A stretch of DNA of 64,000 nucleotides from Dyella sp. BiH032 (GTDB lineage: Bacteria; Pseudomonadota; Gammaproteobacteria; Xanthomonadales; Rhodanobacteraceae), in contig NZ_CP134867.1 of assembly GCF_031954525.1 (NCBI RefSeq), positions 3,472,001-3,536,000 on the forward strand, read 5' to 3'. This document shows, one piece after another, positions 1-64,000 of the stretch. A program made the position numbers and the translations under genes. Below the pieces are notes generated by a model. That model worked only from the letters and a program-made list of their open reading frames with translations. It ran no database searches and had not been told where the DNA came from. Position 1 is the first letter of the stretch, and each line of letters begins with the position of its first letter.

Positions 1-2
1 TC

Positions 3-38
3 GTGCAGCGCCCGGCGGAAGCGGGCACCATCCGCTGA
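3..38 (+). CDS. Possible 3' end of a gene entering from the left
   Basis: An open frame entering from the window edge runs for 11 codons and stops at TGA (36-38), 65 bases before the enoyl-CoA hydratase start. It is too short to identify. It may be the tail of an upstream co-directional gene or chance. Confidence 0.25.
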   Translation: MQRPAEAGTIR

Positions 39-103
39 GAACGTGCGCGGCGCCAAAGGTTCCCGCTGTTACCATCGGCATTTTGGACTTGCTGGAACCC
101 ACC

Positions 104-886
104 ATGGCCTATCGCAACCTGGACATCGGCAACCGCGGCGCGGTGCGCACCATCATCGTCAACCGTCCGGACAAGCTCAACGCGCTGAACCGCGACACCC
201 TCAACGAGCTGACCCTGGCCTTCGCCCAGGCGGCGCAGGACGATGCCGTACGCGCAGTGGTGCTCACCGGGGCCGGCGACAAGGCCTTCGTGGCCGGCGC
301 CGACATCGCGGAGATGAACCGCTATACGCCGATCCAGGCCCAGGGTTTCTCCCGCGCCGGCCAGCGCCTGATGACCTCGATCGAGCGGCTGGGCAAGCCG
401 GTGGTCGCACGCATCCAGGGCTTCGCCCTCGGCGGCGGCATGGAACTGGCGATGGCCTGCCACCTGCGCGTGGCGAGTGAAAAGGCACGCTTCGGCCAGC
501 CGGAAATCAACCTCGGCCTGATCCCCGGCTTCGGCGGCACGCAGCGTCTGCTGCGCCTGGCCGGCCGTGGCGCGGCGCTGGAACTGTGCCTGACGGGCTC
601 GATGGTCGGCGCGCAGCGCGCTTACGAACTGGGCATCGTCAACCGCGTGGTCGCCCCGGAGGCGCTCGACGAAACCGTCGACGCACTTGCCGATCAGCTC
701 GCGGCGTCCGCGCCGCTCGCCGCGGCCGGCATTCTGGACGCCGTGCTGCAGGGCGGCGAGACGACCTTGGACCAGGGCCTGGAGTTCGAAACGCAGGCGT
801 TCGCGCTGGCCTTCTCCACCGAAGACATGCGCGAAGGCACCACGGCCTTCCTGGAAAAGCGCAAGGCCCAGTTCAAGGGCCAGTAA
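104..886 (+). CDS. Enoyl-CoA hydratase/isomerase family protein
   Basis: Hydratase of the crotonase fold, 260 aa, the usual family length, expected to hydrate trans-2-enoyl-CoA in cytosolic fatty acid beta-oxidation. Both catalytic glutamates of true hydratases appear present: Glu114 in GGGMELA and Glu134 in QPEINLGLIPG, followed by GGTQRL. The oxyanion-hole segment AFVAGADIAEM is near residues 61-71. I chose the ATG at 104 because the family begins close to MAYRNL; an in-frame TTG at 83 would add seven unusual residues. It converges on the DUF1684 gene with only 17 bases between. The exact acyl chain specificity cannot be read from sequence. Confidence 0.9.
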   Translation: MAYRNLDIGNRGAVRTIIVNRPDKLNALNRDTLNELTLAFAQAAQDDAVRAVVLTGAGDKAFVAGADIAEMNRYTPIQAQGFSRAGQRLMTSIERLGKPVVARIQGFALGGGMELAMACHLRVASEKARFGQPEINLGLIPGFGGTQRLLRLAGRGAALELCLTGSMVGAQRAYELGIVNRVVAPEALDETVDALADQLAASAPLAAAGILDAVLQGGETTLDQGLEFETQAFALAFSTEDMREGTTAFLEKRKAQFKGQ

Positions 887-903
887 CGCGCGGGGCGCGG
901 GTG

Positions 904-1824
904 CTAGTGGCCCGCGCCCTCGAATTTCTTTTCGCCGGCCGTAACCTCAAGTCCAAGGCGGTTCTCGGGCGGAGCGAGCGGACAGACCACATGCGGCGTG
1001 ATGGCGCACGGGGGATTCTCCGCGAGATTGAAATCCAGCAGCACCTTGCCGTCCTTCGGCTTGTCCGCGTAGAGGAAACGCGCGCCACCGTAGGTCAGCT
1101 TGCCGGCGGTACGATCGCTGAAGACGAAGAACAGGCGGCCGTCCTCTTCCATGGGAGTGAGCGCGTAGCGACGACCATCGCGCTCGAACACCGCCTGTCC
1201 CGTGACCGGCTCGTCGTTTTCCGCGCCGGCGACATTGGCCATCCGGAGCGTGCGCGGTTCCGCAAAGGGCTCCCAGCGCGCCTCGATCTTCCATGACGGA
1301 TCGATCGGGAAGTACGTCAACCCCGGAAAGTGCAGGCGCAAGGCCGAGGCGTTGTCCTTGGCCCGCAGGCCGCGGCGTCTGCCCGTCTCCACCACATAAA
1401 AATAGCGTTCCGGACCGAAGTAGGCGCGCGTCGGTTGACGCTCGCCGTGCGCACCTTGCGTCTGCATCGGTGCGGCACTGACTTCTTGTCCATCCACCTT
1501 GACGTGGACGCCGTCGGCCGCGCGAAAATCGATCGAGCCATCACCAGCCAGGCGCAGCACGCCCAGATGCGCGGGAGCATCCGGCACCTGGAAACGATTG
1601 TCGGCCGCGGAGCCCACAGTGTTGTCGCCCGGCTCGAGCCAGCCGGAAGCGACCAAGGCCAGATAGCCGTCCGCACGCCGCAGCGCTTCCACGCGCGAGG
1701 CGCGCGCCTGCTCCACCTGCGCCGCATATGTTCCGTTGTTCGCCGCCACTGACGGCCGGGCGAAGATCACCGACACGACCAGGGCAAGCGCGGCCATACC
1801 CGCCGTGCTCAGCGTGCCTCGCAT
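904..1824 (-). CDS. Exported DUF1684 protein (second of a pair)
   Basis: A 306-aa protein of unknown function. Residues 1-27 look like a Sec signal peptide (hydrophobic core AALALVVSVIF, then ARPSVAA). The C-terminal third carries the DUF1684 signature, an NPPCAIT motif followed by VCPLAPPENRL, ending in AGEKKFEGAGH. Its ATG lies two bases beyond the stop of the neighbouring DUF1684 gene, so the two are surely co-translated. The pair share the same architecture and almost the same C-terminus, so they look like a tandem duplication. The biochemical function of DUF1684 is not established to my knowledge. Confidence 0.85.
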   Translation of the reverse strand: MRGTLSTAGMAALALVVSVIFARPSVAANNGTYAAQVEQARASRVEALRRADGYLALVASGWLEPGDNTVGSAADNRFQVPDAPAHLGVLRLAGDGSIDFRAADGVHVKVDGQEVSAAPMQTQGAHGERQPTRAYFGPERYFYVVETGRRRGLRAKDNASALRLHFPGLTYFPIDPSWKIEARWEPFAEPRTLRMANVAGAENDEPVTGQAVFERDGRRYALTPMEEDGRLFFVFSDRTAGKLTYGGARFLYADKPKDGKVLLDFNLAENPPCAITPHVVCPLAPPENRLGLEVTAGEKKFEGAGH

Positions 1825-1826
1825 GC

Positions 1827-2759
1827 TCAGTGCCCGCCGCGGTACTTCTTTTCGCCTGCGGTCACCGCAACGTCGAGCCGGTTCTCCGGCGGCGCCAGCG
1901 GACAGGTCGCAAACGGCGTGAACGCGCACGGCGGGTTATAAGCCTTGTTGAAATCCAGCACGACCTTGCCGTCCTTCGGCAAGGCAGCGTAGAGGAAGCG
2001 CGCGGCGCCGTAGGTTTCCTTGCCGGAAGTGCGGTCGGCCAGCACGAAGAACAGTTCTCCACCCGGCTCTTCCTGGTAAGGCAGCAGTTCGAAGGTATGC
2101 CCATCGCGGTGGAACACCGCCTTGCCCGGCACGTCGACTTTGTCGATGGTGCCGATCACCGAGCCGATCTCCAGTTTGTGCGGCGGATCGAACGGAACCC
2201 AGTCCGCCACTACGCGCCAGGACGGATCGAGCGCAAAGTAGTCGATCCCGAGGAAATGCTTGCGCGTTTCGGCTTCGCTGTCCTTCACGCGGAGCGCCTT
2301 GCGGCCATCGCGTTCGATCACATAGAAGTTGGCGGAGCCAAAGGCCACGGTGGTGGGCTTGCCCTCGCCGGCGTGCATGTCATCGATCAGCGCAGCTTCG
2401 CGCACGCTCTTGCCGTCGATGGTGGCGCCACTGTGCTCGTCCAGCGCGATATGCACCGCGCCGTCCTTCGCCACCCGCACTACGCCCAGATGCGCCGGCC
2501 CTGCTTTGAGCACGATGTCGTTGTCGGCGGCGCTGCCGACTCGGTTGTCGCCTTCATGCAGCCATTCCAGCCCGATCAGACTCAGCCAGCCCGTGGGTGC
2601 GGTGAGATTGGCGGTGCGCTTGGCGCGCCACTGCGCGATCTCCTGTGCGTAGTCGGCAGAGGCGGCGGCATGGGCGGTTTCGGCGTGCACGGTGACAACT
2701 CCAAGACTAAGGGCGACAACGAGGGCGAAAGCGGCGCGGCGCGGCATGGCAGGACCCAT
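1827..2759 (-). CDS. Exported DUF1684 protein (first of a pair)
   Basis: A 310-aa protein with an N-terminal signal peptide (hydrophobic core AAFALVVALSLGVV, cleavage probably after VHA) and a DUF1684 domain over most of its length. The family hallmark NPPCAFTPF...TCPLAPPENRL is near residues 275-297. An ATG at 2747 (MPRRAA) is an equally good start and would give a shorter n-region. It is the first gene of a two-gene operon with the downstream paralogue. It lies 62 bases beyond the mutL stop in the same direction, so readthrough from mutL is possible. Function unknown; the protein is likely periplasmic. Confidence 0.85.
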   Translation of the reverse strand: MGPAMPRRAAFALVVALSLGVVTVHAETAHAAASADYAQEIAQWRAKRTANLTAPTGWLSLIGLEWLHEGDNRVGSAADNDIVLKAGPAHLGVVRVAKDGAVHIALDEHSGATIDGKSVREAALIDDMHAGEGKPTTVAFGSANFYVIERDGRKALRVKDSEAETRKHFLGIDYFALDPSWRVVADWVPFDPPHKLEIGSVIGTIDKVDVPGKAVFHRDGHTFELLPYQEEPGGELFFVLADRTSGKETYGAARFLYAALPKDGKVVLDFNKAYNPPCAFTPFATCPLAPPENRLDVAVTAGEKKYRGGH

Positions 2760-2821
2760 CGGTGAGCGAAGCCCGAGTATGGACGTCTATTTGCCGCAGC
2801 CGCAAGCGGCGCGTGGGCGGC

Positions 2822-4669
2822 TCAGCGCCCGCGCAGGAACAGCTTGTCCAGCTCGCCGAGGCTGAGCTGGGTCCAGGTGGGACGGCCATGGTTGCACTGG
2901 CCCGAGCGCTCGGTGGCTTCCATTTCGCGCAGCAGGGCGTTCATCTCGGGCTGTGAGAGACGCCGGCCCGCGCGCACCGAGCCATGGCAGGCCATCGTGG
3001 CGAGCAGCTCGTTTTCCAGTTCCTGCAGGCGGCGCGAGCTTCCGTGCAGCGCCAGTTCGGCCAGCACGTCACGGCACAGCTGCGCGACATCGGCGCCTTC
3101 CAGCAAGGCGGGAATGCGGCGCACCACTACACCCGAAGGCCCGCTGCGCGACAGTTCCAATCCCCACTCGGCCAATGCATCGGCATGTTCCTCGGCGGCG
3201 GCCGCTTCTTTCGCGCTCACGGAAACGTTCAGCGGCACCAGCAGGATCTGCGAACGCAGATTGCTGCAGGCCCGGCCTGTCTTGAGCTTTTCGTAGGTGA
3301 TGCGCTCGTGCGCGGCGTGCATGTCCACCAGCACGAGGCCGTGCGCATTCTCGGCCAGGATGTAGATGCCTTTCAGTTGCGCAATGGCGAAACCGAGCGG
3401 TGGCGCTTCGTCGTCCTGTGCGGCCGGCATCGGCGCGTTCGCCGCCAACGATGGCTCCGCGGCGCGTGGCGCCTCGCCCAGCAAGGCGGCGTAATCGGCC
3501 AGGGGTTCGTCGCGGACGCCCAGGCTCAGGCGGCTCTGGCTGAACTGGCCTGACCACGCCGGCGTCGTCGTGACCGCCGGTGCGGCCACCGAGGCGGCGG
3601 CCGCGTAACTCGCGGCCACGGGCATGGCCTCGGCCGGCTCGCCAACCGCGGCGAAGCCGCTCAGGCCGGCGCGCGTCTGCGCCAGGGCCTCGTGCAGCGT
3701 GCGGAACAGAAAATCGTGCACCAGCCGCTGCTCGCGGAACCGCACTTCGTGCTTGGCCGGGTGCACGTTGACGTCCACGCCTGCGGGGTCCAGCTCCAGG
3801 TAAAGCGCGAAAGCCGGATGCCGGCCATGGAACAGCACGTCGGCATAGGCCTGCCGCACCGCGTGCGCTACCACGCGGTCGCGCACCAGACGCCCGTTGA
3901 CGTAGAAGTATTGCGAGTCGGCCTGCGAACGCGAGGCCGTGGGCAAGCCCACCCAACCCGACAGGTGCAGCCCGGCGGCAGCGTAATCGATGCGCAGGCT
4001 CTGCGCGGGAAACTCCTCGCCCAGCACTTCCGCGACACGCTGGAGGGCCGCCTCCTCGTTCCTGGCGGCCTTGAGGATGCGTACCGGTTTGCCGTTGTGG
4101 CTGAGGCGGAACTCCACCGAGCCGCGCGCCAGCGCGAGCGACTTCAGCAGGTCGTCGATATGAGCGAATTCTGTGCGCTCGGCACGGAGGAACTTGCGCC
4201 GCGCCGGCACGTTGTAGAAGAGATCGCGCACCTCGACGCTGGTGCCCTGCGGATGCTGCGCGGGACGCGCCGCCTGCATCTTGCCGCCGTCGACCTCGAT
4301 GCGGAACGCGGTGTCCTGCCCGCGCGCCCGCGACGTCAGCGCAAAACGCGCGACCGACGATACCGATGCCAGCGCTTCGCCGCGAAATCCCATGCTGGCG
4401 ACGTGTTCGAGGTCATCGAAACTGCGAATCTTGCTCGTGGCGTGCGACGCGACCGCCAGCTGCAGATCGTCCGGCTCGATGCCGCCGCCGTCGTCGCGGA
4501 TGCGGATCAGGCGCGAACCGCCCTGCTCGATGTCCACTTCGATCCGTGTGGCGCCAGCGTCGAGGCTGTTCTCGACCAGCTCCTTGACGACCGAGGAAGG
4601 ACGCTCGATCACCTCACCGGCGGCGATCTGGTTGATGAGTTCGGGAGGCAACGGACGGATGACAGGCAT
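2822..4669 (-). CDS. mutL: DNA mismatch repair protein MutL
   Basis: GHKL ATPase that links MutS mismatch recognition to downstream excision; 615 aa, normal length. The N-terminus begins [20 protein letters not shown]. ATPase motifs [13 protein letters not shown] (about residues 27-39), RIRDDGGGI and [12 protein letters not shown] follow. A variable linker around residues 330-430 precedes the C-terminal dimerisation domain. That domain contains [12 protein letters not shown] near residue 449, which matches the metal-binding endonuclease motif DQHA-x2-E-x4-E except for Met instead of Gln, and a CNHGRP motif near the end. So this is probably a nicking-type MutL, unlike that of E. coli. It lies downstream of amiC in the conserved tsaE-amiC-mutL order. 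Confidence 0.97.
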
Positions 4670-4755
4670 CGGCGAAGCTTAAGACCTGTTTCCGGCCCAC
4701 GAAAGTACGAACGCCACCCCGCGGGTGGCGCTCGCGCTACCGATGTCCCAGGGAA

Positions 4756-6381
4756 TCAGCCGGACGGAATAGCCAGCACCATACCCGCGTGCACGGAATC
4801 GGTACTGATGCGGTTGGCGCTCTTCAGCGCGCTGATGGTGACGCCATATTGGCGCGCAATGCTGCGCAGGCTTTCGCCGGCCGTCACACGGTGCAGGTCG
4901 CGCACGTTGGCGTCGGCGCGTTCGACCGCCACCTTGCCGTCGCCGGACTTGGCCTGGCCGGCCATGGCCTTCGCCACCGCCTTGTTCGCCGCGCTGGAGA
5001 CGGCGGCATCCGCGTCATCGTCGTCGTTCCGGGCCGACGCCACCATGGTGCCGTTGCGGCGCGCCGCCTGTGCGGCGAACCAGGTGCCCGGCGGCGGCGT
5101 GGACTCGAAATAACCGCGCACGCCCCCCATCACCGCCTCGGCCAGGCGGGACTGATGCGAGGGATCGCGCAGCTTGCGCTCCTCGTCCGGATTGCTGATG
5201 AACGCCGTCTCGACCAGGATCGAAGGCACGTCCGGCGAACGGAGCACCACGAAGTTGGCGCGTTCTACGTAGCCGCGGTGGGTCGGGCCCAGCCCGCCCA
5301 GCGCCTTGAGCACGTTGCCGGCGACCGCTTCGCTGGCCTGCATGGCATAGCCCTGCTGCAGGTCGAGCAGCACGGCGGCAAGGCTGTCGTCCTTGTCGTC
5401 CAGCGACACGCCGCCGATGAGGTCGGCGCGGTTTTCGCGGTCGGCCAGCCAGCGGGCCGCCTCGCTGGTCTTGCCGCGCGGCGAGAGCACCCACACGGAG
5501 GAGCCCTTGGCATCGCCGTTGATGAAGGCGTCGGCGTGGATCGACACGAACAGGTCCGCGTTGTTGCGCCGGGCGATCTCGTAGCGCTGTTTCAGCGGGA
5601 TGAAGAAATCCGTGTCGCGCGTGAGCACGGCCTTCATGCCCGGCTGCTTGTTGATCTGCGCCGCCAGCTCGCGCGCCACGGCTAGCGTGACGTTCTTTTC
5701 CAGTGTGCCGCCGGGGCCATGCGCGCCCGGATCCTGGCCGCCATGGCCGGCGTCGACCGCCACCACGACCTTGCGCTCGCCGTTGAGCAGCGACGCGGCC
5801 TGGCGAGTGGACGCCATGCCGCTCTGGGTGGACTTGATGCTGTTCTTGCCCGACGGGGACGGCGTCTTGATAGTGACGGGCGCGGCCACGACAGCAGCTG
5901 CGTCGTCGCCGTCGTCATCGTCCTTCGCCGGAGCGTTGGCAGGCACCAAGGCCTTAGTCGGGGTGGAAGCCACGCCGGAGCCCGGGTAGACGTCCACCAC
6001 CAGGCGGTAGCCGTATTCGGCGGCCGGCTTCAGCAGAAAGCTCTTGTAGTGGCTGGAAGCGTCGACCTTGGCGACCAGTTGCAGGCGGCCGCCCTGCTGG
6101 CTGCTTTCCAGGCCCTTGAACAGGCCCTGCCCCTTGGGAGCGGCGAAATCTCCGGCCAGCGCGCTGCGGTCCAGCTCGACCACGACCTGGTCGCCGTCCT
6201 GGCGCGCCTTGTACTCCAGGGGACCGGACACATCGAGCACGAGACGTGTGTACTCGGGGCCGGCCCAGACGCGTGCGGACTTCACGTCTGCGGCATGCAC
6301 GGCGCACAAGGGCGCCACGGCCAGCGCCACGAGGCAAGAAAGCTGACGGATGGTGGTCGGATATCCCCTCATGGGCGGCAT
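4756..6381 (-). CDS. amiC: N-acetylmuramoyl-L-alanine amidase with AMIN and LysM domains
   Basis: Periplasmic zinc amidase that splits septal peptidoglycan during daughter-cell separation; 541 aa. In order: signal peptide to about residue 30, AMIN domain (about 33-135), a low-complexity linker, the Amidase_3 domain (about 207-430) and a C-terminal LysM repeat (about 494-540, HRVTAGESLRSIARQYG). Expected zinc ligands and catalytic Glu are visible: VAVDAGHGGQDPG, GTLEKNV, FVSIHADAF and ILVETAFISN. An ATG at 6372 is an alternative start. The LysM tail is typical of xanthomonad and pseudomonad AmiC/AmiB rather than E. coli AmiC. Upstream, 6382-6557 is A+T-richer and probably contains the promoter. 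Confidence 0.93.
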   Translation of the reverse strand: MPPMRGYPTTIRQLSCLVALAVAPLCAVHAADVKSARVWAGPEYTRLVLDVSGPLEYKARQDGDQVVVELDRSALAGDFAAPKGQGLFKGLESSQQGGRLQLVAKVDASSHYKSFLLKPAAEYGYRLVVDVYPGSGVASTPTKALVPANAPAKDDDDGDDAAAVVAAPVTIKTPSPSGKNSIKSTQSGMASTRQAASLLNGERKVVVAVDAGHGGQDPGAHGPGGTLEKNVTLAVARELAAQINKQPGMKAVLTRDTDFFIPLKQRYEIARRNNADLFVSIHADAFINGDAKGSSVWVLSPRGKTSEAARWLADRENRADLIGGVSLDDKDDSLAAVLLDLQQGYAMQASEAVAGNVLKALGGLGPTHRGYVERANFVVLRSPDVPSILVETAFISNPDEERKLRDPSHQSRLAEAVMGGVRGYFESTPPPGTWFAAQAARRNGTMVASARNDDDDADAAVSSAANKAVAKAMAGQAKSGDGKVAVERADANVRDLHRVTAGESLRSIARQYGVTISALKSANRISTDSVHAGMVLAIPSG

Positions 6382-6557
6382 TGAAGCTCAGCACTTTCCT
6401 GAATGCAAGTGCTTTTCCCTTGAATATCCATGACCTGCAGCGGTTTTATCAGGCTGGATCCAGCTATCGGATGCAAACTGCACCCACCAAAGGGTCTCGC
6501 CTCCTTGGAGACCGCCGCAAAATCTCATTGACTACCGATACTTAGCGCTGCCCTGGC

Positions 6558-7025
6558 TCAGGCGTTGGCCGCCAGCCGTGCCAGCAGGCGGGTGCCGCGC
6601 GGGGTCAGGCCCGCCACGCGGGCGGTGCGGCCGGCTCCCGCATAGGCAAGGTCGATCTGCAGGTCCGGCGCCGGAAGCGCCCCCTTGCCGCGCTCCGGCC
6701 ATTCGACCAGCACCAGGGCGGAGGGATCGGCCAACGCGTCCAGGCCCAGCCACTCCAGCTCGCCCGGATCGGCGATACGGTAAAGGTCCAGGTGCCAGGC
6801 TGTACGGTCGCCGAGGCGATACGACTCGATCAGGCTGTAGGTGGGACTCTTCACCCGCTCGCCCACGCCCAGCGCGCGCAGGAACGCCCGCGCGAAACTG
6901 GTCTTGCCCGCCCCGAGATCGCCGTGCAGATAGATCACCATGCCACCGTCGAGCGCGGCAGCCAGCCGGCCGCCGAAGGCGGTCGTGGCGGTTTCGTCGG
7001 GAAGCTCCTGCTGCAGCACGTTCAT
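6558..7025 (-). CDS. tsaE: tRNA threonylcarbamoyladenosine biosynthesis ATPase TsaE
   Basis: Small P-loop ATPase (155 aa) of the TsaB-TsaD-TsaE complex that makes t6A37 in ANN-decoding tRNAs. The Walker A motif GDLGAGKTSFARAFLRALG sits near residues 35-53, followed by the family motif VKSPTYSLIESY and HLDLYRI. A Walker B-like segment ALVLVEWPERG follows. Its ATG overlaps the stop of nnr by four bases (ATGA, 7022-7025), so the two genes are translationally coupled. This is the usual gammaproteobacterial context, between nnr and amiC. Confidence 0.95.
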   Translation of the reverse strand: MNVLQQELPDETATTAFGGRLAAALDGGMVIYLHGDLGAGKTSFARAFLRALGVGERVKSPTYSLIESYRLGDRTAWHLDLYRIADPGELEWLGLDALADPSALVLVEWPERGKGALPAPDLQIDLAYAGAGRTARVAGLTPRGTRLLARLAANA

Positions 7026-8506
7026 GGATCCTGTCCGTTGAGCAGCCGGCGCAGGGGAGCCAGCAAGTCGGTAGCCAGCAGGCCACGCTCGCCGCCCCGT
7101 GCGGCGGCGTCGCCGGCGCGTGCGTGCAGGCCCACGCCGAGGCAGGCCGCCGTCCAGATATCGCAGCCCTGGGCCATCAGCGCGGCGACGATACCGGTCA
7201 GCAGATCGCCCATGCCGCCGGAGGCCATGCCCGGATTGCCCCACGGGCAAACGGCGACGCGGCCATGCGAATCCGCGATAAGACTGCCCGCCCCTTTGAG
7301 GACGGCGACCGCGCCGTAGCGATGTGCCAGCGCGCGCGCGGCCGCGAAACGGTCCGCCTCCACCTCCGCGACGGAATGCCCCAGCAGGCGGGCCGCCTCG
7401 CCCGGGTGCGGCGTGATCACCGCCGGCTGCTCGAACCGGCGCGGCTCGCGTGCCAGCAGGTTGAGGCCGTCCGCATCCACCACCACGGGCTTGCCGGCGT
7501 CGAGCGCCGTCAACCACAGCGCATGTCCCCATGCACCCTGACCCAGCCCCGGCCCTAGCGCGAGCACGTCGGCGCGTTCCAGCAGCGGCTGCAGTGATTG
7601 CGGGCCGTCTACGCCGTGCGGCATCAGCTCCGGCCTGGCGGCATGGATCGCGAACAGGTTCGCGTCGCGCGTCGCCAGGCTGACCAGACCAGCGCCGGCC
7701 CGCAATGCGGCCTCGCCGCACAGGCGGATCGCGCCGGCTGTCCCGAAGTCGCCGCCGATCGCGAGCACGTGCCCGTTGTCGCCTTTGTGCGCGTGGCGCG
7801 CACGCCGCGGCAACGTCTCCGCGCGCAGCAGCGTCGCGTCGGGCTGGACGTCCTCCCACAGCGCTTCCGGCAAGCCGAGCGTGTCGAGTTCGAGCGTGCC
7901 CACGCAGTCCGGCGCGCGCCCGGTATGCAACCCGCGCTTGTGCGCAATGAAGGTGACCGTGACGTTAGCCTTGATGGCTTCCCCCGGGCACTGCCCGGTA
8001 TCGGCCTGCAACCCGGACGGCAGATCCAACGCGAGGATCGGCTGACCGCAGTGGTTCAAGCGCCAGATGAGATCGGCCGCGTGGCGCTCGGGCGCGCGCG
8101 TCAGGCCGGTACCGAACAGCGCCGCCACATGCACGTCCGCCATCGGCAGATCCGCGGCCTCGTCCCACAACCGTACGCGCCCGCCGGCCTGCTCGAAGCG
8201 CGCGCGGGCGGTGGCTGCATCGCCGCGCGACTCGCCGGTAAGCGCGAACAGCGCGACCTGGAAACCCGCATCCAGCGCCAGCGCGCCCAGCAGGAAACCA
8301 TCGCCACCGTTGTTGCCCGGGCCGCAATACACTGCGATGCCCCGCGCATCGGGCCAGTGGCGCCGCAGCGAGGCGAAGCCGGCGGCCGCGGCGCGCCGCA
8401 TCAGCTCGATGCCGGGGATGCCCAGCTCCTGGATCGCGCGCCGGTCCAGCGCGCGTACCTGTTCGACGGTATAGAGCTCGTGGCTGTGCAGGCGGGTCGG
8501 CGTCAT
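7022..8506 (-). CDS. nnr: Bifunctional NAD(P)HX epimerase/dehydratase
   Basis: Repairs hydrated NADH/NADPH. The N-terminal YjeF_N domain (about residues 1-215) epimerises R-NAD(P)HX and contains the CGPGNNGGDGFLLG loop. The C-terminal ribokinase-like domain (about 225-490) is the ADP-dependent dehydratase, with VVDADGLNLL, ITPHPGEAARLLG and ASGGMGDLLTGI. Total 494 aa from the ATG at 8506, which gives MTPTRLHSHELYT; an upstream in-frame ATG at 8524 would add six residues. It is divergent from queG with 47 bases between, so the promoters overlap, and it overlaps tsaE by four bases. Confidence 0.95.
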   Translation of the reverse strand: MTPTRLHSHELYTVEQVRALDRRAIQELGIPGIELMRRAAAAGFASLRRHWPDARGIAVYCGPGNNGGDGFLLGALALDAGFQVALFALTGESRGDAATARARFEQAGGRVRLWDEAADLPMADVHVAALFGTGLTRAPERHAADLIWRLNHCGQPILALDLPSGLQADTGQCPGEAIKANVTVTFIAHKRGLHTGRAPDCVGTLELDTLGLPEALWEDVQPDATLLRAETLPRRARHAHKGDNGHVLAIGGDFGTAGAIRLCGEAALRAGAGLVSLATRDANLFAIHAARPELMPHGVDGPQSLQPLLERADVLALGPGLGQGAWGHALWLTALDAGKPVVVDADGLNLLAREPRRFEQPAVITPHPGEAARLLGHSVAEVEADRFAAARALAHRYGAVAVLKGAGSLIADSHGRVAVCPWGNPGMASGGMGDLLTGIVAALMAQGCDIWTAACLGVGLHARAGDAAARGGERGLLATDLLAPLRRLLNGQDP

Positions 8507-8553
8507 GCACCGGATTATAGACATCGGCCGTCCACCGCATCGGCGGACTTACA

Positions 8554-9636
8554 ATGGCCGCCATGCGCGCCTCGTCCCCCATCGCCCACGACTACGCGGC
8601 TCTTGCCGGCGACATCAAGCGCTGGGCGTGGGAACTCGGGTTCGCCGACGCGGGCATCGCGGGCATCGAGCTGGGCGAGGACGAGCAGCACCTGCTGCGC
8701 TGGCTCGACAATGGCCATCACGGCGAGATGGACTACATGTCCCGCCACGGCACCAAACGCAGCCGTCCCGCCGAACTGGAACCGGGCACGCTGCGCGTGA
8801 TCTCCGTACGCATGGATTACGTGCCGCCGGGCACGCGCAACGCCTGGAACGTACTGGAAGATCCGGAGGCCGGCTACGTGGCGCGTTATGCGCTCGGCCG
8901 CGACTATCACAAGCTGATGCGCAACCGCCTGCAGAAGCTGGCCGAGCGCATCCATGCCCAGGTGGGCGATTTCGGCTATCGCGCTTACGTCGACTCCGCA
9001 CCGGTGCTGGAGAAAGCGCTCGGCCGCAATGCTGGGCTCGGCTGGATCGGCAAGCATACGGTGCTGATCAATCGCCGCGCCGGCTCGTACTTTTTCCTCG
9101 GCGAGCTGTATACCGACCTGCCGTTGCCGATGGACGAGCCGGCTACCGCGCACTGCGGCACATGCCGCCGCTGCATCGACATCTGTCCTACCCAGGCCAT
9201 CGTCGCGCCCTACCGGCTGGATGCGCGGCGCTGCATTTCCTATCTGACTATCGAGCTCAAGGGGAGCATCCCCGAGGAACTGCGCGCGCCGATGGGCAAC
9301 CGCATCTTCGGTTGCGACGACTGCCAACTGATCTGCCCCTGGAACAAGTTCGCGCGCGATGCTAGCGAGCCCGACTTCGCGCCCCGCCACAGCCTCGATG
9401 GCGCCCGGTTGGTGGAGCTGTTCGCGTGGAGCGAAGAAGAGTTTCTTCGCCGTACCGAAGGCATGGCGATTCGCCGCACGGGCTACGAGGGATGGCTGCG
9501 CAATGTTGCGGTAGCGCTGGGCAATGCGCCCGGCACGACAGAGGTCGTCGCTGCGCTGCGCACCCGGGCAGATCATCCCTCGCCCGTGGTGCGCGAGCAC
9601 GTCGCCTGGGCGCTGGCGCGGCACCAGGCGGCGTAA
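8554..9636 (+). CDS. queG: Epoxyqueuosine reductase QueG
   Basis: Cobalamin-dependent iron-sulfur enzyme performing the last step of queuosine synthesis in tRNA (epoxyqueuosine to queuosine); 360 aa. Two [4Fe-4S] motifs are visible: CGTCRRCIDICPTQAI (about residues 204-219) and CDDCQLICPWN (about 255-265). The N-terminal B12-binding region includes RMDYVPPG and DYHKLMRNRLQKLAERI. The C-terminal HEAT-like segment ends REHVAWALARHQ. A second ATG at 8563 (MRASSP) is a possible start. It is divergent from nnr and ends eight bases from the pgi stop (convergent). Confidence 0.95.
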   Translation: MAAMRASSPIAHDYAALAGDIKRWAWELGFADAGIAGIELGEDEQHLLRWLDNGHHGEMDYMSRHGTKRSRPAELEPGTLRVISVRMDYVPPGTRNAWNVLEDPEAGYVARYALGRDYHKLMRNRLQKLAERIHAQVGDFGYRAYVDSAPVLEKALGRNAGLGWIGKHTVLINRRAGSYFFLGELYTDLPLPMDEPATAHCGTCRRCIDICPTQAIVAPYRLDARRCISYLTIELKGSIPEELRAPMGNRIFGCDDCQLICPWNKFARDASEPDFAPRHSLDGARLVELFAWSEEEFLRRTEGMAIRRTGYEGWLRNVAVALGNAPGTTEVVAALRTRADHPSPVVREHVAWALARHQAA

Positions 9637-9644
9637 GCGCGAGC

Positions 9645-11282
9645 TCAGCCTTCGCGGCGCTGCTGGATTTCCTCGATCAGCGCGCGCGTGCCGGAATCGA
9701 ACCCAGTAAGGTCATCAACCTGCCCTTCCAACGCAGGCAGGATCTGTCGCGCGATGCCCTTGCCCAGTTCCACGCCCCACTGGTCGAAGGCATTGATGTT
9801 CCACAGGTGGCCGAGCATGAAGACCTTGTGCTCGTACAGCGCGATCAGCGCGCCGAGGCTTTCCGGCGTGAGCGAGTCGAGCAGGATTACGGTGCTGGGC
9901 CGATCGCCGGGGAAGGTGCGCTGCGCGGCGAGCACGCGGCGCGCCGCTTCGTCGCCACCCTTCGCCTCGGCAAGCGCTTCGTCGAACGTCTTGCCGAGCG
10001 CGAGCGCGGCAGCCTGGGCGAGCAGGTTGGACAGCAGCGCGTCGTGGTTGGCGCGCAGCGGATGCGCCGGGCGCACCACGCCAATGAACTCGAGCGGCAC
10101 GGTATCCGTGCCCTGGTGCAACGACTGGAAGTAGGCGTGCTGCGCATTGGTGCCGACGCTGCCCCATACCACCGGCGAAGTGTCCTGCGCTACCGGCTCG
10201 CCCTGCGGGGTCACCTGCTTGCCCAGGCTCTCCATTTCCAACTGCTGCAGGTACGAAGTGAGATCGCCGAGCAGGTCCGCATACGGCACCACGGCACGGC
10301 TCGCACGACCCAGTGCGTTGCGGTTCCAATATTCGACCAGGCTGAGCAGCACCGGCAGGTTCTCGTGCCAGGGCGTGCTGCGGAAGTGGTCGTCGATGCG
10401 CGCCGCACCGGAAAGCAGCGCGCGGAAATGCTCGATGCCCACCGCCAACGCCAGCGACAGCCCCACCGCCGACCAGAGCGAGAAGCGCCCACCGACGAAA
10501 TCCCACATCGGATAGATGTTGGACGTCGCCACGCCCCAGCGCTCGGCCTCGGCGGTGTTCGCACTGACCGCGAGGAAATGCCGCGAGGCAGCCCGCGCAT
10601 CGCTGTCGTAGGCGCGCAGGATCCAGTCCCGCAGCACATTGGCATTGAGCAGGGTTTCCTGCGTAGTGAAGGTCTTGGAGACCACGATCACCAACGTGCG
10701 GCGCGGGTCGAGCTGCCGCATCAGTTCGTGCGCGGACTGGCCGTCGACATTGGTGAGGAAATGGCTGCGCAATTCGGGCGCATGGAACGGCGCGAGCGCA
10801 CGCACCGCCAGGCGCGGGCCGAGGTCGGAACCGCCGATACCGATGTTCACCACGTCGGTGATCTTGGCCGGCAGGCCCATGCCCGCCGACTCGCCGCGCT
10901 CGACGGCGCGTACCAGCTCCTCGATGCGATGCAGGGTGTGTTCGATCTCCTTGCGCGCATCGCTCGGCGCCACCGGGGGAAGGCGCGAGCCGCTCGCGCG
11001 CAGCGCGGTGTGCAGCACGGCACGGCCTTCGGAGGTATTGATGGGCTCGCCGGCGAACATGGCGTCCCGGGCGCGCTGCCAACCGCTGGCCTCGACATGC
11101 TCGCCGAGCGCGCGCAGCGCCGCGTCATCGATCTTCTGGCGGCTCAGGTCCAGCAGCAGCGGGCCGACACGATGGCGAAGGCGCTCGCCGCGTTCACGAT
11201 CCTTCAGCAGATCGCGCAGATGCGTGCGCGACAGACGTTCGACGTGTGCGGCCAGGAAGGACGGACTGCGCTGGGGCGACAT
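9645..11282 (-). CDS. pgi: Glucose-6-phosphate isomerase
   Basis: Interconverts glucose-6-phosphate and fructose-6-phosphate in glycolysis and gluconeogenesis; 545 aa, close to the 549 aa of E. coli Pgi. Signature motifs: VNIGIGGSDLGPRLAVRAL, VVSKTFTTQETLLNA, GGRFSLWSAVGLSLAL and the C-terminal DQWGVELGKGIARQ. I placed the start at the ATG giving MSPQRSPSF; further upstream codons in frame lack family similarity. It is transcribed away from panD's end, with a hairpin between them. Confidence 0.96.
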   Translation of the reverse strand: MSPQRSPSFLAAHVERLSRTHLRDLLKDRERGERLRHRVGPLLLDLSRQKIDDAALRALGEHVEASGWQRARDAMFAGEPINTSEGRAVLHTALRASGSRLPPVAPSDARKEIEHTLHRIEELVRAVERGESAGMGLPAKITDVVNIGIGGSDLGPRLAVRALAPFHAPELRSHFLTNVDGQSAHELMRQLDPRRTLVIVVSKTFTTQETLLNANVLRDWILRAYDSDARAASRHFLAVSANTAEAERWGVATSNIYPMWDFVGGRFSLWSAVGLSLALAVGIEHFRALLSGAARIDDHFRSTPWHENLPVLLSLVEYWNRNALGRASRAVVPYADLLGDLTSYLQQLEMESLGKQVTPQGEPVAQDTSPVVWGSVGTNAQHAYFQSLHQGTDTVPLEFIGVVRPAHPLRANHDALLSNLLAQAAALALGKTFDEALAEAKGGDEAARRVLAAQRTFPGDRPSTVILLDSLTPESLGALIALYEHKVFMLGHLWNINAFDQWGVELGKGIARQILPALEGQVDDLTGFDSGTRALIEEIQQRREG

Positions 11283-11388
11283 AGGCTCGTGCTTGGCGGG
11301 GATGGGAACCCCGATCTTAGAGCCAGTGCGCGGCCTGCGTGTAGCCCGCGAAACGCATCGATGCGCGCCGCGTGCCCTGGAATGCGAA

Positions 11389-11410
11389 CAGGCCGCCATG
11401 AGGCGGCCTG
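11389..11410 (-). terminator. Perfect 9-bp hairpin between panD and pgi
   Basis: CAGGCCGCC and GGCGGCCTG flank a four-base loop. It lies 54 bases past the panD stop and 106 bases before pgi, so it probably ends or attenuates the pan/fol transcript. No run of T follows on either strand, so it may act as a stability hairpin or Rho-linked site rather than a classical terminator. Confidence 0.5.
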
Positions 11411-11464
11411 CTTGCGGATGAAAAAGACCGGTGGTCCGGCAGATGCCCGCCGGATCGGCGGGCT

Positions 11465-11851
11465 TCAGGCCGCGGCCATCTGCTTCGGAATGGAACGGTT
11501 GGTATGCGAAATGACGTTGTTCGCATCGACATAGACCAGCGTAGGCTGGAACTGAGCCAGCTCGGCTTCCGACAGCTGCGCGAAAGCGGCGATGATGACC
11601 AGGTCGCCCGGCTGGGCGCGATGGGCCGCGCTGCCGTTGACCGAAATGATGCCGGAACCCTCTTCGGCACGCAGCGCATAGGTGACGAAGCGCTTGCCGT
11701 TGTTGATGTTCCACGCGTGGATCTGCTCGTACTCGCGGATGCCGGAGGCATCGAGCAACAGGCCATCGATGGCGATCGAGCCTTCGTAGTGCAGCTCGGC
11801 GTGCGTCACCGTCGCGCGGTGGATCTTGGCCTTGAGCATGTTCAGATTCAT
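11465..11851 (-). CDS. panD: Aspartate 1-decarboxylase (pyruvoyl enzyme)
   Basis: Converts L-aspartate to beta-alanine for pantothenate. From the ATG at 11851 the protein is 128 aa, the normal proenzyme length. The self-cleavage site is Gly24-Ser25 in HYEGSIAID; Ser25 becomes the pyruvoyl group. Other conserved features: the N-terminal [20 protein letters not shown] and [10 protein letters not shown]. It is last in a panB-panC-panD order on the minus strand, 101 bases beyond the panC stop. Gammaproteobacterial PanD usually needs the maturation factor PanM; no panM is visible in this window. Confidence 0.96.
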
Positions 11852-11952
11852 GGCATGACTTCCAGCAGAAAAGGTCTGCGTAGCGGGCAATTATCGGACC
11901 CCGGGCCCGCCCCCCGCAATGAGGGCCGGCCCGGGCCGTACATGGGGACGGT

Positions 11953-12798
11953 TCAATCGAAGGGCAAGTTGTCGATCAGCCGGGTGCTGCCCAGGCGGGC
12001 GGCGATCAGCGCCACCAGGCCGTCGCGCTCGCCTTCGGCGGGCTCGGCGAGGTCCTCGGCACGACGGATGGCCGCGTAATCCGGCTCGAAGCCGGCACGG
12101 GCCAGCTTGGAGGCCGCGGCCTGCTCGACGACCTTGATCGCGTGCCCCTTGAGCACCAGCTCGCGCATCTGCAGCAAGGTGGCGTGAATCTGCGGCGCCA
12201 GCTCGCGCTCGGCCGGCGAAAGGTATTGGTTGCGGGAGCTGAGGGCCAGGCCGTCCTCGGCGCGCAGCGTGGGCGCGCCCATCACTTTCACCGGCAGGGC
12301 CAGGTCGCGCACCATGCGCTCGATGACCTTCAGCTGCTGGAAGTCCTTCTGCCCGAACACGGCCACGTCCGGCTGTACCAGGTTGAAGAGCTTGCACACC
12401 ACCGTGGCCACGCCATCGAAATGGCCCGGGCGATGCGCACCCTCCAGGGTGTCCGTCACCTGCGGCACATGCACGCTGACGCTGTTGGCATGGCCGAACG
12501 GATACATGGTGGCCACCTCCGGCGCGAACAGCAGGTCGCAGCCCTGCTCGGCCAGCCCGGCCTGGTCCTGCGTCAGCGTGCGCGGATAGCGCTCGAAATC
12601 CTCGTTCGGGCCGAACTGGGTGGGATTGACGAACACGCTCGCCACCACGCGGTCCGTGCGCGCGCGGGCGAGCTTGATCAGCGAGTGGTGGCCGGCGTGG
12701 AGGTTGCCCATGGTCGGCACGAAACCCACGGTCTGGCCCTGGGAGCGCCAGCCGCGGATCACGGCGCGCAATGCCGCAGCGTCTTGCACGGTCTGCAT
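11953..12798 (-). CDS. panC: Pantothenate synthetase
   Basis: ATP-dependent condensation of pantoate and beta-alanine; 281 aa, normal length. Nucleotidyltransferase motifs: VPTMGNLHAGHHSLI (HxGH type, about residues 27-41), VFVNPTQFGPNEDFERYPRT, FGQKDFQQL and the KMSKS-like LALSSRNQYLS. It lies 12 bases downstream of panB, so the two are co-transcribed. Together with panB and panD it completes pantoate, beta-alanine and pantothenate formation, apart from ketopantoate reductase. Confidence 0.97.
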   Translation of the reverse strand: MQTVQDAAALRAVIRGWRSQGQTVGFVPTMGNLHAGHHSLIKLARARTDRVVASVFVNPTQFGPNEDFERYPRTLTQDQAGLAEQGCDLLFAPEVATMYPFGHANSVSVHVPQVTDTLEGAHRPGHFDGVATVVCKLFNLVQPDVAVFGQKDFQQLKVIERMVRDLALPVKVMGAPTLRAEDGLALSSRNQYLSPAERELAPQIHATLLQMRELVLKGHAIKVVEQAAASKLARAGFEPDYAAIRRAEDLAEPAEGERDGLVALIAARLGSTRLIDNLPFD

Positions 12799-12810
12799 GG
12801 AAGTCTGGTC

Positions 12811-13641
12811 TCAGCTGAAGCAGTGTTCGGGGGCCGGGAAAGCGCCGCTGCGCACGTCCTCGGCATAGGCGGCGATCGCGGCCGCGACAGAATCGCGCCC
12901 GGCCAGGAAATCCTTGCTGAACTTCGGCCGCTTGCCCGGCGTGATGCCGAGCATGTCCTGCAGCACCAACACCTGGCCGTCGCAATGCGGCCCGGCGCCG
13001 ATGCCGATCACCGGGATGCCGACCGCCTCGGTGACGCGCTGGCCCAGCGCGGTCGGCACGCCTTCGAGCACGAGCAAGTCCGCACCGGCCTGTTCCACGG
13101 CCTCGGCTTCGGCCACGACGCGGTCGGCGGCCTCCTGCTCGCGGCCCTGAATACGGAAACCGCCGAACTTGTGCACCGATTGCGGGGTCAGGCCGAGATG
13201 TGCGCACACCGGGATCGCCCGCGTCACCAGCGCATGGATGCCGTCCAGGATATGAGGCGCGGCGCCTTCGATCTTCACAGCCGCCGCGCCGCCTTCTCCC
13301 ACCAGTCGCGCGCCGGCCTCCAGCAGGTGCGGCACGTCACGGTCGGCCATGAAAGGCAGGTCGCTGATCAGCAGCGTAGCGGAGAGACCGCGGGCCACCG
13401 CGGCCGTGTGATAGACCATGTGATCCAGCGTCACAGGCAGCGTGCTCTTGTGCCCCTGCACCACCATGCCCAGGGAATCGCCAACGAGAGCGACGTCGAC
13501 GCCCGCGGCTTCCAGCTGCCAGGCGAAGCTGTAGTCGTAAGCGGTAAGCATGACGATCCGCCGGCCCTCGGCCTTCATGGCGCGCAGGCCGGGAACGGTC
13601 ACGGGCTTGCGGACGGGGGCGTTGGCGTTTTGAACGTACAC
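12811..13641 (-). CDS. panB: 3-methyl-2-oxobutanoate hydroxymethyltransferase
   Basis: Transfers a hydroxymethyl group from methylene-THF to ketoisovalerate to give ketopantoate; 276 aa TIM barrel. Motifs: IVMLTAYDYSFAWQLEAAGVD, VALVGDSLGMVVQGH, DLPFMADRD, AVKIEGA, AHLGLTPQSVHKFGGF, LVLEGVP and the C-terminal IGIGAGPHCDGQVLV. The start is GTG at 13641, supported by AAGGA six bases upstream. It is first in the panB-panC-panD set and lies 56 bases past folK in the same direction. Confidence 0.97.
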   Translation of the reverse strand: MYVQNANAPVRKPVTVPGLRAMKAEGRRIVMLTAYDYSFAWQLEAAGVDVALVGDSLGMVVQGHKSTLPVTLDHMVYHTAAVARGLSATLLISDLPFMADRDVPHLLEAGARLVGEGGAAAVKIEGAAPHILDGIHALVTRAIPVCAHLGLTPQSVHKFGGFRIQGREQEAADRVVAEAEAVEQAGADLLVLEGVPTALGQRVTEAVGIPVIGIGAGPHCDGQVLVLQDMLGITPGKRPKFSKDFLAGRDSVAAAIAAYAEDVRSGAFPAPEHCFS

Positions 13642-13697
13642 GGAGATTCCTTAGGGAAAAGGAAGACGCCGATTATCCGCCGCATCGCACAAAAGGC

Positions 13698-14180
13698 TCA
13701 AGGCAAGGCCTCGCACCCACTGGGATCCAGGGCGGCAAGCATGGCGGCGACATGGCCCTGGCCGGGAATCTCCAGATCCGGCGCCAGGTCGTTCAGCGGC
13801 AGCAGCACGAAGGCGCGCTCGGCGATGCGCGGGTGCGGCAGGGTCAGGCGGAGATCGTCGCTACGCACGCCATCCATGTGCAGCAGGTCCAGGTCCAGCG
13901 TGCGCGGCCCCCAGCGCTCGCCTTCCCGCACGCGGCCGGCGGCGCGCTCGATGCCTAGCAGGGCATCCAGCAGTTCAGCCGGAGCCAGCGCGGTATCGAG
14001 CCGTACGGCCGCGTTGAGAAAAGGAGGCTGGTCTACCACGCCCCATGGCGGCGTGCGGTAGATGCGCGAGCGGCCGTCTACCCGCGTCTGCGGCAACCGC
14101 TCCATGGCGTCGATGGCTTCCGTCAGGTACCGCCGAGAATCGCCAAGATTGCTGCCAAGCGCGACGTACGCGATGGTCAC
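13698..14180 (-). CDS. folK: HPPK (2-amino-4-hydroxy-6-hydroxymethyldihydropteridine diphosphokinase)
   Basis: Pyrophosphorylates the pterin precursor in folate synthesis; 160 aa. Motifs: the N-terminal AYVALGSNLGDSRRYL, the GVVDQPPFLNAAVRLDT segment, and RWGPRTLDLDLLHMDG carrying the metal-binding aspartates. Start is GTG at 14180, and it overlaps the pcnB stop in a four-base GTGA, which argues for translational coupling. pcnB-folK-panB-panC is the conserved gammaproteobacterial order. Confidence 0.95.
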   Translation of the reverse strand: MTIAYVALGSNLGDSRRYLTEAIDAMERLPQTRVDGRSRIYRTPPWGVVDQPPFLNAAVRLDTALAPAELLDALLGIERAAGRVREGERWGPRTLDLDLLHMDGVRSDDLRLTLPHPRIAERAFVLLPLNDLAPDLEIPGQGHVAAMLAALDPSGCEALP

Positions 14181-15604
14181 GCGGCGCCCGACTTGCCGTC
14201 GGGCTTGCGTCGGCGCCGGCGCTTGCGCGGCTTGGGCGCGGGCGAACCGCCGCCCGTGGGCGGCACGTCGGCGCCCGGTGCGCCGGACAGCGCGGCGGCC
14301 AGGGTCTCCTGCGGCAACTGCTGTGCGTGCAGCCACCACTGCCCCAGCTCGCCAATGGCGGCCGATTCCGCCTTGCGCAGCAACAGGAAATCGAACGCGG
14401 CACGGAAGCGCGGATGCGCCATCAGGCGGAACACGCGCTTGCGCTGCACCTGCTCGAACCGCGGCTGCAGCGCCCAGATCTCTTCCATGGTGATGGTGAA
14501 GCGCCGCGGGATAGCTACTCGCTGGCACTGCTCGGACACCACGTGGGCGACCGCGCGACCCCAGGCCTGCGAAGGCTCGACGCCCTTGACGATCCACGCA
14601 TGCGCCAAGTCGCGTACCTCGCCCCACAGCAGCACGGCGAACAGGAAGGCCGGCGTCACCGACTTGCCTTCGGCAACGCGCGCGTCGGTATTGCGCAGCC
14701 CTTCCTCGATCAAGGCCCGCAAGGCCTCGTCGCCACGCTTGAGCGAGCGCGCGGTCGCCGGAAACATGAACTTGAGCAGCCCGCTCTGTTCGAGCATGCG
14801 GAAGCTCTTCAGGCCATGCCCGCTCAGGAACAGCTTGAGCGATTCGTCGAACAGCCGCGCCGGCGACGCGTCCAGCAGCAGCGGACCGAGCTCCTCGAAC
14901 GGCGCCGCGGCTGCGGCGTCGATGCGGAAGTTCAGCTTCGCTGCCAGGCGCACCGCGCGCAGCATGCGCACGGGGTCCTCGCGATAGCGGGTGACCGGAT
15001 CGCCGATCAGGTGCAATACGCGGTTCTCCACGTCCTGCATGCCGCCGACATAGTCGCGCACGGAGAAATCGCTGATGTCGTAGTAGAGCGCGTTGACGCG
15101 GAAGTCGCGGCGCAGCGCGTCCTCCTCGATGCTGCCCCAGACGTTGTCGCGCACGATGCGGCCGTCGACGATGTGGCGGTCGCCGCCCTCGCCGTCGTCC
15201 TCGCCAGTACCGCGGAAAGTGGCCACCTCGATGATCTCCGGCCCATAGACCACGTGGGCCAGGCGGAAACGGCGGCCGATCAGGCGGCAATTGCGGAAAA
15301 GCTTCTTGACGTCTTCCGGCGTAGCGTTGGTGGCCACGTCGAAGTCTTTCGGGTGTCCGCCGAGCAGGAGATCGCGCACGGCGCCCCCGACCAGAAAGGC
15401 GTCGTAGCCGGCTTCATGAAGGCGGTACAGCACGCGCAGCGCGGCCTTGCTGATGTTCTTGCGCGATATCACGTGCTGCTCGCGCGGAATGATGCGCAGC
15501 GACGGCGTTGCCTCGTTCCTTGCTTTCAAGTTCAAGCGGTTTGAATCCTTGCAGCGAAAGGGTGCCCGCGCGGCTGCCCCGGTTGGACCCGGGAAAAGCC
15601 CCAT
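14177..15604 (-). CDS. pcnB: Poly(A) polymerase I
   Basis: Adds 3' poly(A) tails that promote RNA decay; 475 aa. The class II nucleotidyltransferase core starts near residue 45 with IPREQHVISRKNISKAALRV. The active-site loop FLVGGAVRDLLLGGHPKDFD is near residues 70-89, followed by RRFRLAHV and a basic C-terminal tail (about 455-475, KPRKRRRRRK). Conserved similarity begins around residue 40, so the true start may be a TTG around 15535 (preceded by AAGGA) rather than the ATG at 15604. It is divergent from the tRNA-Glu promoter. Confidence 0.93.
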   Translation of the reverse strand: MGLFPGPTGAAARAPFRCKDSNRLNLKARNEATPSLRIIPREQHVISRKNISKAALRVLYRLHEAGYDAFLVGGAVRDLLLGGHPKDFDVATNATPEDVKKLFRNCRLIGRRFRLAHVVYGPEIIEVATFRGTGEDDGEGGDRHIVDGRIVRDNVWGSIEEDALRRDFRVNALYYDISDFSVRDYVGGMQDVENRVLHLIGDPVTRYREDPVRMLRAVRLAAKLNFRIDAAAAAPFEELGPLLLDASPARLFDESLKLFLSGHGLKSFRMLEQSGLLKFMFPATARSLKRGDEALRALIEEGLRNTDARVAEGKSVTPAFLFAVLLWGEVRDLAHAWIVKGVEPSQAWGRAVAHVVSEQCQRVAIPRRFTITMEEIWALQPRFEQVQRKRVFRLMAHPRFRAAFDFLLLRKAESAAIGELGQWWLHAQQLPQETLAAALSGAPGADVPPTGGGSPAPKPRKRRRRRKPDGKSGAA

Positions 15605-15647
15605 GGCGGCGTCATCGCCGCGGGCATGAAACGTTGTCGCGGAGGCA

Positions 15648-15675
15648 TTGCCGGCCGAAACAATTCCGCTATACT
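15648..15675 (+). promoter_or_regulatory. Sigma-70 promoter of tRNA-Glu
   Basis: TTGCCG (-35, 15648-15653) and TATACT (-10, 15670-15675) are 16 bases apart, 20 bases upstream of the tRNA. The GC-rich stretch just after the -10 is the kind of discriminator seen at stringently controlled stable-RNA promoters. Confidence 0.65.
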
Positions 15676-15695
15676 ACCGCGCTCCGGTGCTTTTC

Positions 15696-15771
15696 GCTCC
15701 CTTCGTCTAGTGGCCTAGGACACCGCCCTCTCAAGGCGGGAACACGAGTTCGAACCTCGTAGGGAGCGCCA
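15696..15771 (+). tRNA. tRNA-Glu (anticodon CTC)
   Basis: A 76-base cloverleaf. The acceptor stem GCTCCCT (15696-15702) pairs with AGGGAGC (15761-15767), and CCA is encoded at 15769-15771. The anticodon stem CCGCC/GGCGG encloses the loop CTCTCAA, giving anticodon CTC (reads GAG). The T arm has the GTTCGAA core. The body closely resembles bacterial tRNA-Glu (TTC) but with a C wobble base, so it is a minor GAG-reading isoacceptor. Confidence 0.93.
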
Positions 15772-15823
15772 CTTCCGGGTCCGCACAGACCCCTTCCCGG
15801 CATACTCCAAGGCGCGCGACAGC

Positions 15824-16147
15824 ATGACCTTTGTCGTCACCGACAACTGCATCAAGTGCAAGTACACCGACTGCGTCGAAGTATGCCCCGTCGACGCCTT
15901 CCACGAAGGTCCCAACTTCCTCGTGATCGATCCGGACGAGTGCATCGACTGCACCCTCTGCGAGCCGGAGTGCCCGATCAATGCGATCTATCCGGAAGAC
16001 GACGTGCCCGCCGGGCAGGAACAGTTCGTGGCGCTGAATGCCGAGCTGGCGAAAGACTGGCCGGTGATCACCGAGCGCAAGGATGGCCTGCCGGACGCGA
16101 AGGAATGGGAAAACCAGCCACACAAGCTGAAGTATCTGCAGCGCTGA
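15824..16147 (+). CDS. fdxA: 7Fe ferredoxin FdxA
   Basis: Electron carrier of 107 aa with one [3Fe-4S] and one [4Fe-4S] cluster. The first cysteine set is C9, C12, C17, C21 in [14 protein letters not shown]. The second is C40, C43, C46, C50 in [12 protein letters not shown]. The roughly 50-residue C-terminal extension (ending HKLKYLQR) is typical of Azotobacter FdI-type proteins. It starts 52 bases after tRNA-Glu, ends at a strong terminator and stands alone. Confidence 0.95.
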
Positions 16148-16165
16148 CTCCATTCCGTCTGCCAT

Positions 16166-16195
16166 AAAAAAGCCGCCTCAAGGGCGGCTTTTTTT
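16166..16195. terminator. Bidirectional rho-independent terminator (fdxA / bamC)
   Basis: Stem AGCCGCC (16171-16177) pairs with GGCGGCT (16183-16189) around a five-base loop. It is preceded by six A and followed by an eight-T run (16188-16195), so it works for fdxA on plus and for bamC-like on minus. Confidence 0.9.
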
Positions 16196-16225
16196 GTGGG
16201 CCGAGCAAGGCCAGGGAGGGCGGGA

Positions 16226-16816
16226 TCAGCTCCCGCCCAGGCGCGCCTTGAGGGTATCGACCACCTTGGCCACGGACGCGGCGTCGCCCTGCGCGCGAAC
16301 CTCGCTGGCACTCTGGCCGCTGGGGCCGATCGCCACCTGCACCTGGTGCGGCGCTGCGCCGGGCGCGGCGGCCGACTGCTTGCCGCCGCCGAACATGCGG
16401 CGGAAGAAGCCCGGCTTGTTGCCCTGGGCGGCCGAGGCCACCACGCTCAGCGTATAGGTATGGGCGGCATCGTCGTGGGCGACGACCTGGCCGATGTCCC
16501 CCTGCTCGAGGGCCTGGCCCACGCGGCGGTAGGCGTTGTCGACCGTATCGGAAAGCACGAAGCCGTCGGCGATCACGCCGCCACCCTTGCCCACCCGGGC
16601 GGTGGCGCCGTTGGCGGTCGGGTTGTTGGCACCCTGCTCGGGGATCACCAGCGCGGCGCTGGTCGAGGGGGTGTCCAGGCCCGGCGGGATCTCCAGCGGC
16701 GATTCCTGCTTGGCGGCTTCCCAGGCCTTCTCCGAGCGGAACATGCCACAGCCGGAAAGCAGCAAGGCGGACAGGGCCAGGGCCGGGAAGGCGACGACGA
16801 GCGGGGATTTCTTCAT
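16226..16816 (-). CDS. bamC: BamC/NlpB-like outer membrane lipoprotein, shortened
   Basis: A 196-aa lipoprotein: signal MKKSPLVVAF..., lipobox LLSGC at about residues 17-21, then an N-terminal stretch EIPPGLDTPSTSAALVIPE. That stretch resembles the extended BamD-binding segment of BamC. Only one helix-grip-like domain can follow, since E. coli BamC has about 344 aa with two. It sits 34 bases downstream of dapA, the same place as nlpB/bamC (dapX) in E. coli, which is the strongest support. If correct it is an accessory lipoprotein of the beta-barrel assembly machine. Confidence 0.7.
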   Translation of the reverse strand: MKKSPLVVAFPALALSALLLSGCGMFRSEKAWEAAKQESPLEIPPGLDTPSTSAALVIPEQGANNPTANGATARVGKGGGVIADGFVLSDTVDNAYRRVGQALEQGDIGQVVAHDDAAHTYTLSVVASAAQGNKPGFFRRMFGGGKQSAAAPGAAPHQVQVAIGPSGQSASEVRAQGDAASVAKVVDTLKARLGGS

Positions 16817-16850
16817 TGAATTGGAGTTCCGTTGAGAGATCGGGCGGCCG

Positions 16851-17744
16851 TCAGGCCGCATTTGCCAAGGATGCCAGAGCCGTGAGCGCTTCGGCGATGC
16901 GCGTCCGCTCCGCCCCTTCCTGCAGTTCAACCAGCGGCAGGCGCGGCACCGCCGAACCCAGCCCCAGGACCGGCAGGCCGGCCTTCACGGCGATGGGGTT
17001 GGGCGCGCAGTTGAGCGCCTGCACCAGCGGCCTGAGCGCCTCGTCACAGCGCGCCGTGGCCACCCTGTCGCCGGCGGTCGCCGCGTCGCAGAGCTCGCGG
17101 AATGCCTTGGGCGCCAGGTTTGCCACCACCGAGATGGTACCGGCCGCGCCGGCCAACATGGCTTTGCCGGCAGTCGGGTCGTCACCGGACAGGTAGACGA
17201 AATCCGCGCGCGCAAGTTCCGCCAGCGCGTGGATGCGCTCGTCGCTGCCGACAGCTTCTTTGATGCCGATGATGGAGGCGTGGTCACGCAGCGCCGCGGC
17301 GGTCTCGGGCAGCAGGTCGCAGCCGGTGCGCGTGGGCACGTTGTAGAGGATGACCGGCAGGCCGCCCTTGTCGGCGACCTCCGTGAAATGGCGGCGCAGG
17401 CCTTCCTGCGTCGGGCGCACGTAGAACGGCGCCACCACGAGGGCGGCATGGGCGCCCAGTTCCTTGGCGCGGCGCGTCAAGGCGACGGTCTTGGCCGTAC
17501 CCGCCTCGCCCGTGCCGGCGATCACCGTGATGCGCCCGGCCACCCGCTGCACCGCGAAGGCCAGGAGTTTCTCGTATTCGTCATGCTCGAGCATGTGCGC
17601 CTCGCCGGTGGAGCCGGCGACCACCACCGCTTCGGTCCCGCCCGCGATCTGGTAGTCGAGCAGGCGCCCGAAGGCGTCCAGATCCAGCGCGCCGTCCGAC
17701 GTGAACGGGGTCGCCAGGGCGCAGATGCTTCCACGAATCTTCAA
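16851..17744 (-). CDS. dapA: 4-hydroxy-tetrahydrodipicolinate synthase
   Basis: Condenses aspartate semialdehyde and pyruvate, the first committed step to diaminopimelate and lysine. Schiff-base lysine in SIIGIKEAVG (about K162), catalytic Tyr in ILYNVPTRTGCD (about Y134), and substrate loop GSTGEA (about 45-50). I prefer the TTG at 17744 (MKIRGSI, 297 aa) because GGAG lies six bases upstream; an in-frame TTG at 17759 would add five residues. No ATG is available. It is followed by the bamC-like gene and is divergent from gcvR. Confidence 0.93.
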   Translation of the reverse strand: MKIRGSICALATPFTSDGALDLDAFGRLLDYQIAGGTEAVVVAGSTGEAHMLEHDEYEKLLAFAVQRVAGRITVIAGTGEAGTAKTVALTRRAKELGAHAALVVAPFYVRPTQEGLRRHFTEVADKGGLPVILYNVPTRTGCDLLPETAAALRDHASIIGIKEAVGSDERIHALAELARADFVYLSGDDPTAGKAMLAGAAGTISVVANLAPKAFRELCDAATAGDRVATARCDEALRPLVQALNCAPNPIAVKAGLPVLGLGSAVPRLPLVELQEGAERTRIAEALTALASLANAA

Positions 17745-17867
17745 GACACACTCCGGCAAAAGCCAAGCTCCGCATGTTACTTGCGACCTCGGAGGGGCGA
17801 CAAGTAAGCTCCCCGGGCCTCGCGCCGCCGTCCCGTGCAGTGCGCCGCCTAGCCACAGGCCATTCTC

Positions 17868-18422
17868 TTGAACCGTTCCTCACGTACCGGCAACGACCAT
17901 CAGCTGCTGATCCAGACGCTGACCCCGTCATCGCGGACTCCCTTGCTGGGTCTCGCCCGCCGGATCGCCGACGCTGGCTGCAACCTGGCCGACGCCCGGG
18001 TCGCGACGATCGGCATGGATACCTCGCTGACCCTGCTCGCGACCGGCTCCTGGGACGCAGTGGCCAAGCTGGAATCGGCCTTGACCAAGGTCGCCCGCGA
18101 GGAGGACCTGCACCTGGTGCACTACCGCACCGACGCCCGCGGCCAGGCTTCCCGGCTGCTGCCTTATCTGGTGGAAGTCATTTCGGCGGACCGGCCGGGC
18201 ATCCTGGTGCGGATCATCGACTTCTTCGATCGCCATGGCATTGCCGTGGAACAGCTGCATTCCATGCGCTATCAGGCCATGCAGACCGGCGCGCAGATGT
18301 TCCAGGCCCAGATCACGGTGGGGATTCCCGCCGACACGCACATCGCCGCATTGCGCGATGACTTCCTGGAGTTCTGCGACGGACTGAACCTGGATGCCAT
18401 CATGGATCCGGTGAAGTTCTGA
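17868..18422 (+). CDS. gcvR: GcvR-like ACT-domain regulator
   Basis: A 184-aa protein with two ACT domains (about residues 10-90 and 98-175; the second has YLVEVISADRPGILVRIIDFF and MFQAQITVGIP). In E. coli GcvR antagonises the activator GcvA of the glycine-cleavage genes. The assignment rests on the double ACT layout and the position: divergent from dapA and followed by bcp, as in E. coli. No gcvA homologue lies in this window. The start is TTG at 17868 with no clear Shine-Dalgarno, so the N-terminus is uncertain. Confidence 0.8.
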   Translation: MNRSSRTGNDHQLLIQTLTPSSRTPLLGLARRIADAGCNLADARVATIGMDTSLTLLATGSWDAVAKLESALTKVAREEDLHLVHYRTDARGQASRLLPYLVEVISADRPGILVRIIDFFDRHGIAVEQLHSMRYQAMQTGAQMFQAQITVGIPADTHIAALRDDFLEFCDGLNLDAIMDPVKF

Positions 18423-18431
18423 CCTCTCCGC

Positions 18432-18456
18432 CGCCGGAAAAAAAACCGTTCCGGCG
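18432..18456. terminator. Hairpin after gcvR
   Basis: CGCCGGAA and TTCCGGCG flank an A-rich nine-base loop, ten bases past the gcvR stop. There is no T run after it, so termination is not certain. The remaining 250 bases up to bcp show no gene I can support. Confidence 0.45.
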
Positions 18457-18709
18457 CATTCTGCGCGGGAGACCCAGCATGCGCCCGCCTCGTATCGGTT
18501 GACAAGGGCTGTCATCGGCCGGCGCCGGCGCGCTAGTCTTGGTCCCGAAGAGGCAACACCGGAGGGCCGGCGCGCATGCAATACGCAGATCGAGCGATCC
18601 CACTCGCACGATGCGCCGCCTTCCACTCCGCGCCGACCGACGGTCGCCAGCCTCGCTCACCCACGACAACAAGAAGCCGGAACCGCGCCACGGTTCCGCA
18701 GGAGACGTC

Positions 18710-19171
18710 ATGCCAGACATCGGCAAAAAGGCCCCCAAGCTCAAAGGCATCACCGGCGACGGCAGCGAACTGAAGCTCGACAGCCTGAAGGGCCAATGGG
18801 TGGTCGTCTACTTCTACCCCAAGGACAGCACTCCGGGTTGCACCAACGAGGCAAAGGACTTCCGCGACCTGTACCCGACGTTCCGCAAGCGCAACGCACA
18901 GATCGTCGGCGTATCCCGCGACTCGGCAAAATCGCACGCCAACTTCGCTGCCAAGCAGGAACTGCCCTTCCCTCTCGTTTCCGACCCCGAGGAAACCTGG
19001 TGCCAGGCCTTCGACGTGATCCACGAGAAGGTGCTGTACGGAAAACGTCACATGGGTGTCGTACGAAGTACCTTCCTCATCGACCCCGAAGGCAGGCTGG
19101 TCCAGGAATGGCGCAACGTGAAAGTTCCGGGCCACGCTCAGGCCGTACTCGACGCCATCCCCGCCAAGTGA
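18710..19171 (+). CDS. bcp: Thioredoxin-dependent peroxiredoxin (Bcp/PrxQ)
   Basis: Reduces hydroperoxides in the cytosol; 153 aa. The start ATG at 18710 has AGGAG seven bases upstream. The peroxidatic cysteine is Cys44 in DSTPGCTNEAKDFRD. The resolving cysteine found five residues later in E. coli Bcp is absent (Lys49). The only other cysteine I see is Cys98 in TWCQAFDV. This may work as a 1-Cys or unusual 2-Cys enzyme. It follows gcvR as in E. coli, but with a 287-base gap, so it probably has its own promoter. Confidence 0.93.
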   Translation: MPDIGKKAPKLKGITGDGSELKLDSLKGQWVVVYFYPKDSTPGCTNEAKDFRDLYPTFRKRNAQIVGVSRDSAKSHANFAAKQELPFPLVSDPEETWCQAFDVIHEKVLYGKRHMGVVRSTFLIDPEGRLVQEWRNVKVPGHAQAVLDAIPAK

Positions 19172-19316
19172 AGCCTCACGACGCATCCGTCCCACCGCAT
19201 CGGCGCCCTTCGCGCCGATGCGGAGGACTCGCGCTTTCCGGCCGGCCGGGCCGGACTCCCACGGCACCCAGCGTGCCGCGTTCCATCCACCAGCAAGCCA
19301 GCGAGGCAACTTCCGT

Positions 19317-20696
19317 ATGACCGGAAGCAAGCGCATTTACGCTCTCGACACCAACGTTCTGCTGCACGATCCCACGTCGCTATTCCGCTTCGAAGAACAC
19401 GACGTGTTCATCCCCATGACAGTGCTGGAGGAGCTGGACGAAAAGAAGAAAGGCGGGTCCGAGGTTTCGCGCAACGGACGCCAGGTGAGTCGTTTCCTCA
19501 ACGAGCTGATCGAGCAAGGCAACGGCCACGGGATCAGCAACGGCCTGGAGCTGTCCAGCCCGCAGGGCATCAAGCTCAAGCGCGGCGGCACGGTGGGGCG
19601 GCTGTACTTCCAGCAGCGGGCCACCAACGGACACGGCAAGGCGGACAACCTCATCCTGGCCGCCGTGATCGAATTGCGCGACCAGAACCCGGATCGTTCG
19701 GTGATCCTGGTCAGCAAGGACATCAACCTGCGCATCAAAGCCAAGATCTATGGCATCGATGCGGAGGACTACGAGAATGATCGCGCGCTGGACGATTTCG
19801 CTCTGCTCTACACCGGCTCGGCGGAACTCACCGAAGAGTTCTGGGACCGCCACCCGGAAGTGCAATCGTGGAACGAGCGCGGCCGCACCTATTACAAGGT
19901 CCGGCGCCACGAGGACGAAGACTGGCACCCGAACCAGTGCCTGTTCCTGCCCGGCGACAACAGCGTCGAACTGCGCGTGCTGCACGTCGACGAAGAAGAC
20001 GCCACGCTGGTGCTGCTCGATGACCACAGCCACGCCAACCATGCCGTGTGGGGCATCGCCGCGCGCAATCGCGAGCAGAATTTCGCGCTCAACGTGCTGA
20101 TGGACCCGGATGTCGACTTCGTGACCCTGCTGGGTACCGCCGGCACCGGCAAGACCCTGCTGGCCCTGGCCGCCGGCCTGGCCCAGGTGATGGACCAGCA
20201 GCGCTACCGCGAAATCATCATGACGCGCGCCACGGTCTCCGTCGGCGAGGACATCGGCTTCCTGCCCGGCACGGAGGAGGAAAAGATGACCCCGTGGATG
20301 GGCGCGCTCACCGACAACCTGGAGGTGCTCGCCAACCCCGAGGAGGGTGGCAGCTGGGGACGCCAGGCCACCAACGACCTGCTGGCGTCGCGCATCAAGA
20401 TCCGTTCGCTCAACTTCATGCGCGGCCGTACCTTCCTCTCGCGCTACCTGATCATCGACGAGGCACAGAACCTCACGCCCAAGCAGATGAAGACGCTGAT
20501 CACCCGCGCCGGCCCCGGCACCAAGATCGTGTGCCTCGGCAACGTGGAACAGATCGACACGCCTTACCTGACGGAGACGACATCCGGCCTGACCTACGCG
20601 GTGGACCGCTTCAAGAACTGGGAGCATTCGGCGCACATCACCTTGCGTCGCGGCGAGCGGTCGCGATTGGCGGACTTCGCTTCCGAAGCGCTGTAG
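19317..20696 (+). CDS. PIN domain-PhoH ATPase fusion (PhoH2 type)
   Basis: A 459-aa cytosolic protein. The N-terminal PIN-like RNase domain (about residues 1-150) begins YALDTNVLLHDPTSLF and includes PMTVLEELDEKKKG. The C-terminal PhoH P-loop ATPase/helicase domain (about 240-455) has GTAGTGKTLLALAAGL (Walker A), IIDEAQNLTPKQM (Walker B) and CLGNVEQIDTPYL. Characterised PhoH2 proteins act as RNA-unwinding ribonucleases. An in-frame GTG start further upstream is possible but not needed. It is monocistronic, followed by a hairpin and thiD. Confidence 0.92.
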   Translation: MTGSKRIYALDTNVLLHDPTSLFRFEEHDVFIPMTVLEELDEKKKGGSEVSRNGRQVSRFLNELIEQGNGHGISNGLELSSPQGIKLKRGGTVGRLYFQQRATNGHGKADNLILAAVIELRDQNPDRSVILVSKDINLRIKAKIYGIDAEDYENDRALDDFALLYTGSAELTEEFWDRHPEVQSWNERGRTYYKVRRHEDEDWHPNQCLFLPGDNSVELRVLHVDEEDATLVLLDDHSHANHAVWGIAARNREQNFALNVLMDPDVDFVTLLGTAGTGKTLLALAAGLAQVMDQQRYREIIMTRATVSVGEDIGFLPGTEEEKMTPWMGALTDNLEVLANPEEGGSWGRQATNDLLASRIKIRSLNFMRGRTFLSRYLIIDEAQNLTPKQMKTLITRAGPGTKIVCLGNVEQIDTPYLTETTSGLTYAVDRFKNWEHSAHITLRRGERSRLADFASEAL

Positions 20697-20715
20697 TAAG
20701 CCCCCTCATGGGACA

Positions 20716-20746
20716 ATCGCCGTTCCGGCCTGTGCCGGACGGCGAT
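20716..20746 (+). promoter_or_regulatory. Strong hairpin directly in front of thiD
   Basis: A 13-bp stem with one bulged T (arms 20716-20729 and 20734-20746) and a CTGT loop ends four bases before the thiD ATG. No Shine-Dalgarno is accessible. It could terminate phoH transcription, block thiD translation, or both. It is not a TPP riboswitch: the needed conserved core is absent. Confidence 0.55.
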
Positions 20747-20750
20747 CACC

Positions 20751-21545
20751 ATGCAAAGAACCCACGAGACTACGCCTCCCACCGCCCTCACCATCGCCGG
20801 CTCCGATTCCGGCGGCGGCGCGGGCATCCAGGCCGACCTGAAAACCTTCCACGCCCGCGGCGTGCACGGTCTGTCGGCCATCGCGGCCATCACCTCGCAG
20901 AACACGCGTGGGGTCACCGCCGTGCATCCAGTGCCGCTGGCGCACATCCGTAGCCAGATCGCCGCCGTGTTCGATGATTTTCCGATCGGTGCGGTGAAGA
21001 CCGGCATGCTCGGCAATGCCGCCATCACGCGGCTGGTCGCGCGGGAAATGCGCCAGCGCCGGCCGGCCTGGCTGGTGGTGGACCCGGTGATGATCTCGAC
21101 CAGCGGCGCGCGCCTGCTCACCGAGGACGCGGTCCAGGCGATGGTCGGCGAGCTCATCCCGCTCGCCGATATCCTGACCCCCAACCTGCCGGAAGCGGAG
21201 GCCCTGCTTGGCCACCCGATCCGTACGGCACGCGACTACGACCGCGCCGGGGAAGCGCTGCTGGAACTCGGCGCCGCCGCGGTGCTACTCAAGGGCGGCC
21301 ATGCCAAAGGGGGTGAAGTGATCGACCGCTTCTACGACGCCCAAGGCGTGATGGAACTTCGCCACCCTCGCCTGCGCGTGGAAGGCCACGGCACCGGCTG
21401 CACCCTCGCCTCGGCCATCGCAGCCGAACTGGCCAAGGGACGCGCACCGCGCGCGGCCGTCCGGCACGCGGTTACCTATGTCCAGCGCGCGCTGGCCCAG
21501 GGTTATCGCCCGGGTGGCGGCAAGGTTCTCGTGCTGCGGCATTGA
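20751..21545 (+). CDS. thiD: Bifunctional HMP kinase/HMP-P kinase ThiD
   Basis: Phosphorylates hydroxymethylpyrimidine and its monophosphate in thiamine synthesis; 264 aa ribokinase fold. Motifs: TIAGSDSGGGAGIQADLKTF (about 14-33), LVVDPVMISTSG, TPNLPEAEALLG, VLLKGGHAKG and the anion-hole/catalytic segment VEGHGTGCTLASAIA. No other thiamine gene lies nearby. A stable hairpin abuts the start codon (see 20716-20746), so translation may be structure-controlled. Confidence 0.95.
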   Translation: MQRTHETTPPTALTIAGSDSGGGAGIQADLKTFHARGVHGLSAIAAITSQNTRGVTAVHPVPLAHIRSQIAAVFDDFPIGAVKTGMLGNAAITRLVAREMRQRRPAWLVVDPVMISTSGARLLTEDAVQAMVGELIPLADILTPNLPEAEALLGHPIRTARDYDRAGEALLELGAAAVLLKGGHAKGGEVIDRFYDAQGVMELRHPRLRVEGHGTGCTLASAIAAELAKGRAPRAAVRHAVTYVQRALAQGYRPGGGKVLVLRH

Positions 21546-21615
21546 GCGCGCGGAGCCCACGGCGGCATGGGGGTAGAATGGCCGGCGATTCCTACCGGTT
21601 CCTTCTGCCATCGAC

Positions 21616-22560
21616 ATGATCCTCGCCCCGCGCCTGATCCTGCTGCTCATCTTTGCGCTGTTCGCGCTGTGCGTACTTGCAGTGCACCTGCGCGGTCGCG
21701 CCCGGCTGCGCTTCGACCGGCAGCTGGTGGACCATTCGGCGGTGTTCGCCCCGTACAACCTGCTGATGTACACCTTCTCGGCGGTACCGGCGCGGCCGAT
21801 CCTCGACCGTCGCGGATTTCCCCAGCTGGACCTGCTGCAGGCGAACTGGCAGACGATCCGCGAAGAAGCGATGCATCTGTTCGACGAGGGCTACATCCGC
21901 GCCGCCGAAAAGCACAACGACGCCAGCTTCAACAGCTTCTTCAAGCAGGGCTGGAAGCGCTTCTACCTGAAGTGGTACGGCGAGCCGCTGGCCTCGGCCG
22001 AGGCGCTGTGCCCGGAGACGGTGAAGCTGCTCAACGCCATCCCCAGCGTGAAGGCGGCGATGTTCGCCCTGCTGCCGCCGGGCAGCAAGCTCAATCCGCA
22101 TCGCGATCCGTTCGCCGGCTCGTTGCGCTACCACCTGGGCCTGATCACACCGAACTCGGAAGACTGCCGCATCTTCGTCGACGGCGAGATCCACAGCTGG
22201 GGCGACGGCAAGGACGTAGTGTTCGACGAGACCTATGTGCACTGGGCCGAGAACCGCACCGACCAGACCCGCGTCATCCTGTTCGCCGACGTCGAGCGCC
22301 CGCTGCGGACGCGCTGGATGACGGCGATCAATCGCCGGGTCGGGGCCTTCATGGGCAAGATCACCGCCTCGCCGAACACCGAGTCGCCCGAGGAGAAGAC
22401 CGGCTTCGTCAACCAGATGTTCGCGCTGAACCAGCGTTCGCGCGAGCGCAGCCGGGCCTTCAAAAAGCGTCATCCGAAGTTGTTCCGGGTGGTCAAGTAC
22501 ATCGGCATCGTGCTGATGATCTGGCTGGTGTTCCTGGCACCCTACCCATTCGTGCGCTGA
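21616..22560 (+). CDS. lpxO: Membrane-anchored aspartyl/asparaginyl beta-hydroxylase family protein (LpxO-like)
   Basis: A 314-aa Fe(II)/2-oxoglutarate dioxygenase with hydrophobic segments at both ends (about residues 5-25 and 291-311) and a cytosolic catalytic core. The core has LNPHRDPFAGSLRYHLGLI (first iron His and 2-oxoglutarate region, about 156-174), FDETYVHWAENRTDQTRVIL (second His near 213) and FNSFFKQGWKRFYLKWYG. This layout matches LpxO, which hydroxylates the secondary acyl chain of lipid A. Substrate assignment is by family similarity only. A possible -10 (TAGAAT, 21574-21579) lies upstream. Confidence 0.75.
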   Translation: MILAPRLILLLIFALFALCVLAVHLRGRARLRFDRQLVDHSAVFAPYNLLMYTFSAVPARPILDRRGFPQLDLLQANWQTIREEAMHLFDEGYIRAAEKHNDASFNSFFKQGWKRFYLKWYGEPLASAEALCPETVKLLNAIPSVKAAMFALLPPGSKLNPHRDPFAGSLRYHLGLITPNSEDCRIFVDGEIHSWGDGKDVVFDETYVHWAENRTDQTRVILFADVERPLRTRWMTAINRRVGAFMGKITASPNTESPEEKTGFVNQMFALNQRSRERSRAFKKRHPKLFRVVKYIGIVLMIWLVFLAPYPFVR

Positions 22561-22575
22561 GGCCGCGCCGGGACC

Positions 22576-22602
22576 TGTCACGTTCCGGCCGGCTGGCGCG
22601 TC
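22576..22602 (+). promoter_or_regulatory. Candidate ECF41 promoter
   Basis: TGTCACG (22576-22582) and CGTC (22599-22602) are separated by exactly 16 bases and lie 31 bases before the sigma gene. The consensus I recall for ECF41-dependent promoters is TGTCACA-N16-CGTC, so this differs at one base. It implies autoregulation of the sigma/AhpD-like operon. Confidence 0.65.
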
Positions 22603-22633
22603 CTGGCATCGCCCCCCTGACCAGGAGCCTTTC

Positions 22634-23533
22634 ATGGACGCCCAGACCGCTCTGTTCCAGCAGCATCGCCAGCGCCTGTTCGGCCTGGCCTACCGCATGC
22701 TCGGTCGCCCAGCCGACGCCGAGGACGTGCTGCACGACGCCTGGCTGCGCTGGCACGAGCAGGACACCTCGACGCTCGACGACCCGGAGGCCTGGCTGGT
22801 CACGGTGACCACCCGCCTGGCCCTGGACCGCCTGCGCCGCGCCAAGACGGAGCGGGAGCACTACAGCGGCCCCTGGCTGCCGGAACCGCTGGAACCGTCC
22901 GAGGAGGCCCCCGCCGATGCGCTGGAACGCGCCGAGAGCCTGAGCCTGTCCTTCCTGCTGCTGTTGGAACGCCTGAGCCCGGAGGAACGCGCCGCCTTCC
23001 TGCTGAAAGAGGTGTTCGACTACAGCCACGCGGAGACCGCCGCGATCCTGGGCATCGCCGAAGACGCCTGCCGCCAGCGCGTGCACCGCGCCAAGCTGCG
23101 CCTGCGCGAAGGCCGGCCGCGCTTCCAGGTGGACCGCGCCGCGCAGCAGCGCCTGCTGCAGCGTTTCGTCGCCGCGATGGAACATCCCAACCTCGATTCC
23201 CTGCGTGCCCTGTTCGCCGAGGACGCGGTGCACATTTCCGATGGCGGCGGCGTGGTCACGGCCGTGCTTCGGCCGCTCCATGGCGCCGATCGCCTGGCCC
23301 TGCTGTACCGGCAGATCGCGCTCAACTCCAATGGGCCTGGCACGGCATACGAGCTGAGCACGCTGAACGGTGCGCCGGCGCTGCTGATCTGGTCGGAGGG
23401 CCGCCTGACGTCGGTGATGTGGGTGGAGGCCGAGGACGAGCACATCACGGCGATCCATGCCATTCGCCATCCGGATAAGCTGGCGCGCATCGAGGCAGTC
23501 ACGAAATCGGCGGGTTCCGCGTCCTTGCATTGA
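22634..23533 (+). CDS. ECF41-type sigma factor with fused SnoaL-like C-terminal domain
   Basis: A 299-aa RNA polymerase sigma factor. Region 2 (about residues 8-75, FGLAYRMLGRPADAEDVLHD) and region 4 (about 105-160, LSPEERAAFLLKEVFDYSHAETA) are followed by an extra domain of about 120 residues. That domain contains the DGGG motif (near 200) typical of ECF41. In this group the fused domain replaces a separate anti-sigma factor. The two downstream AhpD/carboxymuconolactone decarboxylase-like genes are the classic ECF41 neighbours. A matching promoter lies just upstream. The inducing signal is unknown. Confidence 0.88.
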   Translation: MDAQTALFQQHRQRLFGLAYRMLGRPADAEDVLHDAWLRWHEQDTSTLDDPEAWLVTVTTRLALDRLRRAKTEREHYSGPWLPEPLEPSEEAPADALERAESLSLSFLLLLERLSPEERAAFLLKEVFDYSHAETAAILGIAEDACRQRVHRAKLRLREGRPRFQVDRAAQQRLLQRFVAAMEHPNLDSLRALFAEDAVHISDGGGVVTAVLRPLHGADRLALLYRQIALNSNGPGTAYELSTLNGAPALLIWSEGRLTSVMWVEAEDEHITAIHAIRHPDKLARIEAVTKSAGSASLH

Positions 23534-23571
23534 ACGGCCATTCCGGCCGCTTCTCATCCAAGGAGCCCACC

Positions 23572-24030
23572 ATGTCCCGTTTCAATCTCCAGAAGCATTT
23601 CGCCGCCGTACAGCCGCTGCTTACGCTCACCAAGAACATCGAGTCCGGCTCCCTGGAACCGGCGTTGATCAATCTTGTGCTGATGCGCGTCTCGCAGATC
23701 AATGGCTGCGCCTATTGCCTCGACATGCACAGCAAGGATGCGCGCGCCGCCGGCGAAACCGAACAGCGGCTCTACGTACTGCCGGGCTGGCGCGAGGCAC
23801 CGTTCTATAGCGAACGCGAACGCGCTGCGTTCGCCTGGGCCGAGGCGCTCACCCGGCTCGCGCCGAACGATCCGGTACCCGACGCTCTGTACGAAGCGAC
23901 CAGCAAGCACTTCAACGAGAAGGAGCTGGTCGATCTCACTCTGCTAGTGACCACGATCAATACCTGGAACCGCCTGAACCTCGCGGCGCACACCGTGGCC
24001 GGCGGCTACAAGCCTGGCATGTTCGGCTGA
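23572..24030 (+). CDS. Carboxymuconolactone decarboxylase/AhpD-like protein 1
   Basis: A 152-aa all-alpha protein. The AhpD-type redox motif CAYC, in INGCAYCLDMHSKDAR, is near residues 43-58, with ETEQRLYVLPGWREAPFYS following. In AhpD the CxxC pair supports peroxidase or disulfide reductase activity. It starts 38 bases after the ECF41 sigma gene, with AAGGAG in front of the ATG at 23572. It is closely similar to the next gene and is presumably regulated by the sigma factor. Its physiological substrate is not evident. Confidence 0.85.
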   Translation: MSRFNLQKHFAAVQPLLTLTKNIESGSLEPALINLVLMRVSQINGCAYCLDMHSKDARAAGETEQRLYVLPGWREAPFYSERERAAFAWAEALTRLAPNDPVPDALYEATSKHFNEKELVDLTLLVTTINTWNRLNLAAHTVAGGYKPGMFG

Positions 24031-24084
24031 CCCTGTCCCGCGCCGCCCTCGTGGCGGCGCCACTCCCTCTTTCGAGCGACGACC

Positions 24085-24534
24085 ATGCGACTCAATTACC
24101 GTGCCTATCCCCAGGCCATCGCGCCGCTGCGCGAACTGCAGGACTACATCCGCCAGAGCGGGCTGGAACAGCCACTCATCGAACTGATCTTCATGCGCGT
24201 CTCTCAGCTCAACGGCTGCGCCTTCTGCCTCGACATGCACAGCCAGGACGCACGCGCCGCCGGCGAGACCGAGCAGCGGCTCTACCTGTTGCATGCATGG
24301 CGCGAGACGTCCTTCTACAGCGAGCGCGAACGCGCGGCCCTGGCCTGGGCGGAGGCCGTGACGCGGCTGGGCGATCACGGCGTGCCCGATGATGTCTATG
24401 CCGCGGCGCTCGCCGCATTCGGTGAGAAAGGGCTGGTGGATCTCAACATGACCGTGGTGCTGATGAACGCCTGGAACCGCATTGCGATTCCATACCGCGT
24501 GGCGCCGGGAAGCTATAAGCCCGGGGCGCACTGA
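24085..24534 (+). CDS. Carboxymuconolactone decarboxylase/AhpD-like protein 2
   Basis: A 149-aa paralogue of the preceding gene. It carries LNGCAFCLDMHSQDARAAGE (the CxxC motif near residues 50-53) and ERAALAWAEAVTRL, and ends GSYKPGAH where the other ends GGYKPGMFG. The two are separated by 54 bases and followed by a bidirectional terminator, so the operon is sigma-CMD1-CMD2. Two distinct paralogues downstream of one ECF41 sigma suggest recent duplication or a heteromer. Confidence 0.85.
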   Translation: MRLNYRAYPQAIAPLRELQDYIRQSGLEQPLIELIFMRVSQLNGCAFCLDMHSQDARAAGETEQRLYLLHAWRETSFYSERERAALAWAEAVTRLGDHGVPDDVYAAALAAFGEKGLVDLNMTVVLMNAWNRIAIPYRVAPGSYKPGAH

Positions 24535-24560
24535 GCGCACCCGCGCGGACCTTCGGCGAA

Positions 24561-24590
24561 AAAAAGCCGCGGCGAACGCCGCGGCTTTTT
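24561..24590. terminator. Bidirectional rho-independent terminator
   Basis: Thirteen-base arms (AAAAAGCCGCGGC, 24561-24573, and GCCGCGGCTTTTT, 24578-24590) with a GAAC loop. It ends the ECF41/AhpD operon on plus and icd on minus. Confidence 0.92.
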
Positions 24591-24608
24591 CACGGGGCGA
24601 TGGCGAAC

Positions 24609-25625
24609 TCAGGCCGCCTTGACGCGCTTGACGATGGCATCGCCGAAGCTGTCGGTATTGCCCTTGCCGCCCAGGTCCGGCGTGACCGCATCGCGGTCGT
24701 TGGTGAGGGTGTCGCGGATCGCGGTACGGATCTTGTTGCCTTTGTCGGCCATGCCCAGGTGGTCGAGCATGTCGGCGGCGGCCAGCAGCAGCGCGCAGGG
24801 ATTGGCGATGCCCTTGCCGGCAATGTCCGGCGCCGAGCCGTGCACCGCCTCGAAGATCGCCGCGCCTTCGCCGATGTTGTCGCCCGGAGCGAGGCCCAGG
24901 CCGCCCACTAGGCCGGCGCACAGATCCGACAGGATGTCGCCGAACAGGTTGGTGGTGACGATCACGTCGAACTGTTCCGGCTTCATCACCAGCTGCATGC
25001 AGGTGTTGTCGACGATCATCTCGTTGAACTCGATGTCCGGATATTCCTTGGCGATCTCGCGGGCGACATTGAGGAACAGGCCGGAGCTGGTCTTCATGAT
25101 GTTCGCCTTGTGCACCGCGGTCACCTTCTTGCGGCCCTTCTTGCGGGCCATCTCGAAGGCGTACTTCACGATGCGCGTGCTGCCCTTGCGGGTGTTGCGC
25201 ACCATCGAGGTGGCGACTTCGCCGTCCTCGGAAAGCGTCTGGCCTTCAGAGAGGTAGGCGCCTTCGGTGTTCTCGCGCACCGTGATGATGTCGATGTTTT
25301 CGAAGCGCGCCTTGGTGCCCGGGAAGCTGATCGCCGGACGCACGTTGGCGTACAGGTCGAAGTGGCGGCGCAGGGTGACGTTGATGGAGGTGAAGCCGCC
25401 GCCGATCGGCGTGGTCAGCGGGCCCTTCAGGGCCACCTTGTGCTGGGCGATGGCGTCGAGCGTGGCCTTGGGCAGCAGGTCGCCGTGCTTTTCGAGCGCC
25501 ACCATGCCGGCGTCGACGAAGTCGTAGGACAGGCCGCAATCCAGTGCGTCGAGCACGCGCAGCGTCGCTTTCATGATTTCCGGGCCGATGCCGTCACCCG
25601 GAATAACGGCGATGGTCTTGCTCAT
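24609..25625 (-). CDS. icd: NAD-dependent isocitrate dehydrogenase
   Basis: Oxidative decarboxylation of isocitrate in the TCA cycle; 338 aa, shorter than NADP-type IDH of E. coli. N-terminus TIAVIPGDGIGPEIM. Substrate loop ITVRENTEGAYLSEGQ, catalytic Lys/Asp region VTAVHKANIMKTSSG and NLFGDILSDL, and cofactor loop EAVHGSAPDIAGKGIANP. The acidic Asp in APDIAG-type loops and the ENTEG motif favour an NAD-linked IDH over isopropylmalate dehydrogenase; homoisocitrate dehydrogenase is the main alternative. AAGGAG precedes the ATG. A palindrome abuts its -10. Confidence 0.88.
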   Translation of the reverse strand: MSKTIAVIPGDGIGPEIMKATLRVLDALDCGLSYDFVDAGMVALEKHGDLLPKATLDAIAQHKVALKGPLTTPIGGGFTSINVTLRRHFDLYANVRPAISFPGTKARFENIDIITVRENTEGAYLSEGQTLSEDGEVATSMVRNTRKGSTRIVKYAFEMARKKGRKKVTAVHKANIMKTSSGLFLNVAREIAKEYPDIEFNEMIVDNTCMQLVMKPEQFDVIVTTNLFGDILSDLCAGLVGGLGLAPGDNIGEGAAIFEAVHGSAPDIAGKGIANPCALLLAAADMLDHLGMADKGNKIRTAIRDTLTNDRDAVTPDLGGKGNTDSFGDAIVKRVKAA

Positions 25626-25693
25626 GGGGGAACTCCTTGGAGGAAAAATGCCGTGCGGCGCGGCGTGGGAGAGCCGGCCGAAAAATCCTCCCA

Positions 25694-25714
25694 ATTATCC
25701 CCGATGCCATCGGG
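25694..25714 (-). promoter_or_regulatory. icd promoter -10 with adjoining palindrome
   Basis: On the minus strand a GATAAT -10 (25699-25694) directly follows the perfect palindrome CCCGAT-ggc-ATCGGG (25714-25700). That places a dyad in the spacer, where a repressor or activator could bind. The -35 match is poor. Confidence 0.4.
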
Positions 25715-25785
25715 AGCGGCCAGTGCGGGCACTCCGTGGCGCGTTGCAAATCCTCGCACGGAGCATTTCGGAAACTCGCACGGAA

Positions 25786-25808
25786 GAGCCCGGCGCATGG
25801 CCGGGCTC
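25786..25808 (-). terminator. Hairpin after the grxC/AhpD-like pair
   Basis: GAGCCCGGC and GCCGGGCTC form a perfect 9-bp stem with a five-base loop, ten bases past the stop at 25818. No strong T run follows. Confidence 0.5.
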
Positions 25809-25817
25809 CGGGTCGCC

Positions 25818-26216
25818 TCAGGCGTGGCTCGCGCAGTTCTCGCCGGTGGCGGAAGCGCCCGATTCGAGCTGGTCCAGGAAATCGACCGCCCGCCGCAGGT
25901 GCGGGATCACGATGGAACCGCCCACGACCAGGCCCACGCTGAAGGTCTCGAAAAACTCCTCGCGGGTGACGCCCGCCTCCTTGCATTGGGCCACGTGATA
26001 GCTGATGCAGTCGTCGCAGCGCAGCACCATCGACGCGACCAGGCCCAGCAGTTCCTTGGTCTTCACGTCCAGCGCGCCCGGCTTGTAGGTCTGCGTGTCC
26101 AGGGCGAAGAAGCGGCGCACGACCTGGTTGTCTTCGGCCAGGATGCGCTCGTTCATGCGCTGGCGGAACGCGGTGAATTCCGCGACGCGGTCCTTGCCCT
26201 CGTTGCCGGCGCTCAT
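25818..26216 (-). CDS. Carboxymuconolactone decarboxylase/AhpD-like protein 3
   Basis: A 132-aa AhpD-like protein with CDDC in LRCDDCISYHVAQCKEAGV (about residues 67-85), then VTREEFFETFSVGLVVGG. Its ATG overlaps the glutaredoxin stop by four bases (26213-26216), so the pair is translationally coupled. Coupling to a dithiol glutaredoxin suggests electron supply to the CxxC centre; this is inference. It is only distantly similar to the two AhpD-like proteins 1.3 kb away and belongs to a different subgroup. Confidence 0.88.
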   Translation of the reverse strand: MSAGNEGKDRVAEFTAFRQRMNERILAEDNQVVRRFFALDTQTYKPGALDVKTKELLGLVASMVLRCDDCISYHVAQCKEAGVTREEFFETFSVGLVVGGSIVIPHLRRAVDFLDQLESGASATGENCASHA

Positions 26217-26476
26217 GCGGCAGCTCCCAGCAACTGGGCCAGCTTGCCGCTGCGGTCGGCGGCCACCAGGTCGTCGAAGCCGCCCACATGCTGGTCGTTG
26301 ATGAAGATCTGCGGCACCGTGCGGCGGCCGCCGCTGCGCTGGAGCATCTCGTCGCGGCGCGACGGGTCGGCGTCGACCATCACCTCTGTCCATTCCAATC
26401 CCTTGGACTTCAACAGGTTCTTGGCGGACACGCAGTAGGGGCAATAGTGGGTCGAATAGACCTCGATCTTGGGCAC
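26213..26476 (-). CDS. grxC: Glutaredoxin 3
   Basis: A small dithiol oxidoreductase of 87 aa, using glutathione. The active site CPYC is at about residues 12-15 (YSTHYCPYCVSAK), with the cis-Pro loop RRTVPQIF and the GSH-binding GGFDDL. Length and motifs match GrxC. It is first in a two-gene unit with an AhpD-like protein, overlapping it by four bases, and divergent from bepA. Confidence 0.95.
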   Translation of the reverse strand: MPKIEVYSTHYCPYCVSAKNLLKSKGLEWTEVMVDADPSRRDEMLQRSGGRRTVPQIFINDQHVGGFDDLVAADRSGKLAQLLGAAA

Positions 26477-26613
26477 GACGGACTCCGGGAAGGAAACGGC
26501 GATGGCGGCCTAGTTGGGGGCCACGACCCCCGAAAACAAGCCGCCTGCGGGTGGGCGGGCAGCGGTGAACCGGGCCCATGAGACGCGGTCACAAGTGATA
26601 TTGTCACCCACCT

Positions 26614-28308
26614 ATGCGCATGGCACCACGTACCGCTCCCCGCCCCCTCGTCACCGCCCTCGCCTGTGCCCTGATGGCGTTCGGCGCGGGCGCCGGCGCC
26701 CAGGACACCAGCGTCCGCCTGCCCGACCTGGGCAGCTCCGCCAACGCCCTGGTCTCCCCCCAGGAGGCGCAGGATTACGGCGCCGCCATGCTGCGACAGA
26801 TGCGCGCGCTGGACATGGTGGTGGACGACGCCATGCTGGACGACTACATCAACGACCTCGGCTACCGCCTGGTCGCCGCCAGCGACAAGCCCAAGGACCA
26901 CTTCTCGTTCTTCATCGTCAAGGAAGACGTGATCAACGCGTTCGCCGCGCCGGGCGGCTATATCGCGGTCAATTCGGGCCTGATCGACATCACCAATAGC
27001 GAAAGCGAACTGGCCGGCGTGATCGCCCACGAAATCGGCCACATCACGCAGAACCATCTGCAGCGCGCCTTCGAAGCCTCGAAGAAGGACGCTCCGCTGA
27101 TGGCGCTGGTGCTGCTCGGCGCGATCGCCGCCGGCGCGGGCGCTCACGCGGGCGACGCGGCGAGCGCGGTGCTGATGGGCGGCCAGGGGCTCATGCTCCA
27201 GCGCCAGATCAACTTCACCCGCAAGGACGAGGTCGAAGCCGATCGCGCCGGCATCCTGACGCTGTCCAATGCCGGCTACGACCCCAACGCGATGGCCAGC
27301 TTCTTCGAGCGCATGCAGGACACGCTGCGTGCAGGCTCGGGCGGCGATCGCGACGTACCCGAACTCCTGCAGACCCATCCGGTGACGCTTTCGCGCATCA
27401 GCGACGCGAAATCGCGCGCCGGAACGCTGGCCGCGCAACAGAAGCAGCGTCCCACCGCACCCACCCTGGTCAAGAGCCAGTGGGAAAAAAGCACGGCGCC
27501 GATTCCCTATGTGAAAGACCCGACGCAGCTTGCCCCCGCGGCGGGAAAGAAGGACGGGCTGGAAACCTATCCGCTGATGCGCGAACGCGTCCGCGTGCTG
27601 GCCGGCGATGCGCTGCAGCTCAGTACCTACTACGCGTCCAACTTCAGCTCACATCCCGAGTTCGACACGCCCGCCAACCGCTACGGCTACGCCCTCGCCC
27701 TCATCCGTAGCGGGCGCGGCGCCAAGGCGGTGGAACAGCTGCAGCCGCTCTTGAAGAACTTCCCCGCCAACCAGATCGTGCAACTGGCCATGGCCGACGC
27801 CAGGCTGCAGGCCGGCCAGCGCGGCGAGGCACTGGCGCTCTATGCCGAGCTGAATCGCCAGTCGCCGCGCAACCGCGCGATCGCCCTCGGCTACGCCAGG
27901 GCACTGACGGACAACGGCAGTAACGCCGACGCCACCCAGGCGGCGGACATGCTGCGCCCCATGCTGGATAACGCCGACGAGCCCGAGCTCTACCGCAGCT
28001 ATGCGCGCGCCAGCGAGAAGGCCGGCGATACCGTGCGCGCGGGGGAAGCCTACGCCGACGCCAGCTATCTCTCTGGCCGCCCATTCGACGCCATGGAACA
28101 GCTCAAGCGCCTGCTGCAGCGCCAGGATCTGGACTACTACGCCCGCGCACGCATCCAGGCCCGCATCGCCGACCTCACCCCGCTGGTCATGGAGCTGCGC
28201 AAGCGCAAGGTACAGACCGAGGACAACCCCGAAGGCCGCGCCCAGCAATGGCAGCGCCAGGACGGCTCCTGCGGCGGCCGCCTCTGTTTCAGCGCCTCGG
28301 ACCGCTGA
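26614..28308 (+). CDS. bepA: Periplasmic M48 metalloprotease with TPR repeats (BepA-like)
   Basis: A 564-aa protein: signal peptide (about residues 1-30), M48 zinc protease domain (about 60-270) with HEIGH near residue 141 and a downstream EADRAG third-ligand motif, then TPR-like helices to the end. BepA (YfgC) degrades misassembled BamA/LptD substrates and helps outer membrane assembly. GGxxxL-type repeats such as [22 protein letters not shown] support the TPR half. ATGs at 26614 and 26620 are both possible. It is monocistronic, ahead of phoB. Confidence 0.9.
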
Positions 28309-28374
28309 GTTTTCCGTCCTCCTGCACGTAGCGGTCACGCCTGTCTTCGGACGATTTCGTTGCGCCTTCGTGAA

Positions 28375-28410
28375 ATGTCATCCGGGCGTAACATTGGATC
28401 GTTGCAATAT
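28375..28410 (+). promoter_or_regulatory. Pho-box-like element and -10 upstream of phoB
   Basis: ATGTCATCCGG (28375-28385) and GCGTAACATTG (28386-28396) resemble two 11-bp PhoB half-sites. The first half is good, the second weak. CAATAT (28405-28410) is placed like a -10 eight bases further, in the arrangement usual for PhoB-activated promoters. This suggests autoregulation. Confidence 0.35.
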
Positions 28411-28441
28411 TTGCGTCACAGGCCCCCAAGCGGACCCATAC

Positions 28442-29131
28442 GTGCACAAGCGCATTCTTATCGTCGAAGACGAAGCTTCGATCCGCGACATGGTCGCCTT
28501 TGCCCTGCGCAAGGCCGGGATGGACGCCGTCCACGCCGCCGACGCCCGGGCCGCCCAGATCGCCATCGCCGAACAGGTACCGGACCTGATCCTGCTGGAC
28601 TGGATGCTCCCGGGCACCAGCGGCCTGGAACTGGCCCGCCGTCTCCGCAAGGAGGAGCTGAGCAGGGAAGTCCCGATCATCATGCTCACCGCCCGCGGCG
28701 AGGAGATGGACCGGGTCAATGGCCTCGAAGCCGGCGTGGATGACTACGTCGTCAAGCCCTTCTCCACCCGCGAGCTGATCGCCCGCATCAAGGCGGTACT
28801 GCGCCGCAGCCAGGGCGACGACGGCTCGGGCATGGTGGAGCTGGGCGGCCTGCGCATCGACGGCCCCGCGCACCGCGTGTTCGCGGGCGAGGACTCGGTG
28901 CCGATCGGCCCGACCGAATACCGCCTTCTGTATTTCTTCATGACCCACCCTGAGCGCGTCTACTCGCGCGCCCAGCTGCTCGACCATGTGTGGGGCGGCA
29001 GCGTGTACGTGGAGGAGCGCACGGTCGACGTGCACATCCGCCGCCTGCGCAAGACGCTGGAGCCATGGAAGCTCGACGACATGGTGCAGACCGTGCGCGG
29101 CGCGGGTTACCGCTTCTCGGCGAGCGTCTGA
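28442..29131 (+). CDS. phoB: Phosphate regulon response regulator PhoB
   Basis: OmpR-family regulator, 229 aa, the exact PhoB length, starting at GTG (28442). Receiver domain residues 1-120 with acidic pocket IVEDEA, phospho-acceptor Asp in ILLDWMLPG (about D53), and KPF. A winged-helix DNA-binding domain follows (about 130-227), with [21 protein letters not shown] and [17 protein letters not shown]. It is followed by phoR, ppk1 and ppx, which supports a role in phosphate starvation. No pst or phoU gene is in the window. Confidence 0.93.
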
Positions 29132-29251
29132 ACCCCGGCCGGGAATGTCCCTGCGGGGGCGGCAGGCGCCCGCCGGTCTGGCGGCGCTTGCCGGTCCGAA
29201 GAAGTTTGCCGATATGCTTGCTCGCCTTTCGGCAACCACGGCCCGATTCCC

Positions 29252-30520
29252 ATGCCTGAGCCTTTCGACCGCTCCTGGAAACTGCCGGCCGCCCTCGCGG
29301 CCGGACTGCTGGCGGGCGGCCTGGCCGGCTGGTTGAGCGGCGCGGGCACGACACTCGGCGTGGCTCTCGTCGCGATCGCCGAAACCGTCTTGCTGCTGAC
29401 CCGAATCCGTCATGAAACACGGCACATCATGCCGCCGCACCCCACCATCAGCCCCTTGCAGCATGACCGCTTCATGACGCGTTCCCGTCGCATCGCCTCC
29501 AGTCTGCGCGACCTGCGCAGCGCCGCCGGCAGCCTGCCGGATGCCGTCGTCCTGTTGGACAACGAGCAACACGTGCGCTGGTTCAACCACGCCGCGGAAG
29601 ATCTGCTCGGCCTGCGTCGTCCGCACGACCGCGGCATCCACTTGCACGAACGCCTGGGCACCACGGAACTCGCCGGCTGGCTGCAGGATGGCGCACACGA
29701 GCCGCTCAACGACGTCGTGGCGCCCGGCCATCCCAATCGCCACATCAACGTCACCCTGCTTCCCTTCGGGCGCAGGCAACGCCTGCTGCTGGCGCGCGAC
29801 ATCAGCCACCTGACCCGGCTGGAGCAGATCCGCCGCGACTTCGTGGCGAACGTGTCGCACGAGCTGCGCACGCCGCTCACCGTGATCCACGGCTACCTCG
29901 AGCTGATCGACCCGGAGGACGTGCCGGAACTCGCCCCCGTGCTGGGCGAGATGCGCGCGCAGTCCAAGCGGATGGGCCAGATCGTGGAGGACCTGCTCAC
30001 GCTGTCGCGCCTGGAGACCCAGGAACATGTTACCGACGAGCGCGTCCCCATGACGCCGCTGCTCGCCACCCTGCGCAAGGAGGCCGAGGCGCTCAGCCAG
30101 GGACGCCATCACATCACGGTGGAAAACACGGCCGAGGCCGACCTGCTCGGTTCGGCCAAGGACCTGCACAGCGCGCTGTCCAACCTGGTGAGCAACGCGG
30201 TGCGCTATACGCCCACCGGGGGCAGCATCACGATCCGCTGGAAGCGGACGCCCGAAGGCGCCACCTATTCGGTCAGCGATACCGGCTTCGGCATCCCGGC
30301 CGCCCACCTGGCCCGCCTGACCGAGCGCTTCTACCGGGTATCCTCCAGCCGCTCGCGCGACAGCGGCGGCACCGGCCTGGGCCTGTCCATCGTCAAGCAC
30401 GTGCTGAACCTGCACCAGGCGCGCCTGGACATCGCCAGCGAGCCGGGCCAGGGATCGACCTTTTCCTGCATTTTCGGCCCGGAACGCCTGCTCAAGCCCG
30501 GCAGCCCGGACGAGATCTGA
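29252..30520 (+). CDS. phoR: Phosphate sensor histidine kinase PhoR
   Basis: A 422-aa membrane kinase. Two closely spaced hydrophobic segments (about residues 10-50) leave no real periplasmic domain, as expected for PhoR, which senses through PstSCAB/PhoU. A PAS-like region (about 90-180) is followed by HisKA with the phospho-acceptor in NVSHELRTPLTVIHGYLEL, and then HATPase (NAVRYTPTGG, DTGFGIP, GGTGLGLSIVKHV). It follows phoB by 120 bases and precedes ppk1. Confidence 0.93.
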   Translation: MPEPFDRSWKLPAALAAGLLAGGLAGWLSGAGTTLGVALVAIAETVLLLTRIRHETRHIMPPHPTISPLQHDRFMTRSRRIASSLRDLRSAAGSLPDAVVLLDNEQHVRWFNHAAEDLLGLRRPHDRGIHLHERLGTTELAGWLQDGAHEPLNDVVAPGHPNRHINVTLLPFGRRQRLLLARDISHLTRLEQIRRDFVANVSHELRTPLTVIHGYLELIDPEDVPELAPVLGEMRAQSKRMGQIVEDLLTLSRLETQEHVTDERVPMTPLLATLRKEAEALSQGRHHITVENTAEADLLGSAKDLHSALSNLVSNAVRYTPTGGSITIRWKRTPEGATYSVSDTGFGIPAAHLARLTERFYRVSSSRSRDSGGTGLGLSIVKHVLNLHQARLDIASEPGQGSTFSCIFGPERLLKPGSPDEI

Positions 30521-30607
30521 CCGCCCGGCCCGCCGGAGCCGAGCAGCGGATCACGCTACGCGGCACCGCCGCATGAGCTGGCGCTCCGCATCGGCCAGAA
30601 TGCGACG

Positions 30608-32731
30608 ATGCGCCGCAAACCCGCCACTCCCTCCCCCGAGATCGACCCCGCCGCTCCCGAGCTGTACCTCAGCCGCGAGCTGGCGGCGCTGGAATTCAAC
30701 TTCCGCGTGCTGGCCCAGGCGCGCGATCCGGAAGTCCCCGTGCTGGAGCGGCTGCGCTTCCTGAGCATCGTGGCCAACAATCTCGACGAATTTTTCGAGG
30801 TACGCGTGGCCATGCTCAAGCATCACCACAGTTTCGGCTCCGCCGCGCCGGGCCCGGACGGCATCCCCTCGGCCGAGCTGCTGGCGCGCATCCGCAAGCG
30901 CGTGCTGGACCTGGTCACCGAGCAGTACGCCACGTGGCAGGAAGAACTGAAGCCGGCGCTGGACAAGGAAGACATCCACTTCCTCACCCGCAACCGCTGG
31001 ACCGACCGGCAGCGCCGCTGGCTGCAGGGCTATTTCGAGAACGAAGTGCTTCCCGTGCTCTCGCCGCTCGGCCTGGACCCGGCGCATCCGTTCCCGCGCA
31101 TTCTCAACAAGACGCTCAATCTCGCCGTGGTGTTGAAAGGACGCGACGCGTTCGGGCGCGAGGGCCACATGGCACTGGTGCGGGCGCCGCGCTCCCTGCC
31201 GCGCATCATCCGCCTGCCCAACGAAGTCTGCGGCCCGGGCGACCATTTCGTGTTCCTGGCCGAGCTGCTGCAGGGCTTCGTCGACCAGATGTTTCCCGGC
31301 TTCAAGGTGGCCGGCTCGTACCAGTTCCGCGTCACCCGCAACAGCGAGCTGATGGTGGAAGAAGCCGAGGTCGAGAACCTCGCCCGCGCGCTCAGCGAGG
31401 AACTGCTCGGCCGCGGCTACGCCAAGCCGGTGCGGCTGGAGATCGGCGCGGACTGCCCCAAGGCGATCGCCTCCATGCTGATCGCCAACTTCGGGTTGGA
31501 AGAGAGCGACGTCTACCGTTGCGACGGCCCAGTGAACATCATTCGCGCCGGCAGCGTGTACGACAGCCTGGACCGGCCGACGCTGAAGTTCCTCCGCTTC
31601 ACGCCACAGCTGCCCAAGGCCTTCGATGCCAGCAAGTGCAAGTTCGAAGTGCTGCGCGACCGCGACGTGCTGCTGCACCACCCGTACGAGTCCTTCGCCA
31701 CCGTGGTGGACCTGCTGCGCCAGGCGGCGCAGGACCCGGCCGTACTCGCCATCAAGCAGACCCTGTACCGCGCCGGCGCCGATACGCCGCTGGTGGATCT
31801 GCTGGTGGAGGCCGCGCGCAACGGCAAGGACGTCACCGTCGTGATCGAACTGCGCGCGCGCTTCGACGAGGAGGCGAACATCCGCCTCGCCACGCGCCTG
31901 CAGGAAGCCGGCGTGCAGGTGGTCTATGGCGTGGTGGGCTACAAGACGCACGCCAAGATGCTGCTGATCGTGCGCCGCGAAGGCGACGTGCTGCGGCGCT
32001 ACGTGCACCTGTCCACCGGCAACTACCACCAGGCCAACAGCCGCGCGTACACCGACATCGGCCTGATGACCTCGCACCCGGAAATCGGCGAGGACCTGCA
32101 CAAGGTCTTCCAGCAGCTTTCCGGCCTGGGCCCGATGATCCAGCTCAAGCGCCTGCTGCACTCGCCCTTCACGCTGTACAAGAGCGTGGTGGCGAAGATC
32201 GAGCGCGAAACCGCCCACGCGATGGCGGGCCGGCCCGCGCGCATCGTGGCCAAGCTCAACGCACTTAACGAGGCCCACGTGATCGAGGCGCTGTACCGTG
32301 CCTCGCAGGCGGGCGTCGAGATCGACCTGATCGTGCGCGGCGCCTGCACGCTGCGCCCCGGCTTGCCGGGCATCTCCGAGCGCATCCGGGTGCGTTCGAT
32401 CGTGGGCCGCTTCCTCGAGCACAGCCGGGTGTACTGGTTCGCCAACGACGGCGCGCCGGAGATCTATTGCGCGAGCGCCGACTGGATGGAACGCAATCTC
32501 ATGCGCCGCATCGAAGTGGCCTTCCCCATCCTCGATCCGACGCTGGCCCAGCGCGTCTACGACGAAACCCTCGCCAACTACCTGGCGGACAACACCCAGG
32601 CCTGGCTACTCGGCAGCGACGGGCGCTACACGCGCGCGCAACCGGGCGAAGATCCGCCCCACAGCGCCCAGCTGTTCCTGCTGGACAAGCTCAGCCCGGT
32701 CGCCCCTTTGACGGGCCGCGCGCCCGGCTGA
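30608..32731 (+). CDS. ppk1: Polyphosphate kinase 1
   Basis: Makes polyphosphate from ATP; 707 aa, normal PPK1 length. Domains in order: N (YLSRELAALEFNFRVLAQA), head (about 120-320) and two PLD-like catalytic domains. The autophosphorylated histidine is in VVGYKTHAKMLLIVRR (about residue 452), and the second catalytic half contains FANDGAPEIYCASADWMERN. RDVLLHHPYESF is the conserved linker. It lies 87 bases after phoR and 57 before ppx. Confidence 0.97.
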   Translation: MRRKPATPSPEIDPAAPELYLSRELAALEFNFRVLAQARDPEVPVLERLRFLSIVANNLDEFFEVRVAMLKHHHSFGSAAPGPDGIPSAELLARIRKRVLDLVTEQYATWQEELKPALDKEDIHFLTRNRWTDRQRRWLQGYFENEVLPVLSPLGLDPAHPFPRILNKTLNLAVVLKGRDAFGREGHMALVRAPRSLPRIIRLPNEVCGPGDHFVFLAELLQGFVDQMFPGFKVAGSYQFRVTRNSELMVEEAEVENLARALSEELLGRGYAKPVRLEIGADCPKAIASMLIANFGLEESDVYRCDGPVNIIRAGSVYDSLDRPTLKFLRFTPQLPKAFDASKCKFEVLRDRDVLLHHPYESFATVVDLLRQAAQDPAVLAIKQTLYRAGADTPLVDLLVEAARNGKDVTVVIELRARFDEEANIRLATRLQEAGVQVVYGVVGYKTHAKMLLIVRREGDVLRRYVHLSTGNYHQANSRAYTDIGLMTSHPEIGEDLHKVFQQLSGLGPMIQLKRLLHSPFTLYKSVVAKIERETAHAMAGRPARIVAKLNALNEAHVIEALYRASQAGVEIDLIVRGACTLRPGLPGISERIRVRSIVGRFLEHSRVYWFANDGAPEIYCASADWMERNLMRRIEVAFPILDPTLAQRVYDETLANYLADNTQAWLLGSDGRYTRAQPGEDPPHSAQLFLLDKLSPVAPLTGRAPG

Positions 32732-32788
32732 CGCAGGCGCGCGCGCGCGTGCGAGAATCCGCCTTCAATCGCACGGAACCAGCCCCGC

Positions 32789-34306
32789 ATGATTCAAGGC
32801 GAACAGACCCCGATCAAGGATGGCGAGCTCATAGCGGCCATCGATATGGGTTCCAACAGCTTTCACATGGTGGTGGCCCGGGTCGAGCACGGGGAGCCGC
32901 GGGTGATCGACCGCCTGCGCGACACCGTGCGCATGGCCGCCGGCCTGCGCACCGACGGTACGCTCGATGCCGAGCACCGCGCCCGTGCGCTCAACTGCCT
33001 GGCCCGCTTCGGCCAGCGCATCGCCGGCCTGCCTTCGGCGCGTGTACGCGCCGTGGCGACCAATACCGTGCGCCGGCTGGCCTCGCCGCAGGCCTTCCTC
33101 ACCGCCGCCGAAGCCGCGCTCGGGCACCCGGTGGAAATCGTGTCCGGCCGTGAAGAAGGACGCCTGATCTTCCTGGGCGCCTCCCACGACCTGCCCGCCT
33201 CGCGCGAGAACCGCCTGATCATCGACGTCGGCGGCGGCAGCACCGAATTCATCATCGGCCGCGGCCTCGCCCCGATGCACACCGAGAGTGTGCAGGCCGG
33301 CTGCATCGCCTCCACCATGCGTTTCTTTCCCGGCGGCAAGCTCAACCGCAAGCGCTGGCAGCGCGCCAACGGCGAGCTGGGCGTGCTGCTCCAGCAGTTC
33401 GCCGAGGATTACCGCGAAGCCGGCTGGGTGGACGCTTTCGGCTCGTCCGGCACGGCCAAGGCCATCGGTGCCGTGGTGCAGGCGATGAAGTTCTCCGACG
33501 ACGGCATCACGCCCGCCTCGCTGGCGTCGCTGCGCGACGCCCTGCTCGCGCAAGGCCAGATCAGCGCGATCAAGCTGCCCGGGCTGTCCGACGACCGCGC
33601 GCCGGTGATCGCCGGCGGCGTGGTGATTTTCGAGGCAGCGTTCGAAGCCCTGGGCATCCAGCGCATGCGCGTCTGCGAGAGCTCGATGCGCGAAGGCCTG
33701 CTGTGGGACCTGCTCGGCCGCGCCGGCGGCACCGACCCGCGCACCGCCAGCATCGATGCCCTGGCGGCACGCTATGGCGTGGACCGCGCCCAGGCCCGCC
33801 GCGTGGAATCCACCGCGCTGATGCTGTTCGACCAGGTCGCCAAGTCGTGGAAACTCGACGGCGAGGCACGCGAGTGGCTCTCGTGGGTGGCACGCGTGCA
33901 CGAGATCGGCCTGGCCATCGCCCACAGCCAGCATCACCACCACGGCGCGTACATCCTGCGCCACGCGGACCTGGCCGGCTTCTCGCGCCAGGAACAGCAA
34001 CTGCTCGCCGTCGTCGTGGAAGCGCATCGCCGCAAGCCGGACAAGGCGCTGTTCTCCGCCCTGCCCCAGCGCTATCGCGCGCTGGCCCGGCAGATCACCG
34101 CGCTGCTGCGCCTCGCCGTGCTGTTCCGCCGCGCGCGCCGTCCCGAATCCCTGCCGCAGATGCGCCTGGCCGCCACCAGCCAGCGCCTGCGCCTGGCTTT
34201 GCCGGCCGCCTGGCTCGAGCAGCACCCGCTGACGGAAGCGGACCTCGAGCAGGAACTCTCGCCCATGGCGGAACTGGGCCTCGCGCTCGAGCTGACCACG
34301 ATCTGA
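32789..34306 (+). CDS. ppx: Exopolyphosphatase (Ppx/GppA family)
   Basis: Releases phosphate from polyphosphate ends, and may also hydrolyse pppGpp; 505 aa. The ASKHA-fold phosphatase begins AAIDMGSNSFHMVVARV and has LIIDVGGGSTEFIIG (about residues 145-159). A C-terminal HD-like helical domain (about 310-505) contains VHEIGLAIAHSQHHHHG. It directly follows ppk1, the common synthesis/degradation pair. A (GC)n-rich stretch lies in the 57-base spacer. Confidence 0.95.
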   Translation: MIQGEQTPIKDGELIAAIDMGSNSFHMVVARVEHGEPRVIDRLRDTVRMAAGLRTDGTLDAEHRARALNCLARFGQRIAGLPSARVRAVATNTVRRLASPQAFLTAAEAALGHPVEIVSGREEGRLIFLGASHDLPASRENRLIIDVGGGSTEFIIGRGLAPMHTESVQAGCIASTMRFFPGGKLNRKRWQRANGELGVLLQQFAEDYREAGWVDAFGSSGTAKAIGAVVQAMKFSDDGITPASLASLRDALLAQGQISAIKLPGLSDDRAPVIAGGVVIFEAAFEALGIQRMRVCESSMREGLLWDLLGRAGGTDPRTASIDALAARYGVDRAQARRVESTALMLFDQVAKSWKLDGEAREWLSWVARVHEIGLAIAHSQHHHHGAYILRHADLAGFSRQEQQLLAVVVEAHRRKPDKALFSALPQRYRALARQITALLRLAVLFRRARRPESLPQMRLAATSQRLRLALPAAWLEQHPLTEADLEQELSPMAELGLALELTTI

Positions 34307-34410
34307 TGGTGCCGCGCGCGCCCTTTCCCGCTGTTCCCGTGCTTGCCCTTAAGGCCAGCCTCACCCCGCCCGCGTATCATGCGCGGATGCCTGACGCCGC
34401 CCGACACGCC

Positions 34411-35115
34411 ATGCAACGACTCCTGTGCCTCCTCGCCCTGCTGATCCTGCCGCTCGCCGCCGCCGCCCAGGCGGCCAAACCGGCCGCGACGGCCACGCCG
34501 GCCGGCCAGCCGCATCCCGACGTGGTGATGCACACCTCGATGGGTGACATCACCATCGAACTGTTTCCTGACAAGGCGCCCAAGAGCGTCGCGAACTTCC
34601 TTCAGTACGTGCGCGAAGGCTTCTACAACGGCACGGTCATGCATCGCGCGATCGCCGGTTACATGGTGCAGGGCGGCCTCTATACCCGCGACTTGCAGCC
34701 CAAGCGCACGCGTTCCGCGGTCGCCAGCGAGGCCGACAACGGTTTGTCCAATCTGCGTGGCACCATCGCGGTGGCTCGCGGTGCCGACCTCAACTCGGGC
34801 ACCTCGCAGTTCTTCTTCAATCTCGTGGACAACCGCCGGCTCGACTACGTCAGCAACCAGAACGGCATGACCTGGGGCTTCACGGTGTTCGGCAAGGTGG
34901 TCAAGGGCATGGACGTGGTCGACAAGATCGCCGCCCTGCCGACGCGCGCGCTGGGGCCGTTCGCCAACGACGTTCCCAACCCGCTGGTGGTCGTCGACAC
35001 CGCCTATGTGCTGGGCGAGACCCCGCCTGCCAGCGCGTCCTCCACGCCGGCACCGCAGGCCGCCGCGCCCGCCGCCCCGGCCAAGCCGGCCCCGAAGAAG
35101 AACGTCAAGGGCTGA
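34411..35115 (+). CDS. Exported cyclophilin-type peptidyl-prolyl isomerase
   Basis: A 234-aa protein with a clear signal peptide (MQRLLCLLALLILPLAAAAQA), a cyclophilin domain (about residues 38-195; VVMHTSMGDITIELFPDKAP, NGTVMHRAIAGYMVQGG, SGTSQFFFNLVDN) and a tail rich in Pro/Ala/Lys. It catalyses proline cis-trans isomerisation during periplasmic protein folding. An ATG at 34387 (MPDAARHA) is the alternative start. It ends five bases before lpxH and is probably co-transcribed, as ppiB-lpxH often are. Confidence 0.92.
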   Translation: MQRLLCLLALLILPLAAAAQAAKPAATATPAGQPHPDVVMHTSMGDITIELFPDKAPKSVANFLQYVREGFYNGTVMHRAIAGYMVQGGLYTRDLQPKRTRSAVASEADNGLSNLRGTIAVARGADLNSGTSQFFFNLVDNRRLDYVSNQNGMTWGFTVFGKVVKGMDVVDKIAALPTRALGPFANDVPNPLVVVDTAYVLGETPPASASSTPAPQAAAPAAPAKPAPKKNVKG

Positions 35116-35120
35116 GCTGG

Positions 35121-35849
35121 ATGCATACCCTTTTCATCGCCGACCTGCACCTGGATGCGAGCCGGCCACAGATCACCCAGCTGTTCGAGGATTTCCTCGC
35201 CGGGGACGAAGCCCGCACCGCAGATGCCGTCTACATCCTCGGCGACCTGGTGGAAGCGTGGATCGGCGACGACGACGACGCCGAGCTGCCGAGGCGCATT
35301 GCCAAGGCCACGCACGGGCTGCGCGACGCGGGGGTGCCGGTGTACTTCATGGTGGGCAACCGCGATTTCCTGCTCGGCGAAGCCTTCGCACAGCGCGCGG
35401 GCTTTACCTTGCTGGACGACGGCACCGTCCATGACCTCTACGGCCGCCCCACCCTGCTGATGCATGGCGACCTGCTGTGCACGGACGACGTGGCCTACCA
35501 GACCGTCCGCCGGCAGGTACGTACGCCCGAATGGAAGAACCAGATCCTGGCCATGCCGCTCGACGCCCGCCGCGCCTTTGCCGCGAAGGCGCGCGAAGAC
35601 AGCCGTGCACACACCGGCGCGACCATGGAAACCATCATGGACGTCAATGCGGACGCCGTGGCCACCGCCATGCGCCAGGCCGGCGTGACCCGGCTGGTCC
35701 ATGGGCATACCCACCGTCCGGCCATCCATCGCTTCGATCTGGACGGCCAGCCGGCCGAGCGCATCGTGCTCGGCGACTGGTACGAACAGGGCTCGGTGCT
35801 GCGCGTGACGCCCGAACAGGTGGAACTGCGGGGCCTCGCGCCGGCCTGA
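35121..35849 (+). CDS. lpxH: UDP-2,3-diacylglucosamine diphosphatase LpxH
   Basis: Hydrolyses UDP-2,3-diacylglucosamine to lipid X in lipid A synthesis at the inner membrane; 242 aa. All metallophosphoesterase signatures are present: FIADLHLDASRP, YILGDLVEAWIGDDD, VGNRDFLLG, LMHGDLLC and VHGHTHRPAIH. Length is normal. It is preceded by the cyclophilin gene with five bases between. Confidence 0.96.
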   Translation: MHTLFIADLHLDASRPQITQLFEDFLAGDEARTADAVYILGDLVEAWIGDDDDAELPRRIAKATHGLRDAGVPVYFMVGNRDFLLGEAFAQRAGFTLLDDGTVHDLYGRPTLLMHGDLLCTDDVAYQTVRRQVRTPEWKNQILAMPLDARRAFAAKAREDSRAHTGATMETIMDVNADAVATAMRQAGVTRLVHGHTHRPAIHRFDLDGQPAERIVLGDWYEQGSVLRVTPEQVELRGLAPA

Positions 35850-35964
35850 TGCCGCCCGCCCCTCTGCAGGCTGCTGCCACAGGGGCAAGAAATTTTTCCC
35901 AGACGCGATCCGTTTGGCCCCACTGGTTCGTCCTTGGTATGTCCACTCAGAAGGAGACATGCCG

Positions 35965-36270
35965 ATGACCACCGACCCCCTTGTTCTCGTCAACCTGCTG
36001 AAGGTCGAGCCGGGCAAGCAGGCTGCGCTGATCGCGCTGCTGAAGCAGAACATCGATACCGTGATCCGCACGCTGCAAGGCTGGCGATCGACCCGTTTGA
36101 TCGCCAGCGGCGACGGTGCCAGCGTCGTTATCTATTCGGAGTGGGATAGCCCCGGCGCCGTCGAGGCCATGCGGGCGGATCCGCGGATGAAGGCGTACTT
36201 TCCGCAGATCCTCGAACTGGCCAGCCTCGACTCCAGCTTGGGCAAGGCCGTGTTTCGTGGCGGCCGCTGA
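35965..36270 (+). CDS. Antibiotic biosynthesis monooxygenase (ABM)-domain protein
   Basis: A 101-aa dimeric ferredoxin-like fold protein: LVLVNLLKVEPGKQAALIAL, TLQGWRSTRLIAS, VVIYSEWDSPGAVEAM. ABM-domain proteins include quinol monooxygenases and heme-degrading enzymes; I cannot choose between them. I set the start at 35965 because AAGGAG lies eight bases upstream; the ATG at 35959 would be too close. It precedes the second ECF sigma gene across a hairpin, so it may be part of the regulon. Confidence 0.75.
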   Translation: MTTDPLVLVNLLKVEPGKQAALIALLKQNIDTVIRTLQGWRSTRLIASGDGASVVIYSEWDSPGAVEAMRADPRMKAYFPQILELASLDSSLGKAVFRGGR

Positions 36271-36315
36271 AGACAGTGCATGGCCGCACCGCGCCGCCTC
36301 ATCCGGGCAAGCGGA

Positions 36316-36344
36316 CGATGGCCGCGCTTGAAGCGCGGCCATCG
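36316..36344. terminator. Perfect 12-bp hairpin between the ABM gene and the ECF sigma gene
   Basis: CGATGGCCGCGC (36316-36327) and GCGCGGCCATCG (36333-36344) flank a TTGAA loop. No T run follows, so it may attenuate rather than terminate. Confidence 0.5.
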
Positions 36345-36402
36345 CTCCGACACGAACAGACCGGCACGATGAATGCACCGAATGCAACGAAGGAGGCGCC
36401 CG

Positions 36403-37278
36403 ATGCATGCCGATGACTTCGAGGAGCGCCTGCGCGAGCTCCGGCCATGGCTTCATCGCTACTGCGCCCGCATGACCGGTTCGACCGTGGACGGCGAAGA
36501 CGTGCTGCAGGACACCCTGATCAAGGCGCTGCATGCGCGGGCCGAAGGCACGGTCGTGGACCACCTCGAAGGCTGGCTGCTGCGCATCGCCCATCATACA
36601 AGCCTGGATTTCCTGCGCCGACGCTCGCGGAGTCACGTCGTTCCGCTTACCGACGACATGGAAGACACTCCGGGCCCCGATACGGACATCGTTACGGTCG
36701 GCTTTCAGCGTTTCCTGCAGCTGCCCGAATTGCAGCGCTGCGCGGTGATCCTCAAGGACGTCCTGGAACACACGATCGAGGAAATCGCCGCCATCGCCGG
36801 CTGTACGCCCGCGGCGGCGAAGTCGGCATTGCAGCGAGGACGCGCCGCGCTGCGCCGGCTGGCGGGACAGCACGACGACATGCACATGCCGCTCATGCCG
36901 GACGCCGAGCGGCGGAAATTGGGCAACTATGTTCGGCTGTTCCAGAGCGGCGACTTCGACGCGATTCGCGCCTTGCTTGCCGAGGACGTGAAGCTCGATC
37001 TGGTGAACCGGCTCAGGCTCGAGGGCCGCGAAAGCATCGGGCGCTATTTCTCACGCTACGCCGAAGAGACGAAATGGCGCTTCGTCTTCGGCGCGATCGA
37101 AGGCCGGCCCGCCATGCTGGTGTTCGACCAGACGGGCTCGATGGAACGGCCTGCGCATTTCGTCCTGCTCGAATGGCATGAGGAACGGATCGCCGCCATC
37201 CGCGATTTCCTGTTCGTTCCCTACGTCACCGATACCGCCGATTGGACGCGGCTTCCCGACGTGGACAGGCTCGCCTGA
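36403..37278 (+). CDS. ECF sigma factor with fused C-terminal SnoaL-like domain
   Basis: A 291-aa sigma factor starting at 36403, where AAGGAGG lies six bases upstream. Region 2 (about residues 8-75, LHRYCARMTGSTVDGEDVLQDTLIKAL) and region 4 (about 108-160, LPELQRCAVILKDVLEHTIEE) are followed by a SnoaL/NTF2-like domain (about 172-290) with LFQSGDFDAIRALLAEDVKL. It is not the ECF41 type: the DGGG motif is missing. No separate anti-sigma gene is nearby. An ABM protein and an alpha/beta hydrolase flank it; its target genes are unknown. Confidence 0.85.
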   Translation: MHADDFEERLRELRPWLHRYCARMTGSTVDGEDVLQDTLIKALHARAEGTVVDHLEGWLLRIAHHTSLDFLRRRSRSHVVPLTDDMEDTPGPDTDIVTVGFQRFLQLPELQRCAVILKDVLEHTIEEIAAIAGCTPAAAKSALQRGRAALRRLAGQHDDMHMPLMPDAERRKLGNYVRLFQSGDFDAIRALLAEDVKLDLVNRLRLEGRESIGRYFSRYAEETKWRFVFGAIEGRPAMLVFDQTGSMERPAHFVLLEWHEERIAAIRDFLFVPYVTDTADWTRLPDVDRLA

Positions 37279-37304
37279 CGGCTGCCCGGGATGAACGGCA
37301 GCCG
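37279..37304 (+). terminator. Hairpin after the second ECF sigma gene
   Basis: CGGCTGCC and GGCAGCCG form an 8-bp stem with a ten-base loop immediately after the sigma stop codon. No T run. Confidence 0.4.
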
Positions 37305-37414
37305 GTCTGGCCACGGGCTCGCATTCGCCCTGGCATGCCCGCGGACGGCCCGGCCCCATCCATCGCTCGCTCCCAGGCTTCTCTGGTGCGTTCTGAACGA
37401 CGATGGAGAGAGCC

Positions 37415-38389
37415 ATGCGTTCTGGCTTATGGATGCGACATGTGGTCTTGGGCTTGACGGGTTTGGCCTGGCTTGCCGCCGTCGGGATCTGGATCGCGGG
37501 CAGCTTGCTTATTCACCCGGCCAGACGCGCCGTAGGTGCGCCACCGACGGACCTTCCTGCCCGCGAGGTCACCTTCCCCAGCGATACCGGCTTGCCCCTG
37601 CACGGCTGGTTCGTACCAGGACAACCGGGAAGAAGCGCTGTGCTGCTACTCCATGGGGTGCGCGCATCGCGCCTCAGCATGGTGGCGCGCGCACGCTTTC
37701 TACATCGCGCCGGCTACACGGTTCTATTGGTCGATTTCCAGGCGTCCGGCGAAAGCCCGGGAGACGCGATCACGTTCGGCTACCGCGAGGCGCTCGACGC
37801 GACAGCCTCGGTGCGCGAGTTGCGCCATCTCGCGCCGGGCGAATCCATCGGCATCATCGGCACATCGATGGGTGGCGCGGCGACGTTGCTTGCCGGCGCG
37901 TCCATCCATGTGGACGCGATGGTGCTGGAGCAGGTCTATCCGAGCATCGATCAAGCCCTGCGCGACCGCCTGGAGTGGCATGCCGGCATAGCGGGACGCT
38001 GGCTGACCTGGCCATTGCTAGAGACCTTGCAGCCACATCTCGGCCTGTCTCCGGCGCTATTGCGGCCCATCGATCACCTGGGTGAGCTGACGACACCCAA
38101 GTTGCTGATAGCCGGCGCCTGCGACCACCACACGCGGCTGGAGGAATCGCTAGCCATGTACCGGCGGGCCGCCGCGCCCACATCGCTGTGGATCGTGCCG
38201 CGAGCCACGCACGTGGATCTGCACCGCTTCGCTGGGGCGGAGTACGAAAAGCGCGTACTGGATTTCCTCGGCCGATGGTTGCGTAGCGAAGCGACGGCGC
38301 AAGGAGCTTCGAAGGAAGCGAACGCCGTCAAGGTACTTGCCCGGGATGAGCCGGACGCCGCTGCGGAGGCGGGCTACGACTGCGAATGA
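37415..38389 (+). CDS. Membrane-anchored alpha/beta hydrolase
   Basis: A 324-aa hydrolase. An N-terminal hydrophobic segment (about residues 7-29, VVLGLTGLAWLAAVGIWIAG) is a signal anchor. The fold then shows VLLLHGVRASR (oxyanion loop), the nucleophile elbow GTSMGG (Ser near residue 156), a likely acid in GACDHHTRL and a His in ATHVDLHRF. I prefer the ATG at 37415, which has GGAGAG five bases upstream, over 37403. Substrate unknown. It follows the ECF sigma gene by 136 bases and may belong to the same unit. Confidence 0.8.
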   Translation: MRSGLWMRHVVLGLTGLAWLAAVGIWIAGSLLIHPARRAVGAPPTDLPAREVTFPSDTGLPLHGWFVPGQPGRSAVLLLHGVRASRLSMVARARFLHRAGYTVLLVDFQASGESPGDAITFGYREALDATASVRELRHLAPGESIGIIGTSMGGAATLLAGASIHVDAMVLEQVYPSIDQALRDRLEWHAGIAGRWLTWPLLETLQPHLGLSPALLRPIDHLGELTTPKLLIAGACDHHTRLEESLAMYRRAAAPTSLWIVPRATHVDLHRFAGAEYEKRVLDFLGRWLRSEATAQGASKEANAVKVLARDEPDAAAEAGYDCE

Positions 38390-38444
38390 TATGGACGCCT
38401 CTGCTGCGCGCCGCAAGAAAACGTTTGCTCAGGAGCGTTTTGCT

Positions 38445-38670
38445 GGGCGCTTTGCACGGGCTTCGATGAAGGGCGCGCTTCGCCGTGCAGGGTGGGGATT
38501 GTGAGGTCCATCCATGGGCCTCACCCCTCCGCGCTACGCGCTACGGGGCCAGCCTGCGGCTGTCCAAATTTGTTCCTGACAAATTTGTCGAACCAGCTGC
38601 TCGGCGCGTTACGCCGAGTGGCTGGTTCTATTGGTCCTCTCTTCGCCAGATACGCAAAGCGCCGCTCTCG
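38445..38670. repeat. Tandem hairpin-rich repeat, copy 1 (226 bp)
   Basis: One of two adjoining units of equal length, roughly 85-90% identical by eye, beginning GGGCGCTTTGC. It contains CAAATTTGT-tcctg-ACAAATTTG (38565-38587). It also has a 16-bp stem (38591-38606 with 38612-38627, two G-T pairs) and, at its end, a hairpin GCAAAGCGCC.../...GGCGCTTTGC shared with copy 2. No coding potential. Bases 38390-38444 before it hold only a weak inverted repeat (38418-38441). Confidence 0.9.
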
Positions 38671-38896
38671 GGGCGCTTTGCATTGGGCTTCGATGAAGGT
38701 GCGCTTCGCCGTGCAGGGTGGGGATTGTGAGGCCTATCCATGGGCCACCCCTCCGCGCTACGCGCTACGGGGCCAGCCTGCGGCTGTCCAAATTTGTTCC
38801 TGACAAATTTGTCGAACCGGCCACTCGGCGCGTTGCACCGAGTGGCCGGTTCTCTTGATCCTCTCTCTCCGCCAGATACGCAAAACGCCCCTCTCG
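38671..38896. repeat. Tandem hairpin-rich repeat, copy 2 (226 bp)
   Basis: Second unit, directly abutting copy 1. The CAAATTTG dyad is at 38789-38811 and the long stem at 38815-38828 with 38838-38851. Relative to copy 1 one base pair of this stem is changed on both sides (A-T to G-C), and both G-T pairs have become Watson-Crick. This points to selection for the fold, or at least for the dyad. Its right end runs into the hairpin next to tRNA-Ser, where an 11-bp fragment of a third unit (GGGCGCTTTGC) begins. Confidence 0.9.
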
Positions 38897-38927
38897 GGGC
38901 GCTTTGCGTATCTGGCGGAGAGAGAGG
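38860..38927 (-). terminator. 32-bp inverted repeat that includes the tRNA-Ser terminator
   Basis: Arms 38860-38891 and 38896-38927 pair with a single mismatch around a TCTC loop. The right arm contains the last 15 bases of tRNA-Ser, so the left arm is an inverted copy of the tRNA 3' end. The inner part, read on minus, is a GC hairpin followed by TTTT, which should terminate the tRNA transcript. Confidence 0.85.
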
Positions 38928-39005
38928 GATTCGAACCCTCGATAAGGCTTTTGACCCTATACTCCCTTAGCAGGGGAGCCCCTTCGGCCTCTCGGGCATC
39001 TCTCC
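38913..39005 (-). tRNA. tRNA-Ser (anticodon GCT)
   Basis: A 93-base class II tRNA. The acceptor stem GGAGAGA (5') pairs with TCTCTCC, the discriminator is G, and CCA is encoded at 38915-38913. The anticodon loop reads CTGCTAA, giving GCT (AGC/AGT codons). It has a long variable arm and a GGTTCGAAT T-loop. It follows csrA, the same order as serV behind csrA in E. coli. Confidence 0.95.
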
Positions 39006-39035
39006 GTTTTTGCCCGCATTTCTGCGGAGCCGGCA

Positions 39036-39064
39036 AGGATACCGGTCGATGAGTCTTTCGTAAA
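39036..39064 (-). promoter_or_regulatory. Promoter of tRNA-Ser
   Basis: On minus, TTTACG (39064-39059) and TATCCT (39041-39036) are 17 bases apart, within the csrA-tRNA spacer and about 30 bases before the mature 5' end. Four of six bases match the sigma-70 consensus in each box. Confidence 0.5.
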
Positions 39065-39076
39065 GCTTTGGGTGAA

Positions 39077-39280
39077 TCAGTGGTCGTCCGAGCCGTTGGA
39101 GCCGCCTTCCGGCTTGTGCTCGTTCTGGATCCGCTGATAGATCTCTTCGCGATGTACGGCTACGTTCTTGGGCGCATTGATGCCGATACGCACCTGATTG
39201 CCCTTCACGCCCAGAACGGTGACGGTCACCTCGTCGCCGATCATCAGGGTTTCACCGACCCTGCGGGTCAGAATCAACAT
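39077..39280 (-). CDS. csrA: Carbon storage regulator CsrA
   Basis: RNA-binding global post-transcriptional regulator, 67 aa. Starts [20 protein letters not shown]; an in-frame GTG nine bases upstream is less likely because GGAG is eight bases from the chosen ATG. Contains [21 protein letters not shown], with the key RNA-contact Arg of VAVHREE. An ANGGA motif (ATGGA, 39294-39290 on minus) overlaps its own Shine-Dalgarno and another lies at 39375-39371, suggesting self-repression. The 260 bases up to alaS show no other gene. Confidence 0.96.
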
Positions 39281-39540
39281 GTTTGCCACTCCATGAAAGC
39301 TATGTGGTCACAGGCCAGCAGATGATGAAACCTCACCCCTGAGCTACACCATCTGAATTTCGACGAACTGTCCATCGAAGGCCCTACCGCCTTCCCCGGC
39401 ACGACAGCGGGAGGCTCAGGAGCATCCCGCCGACCGGCGACACCGCAATGAGCGTAGCCGACATTCGTCCGATACTAGCCGAGCGCGCGCGCGCTGTGCA
39501 ATGCGCGCGGCCTATGGCATGTGGTCTATTCACCTGCGTT

Positions 39541-42177
<2,637 letters not shown>

Positions 42178-42253
42178 GGCGTGCGGGTCGTCGAGCAGAT
42201 CGTTGGGATGGGGCGCCGATGGCTGCAGATCACGCCGCGACGGAGCCGGGCGA

Positions 42254-42748
42254 TCAGTCGCTTTCGTCGGCCAGCTCGTCCACTTCGGCGTGGGTAAGAC
42301 CTCTTACTGTGGCGGCCGGAAAGCCTCGGCGCAAGAGAAATTGCGCCCGGCGGGCCTTTTCGGCCGGATCGGCCGGGGCCTTGGCGCCATAGCGGCGCCG
42401 CAGCTGGGCGGCGGCGGATTCGGCCCAATCCACGCCAGCCTCCTCCAGCAGCTGCCGGATGCGCGCATCGGGCAAGCCGTGGCTCTTGAGCTCGGCGCGC
42501 AGGCGCACCGGTCCGTAGCCCTGGGCGGCGCGGCTGCGCACCAGTACCTCGCCGAAGCGATCGTCGTCCTGGTAGTGCTGCGCACCCAGCCGGTCGAGTG
42601 CATCCCCGGCCTCCTCGCCGCCGTAGCCACCCTGGCGCAGCTTCTGGCCCAGTTCCCGGCGGGAGTGCTCGCGGCGCGCGAGCAGGCCCAGCGCCTTGTC
42701 GTAGGCGCTGCGCCGGGGCTTGTCGCTGTTGTCGTCTTTACGGCTCAT
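42254..42748 (-). CDS. recX: Regulatory protein RecX
   Basis: Modulator that limits RecA filament extension; 164 aa with three helical repeats. Typical segments are [40 protein letters not shown] and ELKSHGLP, then [11 protein letters not shown]. It lies 113 bases downstream of recA, separated by a hairpin that could lower its expression relative to recA. Confidence 0.93.
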
Positions 42749-42818
42749 GCGGACGGGCCGTTCGGTGCCGGGCCTCGTGGAAGCTGTGAGGGAACGCTTC
42801 CGCGGCTACCTCCCGGCC

Positions 42819-42843
42819 GGCCGGACGGTTTTCCCGCCCGGCC
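42819..42843 (-). terminator. recA-recX intergenic hairpin
   Basis: On the minus strand a ten-pair stem (one G-U) closes a GAAAA loop, 19 bases past the recA stop. There is no T run. A partial terminator at this place is known in E. coli and keeps RecX scarce. Confidence 0.45.
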
Positions 42844-42861
42844 CTGGCGCCCTTGCGGGCT

Positions 42862-43896
<1,035 letters not shown>

Positions 43897-44031
43897 CGTC
43901 TTGTGTCCCGAATGGTGTGGGTGGCTGTCAGGTGCAGGGCATGATGCGCCGGCCTCGTCTCACGGGCTGCGATCACGCGAAGGACCAGTATCCCATACCG
44001 GTCAAGCCGGTCCGTGTAGGCGCAGGGATCG

Positions 44032-44541
44032 TCAATCCGTCAGCGCCTTGCGTACGCCGACGAGGGCGGCGGCCACGGTCTGGCGACGAATCGCCTCACG
44101 ATCACCGTCGAAGTGGAACAACCGGCCGTGGGCATAGCCGCCTCGCCGCTTCCAGCCGATCCATACCGTGCCGACGGGCTTCTCCGGCGTGCCGCCGCTG
44201 GGCCCGGCGATGCCGGTGACCGCCACCGCGACGCCCGCTCCGAAGCGGGCCAGCGCGCCGGAGACCATTTCCAGTACGGTTTCTTCGCTGACCGCGCCGG
44301 TGCGCTCCAGCGTGCGGGGATTGACGCCCAGCAACGCCTCCTTCGCCTCGTAGCTGTAGGTGACCACGCCCGCATCGAACCAGGCCGAACTGCCGGGCAG
44401 ATCGGTGAGCGTCTTGGCGATCCACCCGCCCGTACAGGATTCGGCCGTCACCAGCATGAGCTTGGCCGCCAGGGTGGCATCGGCGACTTCGCGGGCCAGC
44501 GCCGCGAGATCGGCGTCGGTGGGGATGGACGTCGGGGTCAT
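44032..44541 (-). CDS. pncC: Nicotinamide-nucleotide amidase PncC (CinA C-terminal domain)
   Basis: Deamidates NMN to nicotinate mononucleotide in pyridine nucleotide recycling; 169 aa single-domain form. Motifs: [20 protein letters not shown] (catalytic Ser/Thr region), [38 protein letters not shown]. Start chosen at 44541 (MTPTSIP). It is upstream of recA, as ygaD/pncC is in E. coli; there the other side is mutS, here a fec block intervenes. Confidence 0.93.
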
Positions 44542-44667
44542 GAACAACTCCACAGTGAAACGGCACGCTGCGCACAAGGAATGCGAAGCGGACCCTTCTA
44601 CGCCTTTAAGGCCCGGGGGCCAAGACTTGACGCCCCGCCCTCCTGTCCCGTGCGGGACGCATGGACG

Positions 44668-47073
44668 CTAGAACGCGTAGCTGCCGCTGAGCAAGACGCT
44701 GCGTCGCTCGATCAACGGTACGAAGCTGTCGTCGAAGTCCTCGGCGCGCAGGCGCCGCCCGAGCAGATTGCGCACGCCCAGCGTCAAGCTCCAGCGAGGC
44801 GCGCGATAGAAGAGGTTCGCATCCAGGCTGTATTGCCCCGGATTGGAGAAAAGGGTCTGGCCGTCGCTTAGCAACCCGGTTGCACGGCTACGAGCCTGCA
44901 GTCCCGCACCCACGCCCCAGCCCGCCGCGGCCTTGGGATCGAAGCGGTAGGACGCCCAGGCGGCCCCACGATGCCGCGGCGCGCCGGTGATCGGCGAGCC
45001 GTCGTGCTTGTGCACCAGCGCGTACGTGTAGCTCGCGCTGACATCCAGTCCCGGCGCCAGCCGGCCGTTGAGTTCCGTCTCCACGCCCTGGTTGGTCTGG
45101 CCTGGGCCGCGATAGCCAAAGTACGGCGGCTTGGGCGAGAACAGGTCCGTGCTGCGATCGAGCGTGATCCGGTACCAGGACACGGTCAGCCGCGCGCGCT
45201 GCCTGGCCAGGTCGAACTTGGCGCCGGCTTCGAGCTGCCGCGACAGTACCGGCAGCAACGGTTTGCCATTGCGGCCGAGCACCGCATCGGGCTGGAAGCC
45301 ATGGGACAGGCTCGCGTAGAGCGCCACGCCGGGCACTGGCTTGTAGACCACGCCCAGATTAGGCACCCACTGCGCCTTGCGCCGCTCCCACGGCGAGCCG
45401 TCGCGATGCTGGGTGGAGAGGACGTAGGCGGAACGGCGCAGCGCCACGAGTGCATTCCATCGTTCGCCCAGCTGCATGTGGTCCTGCAGGAACAGGCCGC
45501 TGTCGGTCACCCACGGATCGCCCGAGAACGCGCTGGAGTCGAACAGCGCCATGCCCTGGCCGAGCACCAGGGAATTGACCGGCGGCAAGCGTTCGCCGCC
45601 AAGCAAGTCGATGCTGCCATCGCCGAGGACGGCCTGCTCGTCCTCGAAACGCCCCACGCGAGCGCGCGAATAATCGAAACCGGCCATCACGTTGTGGTGC
45701 GTCGCCCCCAGCGCGAAGCTCGCCACGAGCTCGTTCTGCAGCGTGTAGAACGCATCCGTGTAGCGGTATTTGTCGGCGATGGCGGTCGCCGGGCCGTCGG
45801 AAGACGGGAAGTCGACCAGCCACGCCTGCTGCAGGTTGCTCTCATGCACGTACTGCGCGCGGCTGCGCAGCGACCAGACGTCGTCGAAGGCGTGTTCCCA
45901 CAGGTAGTAGTAGCGGGTCGTGCGGAACTCCGAATGGTCCTGCGGATGGCCCAGCAACAATCCGGCCGGCGTGGCCGACGCGGGCGTGCCATCCAGCCAG
46001 GTCACGTAGTCCGGGATCGGGAAGCGGTTGACCATGCGCGACATGCCGACGATCCACTGCGTGTCCGCCCCATTCCAGCCCACTGACGGCGCGACGTAAT
46101 TGGTGCGCCGTCCCACGTAGCCCTGCGGCGTACGATCGGTGCGGTCGGCTGAAAGCACCAGGCGATAGAGCCAGCGCCCACCATGATCGAGCCGGCCTGC
46201 GAAATCGCCGTCGAGCTGGGTGTCGCCATGACTTCCCAACGCCCAGGACAGCTGATGCACGGGCGTTGCCTGCGGCTTTTTCATCACCAGGCCGACCAGC
46301 CCGCCGAAATTGTTGTTGGTGGATACGTCGCCCAGGATGGACTGCGGTCCGCGCGGCACTTCGATGCGATCCACGGCGACCAGCGGCGGCAGGTCGCCCA
46401 CACCGACCACAGCGTTGGGCATGCCGTCGGTCGTGCCGTTGCCGGCACGGAACCCACGGATGCGGAATTCCGGCAATCCGATTTCGGTGTCGAGATATTG
46501 CACGCCCGCAAGCGTGCGCAGCGCATCGGGCACGTTGCGGTCCTGGCGCGCATCCATCAGGTCCCGCGTTACCACGCCCACCGACTGCGGCAAATCGGCC
46601 GGGTCGGCGTCCAGGCGTGCCGAGCCGCTGGCGTATTCGGCGCGATAGCCATTGGCGAACAGGCCGAGGGCACGCACCGGCGCGAGTTCCGTGACCGGCA
46701 CCGGCGGCACCTCGTGCCATCCATCGGCGGGAATGGCGCGTGGCCTGATCACCACGGTGGTGGCCCCTATGAAGCGGTAGGTCAGCGGCGTGCCGTGCAG
46801 CAGCTGGGCCAGCGCTTCCTCCGGCGCGAGCCGGCCCTGCACCGCCTCGGAACGCAGCGATGCAGCCAGGTCGCCGGATACCAGCACCTGCAGGTTCGCT
46901 TGTCCGCCGTAGGCGATCAGCGCGGAGGCGAGCGGTTGCGACGGAATGGCGAAAGAGACGGATGCCGGGGTAGCGCTCTCGCTGCTCGCCGCGGCGGCCG
47001 CGCGCGTCCATGGCGACACCGCCATGCAGCCGCAAGCGAACAGCCATCCGAACCGCCCCATGTCCCGCGCCAT
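44668..47073 (-). CDS. TonB-dependent receptor with N-terminal signalling (STN) domain
   Basis: FecA/FpvA-type outer membrane transducer of ferric siderophore or other ligand, about 801 aa from the ATG at 47073 (a TTG at 47133 and an ATG at 47061 are alternatives). After the signal peptide comes an STN domain (about residues 30-110; FAIPSQPLASALIAYGGQAN, EEALAQLLHGTPLTYRFIG). A plug follows (LPQSVGVVTRDLMDARQD, EFRIRGFRAGN, RIEVPRGPQSILGD), then a 22-strand barrel ending in a terminal Phe (LLSGSYAF). It lies downstream of fecR and fecI and is probably their target. Ligand unknown. Confidence 0.9.
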   Translation of the reverse strand: MARDMGRFGWLFACGCMAVSPWTRAAAAASSESATPASVSFAIPSQPLASALIAYGGQANLQVLVSGDLAASLRSEAVQGRLAPEEALAQLLHGTPLTYRFIGATTVVIRPRAIPADGWHEVPPVPVTELAPVRALGLFANGYRAEYASGSARLDADPADLPQSVGVVTRDLMDARQDRNVPDALRTLAGVQYLDTEIGLPEFRIRGFRAGNGTTDGMPNAVVGVGDLPPLVAVDRIEVPRGPQSILGDVSTNNNFGGLVGLVMKKPQATPVHQLSWALGSHGDTQLDGDFAGRLDHGGRWLYRLVLSADRTDRTPQGYVGRRTNYVAPSVGWNGADTQWIVGMSRMVNRFPIPDYVTWLDGTPASATPAGLLLGHPQDHSEFRTTRYYYLWEHAFDDVWSLRSRAQYVHESNLQQAWLVDFPSSDGPATAIADKYRYTDAFYTLQNELVASFALGATHHNVMAGFDYSRARVGRFEDEQAVLGDGSIDLLGGERLPPVNSLVLGQGMALFDSSAFSGDPWVTDSGLFLQDHMQLGERWNALVALRRSAYVLSTQHRDGSPWERRKAQWVPNLGVVYKPVPGVALYASLSHGFQPDAVLGRNGKPLLPVLSRQLEAGAKFDLARQRARLTVSWYRITLDRSTDLFSPKPPYFGYRGPGQTNQGVETELNGRLAPGLDVSASYTYALVHKHDGSPITGAPRHRGAAWASYRFDPKAAAGWGVGAGLQARSRATGLLSDGQTLFSNPGQYSLDANLFYRAPRWSLTLGVRNLLGRRLRAEDFDDSFVPLIERRSVLLSGSYAF

Positions 47074-47179
47074 GCCCCAGGCGAAAACGGCGAGTGTGGC
47101 ATGGCAAGGTGAGCTCTTGGAGGCCCGCCTCAAGCGAACCGTTTGAAAGGACCAGGCCGGCTTGCGCGAAGCTTGCTCC

Positions 47180-48151
47180 TCATTGCCACGCGCCAGCCGC
47201 AGGACGGCTCAACACCACCTCGTTCGAACGCATGTCCACGCGCAACGGCAGAACCTGGGGCAAGGCTTCCAGCCAGCGGTCGATCGCGTCTGTGCGGATC
47301 GTGCCGGTAAAGGCTAGCGAGGCCAGCCCGGCATCCGCGATGCGTACGGGGCGCGCGCTGTACCGATTGAGGCTGGCGACCACCACGGCCAGCGGCTCGT
47401 TGTCGAACTCGAGGCGATCGTGACGCCAGGCGGCGGTCCGCGCTGGATCGATCTGCGCCACGGTGAGCCCCGCGTTCGGCATGTACACGATGCGCTGCCC
47501 GGCCGTGGCTTCACGTATGCCGACCGCACCGGGAGCAGTGACCAGCACCTTGCCTTCGGCAACGTCGATGGTCACCCGGCCGCCGCCCTGCCGCACGTCG
47601 AACGCTGTGCCCACGTCACGGATGCGCACCGGGCCCGCGCTTACCTCGAAAGGCGTGTCGTCGGGCGCAACCTGGAAGAACGCCTCCCCGTCCCGCAGAT
47701 CGACGCGGCGCAGTTCCCCGTCGAAGCGCGCCTCCAGCCGCGACGCGCCGCCGAGCGCCACGCGCGTGCCGTCGGGCAGGCGCAAGTCTTCCTGCCGCCC
47801 CAGTGCGCTGGCGTAGCCGCGCGACACCGTCGCGGCCACGAGCGTCCACGCCAGGTAGCCGCCCGCTACGACCGCGGCGAGTCCGGCCGCCAGCGCCAGC
47901 GGCAGCCAGGTCCGCGACGTTCGCCGGGACCGGAAGGGATGCAGGAGAAACCCTCTGGATGCCTCATCCAGGCGCTCCACCTCGTCGCCGAGCGCATTGA
48001 TGCGCTCGAACGCGGCGAGGTTTTCTTCCTGCGAGGACCAGTCGATCCATTGGCGCAGCGTGGTGTCGGAGACCTCCGGGCCGCGCAAGCGCAAGCGCCA
48101 TTCGGCAGCATCGCGCAGCCGTGCTTCGTCATTCGGGTGGATGCCGGGCAT
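47180..48151 (-). CDS. FecR-type anti-sigma/sigma regulator
   Basis: A 323-aa inner membrane protein. The N-terminal cytosolic anti-sigma segment (about 1-80) has AAEWRLRLRGPEVSD and QWIDWSSQEENLAAFERIN. One transmembrane helix (about 83-107, LPLALAAGLAAVVAGGYLAW) leads to the periplasmic FecR domain with LPDGTRVALGGASRLEARF and VTIDVAEGKVLV. Its ATG overlaps the fecI stop by one base (TGATG), so the two are coupled. It should relay the ligand-bound state of the STN receptor to FecI. Confidence 0.9.
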   Translation of the reverse strand: MPGIHPNDEARLRDAAEWRLRLRGPEVSDTTLRQWIDWSSQEENLAAFERINALGDEVERLDEASRGFLLHPFRSRRTSRTWLPLALAAGLAAVVAGGYLAWTLVAATVSRGYASALGRQEDLRLPDGTRVALGGASRLEARFDGELRRVDLRDGEAFFQVAPDDTPFEVSAGPVRIRDVGTAFDVRQGGGRVTIDVAEGKVLVTAPGAVGIREATAGQRIVYMPNAGLTVAQIDPARTAAWRHDRLEFDNEPLAVVVASLNRYSARPVRIADAGLASLAFTGTIRTDAIDRWLEALPQVLPLRVDMRSNEVVLSRPAAGAWQ

Positions 48152-48702
48152 CACCGTTCCTCCATCTGGTCGACGCGCGCGCGGCAGTGCGCCAGCGCCC
48201 GCGTCACGTGGTAGCGCACCATGCGCTCGCTCAGCTTCATCGCGCGCGCCACCACGCTGAAATCCAGGCCTTCGACCATGTGCGCCATGAAGGCCTCGCG
48301 GGTCTTGGGCGGCAGTTCGCCCAAGGCCTGCCGCAGTCCGATCAGCCGTTCGAGCGCCATGGCCCGGCGCTCCGGCGCGGGCGCCGCCAGCGGCTCCCGG
48401 ACCGCGACTTCGTCCACCGCCCTGGCATGGACACTGCGCAAGCGCAGCCGGTCCATCGCCAGGTTGGACGCGGTGCGGAAGAGATACGCGCGCAGGTCAC
48501 CGACGTCATCGGGACGTTCCAGCGTCAGCATCCGCACATAGGCTTCCTGGGCGATCTCCTGCGCATCGGATGGCGATTGCAGCCGGCATTGCAGGAAGGC
48601 GACCAGCGCCCGGTGGTGCTCGCGGCACAGCGCTTCCAGGCGCGCGACGTGCGCCGCCGTGCGGGATCCGGGCTCGCCGGACTGGGGATTCACGGTATCC
48701 AA
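48151..48702 (-). CDS. FecI-type ECF sigma factor
   Basis: A 183-aa two-domain sigma factor for surface-signalled iron uptake. Region 2 (about 28-95) has SPSDAQEIAQEAYVRML and LRAYLFRTASNLAMDRLR. Region 4 (about 118-170) has LPPKTREAFMAHMVEGLDFSVVARAMKLS. The TTG start at 48702 has AGGAG five bases upstream; a GTG at 48693 would create a four-base GTGA overlap with the previous gene. Either way translation is coupled to the DUF535 gene. Confidence 0.92.
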   Translation of the reverse strand: MDTVNPQSGEPGSRTAAHVARLEALCREHHRALVAFLQCRLQSPSDAQEIAQEAYVRMLTLERPDDVGDLRAYLFRTASNLAMDRLRLRSVHARAVDEVAVREPLAAPAPERRAMALERLIGLRQALGELPPKTREAFMAHMVEGLDFSVVARAMKLSERMVRYHVTRALAHCRARVDQMEER

Positions 48703-49730
48703 GCGTGCTCCTGCGAGGCATAGGTGGAAGCGAAGTGCGCCGCCATCTCCGTCGCGTTATCGGCACGAGGCGCGGATCGGCACAGTGCGCGGACCAGCAC
48801 GGCTTCGGCGGCCGCTCGCAGGCCTTCGCGCCGCCGGAACGCGGAACGGTGATGACTCGGCACGTCCGCCTCGGCTTTGCGCGGCGGATCGGCGGGCAGC
48901 ACGAACCAGCCGGTGTCAGCCTCGGCCACGCCCTGCTGCTCCAGCCAGAAAGCGTCGTAGTCCGCCTGGAAAATCCCCGCGCGGCGCCGGCTCAGCGGAT
49001 GGGCCGCGTTGGCGATGCCCAGCACCTGGGCGATACCGAAATGACGCGCAAACGCGCAGGCCAGCGCCAGCATGAGCTGCTTCGGCCGCAGGCCATGCAT
49101 CTGGCGCGTGAGTTCCCGCACGGCTTCGCGCGCGTCGGGTCCGCCCGGCCCCTGCAGACAGCCGATCGCCAGCGTCCGGCCATCGTCAATCACGGTGAAC
49201 ACGATGCGATACAACGTCCGGCCGTCCATGCCCTCGAGCTGTATGCCCAGTTCGCCCTCGCAGCCTTTGTCGAGTGGCGGTCGCAGGCTGAGGATCAGTT
49301 CGCGGCCGTCCTTCAGCACCAGCAGGCCAAGAGGCACGCCGCCTTCGACGTAGACCGCATCGAACAGCGGCGTCGGCAAGGCGGAGGTAGCGAATTGATA
49401 GTGCGCGAGCAGCGCGCGCAGCCGGTCGCGCCGCTTCCAGCGCGCGTTCACGAAGCGGTGCAGGTGACGCTCGAGCAGGCGGGGATCGCGGCGGCGAAAG
49501 GCCCGCATGGGCGCGTGGCCTTGCACGAAGCGCAGGTACCGCGCATGCCTCCTTGGCAGGCACAGGGCTCGCACGAGGTACTTCGCCGCCTCGATGAAGC
49601 GCGCCGGCTGCGATGCCGGCCAGTCCTGGCGATGCCGCAGCGAAGCGATCCAGCCGCCCGGCCGCGCGACGTTTGGCCGCGGCAGGCCGGCGTCGCGGCG
49701 TTTCAGGCCAAGGGCGACGTCCAGGGTCAT
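48690..49730 (-). CDS. DUF535 (VirK/YbjX-like) protein
   Basis: A 346-aa protein of the VirK/YbjX family, linked in enterobacteria to virulence and membrane-damage resistance; molecular function unknown. Family segments include [75 protein letters not shown] and [12 protein letters not shown]. The ATG at 49730 is preferred; a TTG at 49760 would add ten residues. It is the first gene of a unit with fecI, fecR and the receptor, overlapping fecI by 13 bases, an arrangement I do not recall as standard. Confidence 0.85.
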
Positions 49731-50025
49731 GCCGGCCGGGGATGGGGAAGAGGTGTTCAAGCGGGGGACTCGAGTCAGTCAGGGCTCCCGGAGGACGAAC
49801 TCGCCCACGTTTTTTGAAATGGCCCGTCGCGGGCCGATGCCCTGCCGCCAGGCCTGTCGCTTCAGCGACTTGCGCGCTTCCCCTCGTGCGCCGCTGCCCG
49901 AGGCCGTATGCTTCGACCCTTTCGCTCCCGCCGCGCGGAGCCGTCTCCGTCGCTGCCGCGCCGCGGCCGTGAGGGACGGCGCGGCATGCCCATGCCGGCG
50001 GAGCGCCCGGAACGCACGGATACCG

Positions 50026-52596
50026 ATGGACGCCCATCTCGAACACACTCCGCTCATGCGCCAGTACCTCTCGGCCAAGGCCGAACATCCCGAGGTGCTG
50101 CTGTTCTTCCGCATGGGCGATTTCTACGAGCTGTTCTACGACGACGCGCGCAAGGCCGCGCGATTGCTGGACATCACGCTCACCCAGCGCGGCCAGTCCG
50201 CCGGCCAGCCGATTCCCATGGCGGGCGTGCCGTACCACGCCGTGGAGAACTACCTGGCCAAGCTCGTGCGGCTGGGCGAGTCGGTAGCCATCTGCGAGCA
50301 GATCGGCGACCCGGCGCTGGCCAAAGGCATCGTCGAACGCAAGGTGGTGCGCATCGTTACGCCGGGCACGGTGACCGACGCCGCGCTGCTGGAGGAACGC
50401 CGCGACAACCTGCTGCTGGCCATTGCCGCCGGCCCGCAGGCCACGTACGGCCTAGCCTGGGTAGACCTGGGCAGCGGCCGCTTCCTGCTCAGCGAAGTGC
50501 CCAGCGCCGAAGCGCTGGCCGCCGAGCTGGCGCGACTGCAGCCGGCCGAGACGCTGGTCGACGAAGCGGTGGCCTGGCCCAAGCTGGTCAGCACTCTGCC
50601 CGGCCTGCGCCGGCGTCCGCCGTGGCATTTCGACGGCGATGCGGCCAGGCGCGAGCTCAATCGCTTCTTCGGCACCCGCGACCTTGGCGGCTTCGGCGTG
50701 GACAACCTGCCGCTGGCGATCGCCGCTGCCGGCTGCCTGCTCGGCTACGTGGAAGAAACGCAGAAGAGCGCGCTGCCGCATCTCTCCGGCATGGCGGTGG
50801 AAAGCGCCAGCGAGACGATCGCGATGGACGCCGCCACGCGCCGCAACCTGGAGCTGGACACGCATCCGAGCGGCCGCACCGAACACACCCTGCTCGGCGT
50901 GCTGGACGAGAGCGTGACGCCGATGGGCGCACGCCTGCTGCGCCGCTGGCTCAATCGTCCCCTGCGCGCGCGCGAACCGCTGCGCCGGCGCCACCAGGCG
51001 ATCGGCGCGCTGATCGACAACCGCCGCTACGAGAGCCTGCGCGAACGCCTGCGCGGCATCGGCGACCTGGAACGCATCCTGGCCCGCGTGGCGCTGCGCT
51101 CGGCGCGGCCGCGCGATCTGTCCACCCTGCGCGACGGCCTCGCCGCCGCGCCGGTCCTGCGCGACGAGATTGCCGCCCTGGACAGCCCGCTGCTGCACGC
51201 GCTGGTCGAACGCATCGGCGATCACCACGAGAACGCGGCGCTGCTCGCGGCCGCGATCGTGCCGCAGCCACCGGTGCTGCAACGCGACGGCGGCGTGATC
51301 GCCGACGGCTACGACGCCGAGCTGGACGAACTGCGCCGCCTGGCCACGCACGCCGACCAGTTCCTGGTCGAGCTGGAAGAACGCGAGAAAGCCGTCAGCG
51401 GCATCGCGACGCTGAAGGTCGGCTACAACCGCGTGCACGGCTACTACATCGAGATCAGCAAGGCGCAGGCCGACAAGGCGCCCACGCACTACACGCGCCG
51501 CCAGACCACCAAGAACGCCGAGCGCTATATCACCGAGGAACTGAAGACCTTCGAAGACAAGGTGCTCTCGGCCAAGGAACGCTCGCTGATGCGCGAGCGC
51601 GCCCTGTACGAAGCGCTGCTGGATACGCTCACCGAACGGCTGGAACCGCTCAAGGCCGCCGCCGCTGCGATGGCCGAACTCGATGTGCTGTCCACGCTGG
51701 CCGAACGCGCGGCCACGCTCGACTGGAGCGAGCCGACGCTCACCGACGAGCCGGGCATCCTGATCGAGCGCGGCCGTCATCCGGTGGTGGAGAAAGTCCG
51801 CGCCGAGCCGTTCGAGCCGAACGACCTGGTGCTCGGCGATGCGCGACGCATGCTGGTGATCACCGGCCCTAACATGGGCGGCAAGTCGACCTACATGCGG
51901 CAGAACGCGCTGATCGTGCTGCTCGCCCACATCGGCAGCTACGTGCCGGCCAGCCGCGCCGCGATCGGGCCGATCGACCGCATCTTCACCCGCATCGGTG
52001 CCGGTGACGACCTGTCGCGCGGCCAGTCCACCTTCATGGTGGAGATGAGCGAGACGGCCAACATCCTGCACAACGCCACCGGGTCCAGCCTCGTGCTGAT
52101 GGACGAGGTGGGCCGCGGCACCAGCACTTACGACGGCCTTGCGCTGGCGCGCGCCGCCGCCGTGCATCTGGCCGCGAGCAGCCGCGCCTACACGCTGTTC
52201 GCGACGCATTACTTCGAGCTGACCGAACTGGCCGGTGAATATCCGACCATCGCCAACGTGCACCTGGACGCGGTCGAGTACGGCGACCAGCTGGTCTTCA
52301 TGCATGCGGTGAAAGAAGGCCCGGCCAATCGGAGCTTCGGCCTGCAGGTGGCCGCGCTGGCCGGCCTTCCCAAGTCGGTGATCGCCGATGCGCGGCGCAC
52401 GCTGGCGGAACTGGAGCGCGGCATGCACCAGCACGCCTCCGCAGCCAAGCCGCAGCCCGATGCATCGCCGCAGCTGGGCCTGTTCGCACCGCAGGAACCC
52501 TCCGCGGCCGAGCGCGCGCTGGCCGACGTCGACCCGGACGCGCTGACGCCGCGCGAGGCGCTGGACGTGCTCTACCGCCTCAAGGCACTGCTCTGA
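50026..52596 (+). CDS. mutS: DNA mismatch repair protein MutS
   Basis: Mismatch-recognition ATPase, 856 aa. The N-terminal mismatch-binding motif [15 protein letters not shown] (Phe-x-Glu) is near residues 25-39. Clamp and lever domains are followed by the ABC ATPase with Walker [15 protein letters not shown] (about 614-627), signature [13 protein letters not shown], Walker [15 protein letters not shown] and FATHYFEL. The C-terminal segment [17 protein letters not shown] is the tetramerisation helix. Start at the ATG giving [14 protein letters not shown]. It is divergent from the DUF535-fecIRA block. Confidence 0.97.
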
Positions 52597-52604
52597 CGAC
52601 GGCT

Positions 52605-52630
52605 CCGGTCGCGCCGCGCGGCGCGACCGG
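52605..52630. terminator. Perfect 12-bp palindrome between mutS and the GST gene
   Basis: CCGGTCGCGCCG and CGGCGCGACCGG are separated by two bases, eight bases past the mutS stop and ten before the GST stop. It suits a shared end of two convergent genes although no T run is present. Confidence 0.5.
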
Positions 52631-52639
52631 ATACATGAC

Positions 52640-53269
52640 TCACGCGGCCACCGGCAGCGGTTCGGGGAACGGCTCGCGCCACGCGGGCAACGCCATCATC
52701 CGCTCGTGCCAGCGCTGGATGTTGGGGAATTCCCCGATCGGCAGGCGCGCCTCTTTCGCCCACGGCAGCAGCACGCCAGTGCCGAAGTCTGCGATGCTGA
52801 GCTTGCCGCCGACCAGGTAGTCGCGGTCTTCCAGGTGCGCATCCAGCACGGCCGCGAACCGGCGGAAGAAATTCGTCGCCTCCTCCACCGCCGCGGCATT
52901 CGGCTCGCCCAGGCCCAGGTACGGCTTGATCATGTGCTCGAAGTACAGCGAACCGCCGTGCCGTGAGAAATGCGCGATGTCCCACGACAGCCAGCGCAGC
53001 ACCTCGACCTGGCTCGCGGCGTCGGCAGGCCAGAGGTCGGAGCCGGCCTTGACGGCGAGATGGGCCATGATGGCGGTGCTTTCCCACAGATGCGTATCGC
53101 CGTCGACCAGCACCGGGACCTTGCCGTTGGGGTTCTCGGCCAGGAAGGCCGGCGCGCGCTGCTCGCCACGGCTCAGATCCACCCTGACGTATTCCACCGG
53201 CGAACCGAGGTACTTCGCCACCGCGCAGACTTTGCGCGGATTCATCGTCTCTGCGTAGTACAGCTTCAT
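52640..53269 (-). CDS. Glutathione S-transferase family protein
   Basis: A 209-aa cytosolic GST. The N-terminal thioredoxin-fold domain (1-78) begins MKLYYAETMNPRKVCAVAKY and has NPNGKVPVLVDGDTHLWES (GSH-binding cis-Pro and Ser). The C-terminal helical domain (about 90-209) has LVGGKLSIADFGTGV (N-capping box) and NIQRWHERMMALPAW. It is divergent from a TetR regulator and separated from it by a palindrome, so it is likely repressed by that TetR protein. Substrate unknown. Confidence 0.9.
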   Translation of the reverse strand: MKLYYAETMNPRKVCAVAKYLGSPVEYVRVDLSRGEQRAPAFLAENPNGKVPVLVDGDTHLWESTAIMAHLAVKAGSDLWPADAASQVEVLRWLSWDIAHFSRHGGSLYFEHMIKPYLGLGEPNAAAVEEATNFFRRFAAVLDAHLEDRDYLVGGKLSIADFGTGVLLPWAKEARLPIGEFPNIQRWHERMMALPAWREPFPEPLPVAA

Positions 53270-53331
53270 GTCACTGTTTCCTTGGTGAGGGGCCATGCCC
53301 GGGAACGGGACGCAGTGTCCGCGCCGGCTAC

Positions 53332-53349
53332 ATATGTTCAAGAACATAT
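53332..53349. promoter_or_regulatory. Operator palindrome between GST and tetR
   Basis: ATATGTTC-aa-GAACATAT, perfect 8-bp arms, lies in the 128-base divergent spacer, 48 bases before the tetR start and 62 before the GST start. It is strikingly A+T-rich for this genome. It is the obvious TetR-family operator controlling both genes. Confidence 0.8.
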
Positions 53350-53397
53350 TCAATCGCCGCAGTACGCTGGTTGCCTCGCCACTCACCACCCGCCGCC

Positions 53398-54006
53398 ATG
53401 CCCTACACCGCCGAGCACAAGCAGAAGACCCGGCAGCGCATCGTCGAATGCGCGCGCGAACTGTTCAATCGCCGCGGCTTCGCCAATGTTTCCATCGACG
53501 AGATCATGCAGCGCGCGGGCCTGACCCGCGGCGGGTTCTACAACCACTTCAAGGCCAAGGAAGAGCTCTACGCGGAGGCGGTGTCCGTCTATCTGACCTT
53601 CGATCCGACCCAACGCTGGCAAGGCATCGAGTTCGACCCGCACGCCTGCGGTACCGCGAGTGCGCGCCAGATGGTGACCGTCTATCTGTCATCCGCGCAC
53701 CTGGAAGACATCGAGGGGCATTGCCCGCTGATCGCCCTGCCGTCCGATACCGCACGTGCCGGCCCGCAGGTGCGAAAGGCCTATCACGGCCTGGTCGAGC
53801 ACATGGCCGGCATGATCGCCGCCGGCGCAGGAGGCCAGGATGCCACCCAGGCGCGCGAACGCGGGCTGGCGATCACCGCCTTGTGCGTGGGTGGCATGGT
53901 ATTGGCGCGCACCACCGACGATCCGGCGTTCGCCGATGAAGTCCGCAAAGCCGCATGTGCCCTGGCGTTGGAGTTGATCGGGCCCGGGTCCGAGCCAGCC
54001 TCTTGA
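53398..54006 (+). CDS. TetR-family transcriptional regulator
   Basis: A 202-aa repressor. The helix-turn-helix is near residues 25-50 (RRGFANVSIDEIMQRAGLTR, then GGFYNHFKAKEELY). The C-terminal domain includes GHCPLIALPSDTARAGPQVR, recalling the AcrR/TetR_C_16-like group that controls redox and xenobiotic genes. It is divergent from a GST with a perfect palindrome between them. Positions 54007-54248 downstream hold nothing I can identify. Confidence 0.9.
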   Translation: MPYTAEHKQKTRQRIVECARELFNRRGFANVSIDEIMQRAGLTRGGFYNHFKAKEELYAEAVSVYLTFDPTQRWQGIEFDPHACGTASARQMVTVYLSSAHLEDIEGHCPLIALPSDTARAGPQVRKAYHGLVEHMAGMIAAGAGGQDATQARERGLAITALCVGGMVLARTTDDPAFADEVRKAACALALELIGPGSEPAS

Positions 54007-54248
54007 CTGCGCAATGAAGGCTGCGGATTCCAGGCCGGCGCGCATAGCGGGCGGCTATGGGGCCGATCGAGAGAATCGACTTCAGCTCACCCGGCGTGCT
54101 CGCTAGAGTTCACCGCAAGCCAGCCATCGCCAGCCAGATACTTTGCAAACGCTGCCGCGTTGCAAACAGCGCCCGGACGCATCGTCCGCGGCCACCGCAG
54201 TCGAGCAAGGCGCCGGCATTCCGTTCGCGGAACGTCGGCGCCCTGTCC

Positions 54249-54794
54249 TCAGGCGGCAATGCCCGCCACGGATTCGGGTACGGCGCTTTCTTCAGGCAGC
54301 GGCGGCGCGGCGATCTCGCGCACCACCTCGCGCGCCGGCAAGCGGCCGGTCAGCACCAGCTTGTGGATGCACATGGCCACTTCCGCACGGCCGAAAGGCT
54401 TGCGGATGAAGTCGTCGGCGCCGAAGCGCTGCACGTAGAACTGTTCGGTCGCCTGCTGGTTGCCGCTGATCATCACGATCGGGATGTCGCGGGTCAGCGG
54501 GTCGTGCCGCAGCGTACGCAACACGGCGAAGCCGTTGATGCCGGGCAGCACGATGTCCAGGAAGATCAGGGCCGGCTGTTCGTCGCGCGCCAGTTCCAGC
54601 GCGCTTTCGCCATCGGCGGCCTTGAGCGTGGCGTACCCTTCCTGGTCCAGATGCCGTCCGAGCACGGCCAGCATGGTCGGCGAGTCGTCGACCATCAGCA
54701 CCCGGGTACCCTCCGGCGCCCGCAGCCGCTCCGGCTCCGGCGAGTCATGCGACGTGGCGCCGAGCAGGCGCTTGAAGAATCCCATTCCCGACAT
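54249..54794 (-). CDS. Stand-alone response regulator (receiver domain only)
   Basis: A 181-aa protein. A basic/hydrophobic N-terminus (MSGMGFFKRLLG) is followed by a CheY-like receiver at about residues 30-150: VLMVDDSPTMLAV, phospho-acceptor Asp in LIFLDIVLPGING (about D79), VMISGN, FIRKPF. An Ala/Pro/Glu-rich tail of 30 residues follows. There is no output domain. PilG/PilH-like pilus motility regulators are the nearest comparison but no pil/chp gene is near. The ATG at 54794 has GGGGG six bases upstream. Confidence 0.82.
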   Translation of the reverse strand: MSGMGFFKRLLGATSHDSPEPERLRAPEGTRVLMVDDSPTMLAVLGRHLDQEGYATLKAADGESALELARDEQPALIFLDIVLPGINGFAVLRTLRHDPLTRDIPIVMISGNQQATEQFYVQRFGADDFIRKPFGRAEVAMCIHKLVLTGRLPAREVVREIAAPPLPEESAVPESVAGIAA

Positions 54795-54901
54795 GACGAG
54801 CCCCCTTTCAGGCACGCGCCCGGGGCGGAACACGCCATCGCGCCGCGCCGGACTGATGCTCATGCTCGCTCAAGCGCGCCCGGCAATCTGCGAAACGCTG
54901 C

Positions 54902-55294
54902 TCAACCGGAATCCTTGAGGCGTCGCAATTCGCGACGTTCCTGCTTGTCCGGACGGCGCAGCGGTCCGGCCGCGCCGATCAGCCGGCGCTGTTCGCGCGC
55001 GGCGTCGCGGGCGGCCCGGCTGGCCTCGGTCTCGCGGTAGAGCAGCTGCGCCACGCTGGCAGGGCCGCGCTGTTCGGACAGCGCCAGTACCTCCACCTCC
55101 AGGCGCTCCTCGCCCCGGGTGATCCGTATCATGTCGCCGGCGTGCACCGTCTTGGCCGGTTTGCAGCCGGCATCGTTGACGGCGATCTTGCCGCCGTCGA
55201 TGGCCTGCTTGGCGAGACTGCGAGTCTTGAAGAAGCGCGCGGCCCAGAGCCAGACATCCGCACGCACGGCGGTCAGGGAGGCAGTTTCAGTCAT
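54902..55294 (-). CDS. hslR: S4-domain RNA-binding protein HslR
   Basis: A 130-aa homologue of Hsp15. The S4 domain (about residues 10-70) has RADVWLWAARFFKTRSLAKQ and AIDGGKIAVNDAGCKPAKTV; a basic tail ends ERRELRRLKDSG. Hsp15 binds stalled 50S subunits carrying nascent chains and rescues them after heat shock. It lies 19 bases downstream of the AEC permease, so the two are co-transcribed. Confidence 0.9.
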   Translation of the reverse strand: MTETASLTAVRADVWLWAARFFKTRSLAKQAIDGGKIAVNDAGCKPAKTVHAGDMIRITRGEERLEVEVLALSEQRGPASVAQLLYRETEASRAARDAAREQRRLIGAAGPLRRPDKQERRELRRLKDSG

Positions 55295-55313
55295 CGCGCC
55301 ATTATCGCGCGGC

Positions 55314-56216
55314 TCAGCCGCCGAGCAGCCAATTCCCCAGTGGCACGGTCGCCAGCGAAAGCACGATGCCCGCGCCCAGCACTGTGTTGGCGAGCTGCGG
55401 CTCCAGGCCGTGCTCATCGGCGAGGATCGCCGCCGAAATCATCGGCGCCATCGCCGCCTGCAGCACGCCTACGGTGAGCACCAGCCCGCTCACGCCCGCG
55501 GCGAGGCCGAGCGCCAGGCTCGCCAGCGGCGCCAGCAGCAGTTTCCAGCACAGGCCCAGCGCCAGCGGTCCCGCCTGCCGCTCGCCGAGCTTGAAGCGGA
55601 ACTGCAGTCCCACCGAAAACAGCGCCAGCGGCGTCAGGGTTGCGCCCACCTGCCCGAGCACGCCGTCGACCAGAGCCGGCCAGCCACCCAGCGCGCCGGC
55701 GATGGCGCCCGCGACCAGGGCGAGGAACGCCGGGAACGTAAGGATTCGGCGAGCGATGGCGCGCGGCTGCGGGGCCTGCCCCGCATAGAGATTGGCCACC
55801 ACCACGCCGGCCGAGGCGAGCAGCGGGAAGCAGCCGAGCTGATCGGCGACCACCGCCAGCGTGAGGCCTTCGCTGCCATGCAGCGCTTGCATCATCGGAT
55901 ACCCCATGAACGAGGTATTGCCCAGCCCGCACACCAGGGTCAGCGCGCCGATACGACCGCGCGACCAGCCCCGCCAACGGCCCAGCGCAGCGAACAGGCC
56001 CCAGGCGCCGAAGAAGGTGATCCACATCGTGGCGACCGGAAACCACAGATGCGGGTCGAGCTTGACCTTCGGCACCAGCTGCAGCACCAGGGCCGGCAGC
56101 GCGATATTGATGACCCACCAGTTGATGCCATGCACGGTGCCCGCGGGCGGCCGCGCGTAGCGCTTGACCAGCATGCCGAGCAGGAGACAGGCGAACAGCA
56201 GCGTCAGGGCAGTCAT
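55314..56216 (-). CDS. AEC (auxin efflux carrier) family permease
   Basis: A 300-aa inner membrane protein with about ten hydrophobic helices in two halves. Segments such as INWWVINIALPALVLQLVP, GLGNTSFMGYPMMQALHG and VLQAAMAPMISAAILADEHG are typical of the family, including the Asn-Thr-x-Phe-x-Gly motif in the first inverted half. Bacterial members export or import dicarboxylates such as malate or malonate; the substrate is not predictable here. It is divergent from the flavin monooxygenase and upstream of hslR. Confidence 0.88.
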   Translation of the reverse strand: MTALTLLFACLLLGMLVKRYARPPAGTVHGINWWVINIALPALVLQLVPKVKLDPHLWFPVATMWITFFGAWGLFAALGRWRGWSRGRIGALTLVCGLGNTSFMGYPMMQALHGSEGLTLAVVADQLGCFPLLASAGVVVANLYAGQAPQPRAIARRILTFPAFLALVAGAIAGALGGWPALVDGVLGQVGATLTPLALFSVGLQFRFKLGERQAGPLALGLCWKLLLAPLASLALGLAAGVSGLVLTVGVLQAAMAPMISAAILADEHGLEPQLANTVLGAGIVLSLATVPLGNWLLGG

Positions 56217-56345
56217 CGGTTCCGGGCGGCGAGGCGGGCACGCCTAGTGTCGCAGCTAAGGCAGGCGGCCACGACCCGCGCCGATGCGCGAAGGCGCCGG
56301 CATCGTGCCCATAATCGGCGCACGACGACTGAAGAAGGAGGCTTC

Positions 56346-57491
56346 ATGAGCGACGCGGACGCCCTGGTCATCGGCGCGGGCCCGGCGGGGCTGGCCTGCG
56401 CGGCCATGCTCGGCAAGCAGGGCCTGGGAACCACGATCCTGGAGAAAGCGGCCACCGTCGGTTCGGTATGGCGGCGGCATTACGACCGCTTGCACCTGCA
56501 TACCGACCGCGGCCACTCGGCTCTGCCCGGCCTGCCGATGCCGCGGGACTATCCGCGCTATCCGTCCCGCGCGCAGGTGGTCGCCTATCTCGAAACCTAT
56601 GCCGAACGCTTCGGCCTGCAGCCGCAGTTCGGCAGCACGGCGCGCACCATTCGGCGCGCCGATGGCGCATGGCATGTCGATACCGGCACGCGCATGTGGA
56701 GCGCGCCGGTGGTGGTGATCGCCACCGGCTGGGCGGATTTCCCGCACGTACCCTCCTGGCCCGGGCAGGCGGATTACACCGGCGAGGTGATCCACAGCTC
56801 CGCCTATCGCCACGCCGGGCCTTATGCCGGGAAACGCGTCCTGGTGGTGGGTTTCGGCAACTCCGGCGGCGAGATCGCCCTCGACCTGGCCGAGGCAGGG
56901 GTCGACGTGAGCCTGGCCGTGCGCAGCCCGGTCTGCATCCTGCCGCGCGAGCTGCTGGGCCTGCCGATCCTCACCTGGGCCGTCGCGCAGGCCCGCCTGC
57001 CGCCCGGGCTAGCCGACGCCCTCAATGCGCCGGCCATCCGGCTGGCGGTCGGCAACACCGAACGTCTGGGCCTGACGAAAGCCGCGAAGGGGCCGCGCCG
57101 GATGATCGCCGAAGACCAGAAGATCCCCCTGCTCGACGTCGGCACGCTGGCTCGCATTCGTGAAGGCAGCATCAAGGTGCGTGGCGGGATCGAACGCTTC
57201 CTGCCCCATGGCGTGATCTTCTCGCCCTCCCTCGCCACCGGGGGAAAGGCGATGACCGAGCCGTTCGAGGCCGTGATCCTCGCCACCGGCTTCCGACCGG
57301 ACCTGCGCCCGTTGCTCCCCGACACGCCGGAGGTCCTCGACGAGCATGGCCGGCCGCGTGTCACCGGCCGGCCGAGCGGCGCGCCTGGGCTGTTCTTCTG
57401 CGGCCAGCATCCCTCCCCGACCGGCCAGCTGCGGGAAATAGGCATCGAAGCCGAACGCATCGCGCGGGCAGTGGGAACCCCGGCTCGTTGA
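56346..57491 (+). CDS. FAD-dependent monooxygenase (YUCCA/FMO-like)
   Basis: A 381-aa soluble flavoprotein. The FAD Rossmann motif VIGAGPAGLACAAM is at about residues 8-21, and WRRHYDRLHLHTDRGHSALP follows. The FMO identifying motif appears as YTGEVIHSSAYR near 155. The NADPH motif VVGFGNSGGEIALDLAEAG is near 173-191 and a second ATG-type motif is VILATGFRPDL. This resembles plant and bacterial indole-pyruvate (YUC)-type and CzcO-like enzymes. Substrate unknown; divergent from an AEC permease. Confidence 0.88.
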   Translation: MSDADALVIGAGPAGLACAAMLGKQGLGTTILEKAATVGSVWRRHYDRLHLHTDRGHSALPGLPMPRDYPRYPSRAQVVAYLETYAERFGLQPQFGSTARTIRRADGAWHVDTGTRMWSAPVVVIATGWADFPHVPSWPGQADYTGEVIHSSAYRHAGPYAGKRVLVVGFGNSGGEIALDLAEAGVDVSLAVRSPVCILPRELLGLPILTWAVAQARLPPGLADALNAPAIRLAVGNTERLGLTKAAKGPRRMIAEDQKIPLLDVGTLARIREGSIKVRGGIERFLPHGVIFSPSLATGGKAMTEPFEAVILATGFRPDLRPLLPDTPEVLDEHGRPRVTGRPSGAPGLFFCGQHPSPTGQLREIGIEAERIARAVGTPAR

Positions 57492-57591
57492 CAACCCCCC
57501 AGGCCAGGATCAGAGTCGCTAGCCGCGGGAGGAGAGCGTTCCGTGGCCACGCGCCATCGAAAACGCGCCACGTTGAAACAAGGAGCCAACC

Positions 57592-58128
57592 ATGAGGCGA
57601 TTTCGTTTCCTAGCGGCAGGCCTGCTCATCGCCGCGCCATTCATTGCGATGGCCAGCGGCTCGATGAATGACTTCCCCTTGAAGACCCTTCCTGTCCTGG
57701 TCAGCGTCGATGCCGACGGCAAGATCACGAGCGCTTCCCCGGCCATGCAACTGCCCCCGGCCATCCAACGGCTGCTGCTCACGAACCTCGACGAGATGGT
57801 CAGCGGTCCCGCCCACTGGAAGGGCAAGGCCATCAGCAGCCAGTGCATCATCAACGTGGCGCTGACGACCTCGCCACGCCAGGACGGCAACTTCGATGCC
57901 GGCTTCGCCTACCTGTCCAGCCAACCCGTACCCATCGGCAGATGGCACTGGGTCAACCTGGATGGCCGCCGCCTGATGCTGGCGAACGACGACTATCCGC
58001 GGCGCATGTTCCCTGGCCGGTCCGGCCTGTATGGCCGCCCACCGGAGGGCATGCGTGTCCCGCCACCGATGCCGTCGGTGGTGAATCGGCCGGCAACGCC
58101 GAGCGTGTCTCCCGCCAAAGGCCGTTGA
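57592..58128 (+). CDS. Exported hypothetical protein
   Basis: A 178-aa protein I do not recognise. It has a signal peptide (MRRFRFLAAGLLIAAPFIAMA, about residues 1-22), a predicted soluble part with one cysteine (SSQCIINVALTTS) and a Pro/Arg-rich tail. AAGGAG sits before the ATG. It ends at a strong bidirectional terminator and follows the flavin monooxygenase by 100 bases. No domain assignment is attempted. Confidence 0.7.
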   Translation: MRRFRFLAAGLLIAAPFIAMASGSMNDFPLKTLPVLVSVDADGKITSASPAMQLPPAIQRLLLTNLDEMVSGPAHWKGKAISSQCIINVALTTSPRQDGNFDAGFAYLSSQPVPIGRWHWVNLDGRRLMLANDDYPRRMFPGRSGLYGRPPEGMRVPPPMPSVVNRPATPSVSPAKGR

Positions 58129-58144
58129 TCGACCAGGAACAAAC

Positions 58145-58174
58145 AAAAAGCCCGCCGATATCGGCGGGCTTTTT
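58145..58174. terminator. Bidirectional rho-independent terminator
   Basis: A perfect 30-bp palindrome, AAAAAGCCCGCCGAT with its complement, A tract on the left and T tract on the right. It ends both the hypothetical gene (plus) and htpG (minus). Confidence 0.95.
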
Positions 58175-58193
58175 GCGTGACGGGCCGAGCCGG

Positions 58194-60065
<1,872 letters not shown>

Positions 60066-60158
60066 GGACGCGGTAATGGCGTGGATGGCTGGTAGTGGAG
60101 TGGGACTGCAAGGAGAGGCGGACGCCACGCGACCGTCTCCCTGGAAAACGGCCGGCGC

Positions 60159-61046
60159 TCAGGCCTGCTTCTGCAGGGCCGCGATGCGCTCGTCCAACGG
60201 CGGATGGCTCATGAACAGGCGCTGGAAACCGGAAGCCAGATGGCCGGAAATGCCAAAGGCGGCCATGGTCTGGGGCAAGGTGCTCTCGCCGTGATTGGCC
60301 TGCAGGCGCTGCAAGGCGGAGATCATCGAGCCGCGGCCGGCCAGCTTGGCGCCGGCGGCATCGGCGCGGAATTCGCGCCAGCGCGAGAAGGCCATCACGA
60401 TCATCGAGGCGAACAGGCCGAATACCAGCTGCAGCACCATCACCGAGACGAAGTAGCCGATGCCGCCTCCTTCGCGTTCGCGGCCGCCCGACAACCAGCT
60501 GTCCACCACGCGGCCGACCAGGCGCGCCGCCACGATCACCAGCGTGTTCAGCACGCCCTGGATCAAGGTCAGGGTCACCATGTCGCCGTTCGCGACGTGG
60601 CCGATCTCGTGGCCGAGCACGGCCGATACCTGCTCGCGGTCCATCTGCTGCAACAGGCCGGTGCTTACCGCCACCAGGGAGCTGTTCTTGGTCATGCCAG
60701 TGGCGAAGGCGTTCATCTCCGGCGCGTCGTAGATCGCCACTTCAGGCATGCCGATGCCGGCGTTCTGGGCGTGCCGGCGCACGGTGTCGACCAGCCAGCG
60801 CTCGGCTTCGTTCTGGGGCTGCTCGATCACCCGGGCCCCGGTGGACATCTTGGCCATCCACTTGGACAGGGCCAGCGAAATGAAGGCGCCGCCCATACCG
60901 AACACGGCGGCGTAGGTCAGCAGCCCTCCCATGCCCCCCAGGCCGCGCGAAGCAGCCCATTGGTCGATGCCGAACAGCCGGCAGACGATGCTGAGGAGGA
61001 AAAGAACGGCGAGGTTGGTCAGGACGAACAGGACGATGCGTCGCAT
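60159..61046 (-). CDS. htpX: Membrane zinc metalloprotease HtpX
   Basis: An M48B protease of 295 aa that degrades misfolded membrane proteins. Hydrophobic helices are near residues 4-24, 33-57, 155-178 and 190-215. The active site HEIGHVANGDMV is near 146-157 and the third ligand in EFRADAAGAKL near 227. N-terminus MRRIVLFVLTNLAVLFLLS. Upstream of htpG on minus and divergent from gluQ. Confidence 0.96.
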   Translation of the reverse strand: MRRIVLFVLTNLAVLFLLSIVCRLFGIDQWAASRGLGGMGGLLTYAAVFGMGGAFISLALSKWMAKMSTGARVIEQPQNEAERWLVDTVRRHAQNAGIGMPEVAIYDAPEMNAFATGMTKNSSLVAVSTGLLQQMDREQVSAVLGHEIGHVANGDMVTLTLIQGVLNTLVIVAARLVGRVVDSWLSGGREREGGGIGYFVSVMVLQLVFGLFASMIVMAFSRWREFRADAAGAKLAGRGSMISALQRLQANHGESTLPQTMAAFGISGHLASGFQRLFMSHPPLDERIAALQKQA

Positions 61047-61184
61047 GGCTGTCTCTCTGGGCAGTCATGAAAAGGGAAGCGGCTCAGGCCGCCCGGGGAA
61101 AATCGTGGCGATGCGTCCGAGTTTCAAGGGCCACTGCGTCATCGACCCACCGGACCGGCGGCGAGCCGCCCGTACAATGCGCGG

Positions 61185-62051
61185 ATGATTTACCGCGGAC
61201 GCTTCGCTCCCTCTCCGACCGGCCGACTCCACTTCGGTTCCCTCGTCGCCGCCGTGGCCAGCTGGCTGTGCGCGCGCCACGCGGGTGGCCGCTGGCTGGT
61301 GCGAATGGAGGACATCGATCCGCCGCGCGAGGTGCCAGGCTCCGCCCGGGACATCCTGGCTGCGCTGCCCGCGTTCGGCCTGGTCGCCGACGAACCGCTG
61401 CTGTTCCAATCCCGGCGGGTAGACGCCTACGAGGCAGCCTTCCGCCGCCTGCGCGACGAGGGCCACGTCTTCCCCTGCTGGTGCAGCCGCGCCGACCTGG
61501 CCGCGGCCGGTGGCATGCACCGGGACGGGCATTGCGTCGCCGCGCCGGCCCCCTCGCGCCCGCCGGCGTGGCGGCTGCGGGTACCGGACAAGGACATCGT
61601 TTTCGATGATGGCCTGCAGGGGAGCCAGCGGCAGAACCTGCGCGAATCGGCGGGTGATTTCGTCGTGAAGCGCGTGGAAGGCTTTCCCGCCTACCAGCTG
61701 GCCTGCGTGGTGGACGATGCCTGGCAGGACGTGACCGACGTGGTGCGCGGCAACGACTTGCTGGATTCCACGCCGCGCCAGATCTGGCTGCAGCGGTGCC
61801 TGGACCTGCCCACGCCGCGCTATCTGCACCTGCCGCTTGCGGTCGATGCCGCGGGTCGCAAGCTGTCCAAGTCGGAGGGAGCCCATCCGGTGGACCCGCA
61901 CGACCCGGTGCCGGCATTGCGCCGCGCGCTTCGTTTCCTCGATGTATCAGACGATTTCGCAGCGGATCATCCCGAAGCCCTGCTCGCCCGTGCGCTCGAA
62001 CGCTTCGATCCGCACCGTTTGCCGCAGTGCAGCGTACGCAGCGCGGCTTGA
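61185..62051 (+). CDS. gluQ: Glutamyl-Q tRNA(Asp) synthetase
   Basis: Attaches glutamate to queuosine in tRNA-Asp; 288 aa, a truncated GluRS catalytic domain without the anticodon-binding part. The class I HIGH-like motif is HFGSL (RFAPSPTGRLHFGSLVAA), the KMSKS-like motif is KLSKSEGAHPVDP, and a zinc cysteine set is CWCSRADLAAAGG...DGHC. Function links with queG earlier in the window, since both act on queuosine. It is divergent from htpX and followed by phbB with its own promoter. Confidence 0.94.
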   Translation: MIYRGRFAPSPTGRLHFGSLVAAVASWLCARHAGGRWLVRMEDIDPPREVPGSARDILAALPAFGLVADEPLLFQSRRVDAYEAAFRRLRDEGHVFPCWCSRADLAAAGGMHRDGHCVAAPAPSRPPAWRLRVPDKDIVFDDGLQGSQRQNLRESAGDFVVKRVEGFPAYQLACVVDDAWQDVTDVVRGNDLLDSTPRQIWLQRCLDLPTPRYLHLPLAVDAAGRKLSKSEGAHPVDPHDPVPALRRALRFLDVSDDFAADHPEALLARALERFDPHRLPQCSVRSAA

Positions 62052-62075
62052 ATCGCTAACGTTTGGCGGCATAAA
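62048..62075 (+). promoter_or_regulatory. Candidate phbB promoter
   Basis: TTGAAT (62048-62053) and CATAAA (62070-62075) are 16 bases apart, starting at the gluQ stop codon. The resulting leader would be about 145 bases. Confidence 0.4.
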
Positions 62076-62146
62076 CCGCTATAAAGAACACGCTGCCTCG
62101 ACCCATCGCATCGCGCGGCCGGCGGCACCCCTCCCGTAGACGAATT

Positions 62147-62170
62147 GCCATGTTCCCCGTTCAACATGGC
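62147..62170 (+). promoter_or_regulatory. Inverted repeat in the phbB leader
   Basis: GCCATGTT (62147-62154) and AACATGGC (62163-62170) form a perfect 8-bp dyad with an eight-base centre, about 57 bases before the ATG. It could be a repressor operator or a leader hairpin. Confidence 0.45.
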
Positions 62171-62226
62171 TCGGCCCGGCAGGATCGGGTCCTGAGGCTC
62201 TCTTCGCGGATATCTGGAGGCAACGC

Positions 62227-62967
62227 ATGACGCAGCGCACGGCATTGGTCACGGGTGGCACGGGTGGCATCGGCACCGCCATCGTTCGGTATCTGGCCCG
62301 GCAGGGCCATCGCGTCGCCACCAACTATCGCGACCCGGCCAAGGCGGACGCTTGGCGTGCGGCAATGGCGCAAGAGGGCGTCGAAGTCTGTCTGGTACAG
62401 GGCGACGTCTCCGACCCGGCGTCCTGCGAGACCATGGCGAGGGAGATCGAGTCGCAGCTCGGTCCGATCGAGATCCTGGTCAACAACGCCGGCATCACCC
62501 GCGACACCACCTTCCACAAGATGACGTACCAGCAGTGGATGGACGTGGTGAACACCAACCTCAACGCCTGCTTCAACGTCACCCGCCCGGTGATCGACAG
62601 CATGCGTTCGCGCAAATGGGGCCGGATCGTGCAGATCAGCTCGATCAACGGCCAGAAGGGCCAGTATGGCCAGGCCAACTACGCCGCCGCCAAGGCCGGC
62701 ATGCACGGATTCTCCATTTCGCTGGCCCAGGAGAACGCCAAGTTCGGCATCACGGTGAACACCGTTTCCCCGGGCTATGTGGCGACGGACATGGTGATGG
62801 CCGTACCGGAGGAAGTGCGCGAGAAGATTGTGGCGCAGATTCCGCTGGGCCGCCTCGGCAAGCCGGAGGAAATCGCCCACGCGGTGGCGTTCCTCACCGG
62901 CGAAGAGGCGGGCTGGATCACCGGGACCAACCTGGCGATCAACGGCGGGCACTACATGGGCTGGTGA
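62227..62967 (+). CDS. phbB: Acetoacetyl-CoA reductase PhbB
   Basis: An SDR enzyme of 246 aa reducing acetoacetyl-CoA to (R)-3-hydroxybutyryl-CoA for polyhydroxybutyrate. NADPH-binding TGGTGGIGTAIVRYL is at about 9-23. The catalytic triad appears as Ser138/139 (QISSINGQKG), Tyr152 and Lys156 (QANYAAAKAGMHGFS). GQKGQYGQANYAAAKAG and VNTVSPGYVATDMV are characteristic of PhbB rather than FabG, and TGTNLAINGGHYM ends it. No phaC is in the window. GGAG lies nine bases before the ATG. Confidence 0.9.
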   Translation: MTQRTALVTGGTGGIGTAIVRYLARQGHRVATNYRDPAKADAWRAAMAQEGVEVCLVQGDVSDPASCETMAREIESQLGPIEILVNNAGITRDTTFHKMTYQQWMDVVNTNLNACFNVTRPVIDSMRSRKWGRIVQISSINGQKGQYGQANYAAAKAGMHGFSISLAQENAKFGITVNTVSPGYVATDMVMAVPEEVREKIVAQIPLGRLGKPEEIAHAVAFLTGEEAGWITGTNLAINGGHYMGW

Positions 62968-62988
62968 GCGCCCCGCTGCGAGCCGAGG

Positions 62989-63022
62989 ACGGGCAGGCCC
63001 AGCGGCCTGCCCGTTTCGTTTT
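62989..63022 (+). terminator. phbB terminator
   Basis: ACGGGCAGGCC (62989-62999) pairs with GGCCTGCCCGT (63004-63014), followed by TTTCGTTTT to the edge of the tcdA stop codon. It sits between convergent genes. Confidence 0.85.
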
Positions 63023-63831
63023 CAGCGCTCTGCCGCTTTTTCCGGCGCCTTCTCCAGCACCTTCTCCAGCGCCTTGCCTACCGCCGCGAAGGCAAACGTG
63101 CCGGTCACATGCGTGGCCGCACCCAGGCCTCCGCCGCAGGCCAGGTTGAGCGCATCGCCCCCGGGTGGGCGCGTGCCGCAGACCGTGCCGTCCGGCTGCG
63201 GGTACTGCACGTTCTGCAGCGAGTACACCGCCGACACGCCGAAATAGCGGTCCGGGTTGCGCGGAAAACCGAAGTCCTGGCGGAGCTTCTTGCGGATGAG
63301 GCTGAACATGGCGTCATGTTCGGTACGCGACAGATCGCGCACGCGGATCATGGTGGGGTCGGTACGCCCGCCAGCCGAACCCACGGTCACCATCGGCAGC
63401 TTGCGGCGGCGGCACCAAGCGATCGCCTCCAGCTTCACGCGAAAGGCATCGCAGGCGTCGAGCACCACGTCGTAGCCGCGGTCGAGTAGTTCATCGAGTG
63501 TGGAAGGCGTGAGGAAGCGCTCGATCGCGTCGATCTGGATCGCCGGGTTGATCGCCTTCGCGCGGGCGGCGACGACCTGCACCTTGGACTTGCCGTATTC
63601 GCCATCGAGCGCATGCAACTGCCGGTTGGTGTTGGATACGCACACTTCGTCGGCATCGATCAGTGTCAGCCGCCCCACGCCGCTGCGCGCCAGCGCCTCC
63701 GCGGCCCACGAACCGACGCCGCCGATGCCGATCACGCACACGTGCGCCCGGCTCAGGCGCTCGACGCTGCCGGCGCCGTAAAGGCGTTCCACGCCCTGGA
63801 AGCGCTCTGCGGGAAAAGCCATATCGCTCAT
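63022..63831 (-). CDS. tcdA: tRNA threonylcarbamoyladenosine dehydratase TcdA
   Basis: A ThiF/E1-like enzyme of 269 aa that makes cyclic t6A (ct6A37) in tRNA, acting after the TsaBCDE pathway whose TsaE is encoded earlier. The ATP-binding loop VIGIGGVGSWAAEALARSGVG is near residues 33-53, followed by LIDADEVCVSNTNRQ and YDVVLDACDAFRVK. The C-terminal half contains YSLQNVQYP and an Ala/Glu-rich tail. Start at the ATG giving MSDMAFPAERFQG. The closest alternative is MoeB/ThiF, less likely given the CGTRPPGG and ATHVTGTFAF segments. Confidence 0.9.
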   Translation of the reverse strand: MSDMAFPAERFQGVERLYGAGSVERLSRAHVCVIGIGGVGSWAAEALARSGVGRLTLIDADEVCVSNTNRQLHALDGEYGKSKVQVVAARAKAINPAIQIDAIERFLTPSTLDELLDRGYDVVLDACDAFRVKLEAIAWCRRRKLPMVTVGSAGGRTDPTMIRVRDLSRTEHDAMFSLIRKKLRQDFGFPRNPDRYFGVSAVYSLQNVQYPQPDGTVCGTRPPGGDALNLACGGGLGAATHVTGTFAFAAVGKALEKVLEKAPEKAAER

Positions 63832-63978
63832 GCCTGCGCTCCGCAGGTTGCGGCCACAGCCTCGAAGGGACCGTACATCGGGAATCGACTCGAAGATTGG
63901 AAGCCCGTCATTTTAGCGGCGTGGCCGGGCGGGCGCCGAAAAGCCTTGTGCTAACCTCGCGAACTCTTTGTTTCCCGG

Positions 63979-64000
63979 ATGGAAAACCAAGCATGCGCGC
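63979..64000 (+). CDS. Possible start of a gene cut by the window end
   Basis: ATG at 63979, and another in a different frame at 63993, open toward the right edge. The 147 bases before are non-coding and A+T-richer (TTTTAGC, TTGTGCTAAC). Only a few codons are visible, so nothing can be said of its product. Confidence 0.25.

Follow-up and report, generated by a model that had tools for sequence, protein, structure and literature searches.

The 64,000-nt stretch of the Dyella sp. BiH032 genome analysed here (the window) carries, directly 3' of tRNA-Ser(GCT), a tandem pair of 226-bp repeats that belongs to a large, mostly unrecognised repeat family behind tRNA and other stable RNA genes. We think it probable that the pair represents two adjacent units of a palindromic DNA repeat of the RtT-like kind, found across the phylum and itself probably mobile, whose core is nested in a duplicated stable-RNA 3' end. 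The family is a far wider relative of the RtT repeats, and its members look more like copied DNA hairpins than working RNA.

Anatomy of the tandem pair

The two copies, at 38445-38670 and 38671-38896, are 91% identical and spaced 226 bp start to start. Repeat comparison and inspection of the sequence confirmed what a sequence-only reading of this DNA had described, namely two tandem, hairpin-rich 226-bp repeats beside tRNA-Ser, each containing CAAATTTG dyads, a long stem (38590-38628 and 38814-38852) and an end hairpin. The copies do have the same overall length of 226 bp, but compensating indels lie underneath, with one stretch spaced 224 and others 226. That no open reading frame explains the repeat also held: none of the five overlapping ORFs of at least 60 aa has a Pfam match, and a protein-coding repeat was rejected on this ground. 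When folding was compared with dinucleotide shuffles, the plus-strand copies gave z values of -6.3 and -7.2, and the minus strand of both copies together gave -11.9.

Read along the minus strand, the locus runs from an alaS-like ORF (identified by eye) through csrA, which the sequence-only reading had overlooked, and tRNA-Ser(GCT) to the two units. Cores were located with R1, a covariance model built from 24 cores. The features are:

39077..39289, minus strand: csrA, upstream of the tRNA (Pfam PF02599, E 1e-26; genome hit 3511125-3511280)
38913..39005, minus strand: tRNA-Ser(GCT), the host stable RNA gene (ARAGORN, Rfam tRNA)
38875..38912, minus strand: hairpin directly 3' of the tRNA, 17-bp stem and GAGA loop (sequence, inverted repeat, fold)
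38860..38874, minus strand: proximal unit, the final 15 nt of tRNA-Ser in perfect antisense (TGGCGGAGAGAGAGG; sequence and repeat comparison)
38814..38852, minus strand: H0 stem of the proximal unit, the long stem of the sequence-only reading (sequence, repeats, fold)
38726..38811, minus strand: core of the proximal unit, hairpins H1-H4 (R1 match, 108.4 bits)
38709..38725, minus strand: downstream of the core, tRNA 3' end in sense orientation, decayed, ATCCCC... (sequence versus intact copies in relatives)
38654..38681, minus strand: hairpin between the two units (sequence, repeats)
38636..38648, minus strand: imperfect remnant of the antisense tRNA-Ser 3' end, distal unit (sequence, repeats)
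38590..38628, minus strand: H0 stem of the distal unit (repeats)
38500..38587, minus strand: core of the distal unit, hairpins H1-H4 (R1 match, 120.1 bits)

From the tRNA outwards, the order is CCA, the 17-bp hairpin, the antisense copy, H0, GGTTCGA, H1-H4, ATCCCC with the decayed tRNA 3' end, a hairpin and then the second unit. The four-hairpin core is about 85-100 nt long; its R1 matches span contig positions 3510720-3510818 (window 38720-38818) in the proximal unit and 3510494-3510594 (window 38494-38594) in the distal unit. In the proximal unit, the end of H0 overlaps the T-arm start GGTTCGA at 38818-38812, the H1 loop is CAGGA (38802-38798) and the H4 loop is ATGGAT (38741-38736). In tRNA numbering, a break between positions 58 and 59 leaves GGTTCGA on one side of the T-loop and ATCC on the other; the core, lying between these two sequences, therefore occupies the T-loop position.

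The window unit has a perfect 15-nt antisense copy of the tRNA-Ser 3' end and a decayed sense copy, and full sense copies are present in many relatives. A further element overlooked by the sequence-only reading is a 32-nt inverted repeat, 97% complementary (38860-38891 versus 38896-38927), the outer 15 nt of which are the last 15 nt of tRNA-Ser and the perfect antisense copy of those. The palindrome of the hairpin at 38875..38912 extends into the tRNA-Ser 3' end, and a consensus terminator scan called no terminator at this hairpin. As a separate observation, Rfam model RF04351 (Plastid-psbl-rps4) matches the antisense of bacterial tRNA-Ser below its cut-off, on the plus strand of the window at 38916-38970 and at several other loci.

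Distribution of the family

Copies occur in hundreds of genomes, and the outcome that would have refuted the sequence-only reading, an absence of further copies and of covariation, clearly did not arise. A DNA search found the repeat in 19 of 41 genomes. With R1, we found matches in 185 of 233 genomes (22 of 26 genera) of the bacterial family, in 167 of 299 genomes (61 of 85 genera) of the order and, at E 1e-5, in 133 of 369 genomes of the class. A broader model, R2, built from all 91 matches of an R1 locus search with the weak ones included, detected the element in 79 of 299 genomes of the phylum at E 1e-5, and 53 of these 79 lie outside the class. Each count of positive genomes includes the window's own genome, and copy numbers from searches of more than 40 genomes are lower bounds, as the filters were stricter and the number of candidates per genome was capped. 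The own genome holds four units by R1 and no others; these form two arrays, the second of which has two units, lies behind tRNA-Ser(TGA) and includes the flanking sequence of its own locus.

The R1 locus search took in 158 of 178 loci and omitted overlapping duplicates, the sX4 loci discussed below and L154, which is 100 bases long. From 199 unique hits we dropped 19 under 35 bits, leaving 180 hits of at least 35 bits for analysis. One caveat here is that the loci read were top-scoring matches plus places chosen from listings, and hence weak and lost copies are under-represented. Our literature search found no account of the hairpin-core family as such; it covered subscription papers only thinly, so this is not proof that the family is unpublished.

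Position, orientation and host 3' ends

When each of the 180 hits was placed relative to the nearest tRNA or tmRNA within 500 nt, 132 lay 3' of the gene and 18 before it, both groups on the same strand, while 3 were on the opposite strand, 3 were farther away and 24 had no tRNA or tmRNA in the locus. Hits near a tRNA or tmRNA thus share the strand of the gene in 150 of 153 cases. In the window this is the minus strand, and the biological strand of the pair is the tRNA strand rather than the plus strand that the sequence-only reading had favoured for an RNA. Six of the 24 tRNA-less hits (L066, L077, L080, L085, L086 and L092) adjoin tRNA-Ser 3' fragments, an arrangement like that at the distal ends of islands (by eye).

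The hosts comprise tRNAs for Ser (four isoacceptors), Gln, Arg, Glu and Pro as well as tmRNA, and, by eye, 5S rRNA (L143 and E. coli rrnB). Many units carry the 3' end of their own host. In 59 of 93 first units, the sequence after the core scores higher with the own tRNA than with any of the other isotypes, and in the remaining 34 another isotype is equal or better; in the antisense arm before the core, the corresponding numbers are 66 and 27. Among the non-Ser units, the own 3' end reaches an alignment score of at least 15 of about 18 in 18 of 25 (4 of the 25 are tmRNA). A GA before the core and an A after it recur (by eye). Some cores interrupt incomplete tRNA copies, within the T-, D- or anticodon loop (by eye). 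When the core was removed in silico, ARAGORN called a junction-spanning tRNA in just 4 of 180 hits (L164 twice, L122 and L024).

Other copies lie away from tRNAs or in unrelated palindromes (partly judged by eye), and some of these are identical. The repeats are multi-copy, palindromic, non-coding and dispersed at unrelated loci, which are the properties of a mobile palindromic repeat. The sequence-only reading had left three options, a structured non-coding RNA, a transcript-end element or a mobile palindromic repeat; the last fits best, so its interpretation is supported in part.

Several individual loci were recorded alongside. At L016, L112, L119, L163, L164 and L122, a tRNA gene that is otherwise recognisable holds the core in its T-loop and is followed immediately by an intact copy; several of these interrupted genes are without the 3' acceptor strand (by eye). 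At L203, L205, L213, L214, L217 and L220, cores lie within or next to a different family of palindromic repeats (CCCTAAATAATTC...GGCGGCAAG...); L213 and L214 are identical cores at two places of one genome. Units of L036 and L037, at about 474-586 and 467-580 respectively, carry an insertion of ~250 bp inside core hairpin H2, flanked by the inverted repeats CTGCAGCAGTCG / CGACTGCTGCAG (by eye). At L044 (1112-1204), the core lies between two near-identical direct copies of about 70 bp each (by eye).

Covariation without strand bias

In the window itself, the sequence-only reading had relied on the long stem. It was correct that one pair changes on both sides (A-T to G-C) and that two G-T pairs of copy 1 are Watson-Crick in copy 2. 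It overlooked, in the same stem of copy 2, a C-A mismatch on the plus strand that is a G-U pair on the minus strand, where the stem folds unbroken. Because copy 2 has this minus-only pair, the strand argument from the long stem amounts to two pairs versus one.

Across the family, covariation is strong. In alignment A2, which comprises 86 distinct sequences and was fitted to the model, a procedure that biases it towards the paired structure, all 30 of 30 pairs change on both sides, 93.6% of cells pair, and the covariation score is 0.494, compared to at most 0.066 for slid structures. For an RNA under selection, departures from Watson-Crick pairing should be G-U on the RNA strand, with few A-C. 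Among 5,021 cells from the 180 hits we counted 41 G-U and 33 A-C departures (p 0.42), a comparison possibly blunted by misaligned pairs, in H4 above all; before the weak hits were dropped the counts were 51 and 40 (p 0.29). As a control, the acceptor and T stems of 82 tRNAs from the same loci gave 30 G-U and 0 A-C among 984 cells. By this measure, the stems show no sign of selection as RNA on one strand.

Since the wobble departures are strand-symmetric, covariation alone does not show an RNA here. The statistical equality of G-U and A-C departures makes the palindromes look DNA-maintained, and double changes with few wobble intermediates suggest that the arms have been copied from each other in DNA. 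It is mainly this combination, double changes accompanied by few and strand-symmetric wobble intermediates, that leads us to prefer a DNA element. Strong covariation is commonly taken to prove that an RNA is functional, and this family is a warning for RNA discovery based on covariation only; comparing G-U and A-C departures between strands is a simple test to add.

GGA loops and CsrA

GGA is present in the H1 loop of 171 of 180 hits, in the H4 loop of 168 and in both of 162, and is rare in the H2 (4/199 hits) and H3 (6/199) loops. The H1 loops are mostly C-N-GGA or AGGA and the H4 loops A-N-GGA-N; the latter, as the common H4 form, fit the CsrA form CANGGANG. Each typical unit thus has at least two apical GGA loops, as expected of a CsrA-sequestering RNA, and their presence in both end loops is unexplained by pure replication accident.

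These loops raise the possibility that stable-RNA transcripts carry the units as 3' trailers, which would act as decoys for CsrA/RsmA, with tandem units serving as multi-site sponges as in CsrB/RsmZ. We regard this alternative as tentative and rather unlikely. The window array follows csrA itself, but the order alaS-csrA-tRNA-Ser(GCU) is identical in E. coli, so csrA next door is ordinary synteny and not special to the window locus. In the phylum sample, csrA is found in 72 of 79 element-positive versus 108 of 220 element-negative genomes (Fisher p 4.5e-12; cross-tables compiled by hand from search lists), an association that would favour an RNA/CsrA role, though ancestry confounds it. Within the class it is weak (119 of 133 versus 194 of 236, p 0.07; likewise compiled by hand). 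The element is kept without detected csrA in 14 of 133 genomes of the class and 7 of 79 of the phylum, several of these genomes being incomplete.

Individual genomes point both ways. In G898, which is 95% complete and in which no csrA was found, GGA is gone from 3 of 4 H1 loops in hits above 40 bits, a point for the decoy role, although H4 keeps GGA and a fifth hit of 29 bits keeps it in H1. Conversely, GGA is kept without detected csrA in G577 (L169, three of three units) and G467 (L211), and has been lost from all three units of the congener G005 (L019), where csrA is directly upstream, as well as from the three E. coli rtT repeats. The lack of strand bias in the stems and, in the window, the hairpin that separates the tRNA from the unit also argue against decoys.

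PMC7694677 reports no CsrB/RsmZ-type homologue in sequenced Xanthomonas and describes an unrelated RsmA-sequestering RNA, RsmU; another two-loop GGA family is TwoAYGGAY, given as a predicted CsrA binder in PMC4333381. If CsrA does bind the GGA loops, Xanthomonas relatives, where no CsrB-type RNA is known, would have a candidate sponge in this family. Rfam gave no CsrB/RsmX/Y/Z or TwoAYGGAY match at the window.

A model for the origin of the units

The position and orientation of the units, the copies of the local host 3' end in many of them, the tandem arrays, the dispersal and the recurrence of this architecture at the tyrT and rrnB loci of E. coli were all observed directly. The DNA reading that we prefer would account for them as follows. 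The core would be a present or former mobile DNA element that entered palindrome loops, mostly of stable RNA genes. It occupies position 58/59, in the T-loop, of a duplicated stable-RNA 3' end; the host RNA gene is thereby left whole, with the core and an additional 3' end downstream. Template switching by a polymerase at the palindromes of the terminator and the T-stem may have produced the antisense arm, and unequal recombination the tandem copies. The hairpin arms would be kept identical by a DNA process rather than by selection on folded RNA; candidates are hairpin copying, template switching or ssDNA-hairpin recognition by an unnamed protein. Transcription, if any, would be minus-strand read-through from the tRNA.

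A broader version would combine this with the GGA loops. One unrecognised class of mobile element would home to stable-RNA loops phylum-wide, keeping each gene functional through duplication of its 3' end, and its two GGA hairpins would turn tRNA, tmRNA and 5S read-through transcripts into CsrA decoys; the E. coli tyrT and rrnB units would be local copies, some having lost the decoy loops. We consider this synthesis speculative and unlikely.

Alternatives to the DNA reading

The units could instead form an RtT-like processing module, in which the antisense arm and the 3' copy pair as an acceptor/T-stem minihelix ending in CCA and guide trimming or termination of the tRNA transcript. E. coli rttR, annotated as a small RNA within the same architecture, and the full CCA-ended copies of many units are consistent with this. 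In the window, however, the 3' copy is decayed while the antisense arm is intact, several other loci have a full 3' copy and a weak antisense arm, and the strand symmetry of the stems applies here as well; we judge such a module quite improbable.

Direct copies of tRNA 3' ends starting from the T-loop are typical of integration, and the lone tRNA 3' fragments mentioned above would suit leftover attachment sites of tRNA-integrating islands or phages. Against this, the same core is associated with several tRNAs, tmRNA and 5S rRNA, the accompanying 3' end often being the local one, the first tRNA-end copy of the window unit is inverted, and the window repeat has no match in plasmid or phage collections. 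This origin is very improbable, and an island attachment array was rejected on account of the inverted first copy and the many hosts. Finally, a functional structured non-coding RNA on the plus strand, as preferred by the sequence-only reading on the strength of two G-T pairs, is scarcely credible and was rejected on the orientation data, the minus-only pair of copy 2 also speaking against it.

Relation to known repeats and RNAs

Some Rfam families touch the same loci. At L171-L178 (genomes G398, G343, G454, G410, G307, G292, G003 and G091), sX4 (RF02223, 'Proteobacterial sRNA') corresponds in 8 of 8 loci to an entire tRNA-Ser(CGA) gene plus the sequence flanking it on the 3' side. For this reason we rejected sX4 as evidence of expression; the family may be a tRNA precursor that was catalogued as an sRNA. 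The full model of Aggregatibacter sRNA 22 (AaHKsRNA22, RF02902) matches a unit behind tmRNA (L140, 972-1067; 36.1 bits, E 0.003), one locus of 20 scanned, with a score under the gathering score of 39.8.

By description, REP, ERIC and BoxC elements are, like this family, short, palindromic, dispersed and mostly non-coding. Rickettsia palindromic elements are also short, palindromic, dispersed repeats, mostly non-coding. An identity with BoxC was dropped after consulting PMC2267715 and PMC4666352, because the latter describes BoxC as a triplex motif. The family shares with CsrB/RsmZ-type and TwoAYGGAY RNAs two or more hairpins with apical GGA, but differs from them in its strand-symmetric stems and in being embedded in copies of stable-RNA 3' ends.

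The closest likeness is to the RtT repeats. At E. coli tyrT/tyrV, the tRNA-Tyr end is followed by a spacer, an antisense arm, GGTTCGA, H1-H4 and ATCC...CCA, the same build as the window unit (by eye). As in the window pair, which repeats in tandem directly 3' of a same-strand tRNA, the tyrT/rtT units are tandem and 3' of a tRNA. Each rtT unit ends with the tRNA 3' end from T-loop to CCA. In Salmonella, a 175-bp VNTR is listed at rtT in PMC2658671. R1 matches the three rtT repeats with E 5e-5 to 9e-4 in 1.9 kb, at low scores of 14-18 bits, and covers them over model positions 1-101, so that the hairpin order from GGTTCGA to ATCC is the same. The E. coli rtT repeats differ in having no GGA loops and in their tRNA-Tyr host, compared with Ser, Gln, Arg, Glu, Pro, tmRNA and 5S (by eye) in the family.

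In a 150-kb search of E. coli, R2 detected the tyrT-tyrV unit (E 0.009) and missed the other three of the four RtT units at this locus; it had no match to the arg spacer units. The Rfam RtT model RF00391, which is independent of R1 and R2, matches both E. coli arg spacers, 3 of 19 non-E. coli loci (L169, L116 and L122) and 1 of 13 others (L018, from the window's family); the matches to the arg spacers and relatives have E 0.0008-0.025, all under the cut-off. It gave no match to the window up to E 10 or to L007 up to E 0.1, and hence nothing at the gathering score there.

In the same 150 kb, R2 also matches the spacer behind the rrnB 5S gene (67.8 bits, E 2e-17). This unit, with GGA loops, lies 75 nt past the 5S gene, and after it the 5S 3' end and its flank are repeated; it differs from the window in being single and in having 5S rRNA as its host. 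Rfam sees only 5S and one weak, doubtful match at this spacer. We take the unit to lie between terminators T1 and T2, a stretch presumably present in many expression vectors, and a site spanning at least 80% of the rrnB unit occurs in 3,912 of 5,426 E. coli genomes. A single family, precise in its anatomy, can thus be described that takes in the tyrT/rtT repeats, the arg spacers and the rrnB 5S spacer of E. coli together with unannotated repeats flanking tRNAs in hundreds of genomes.
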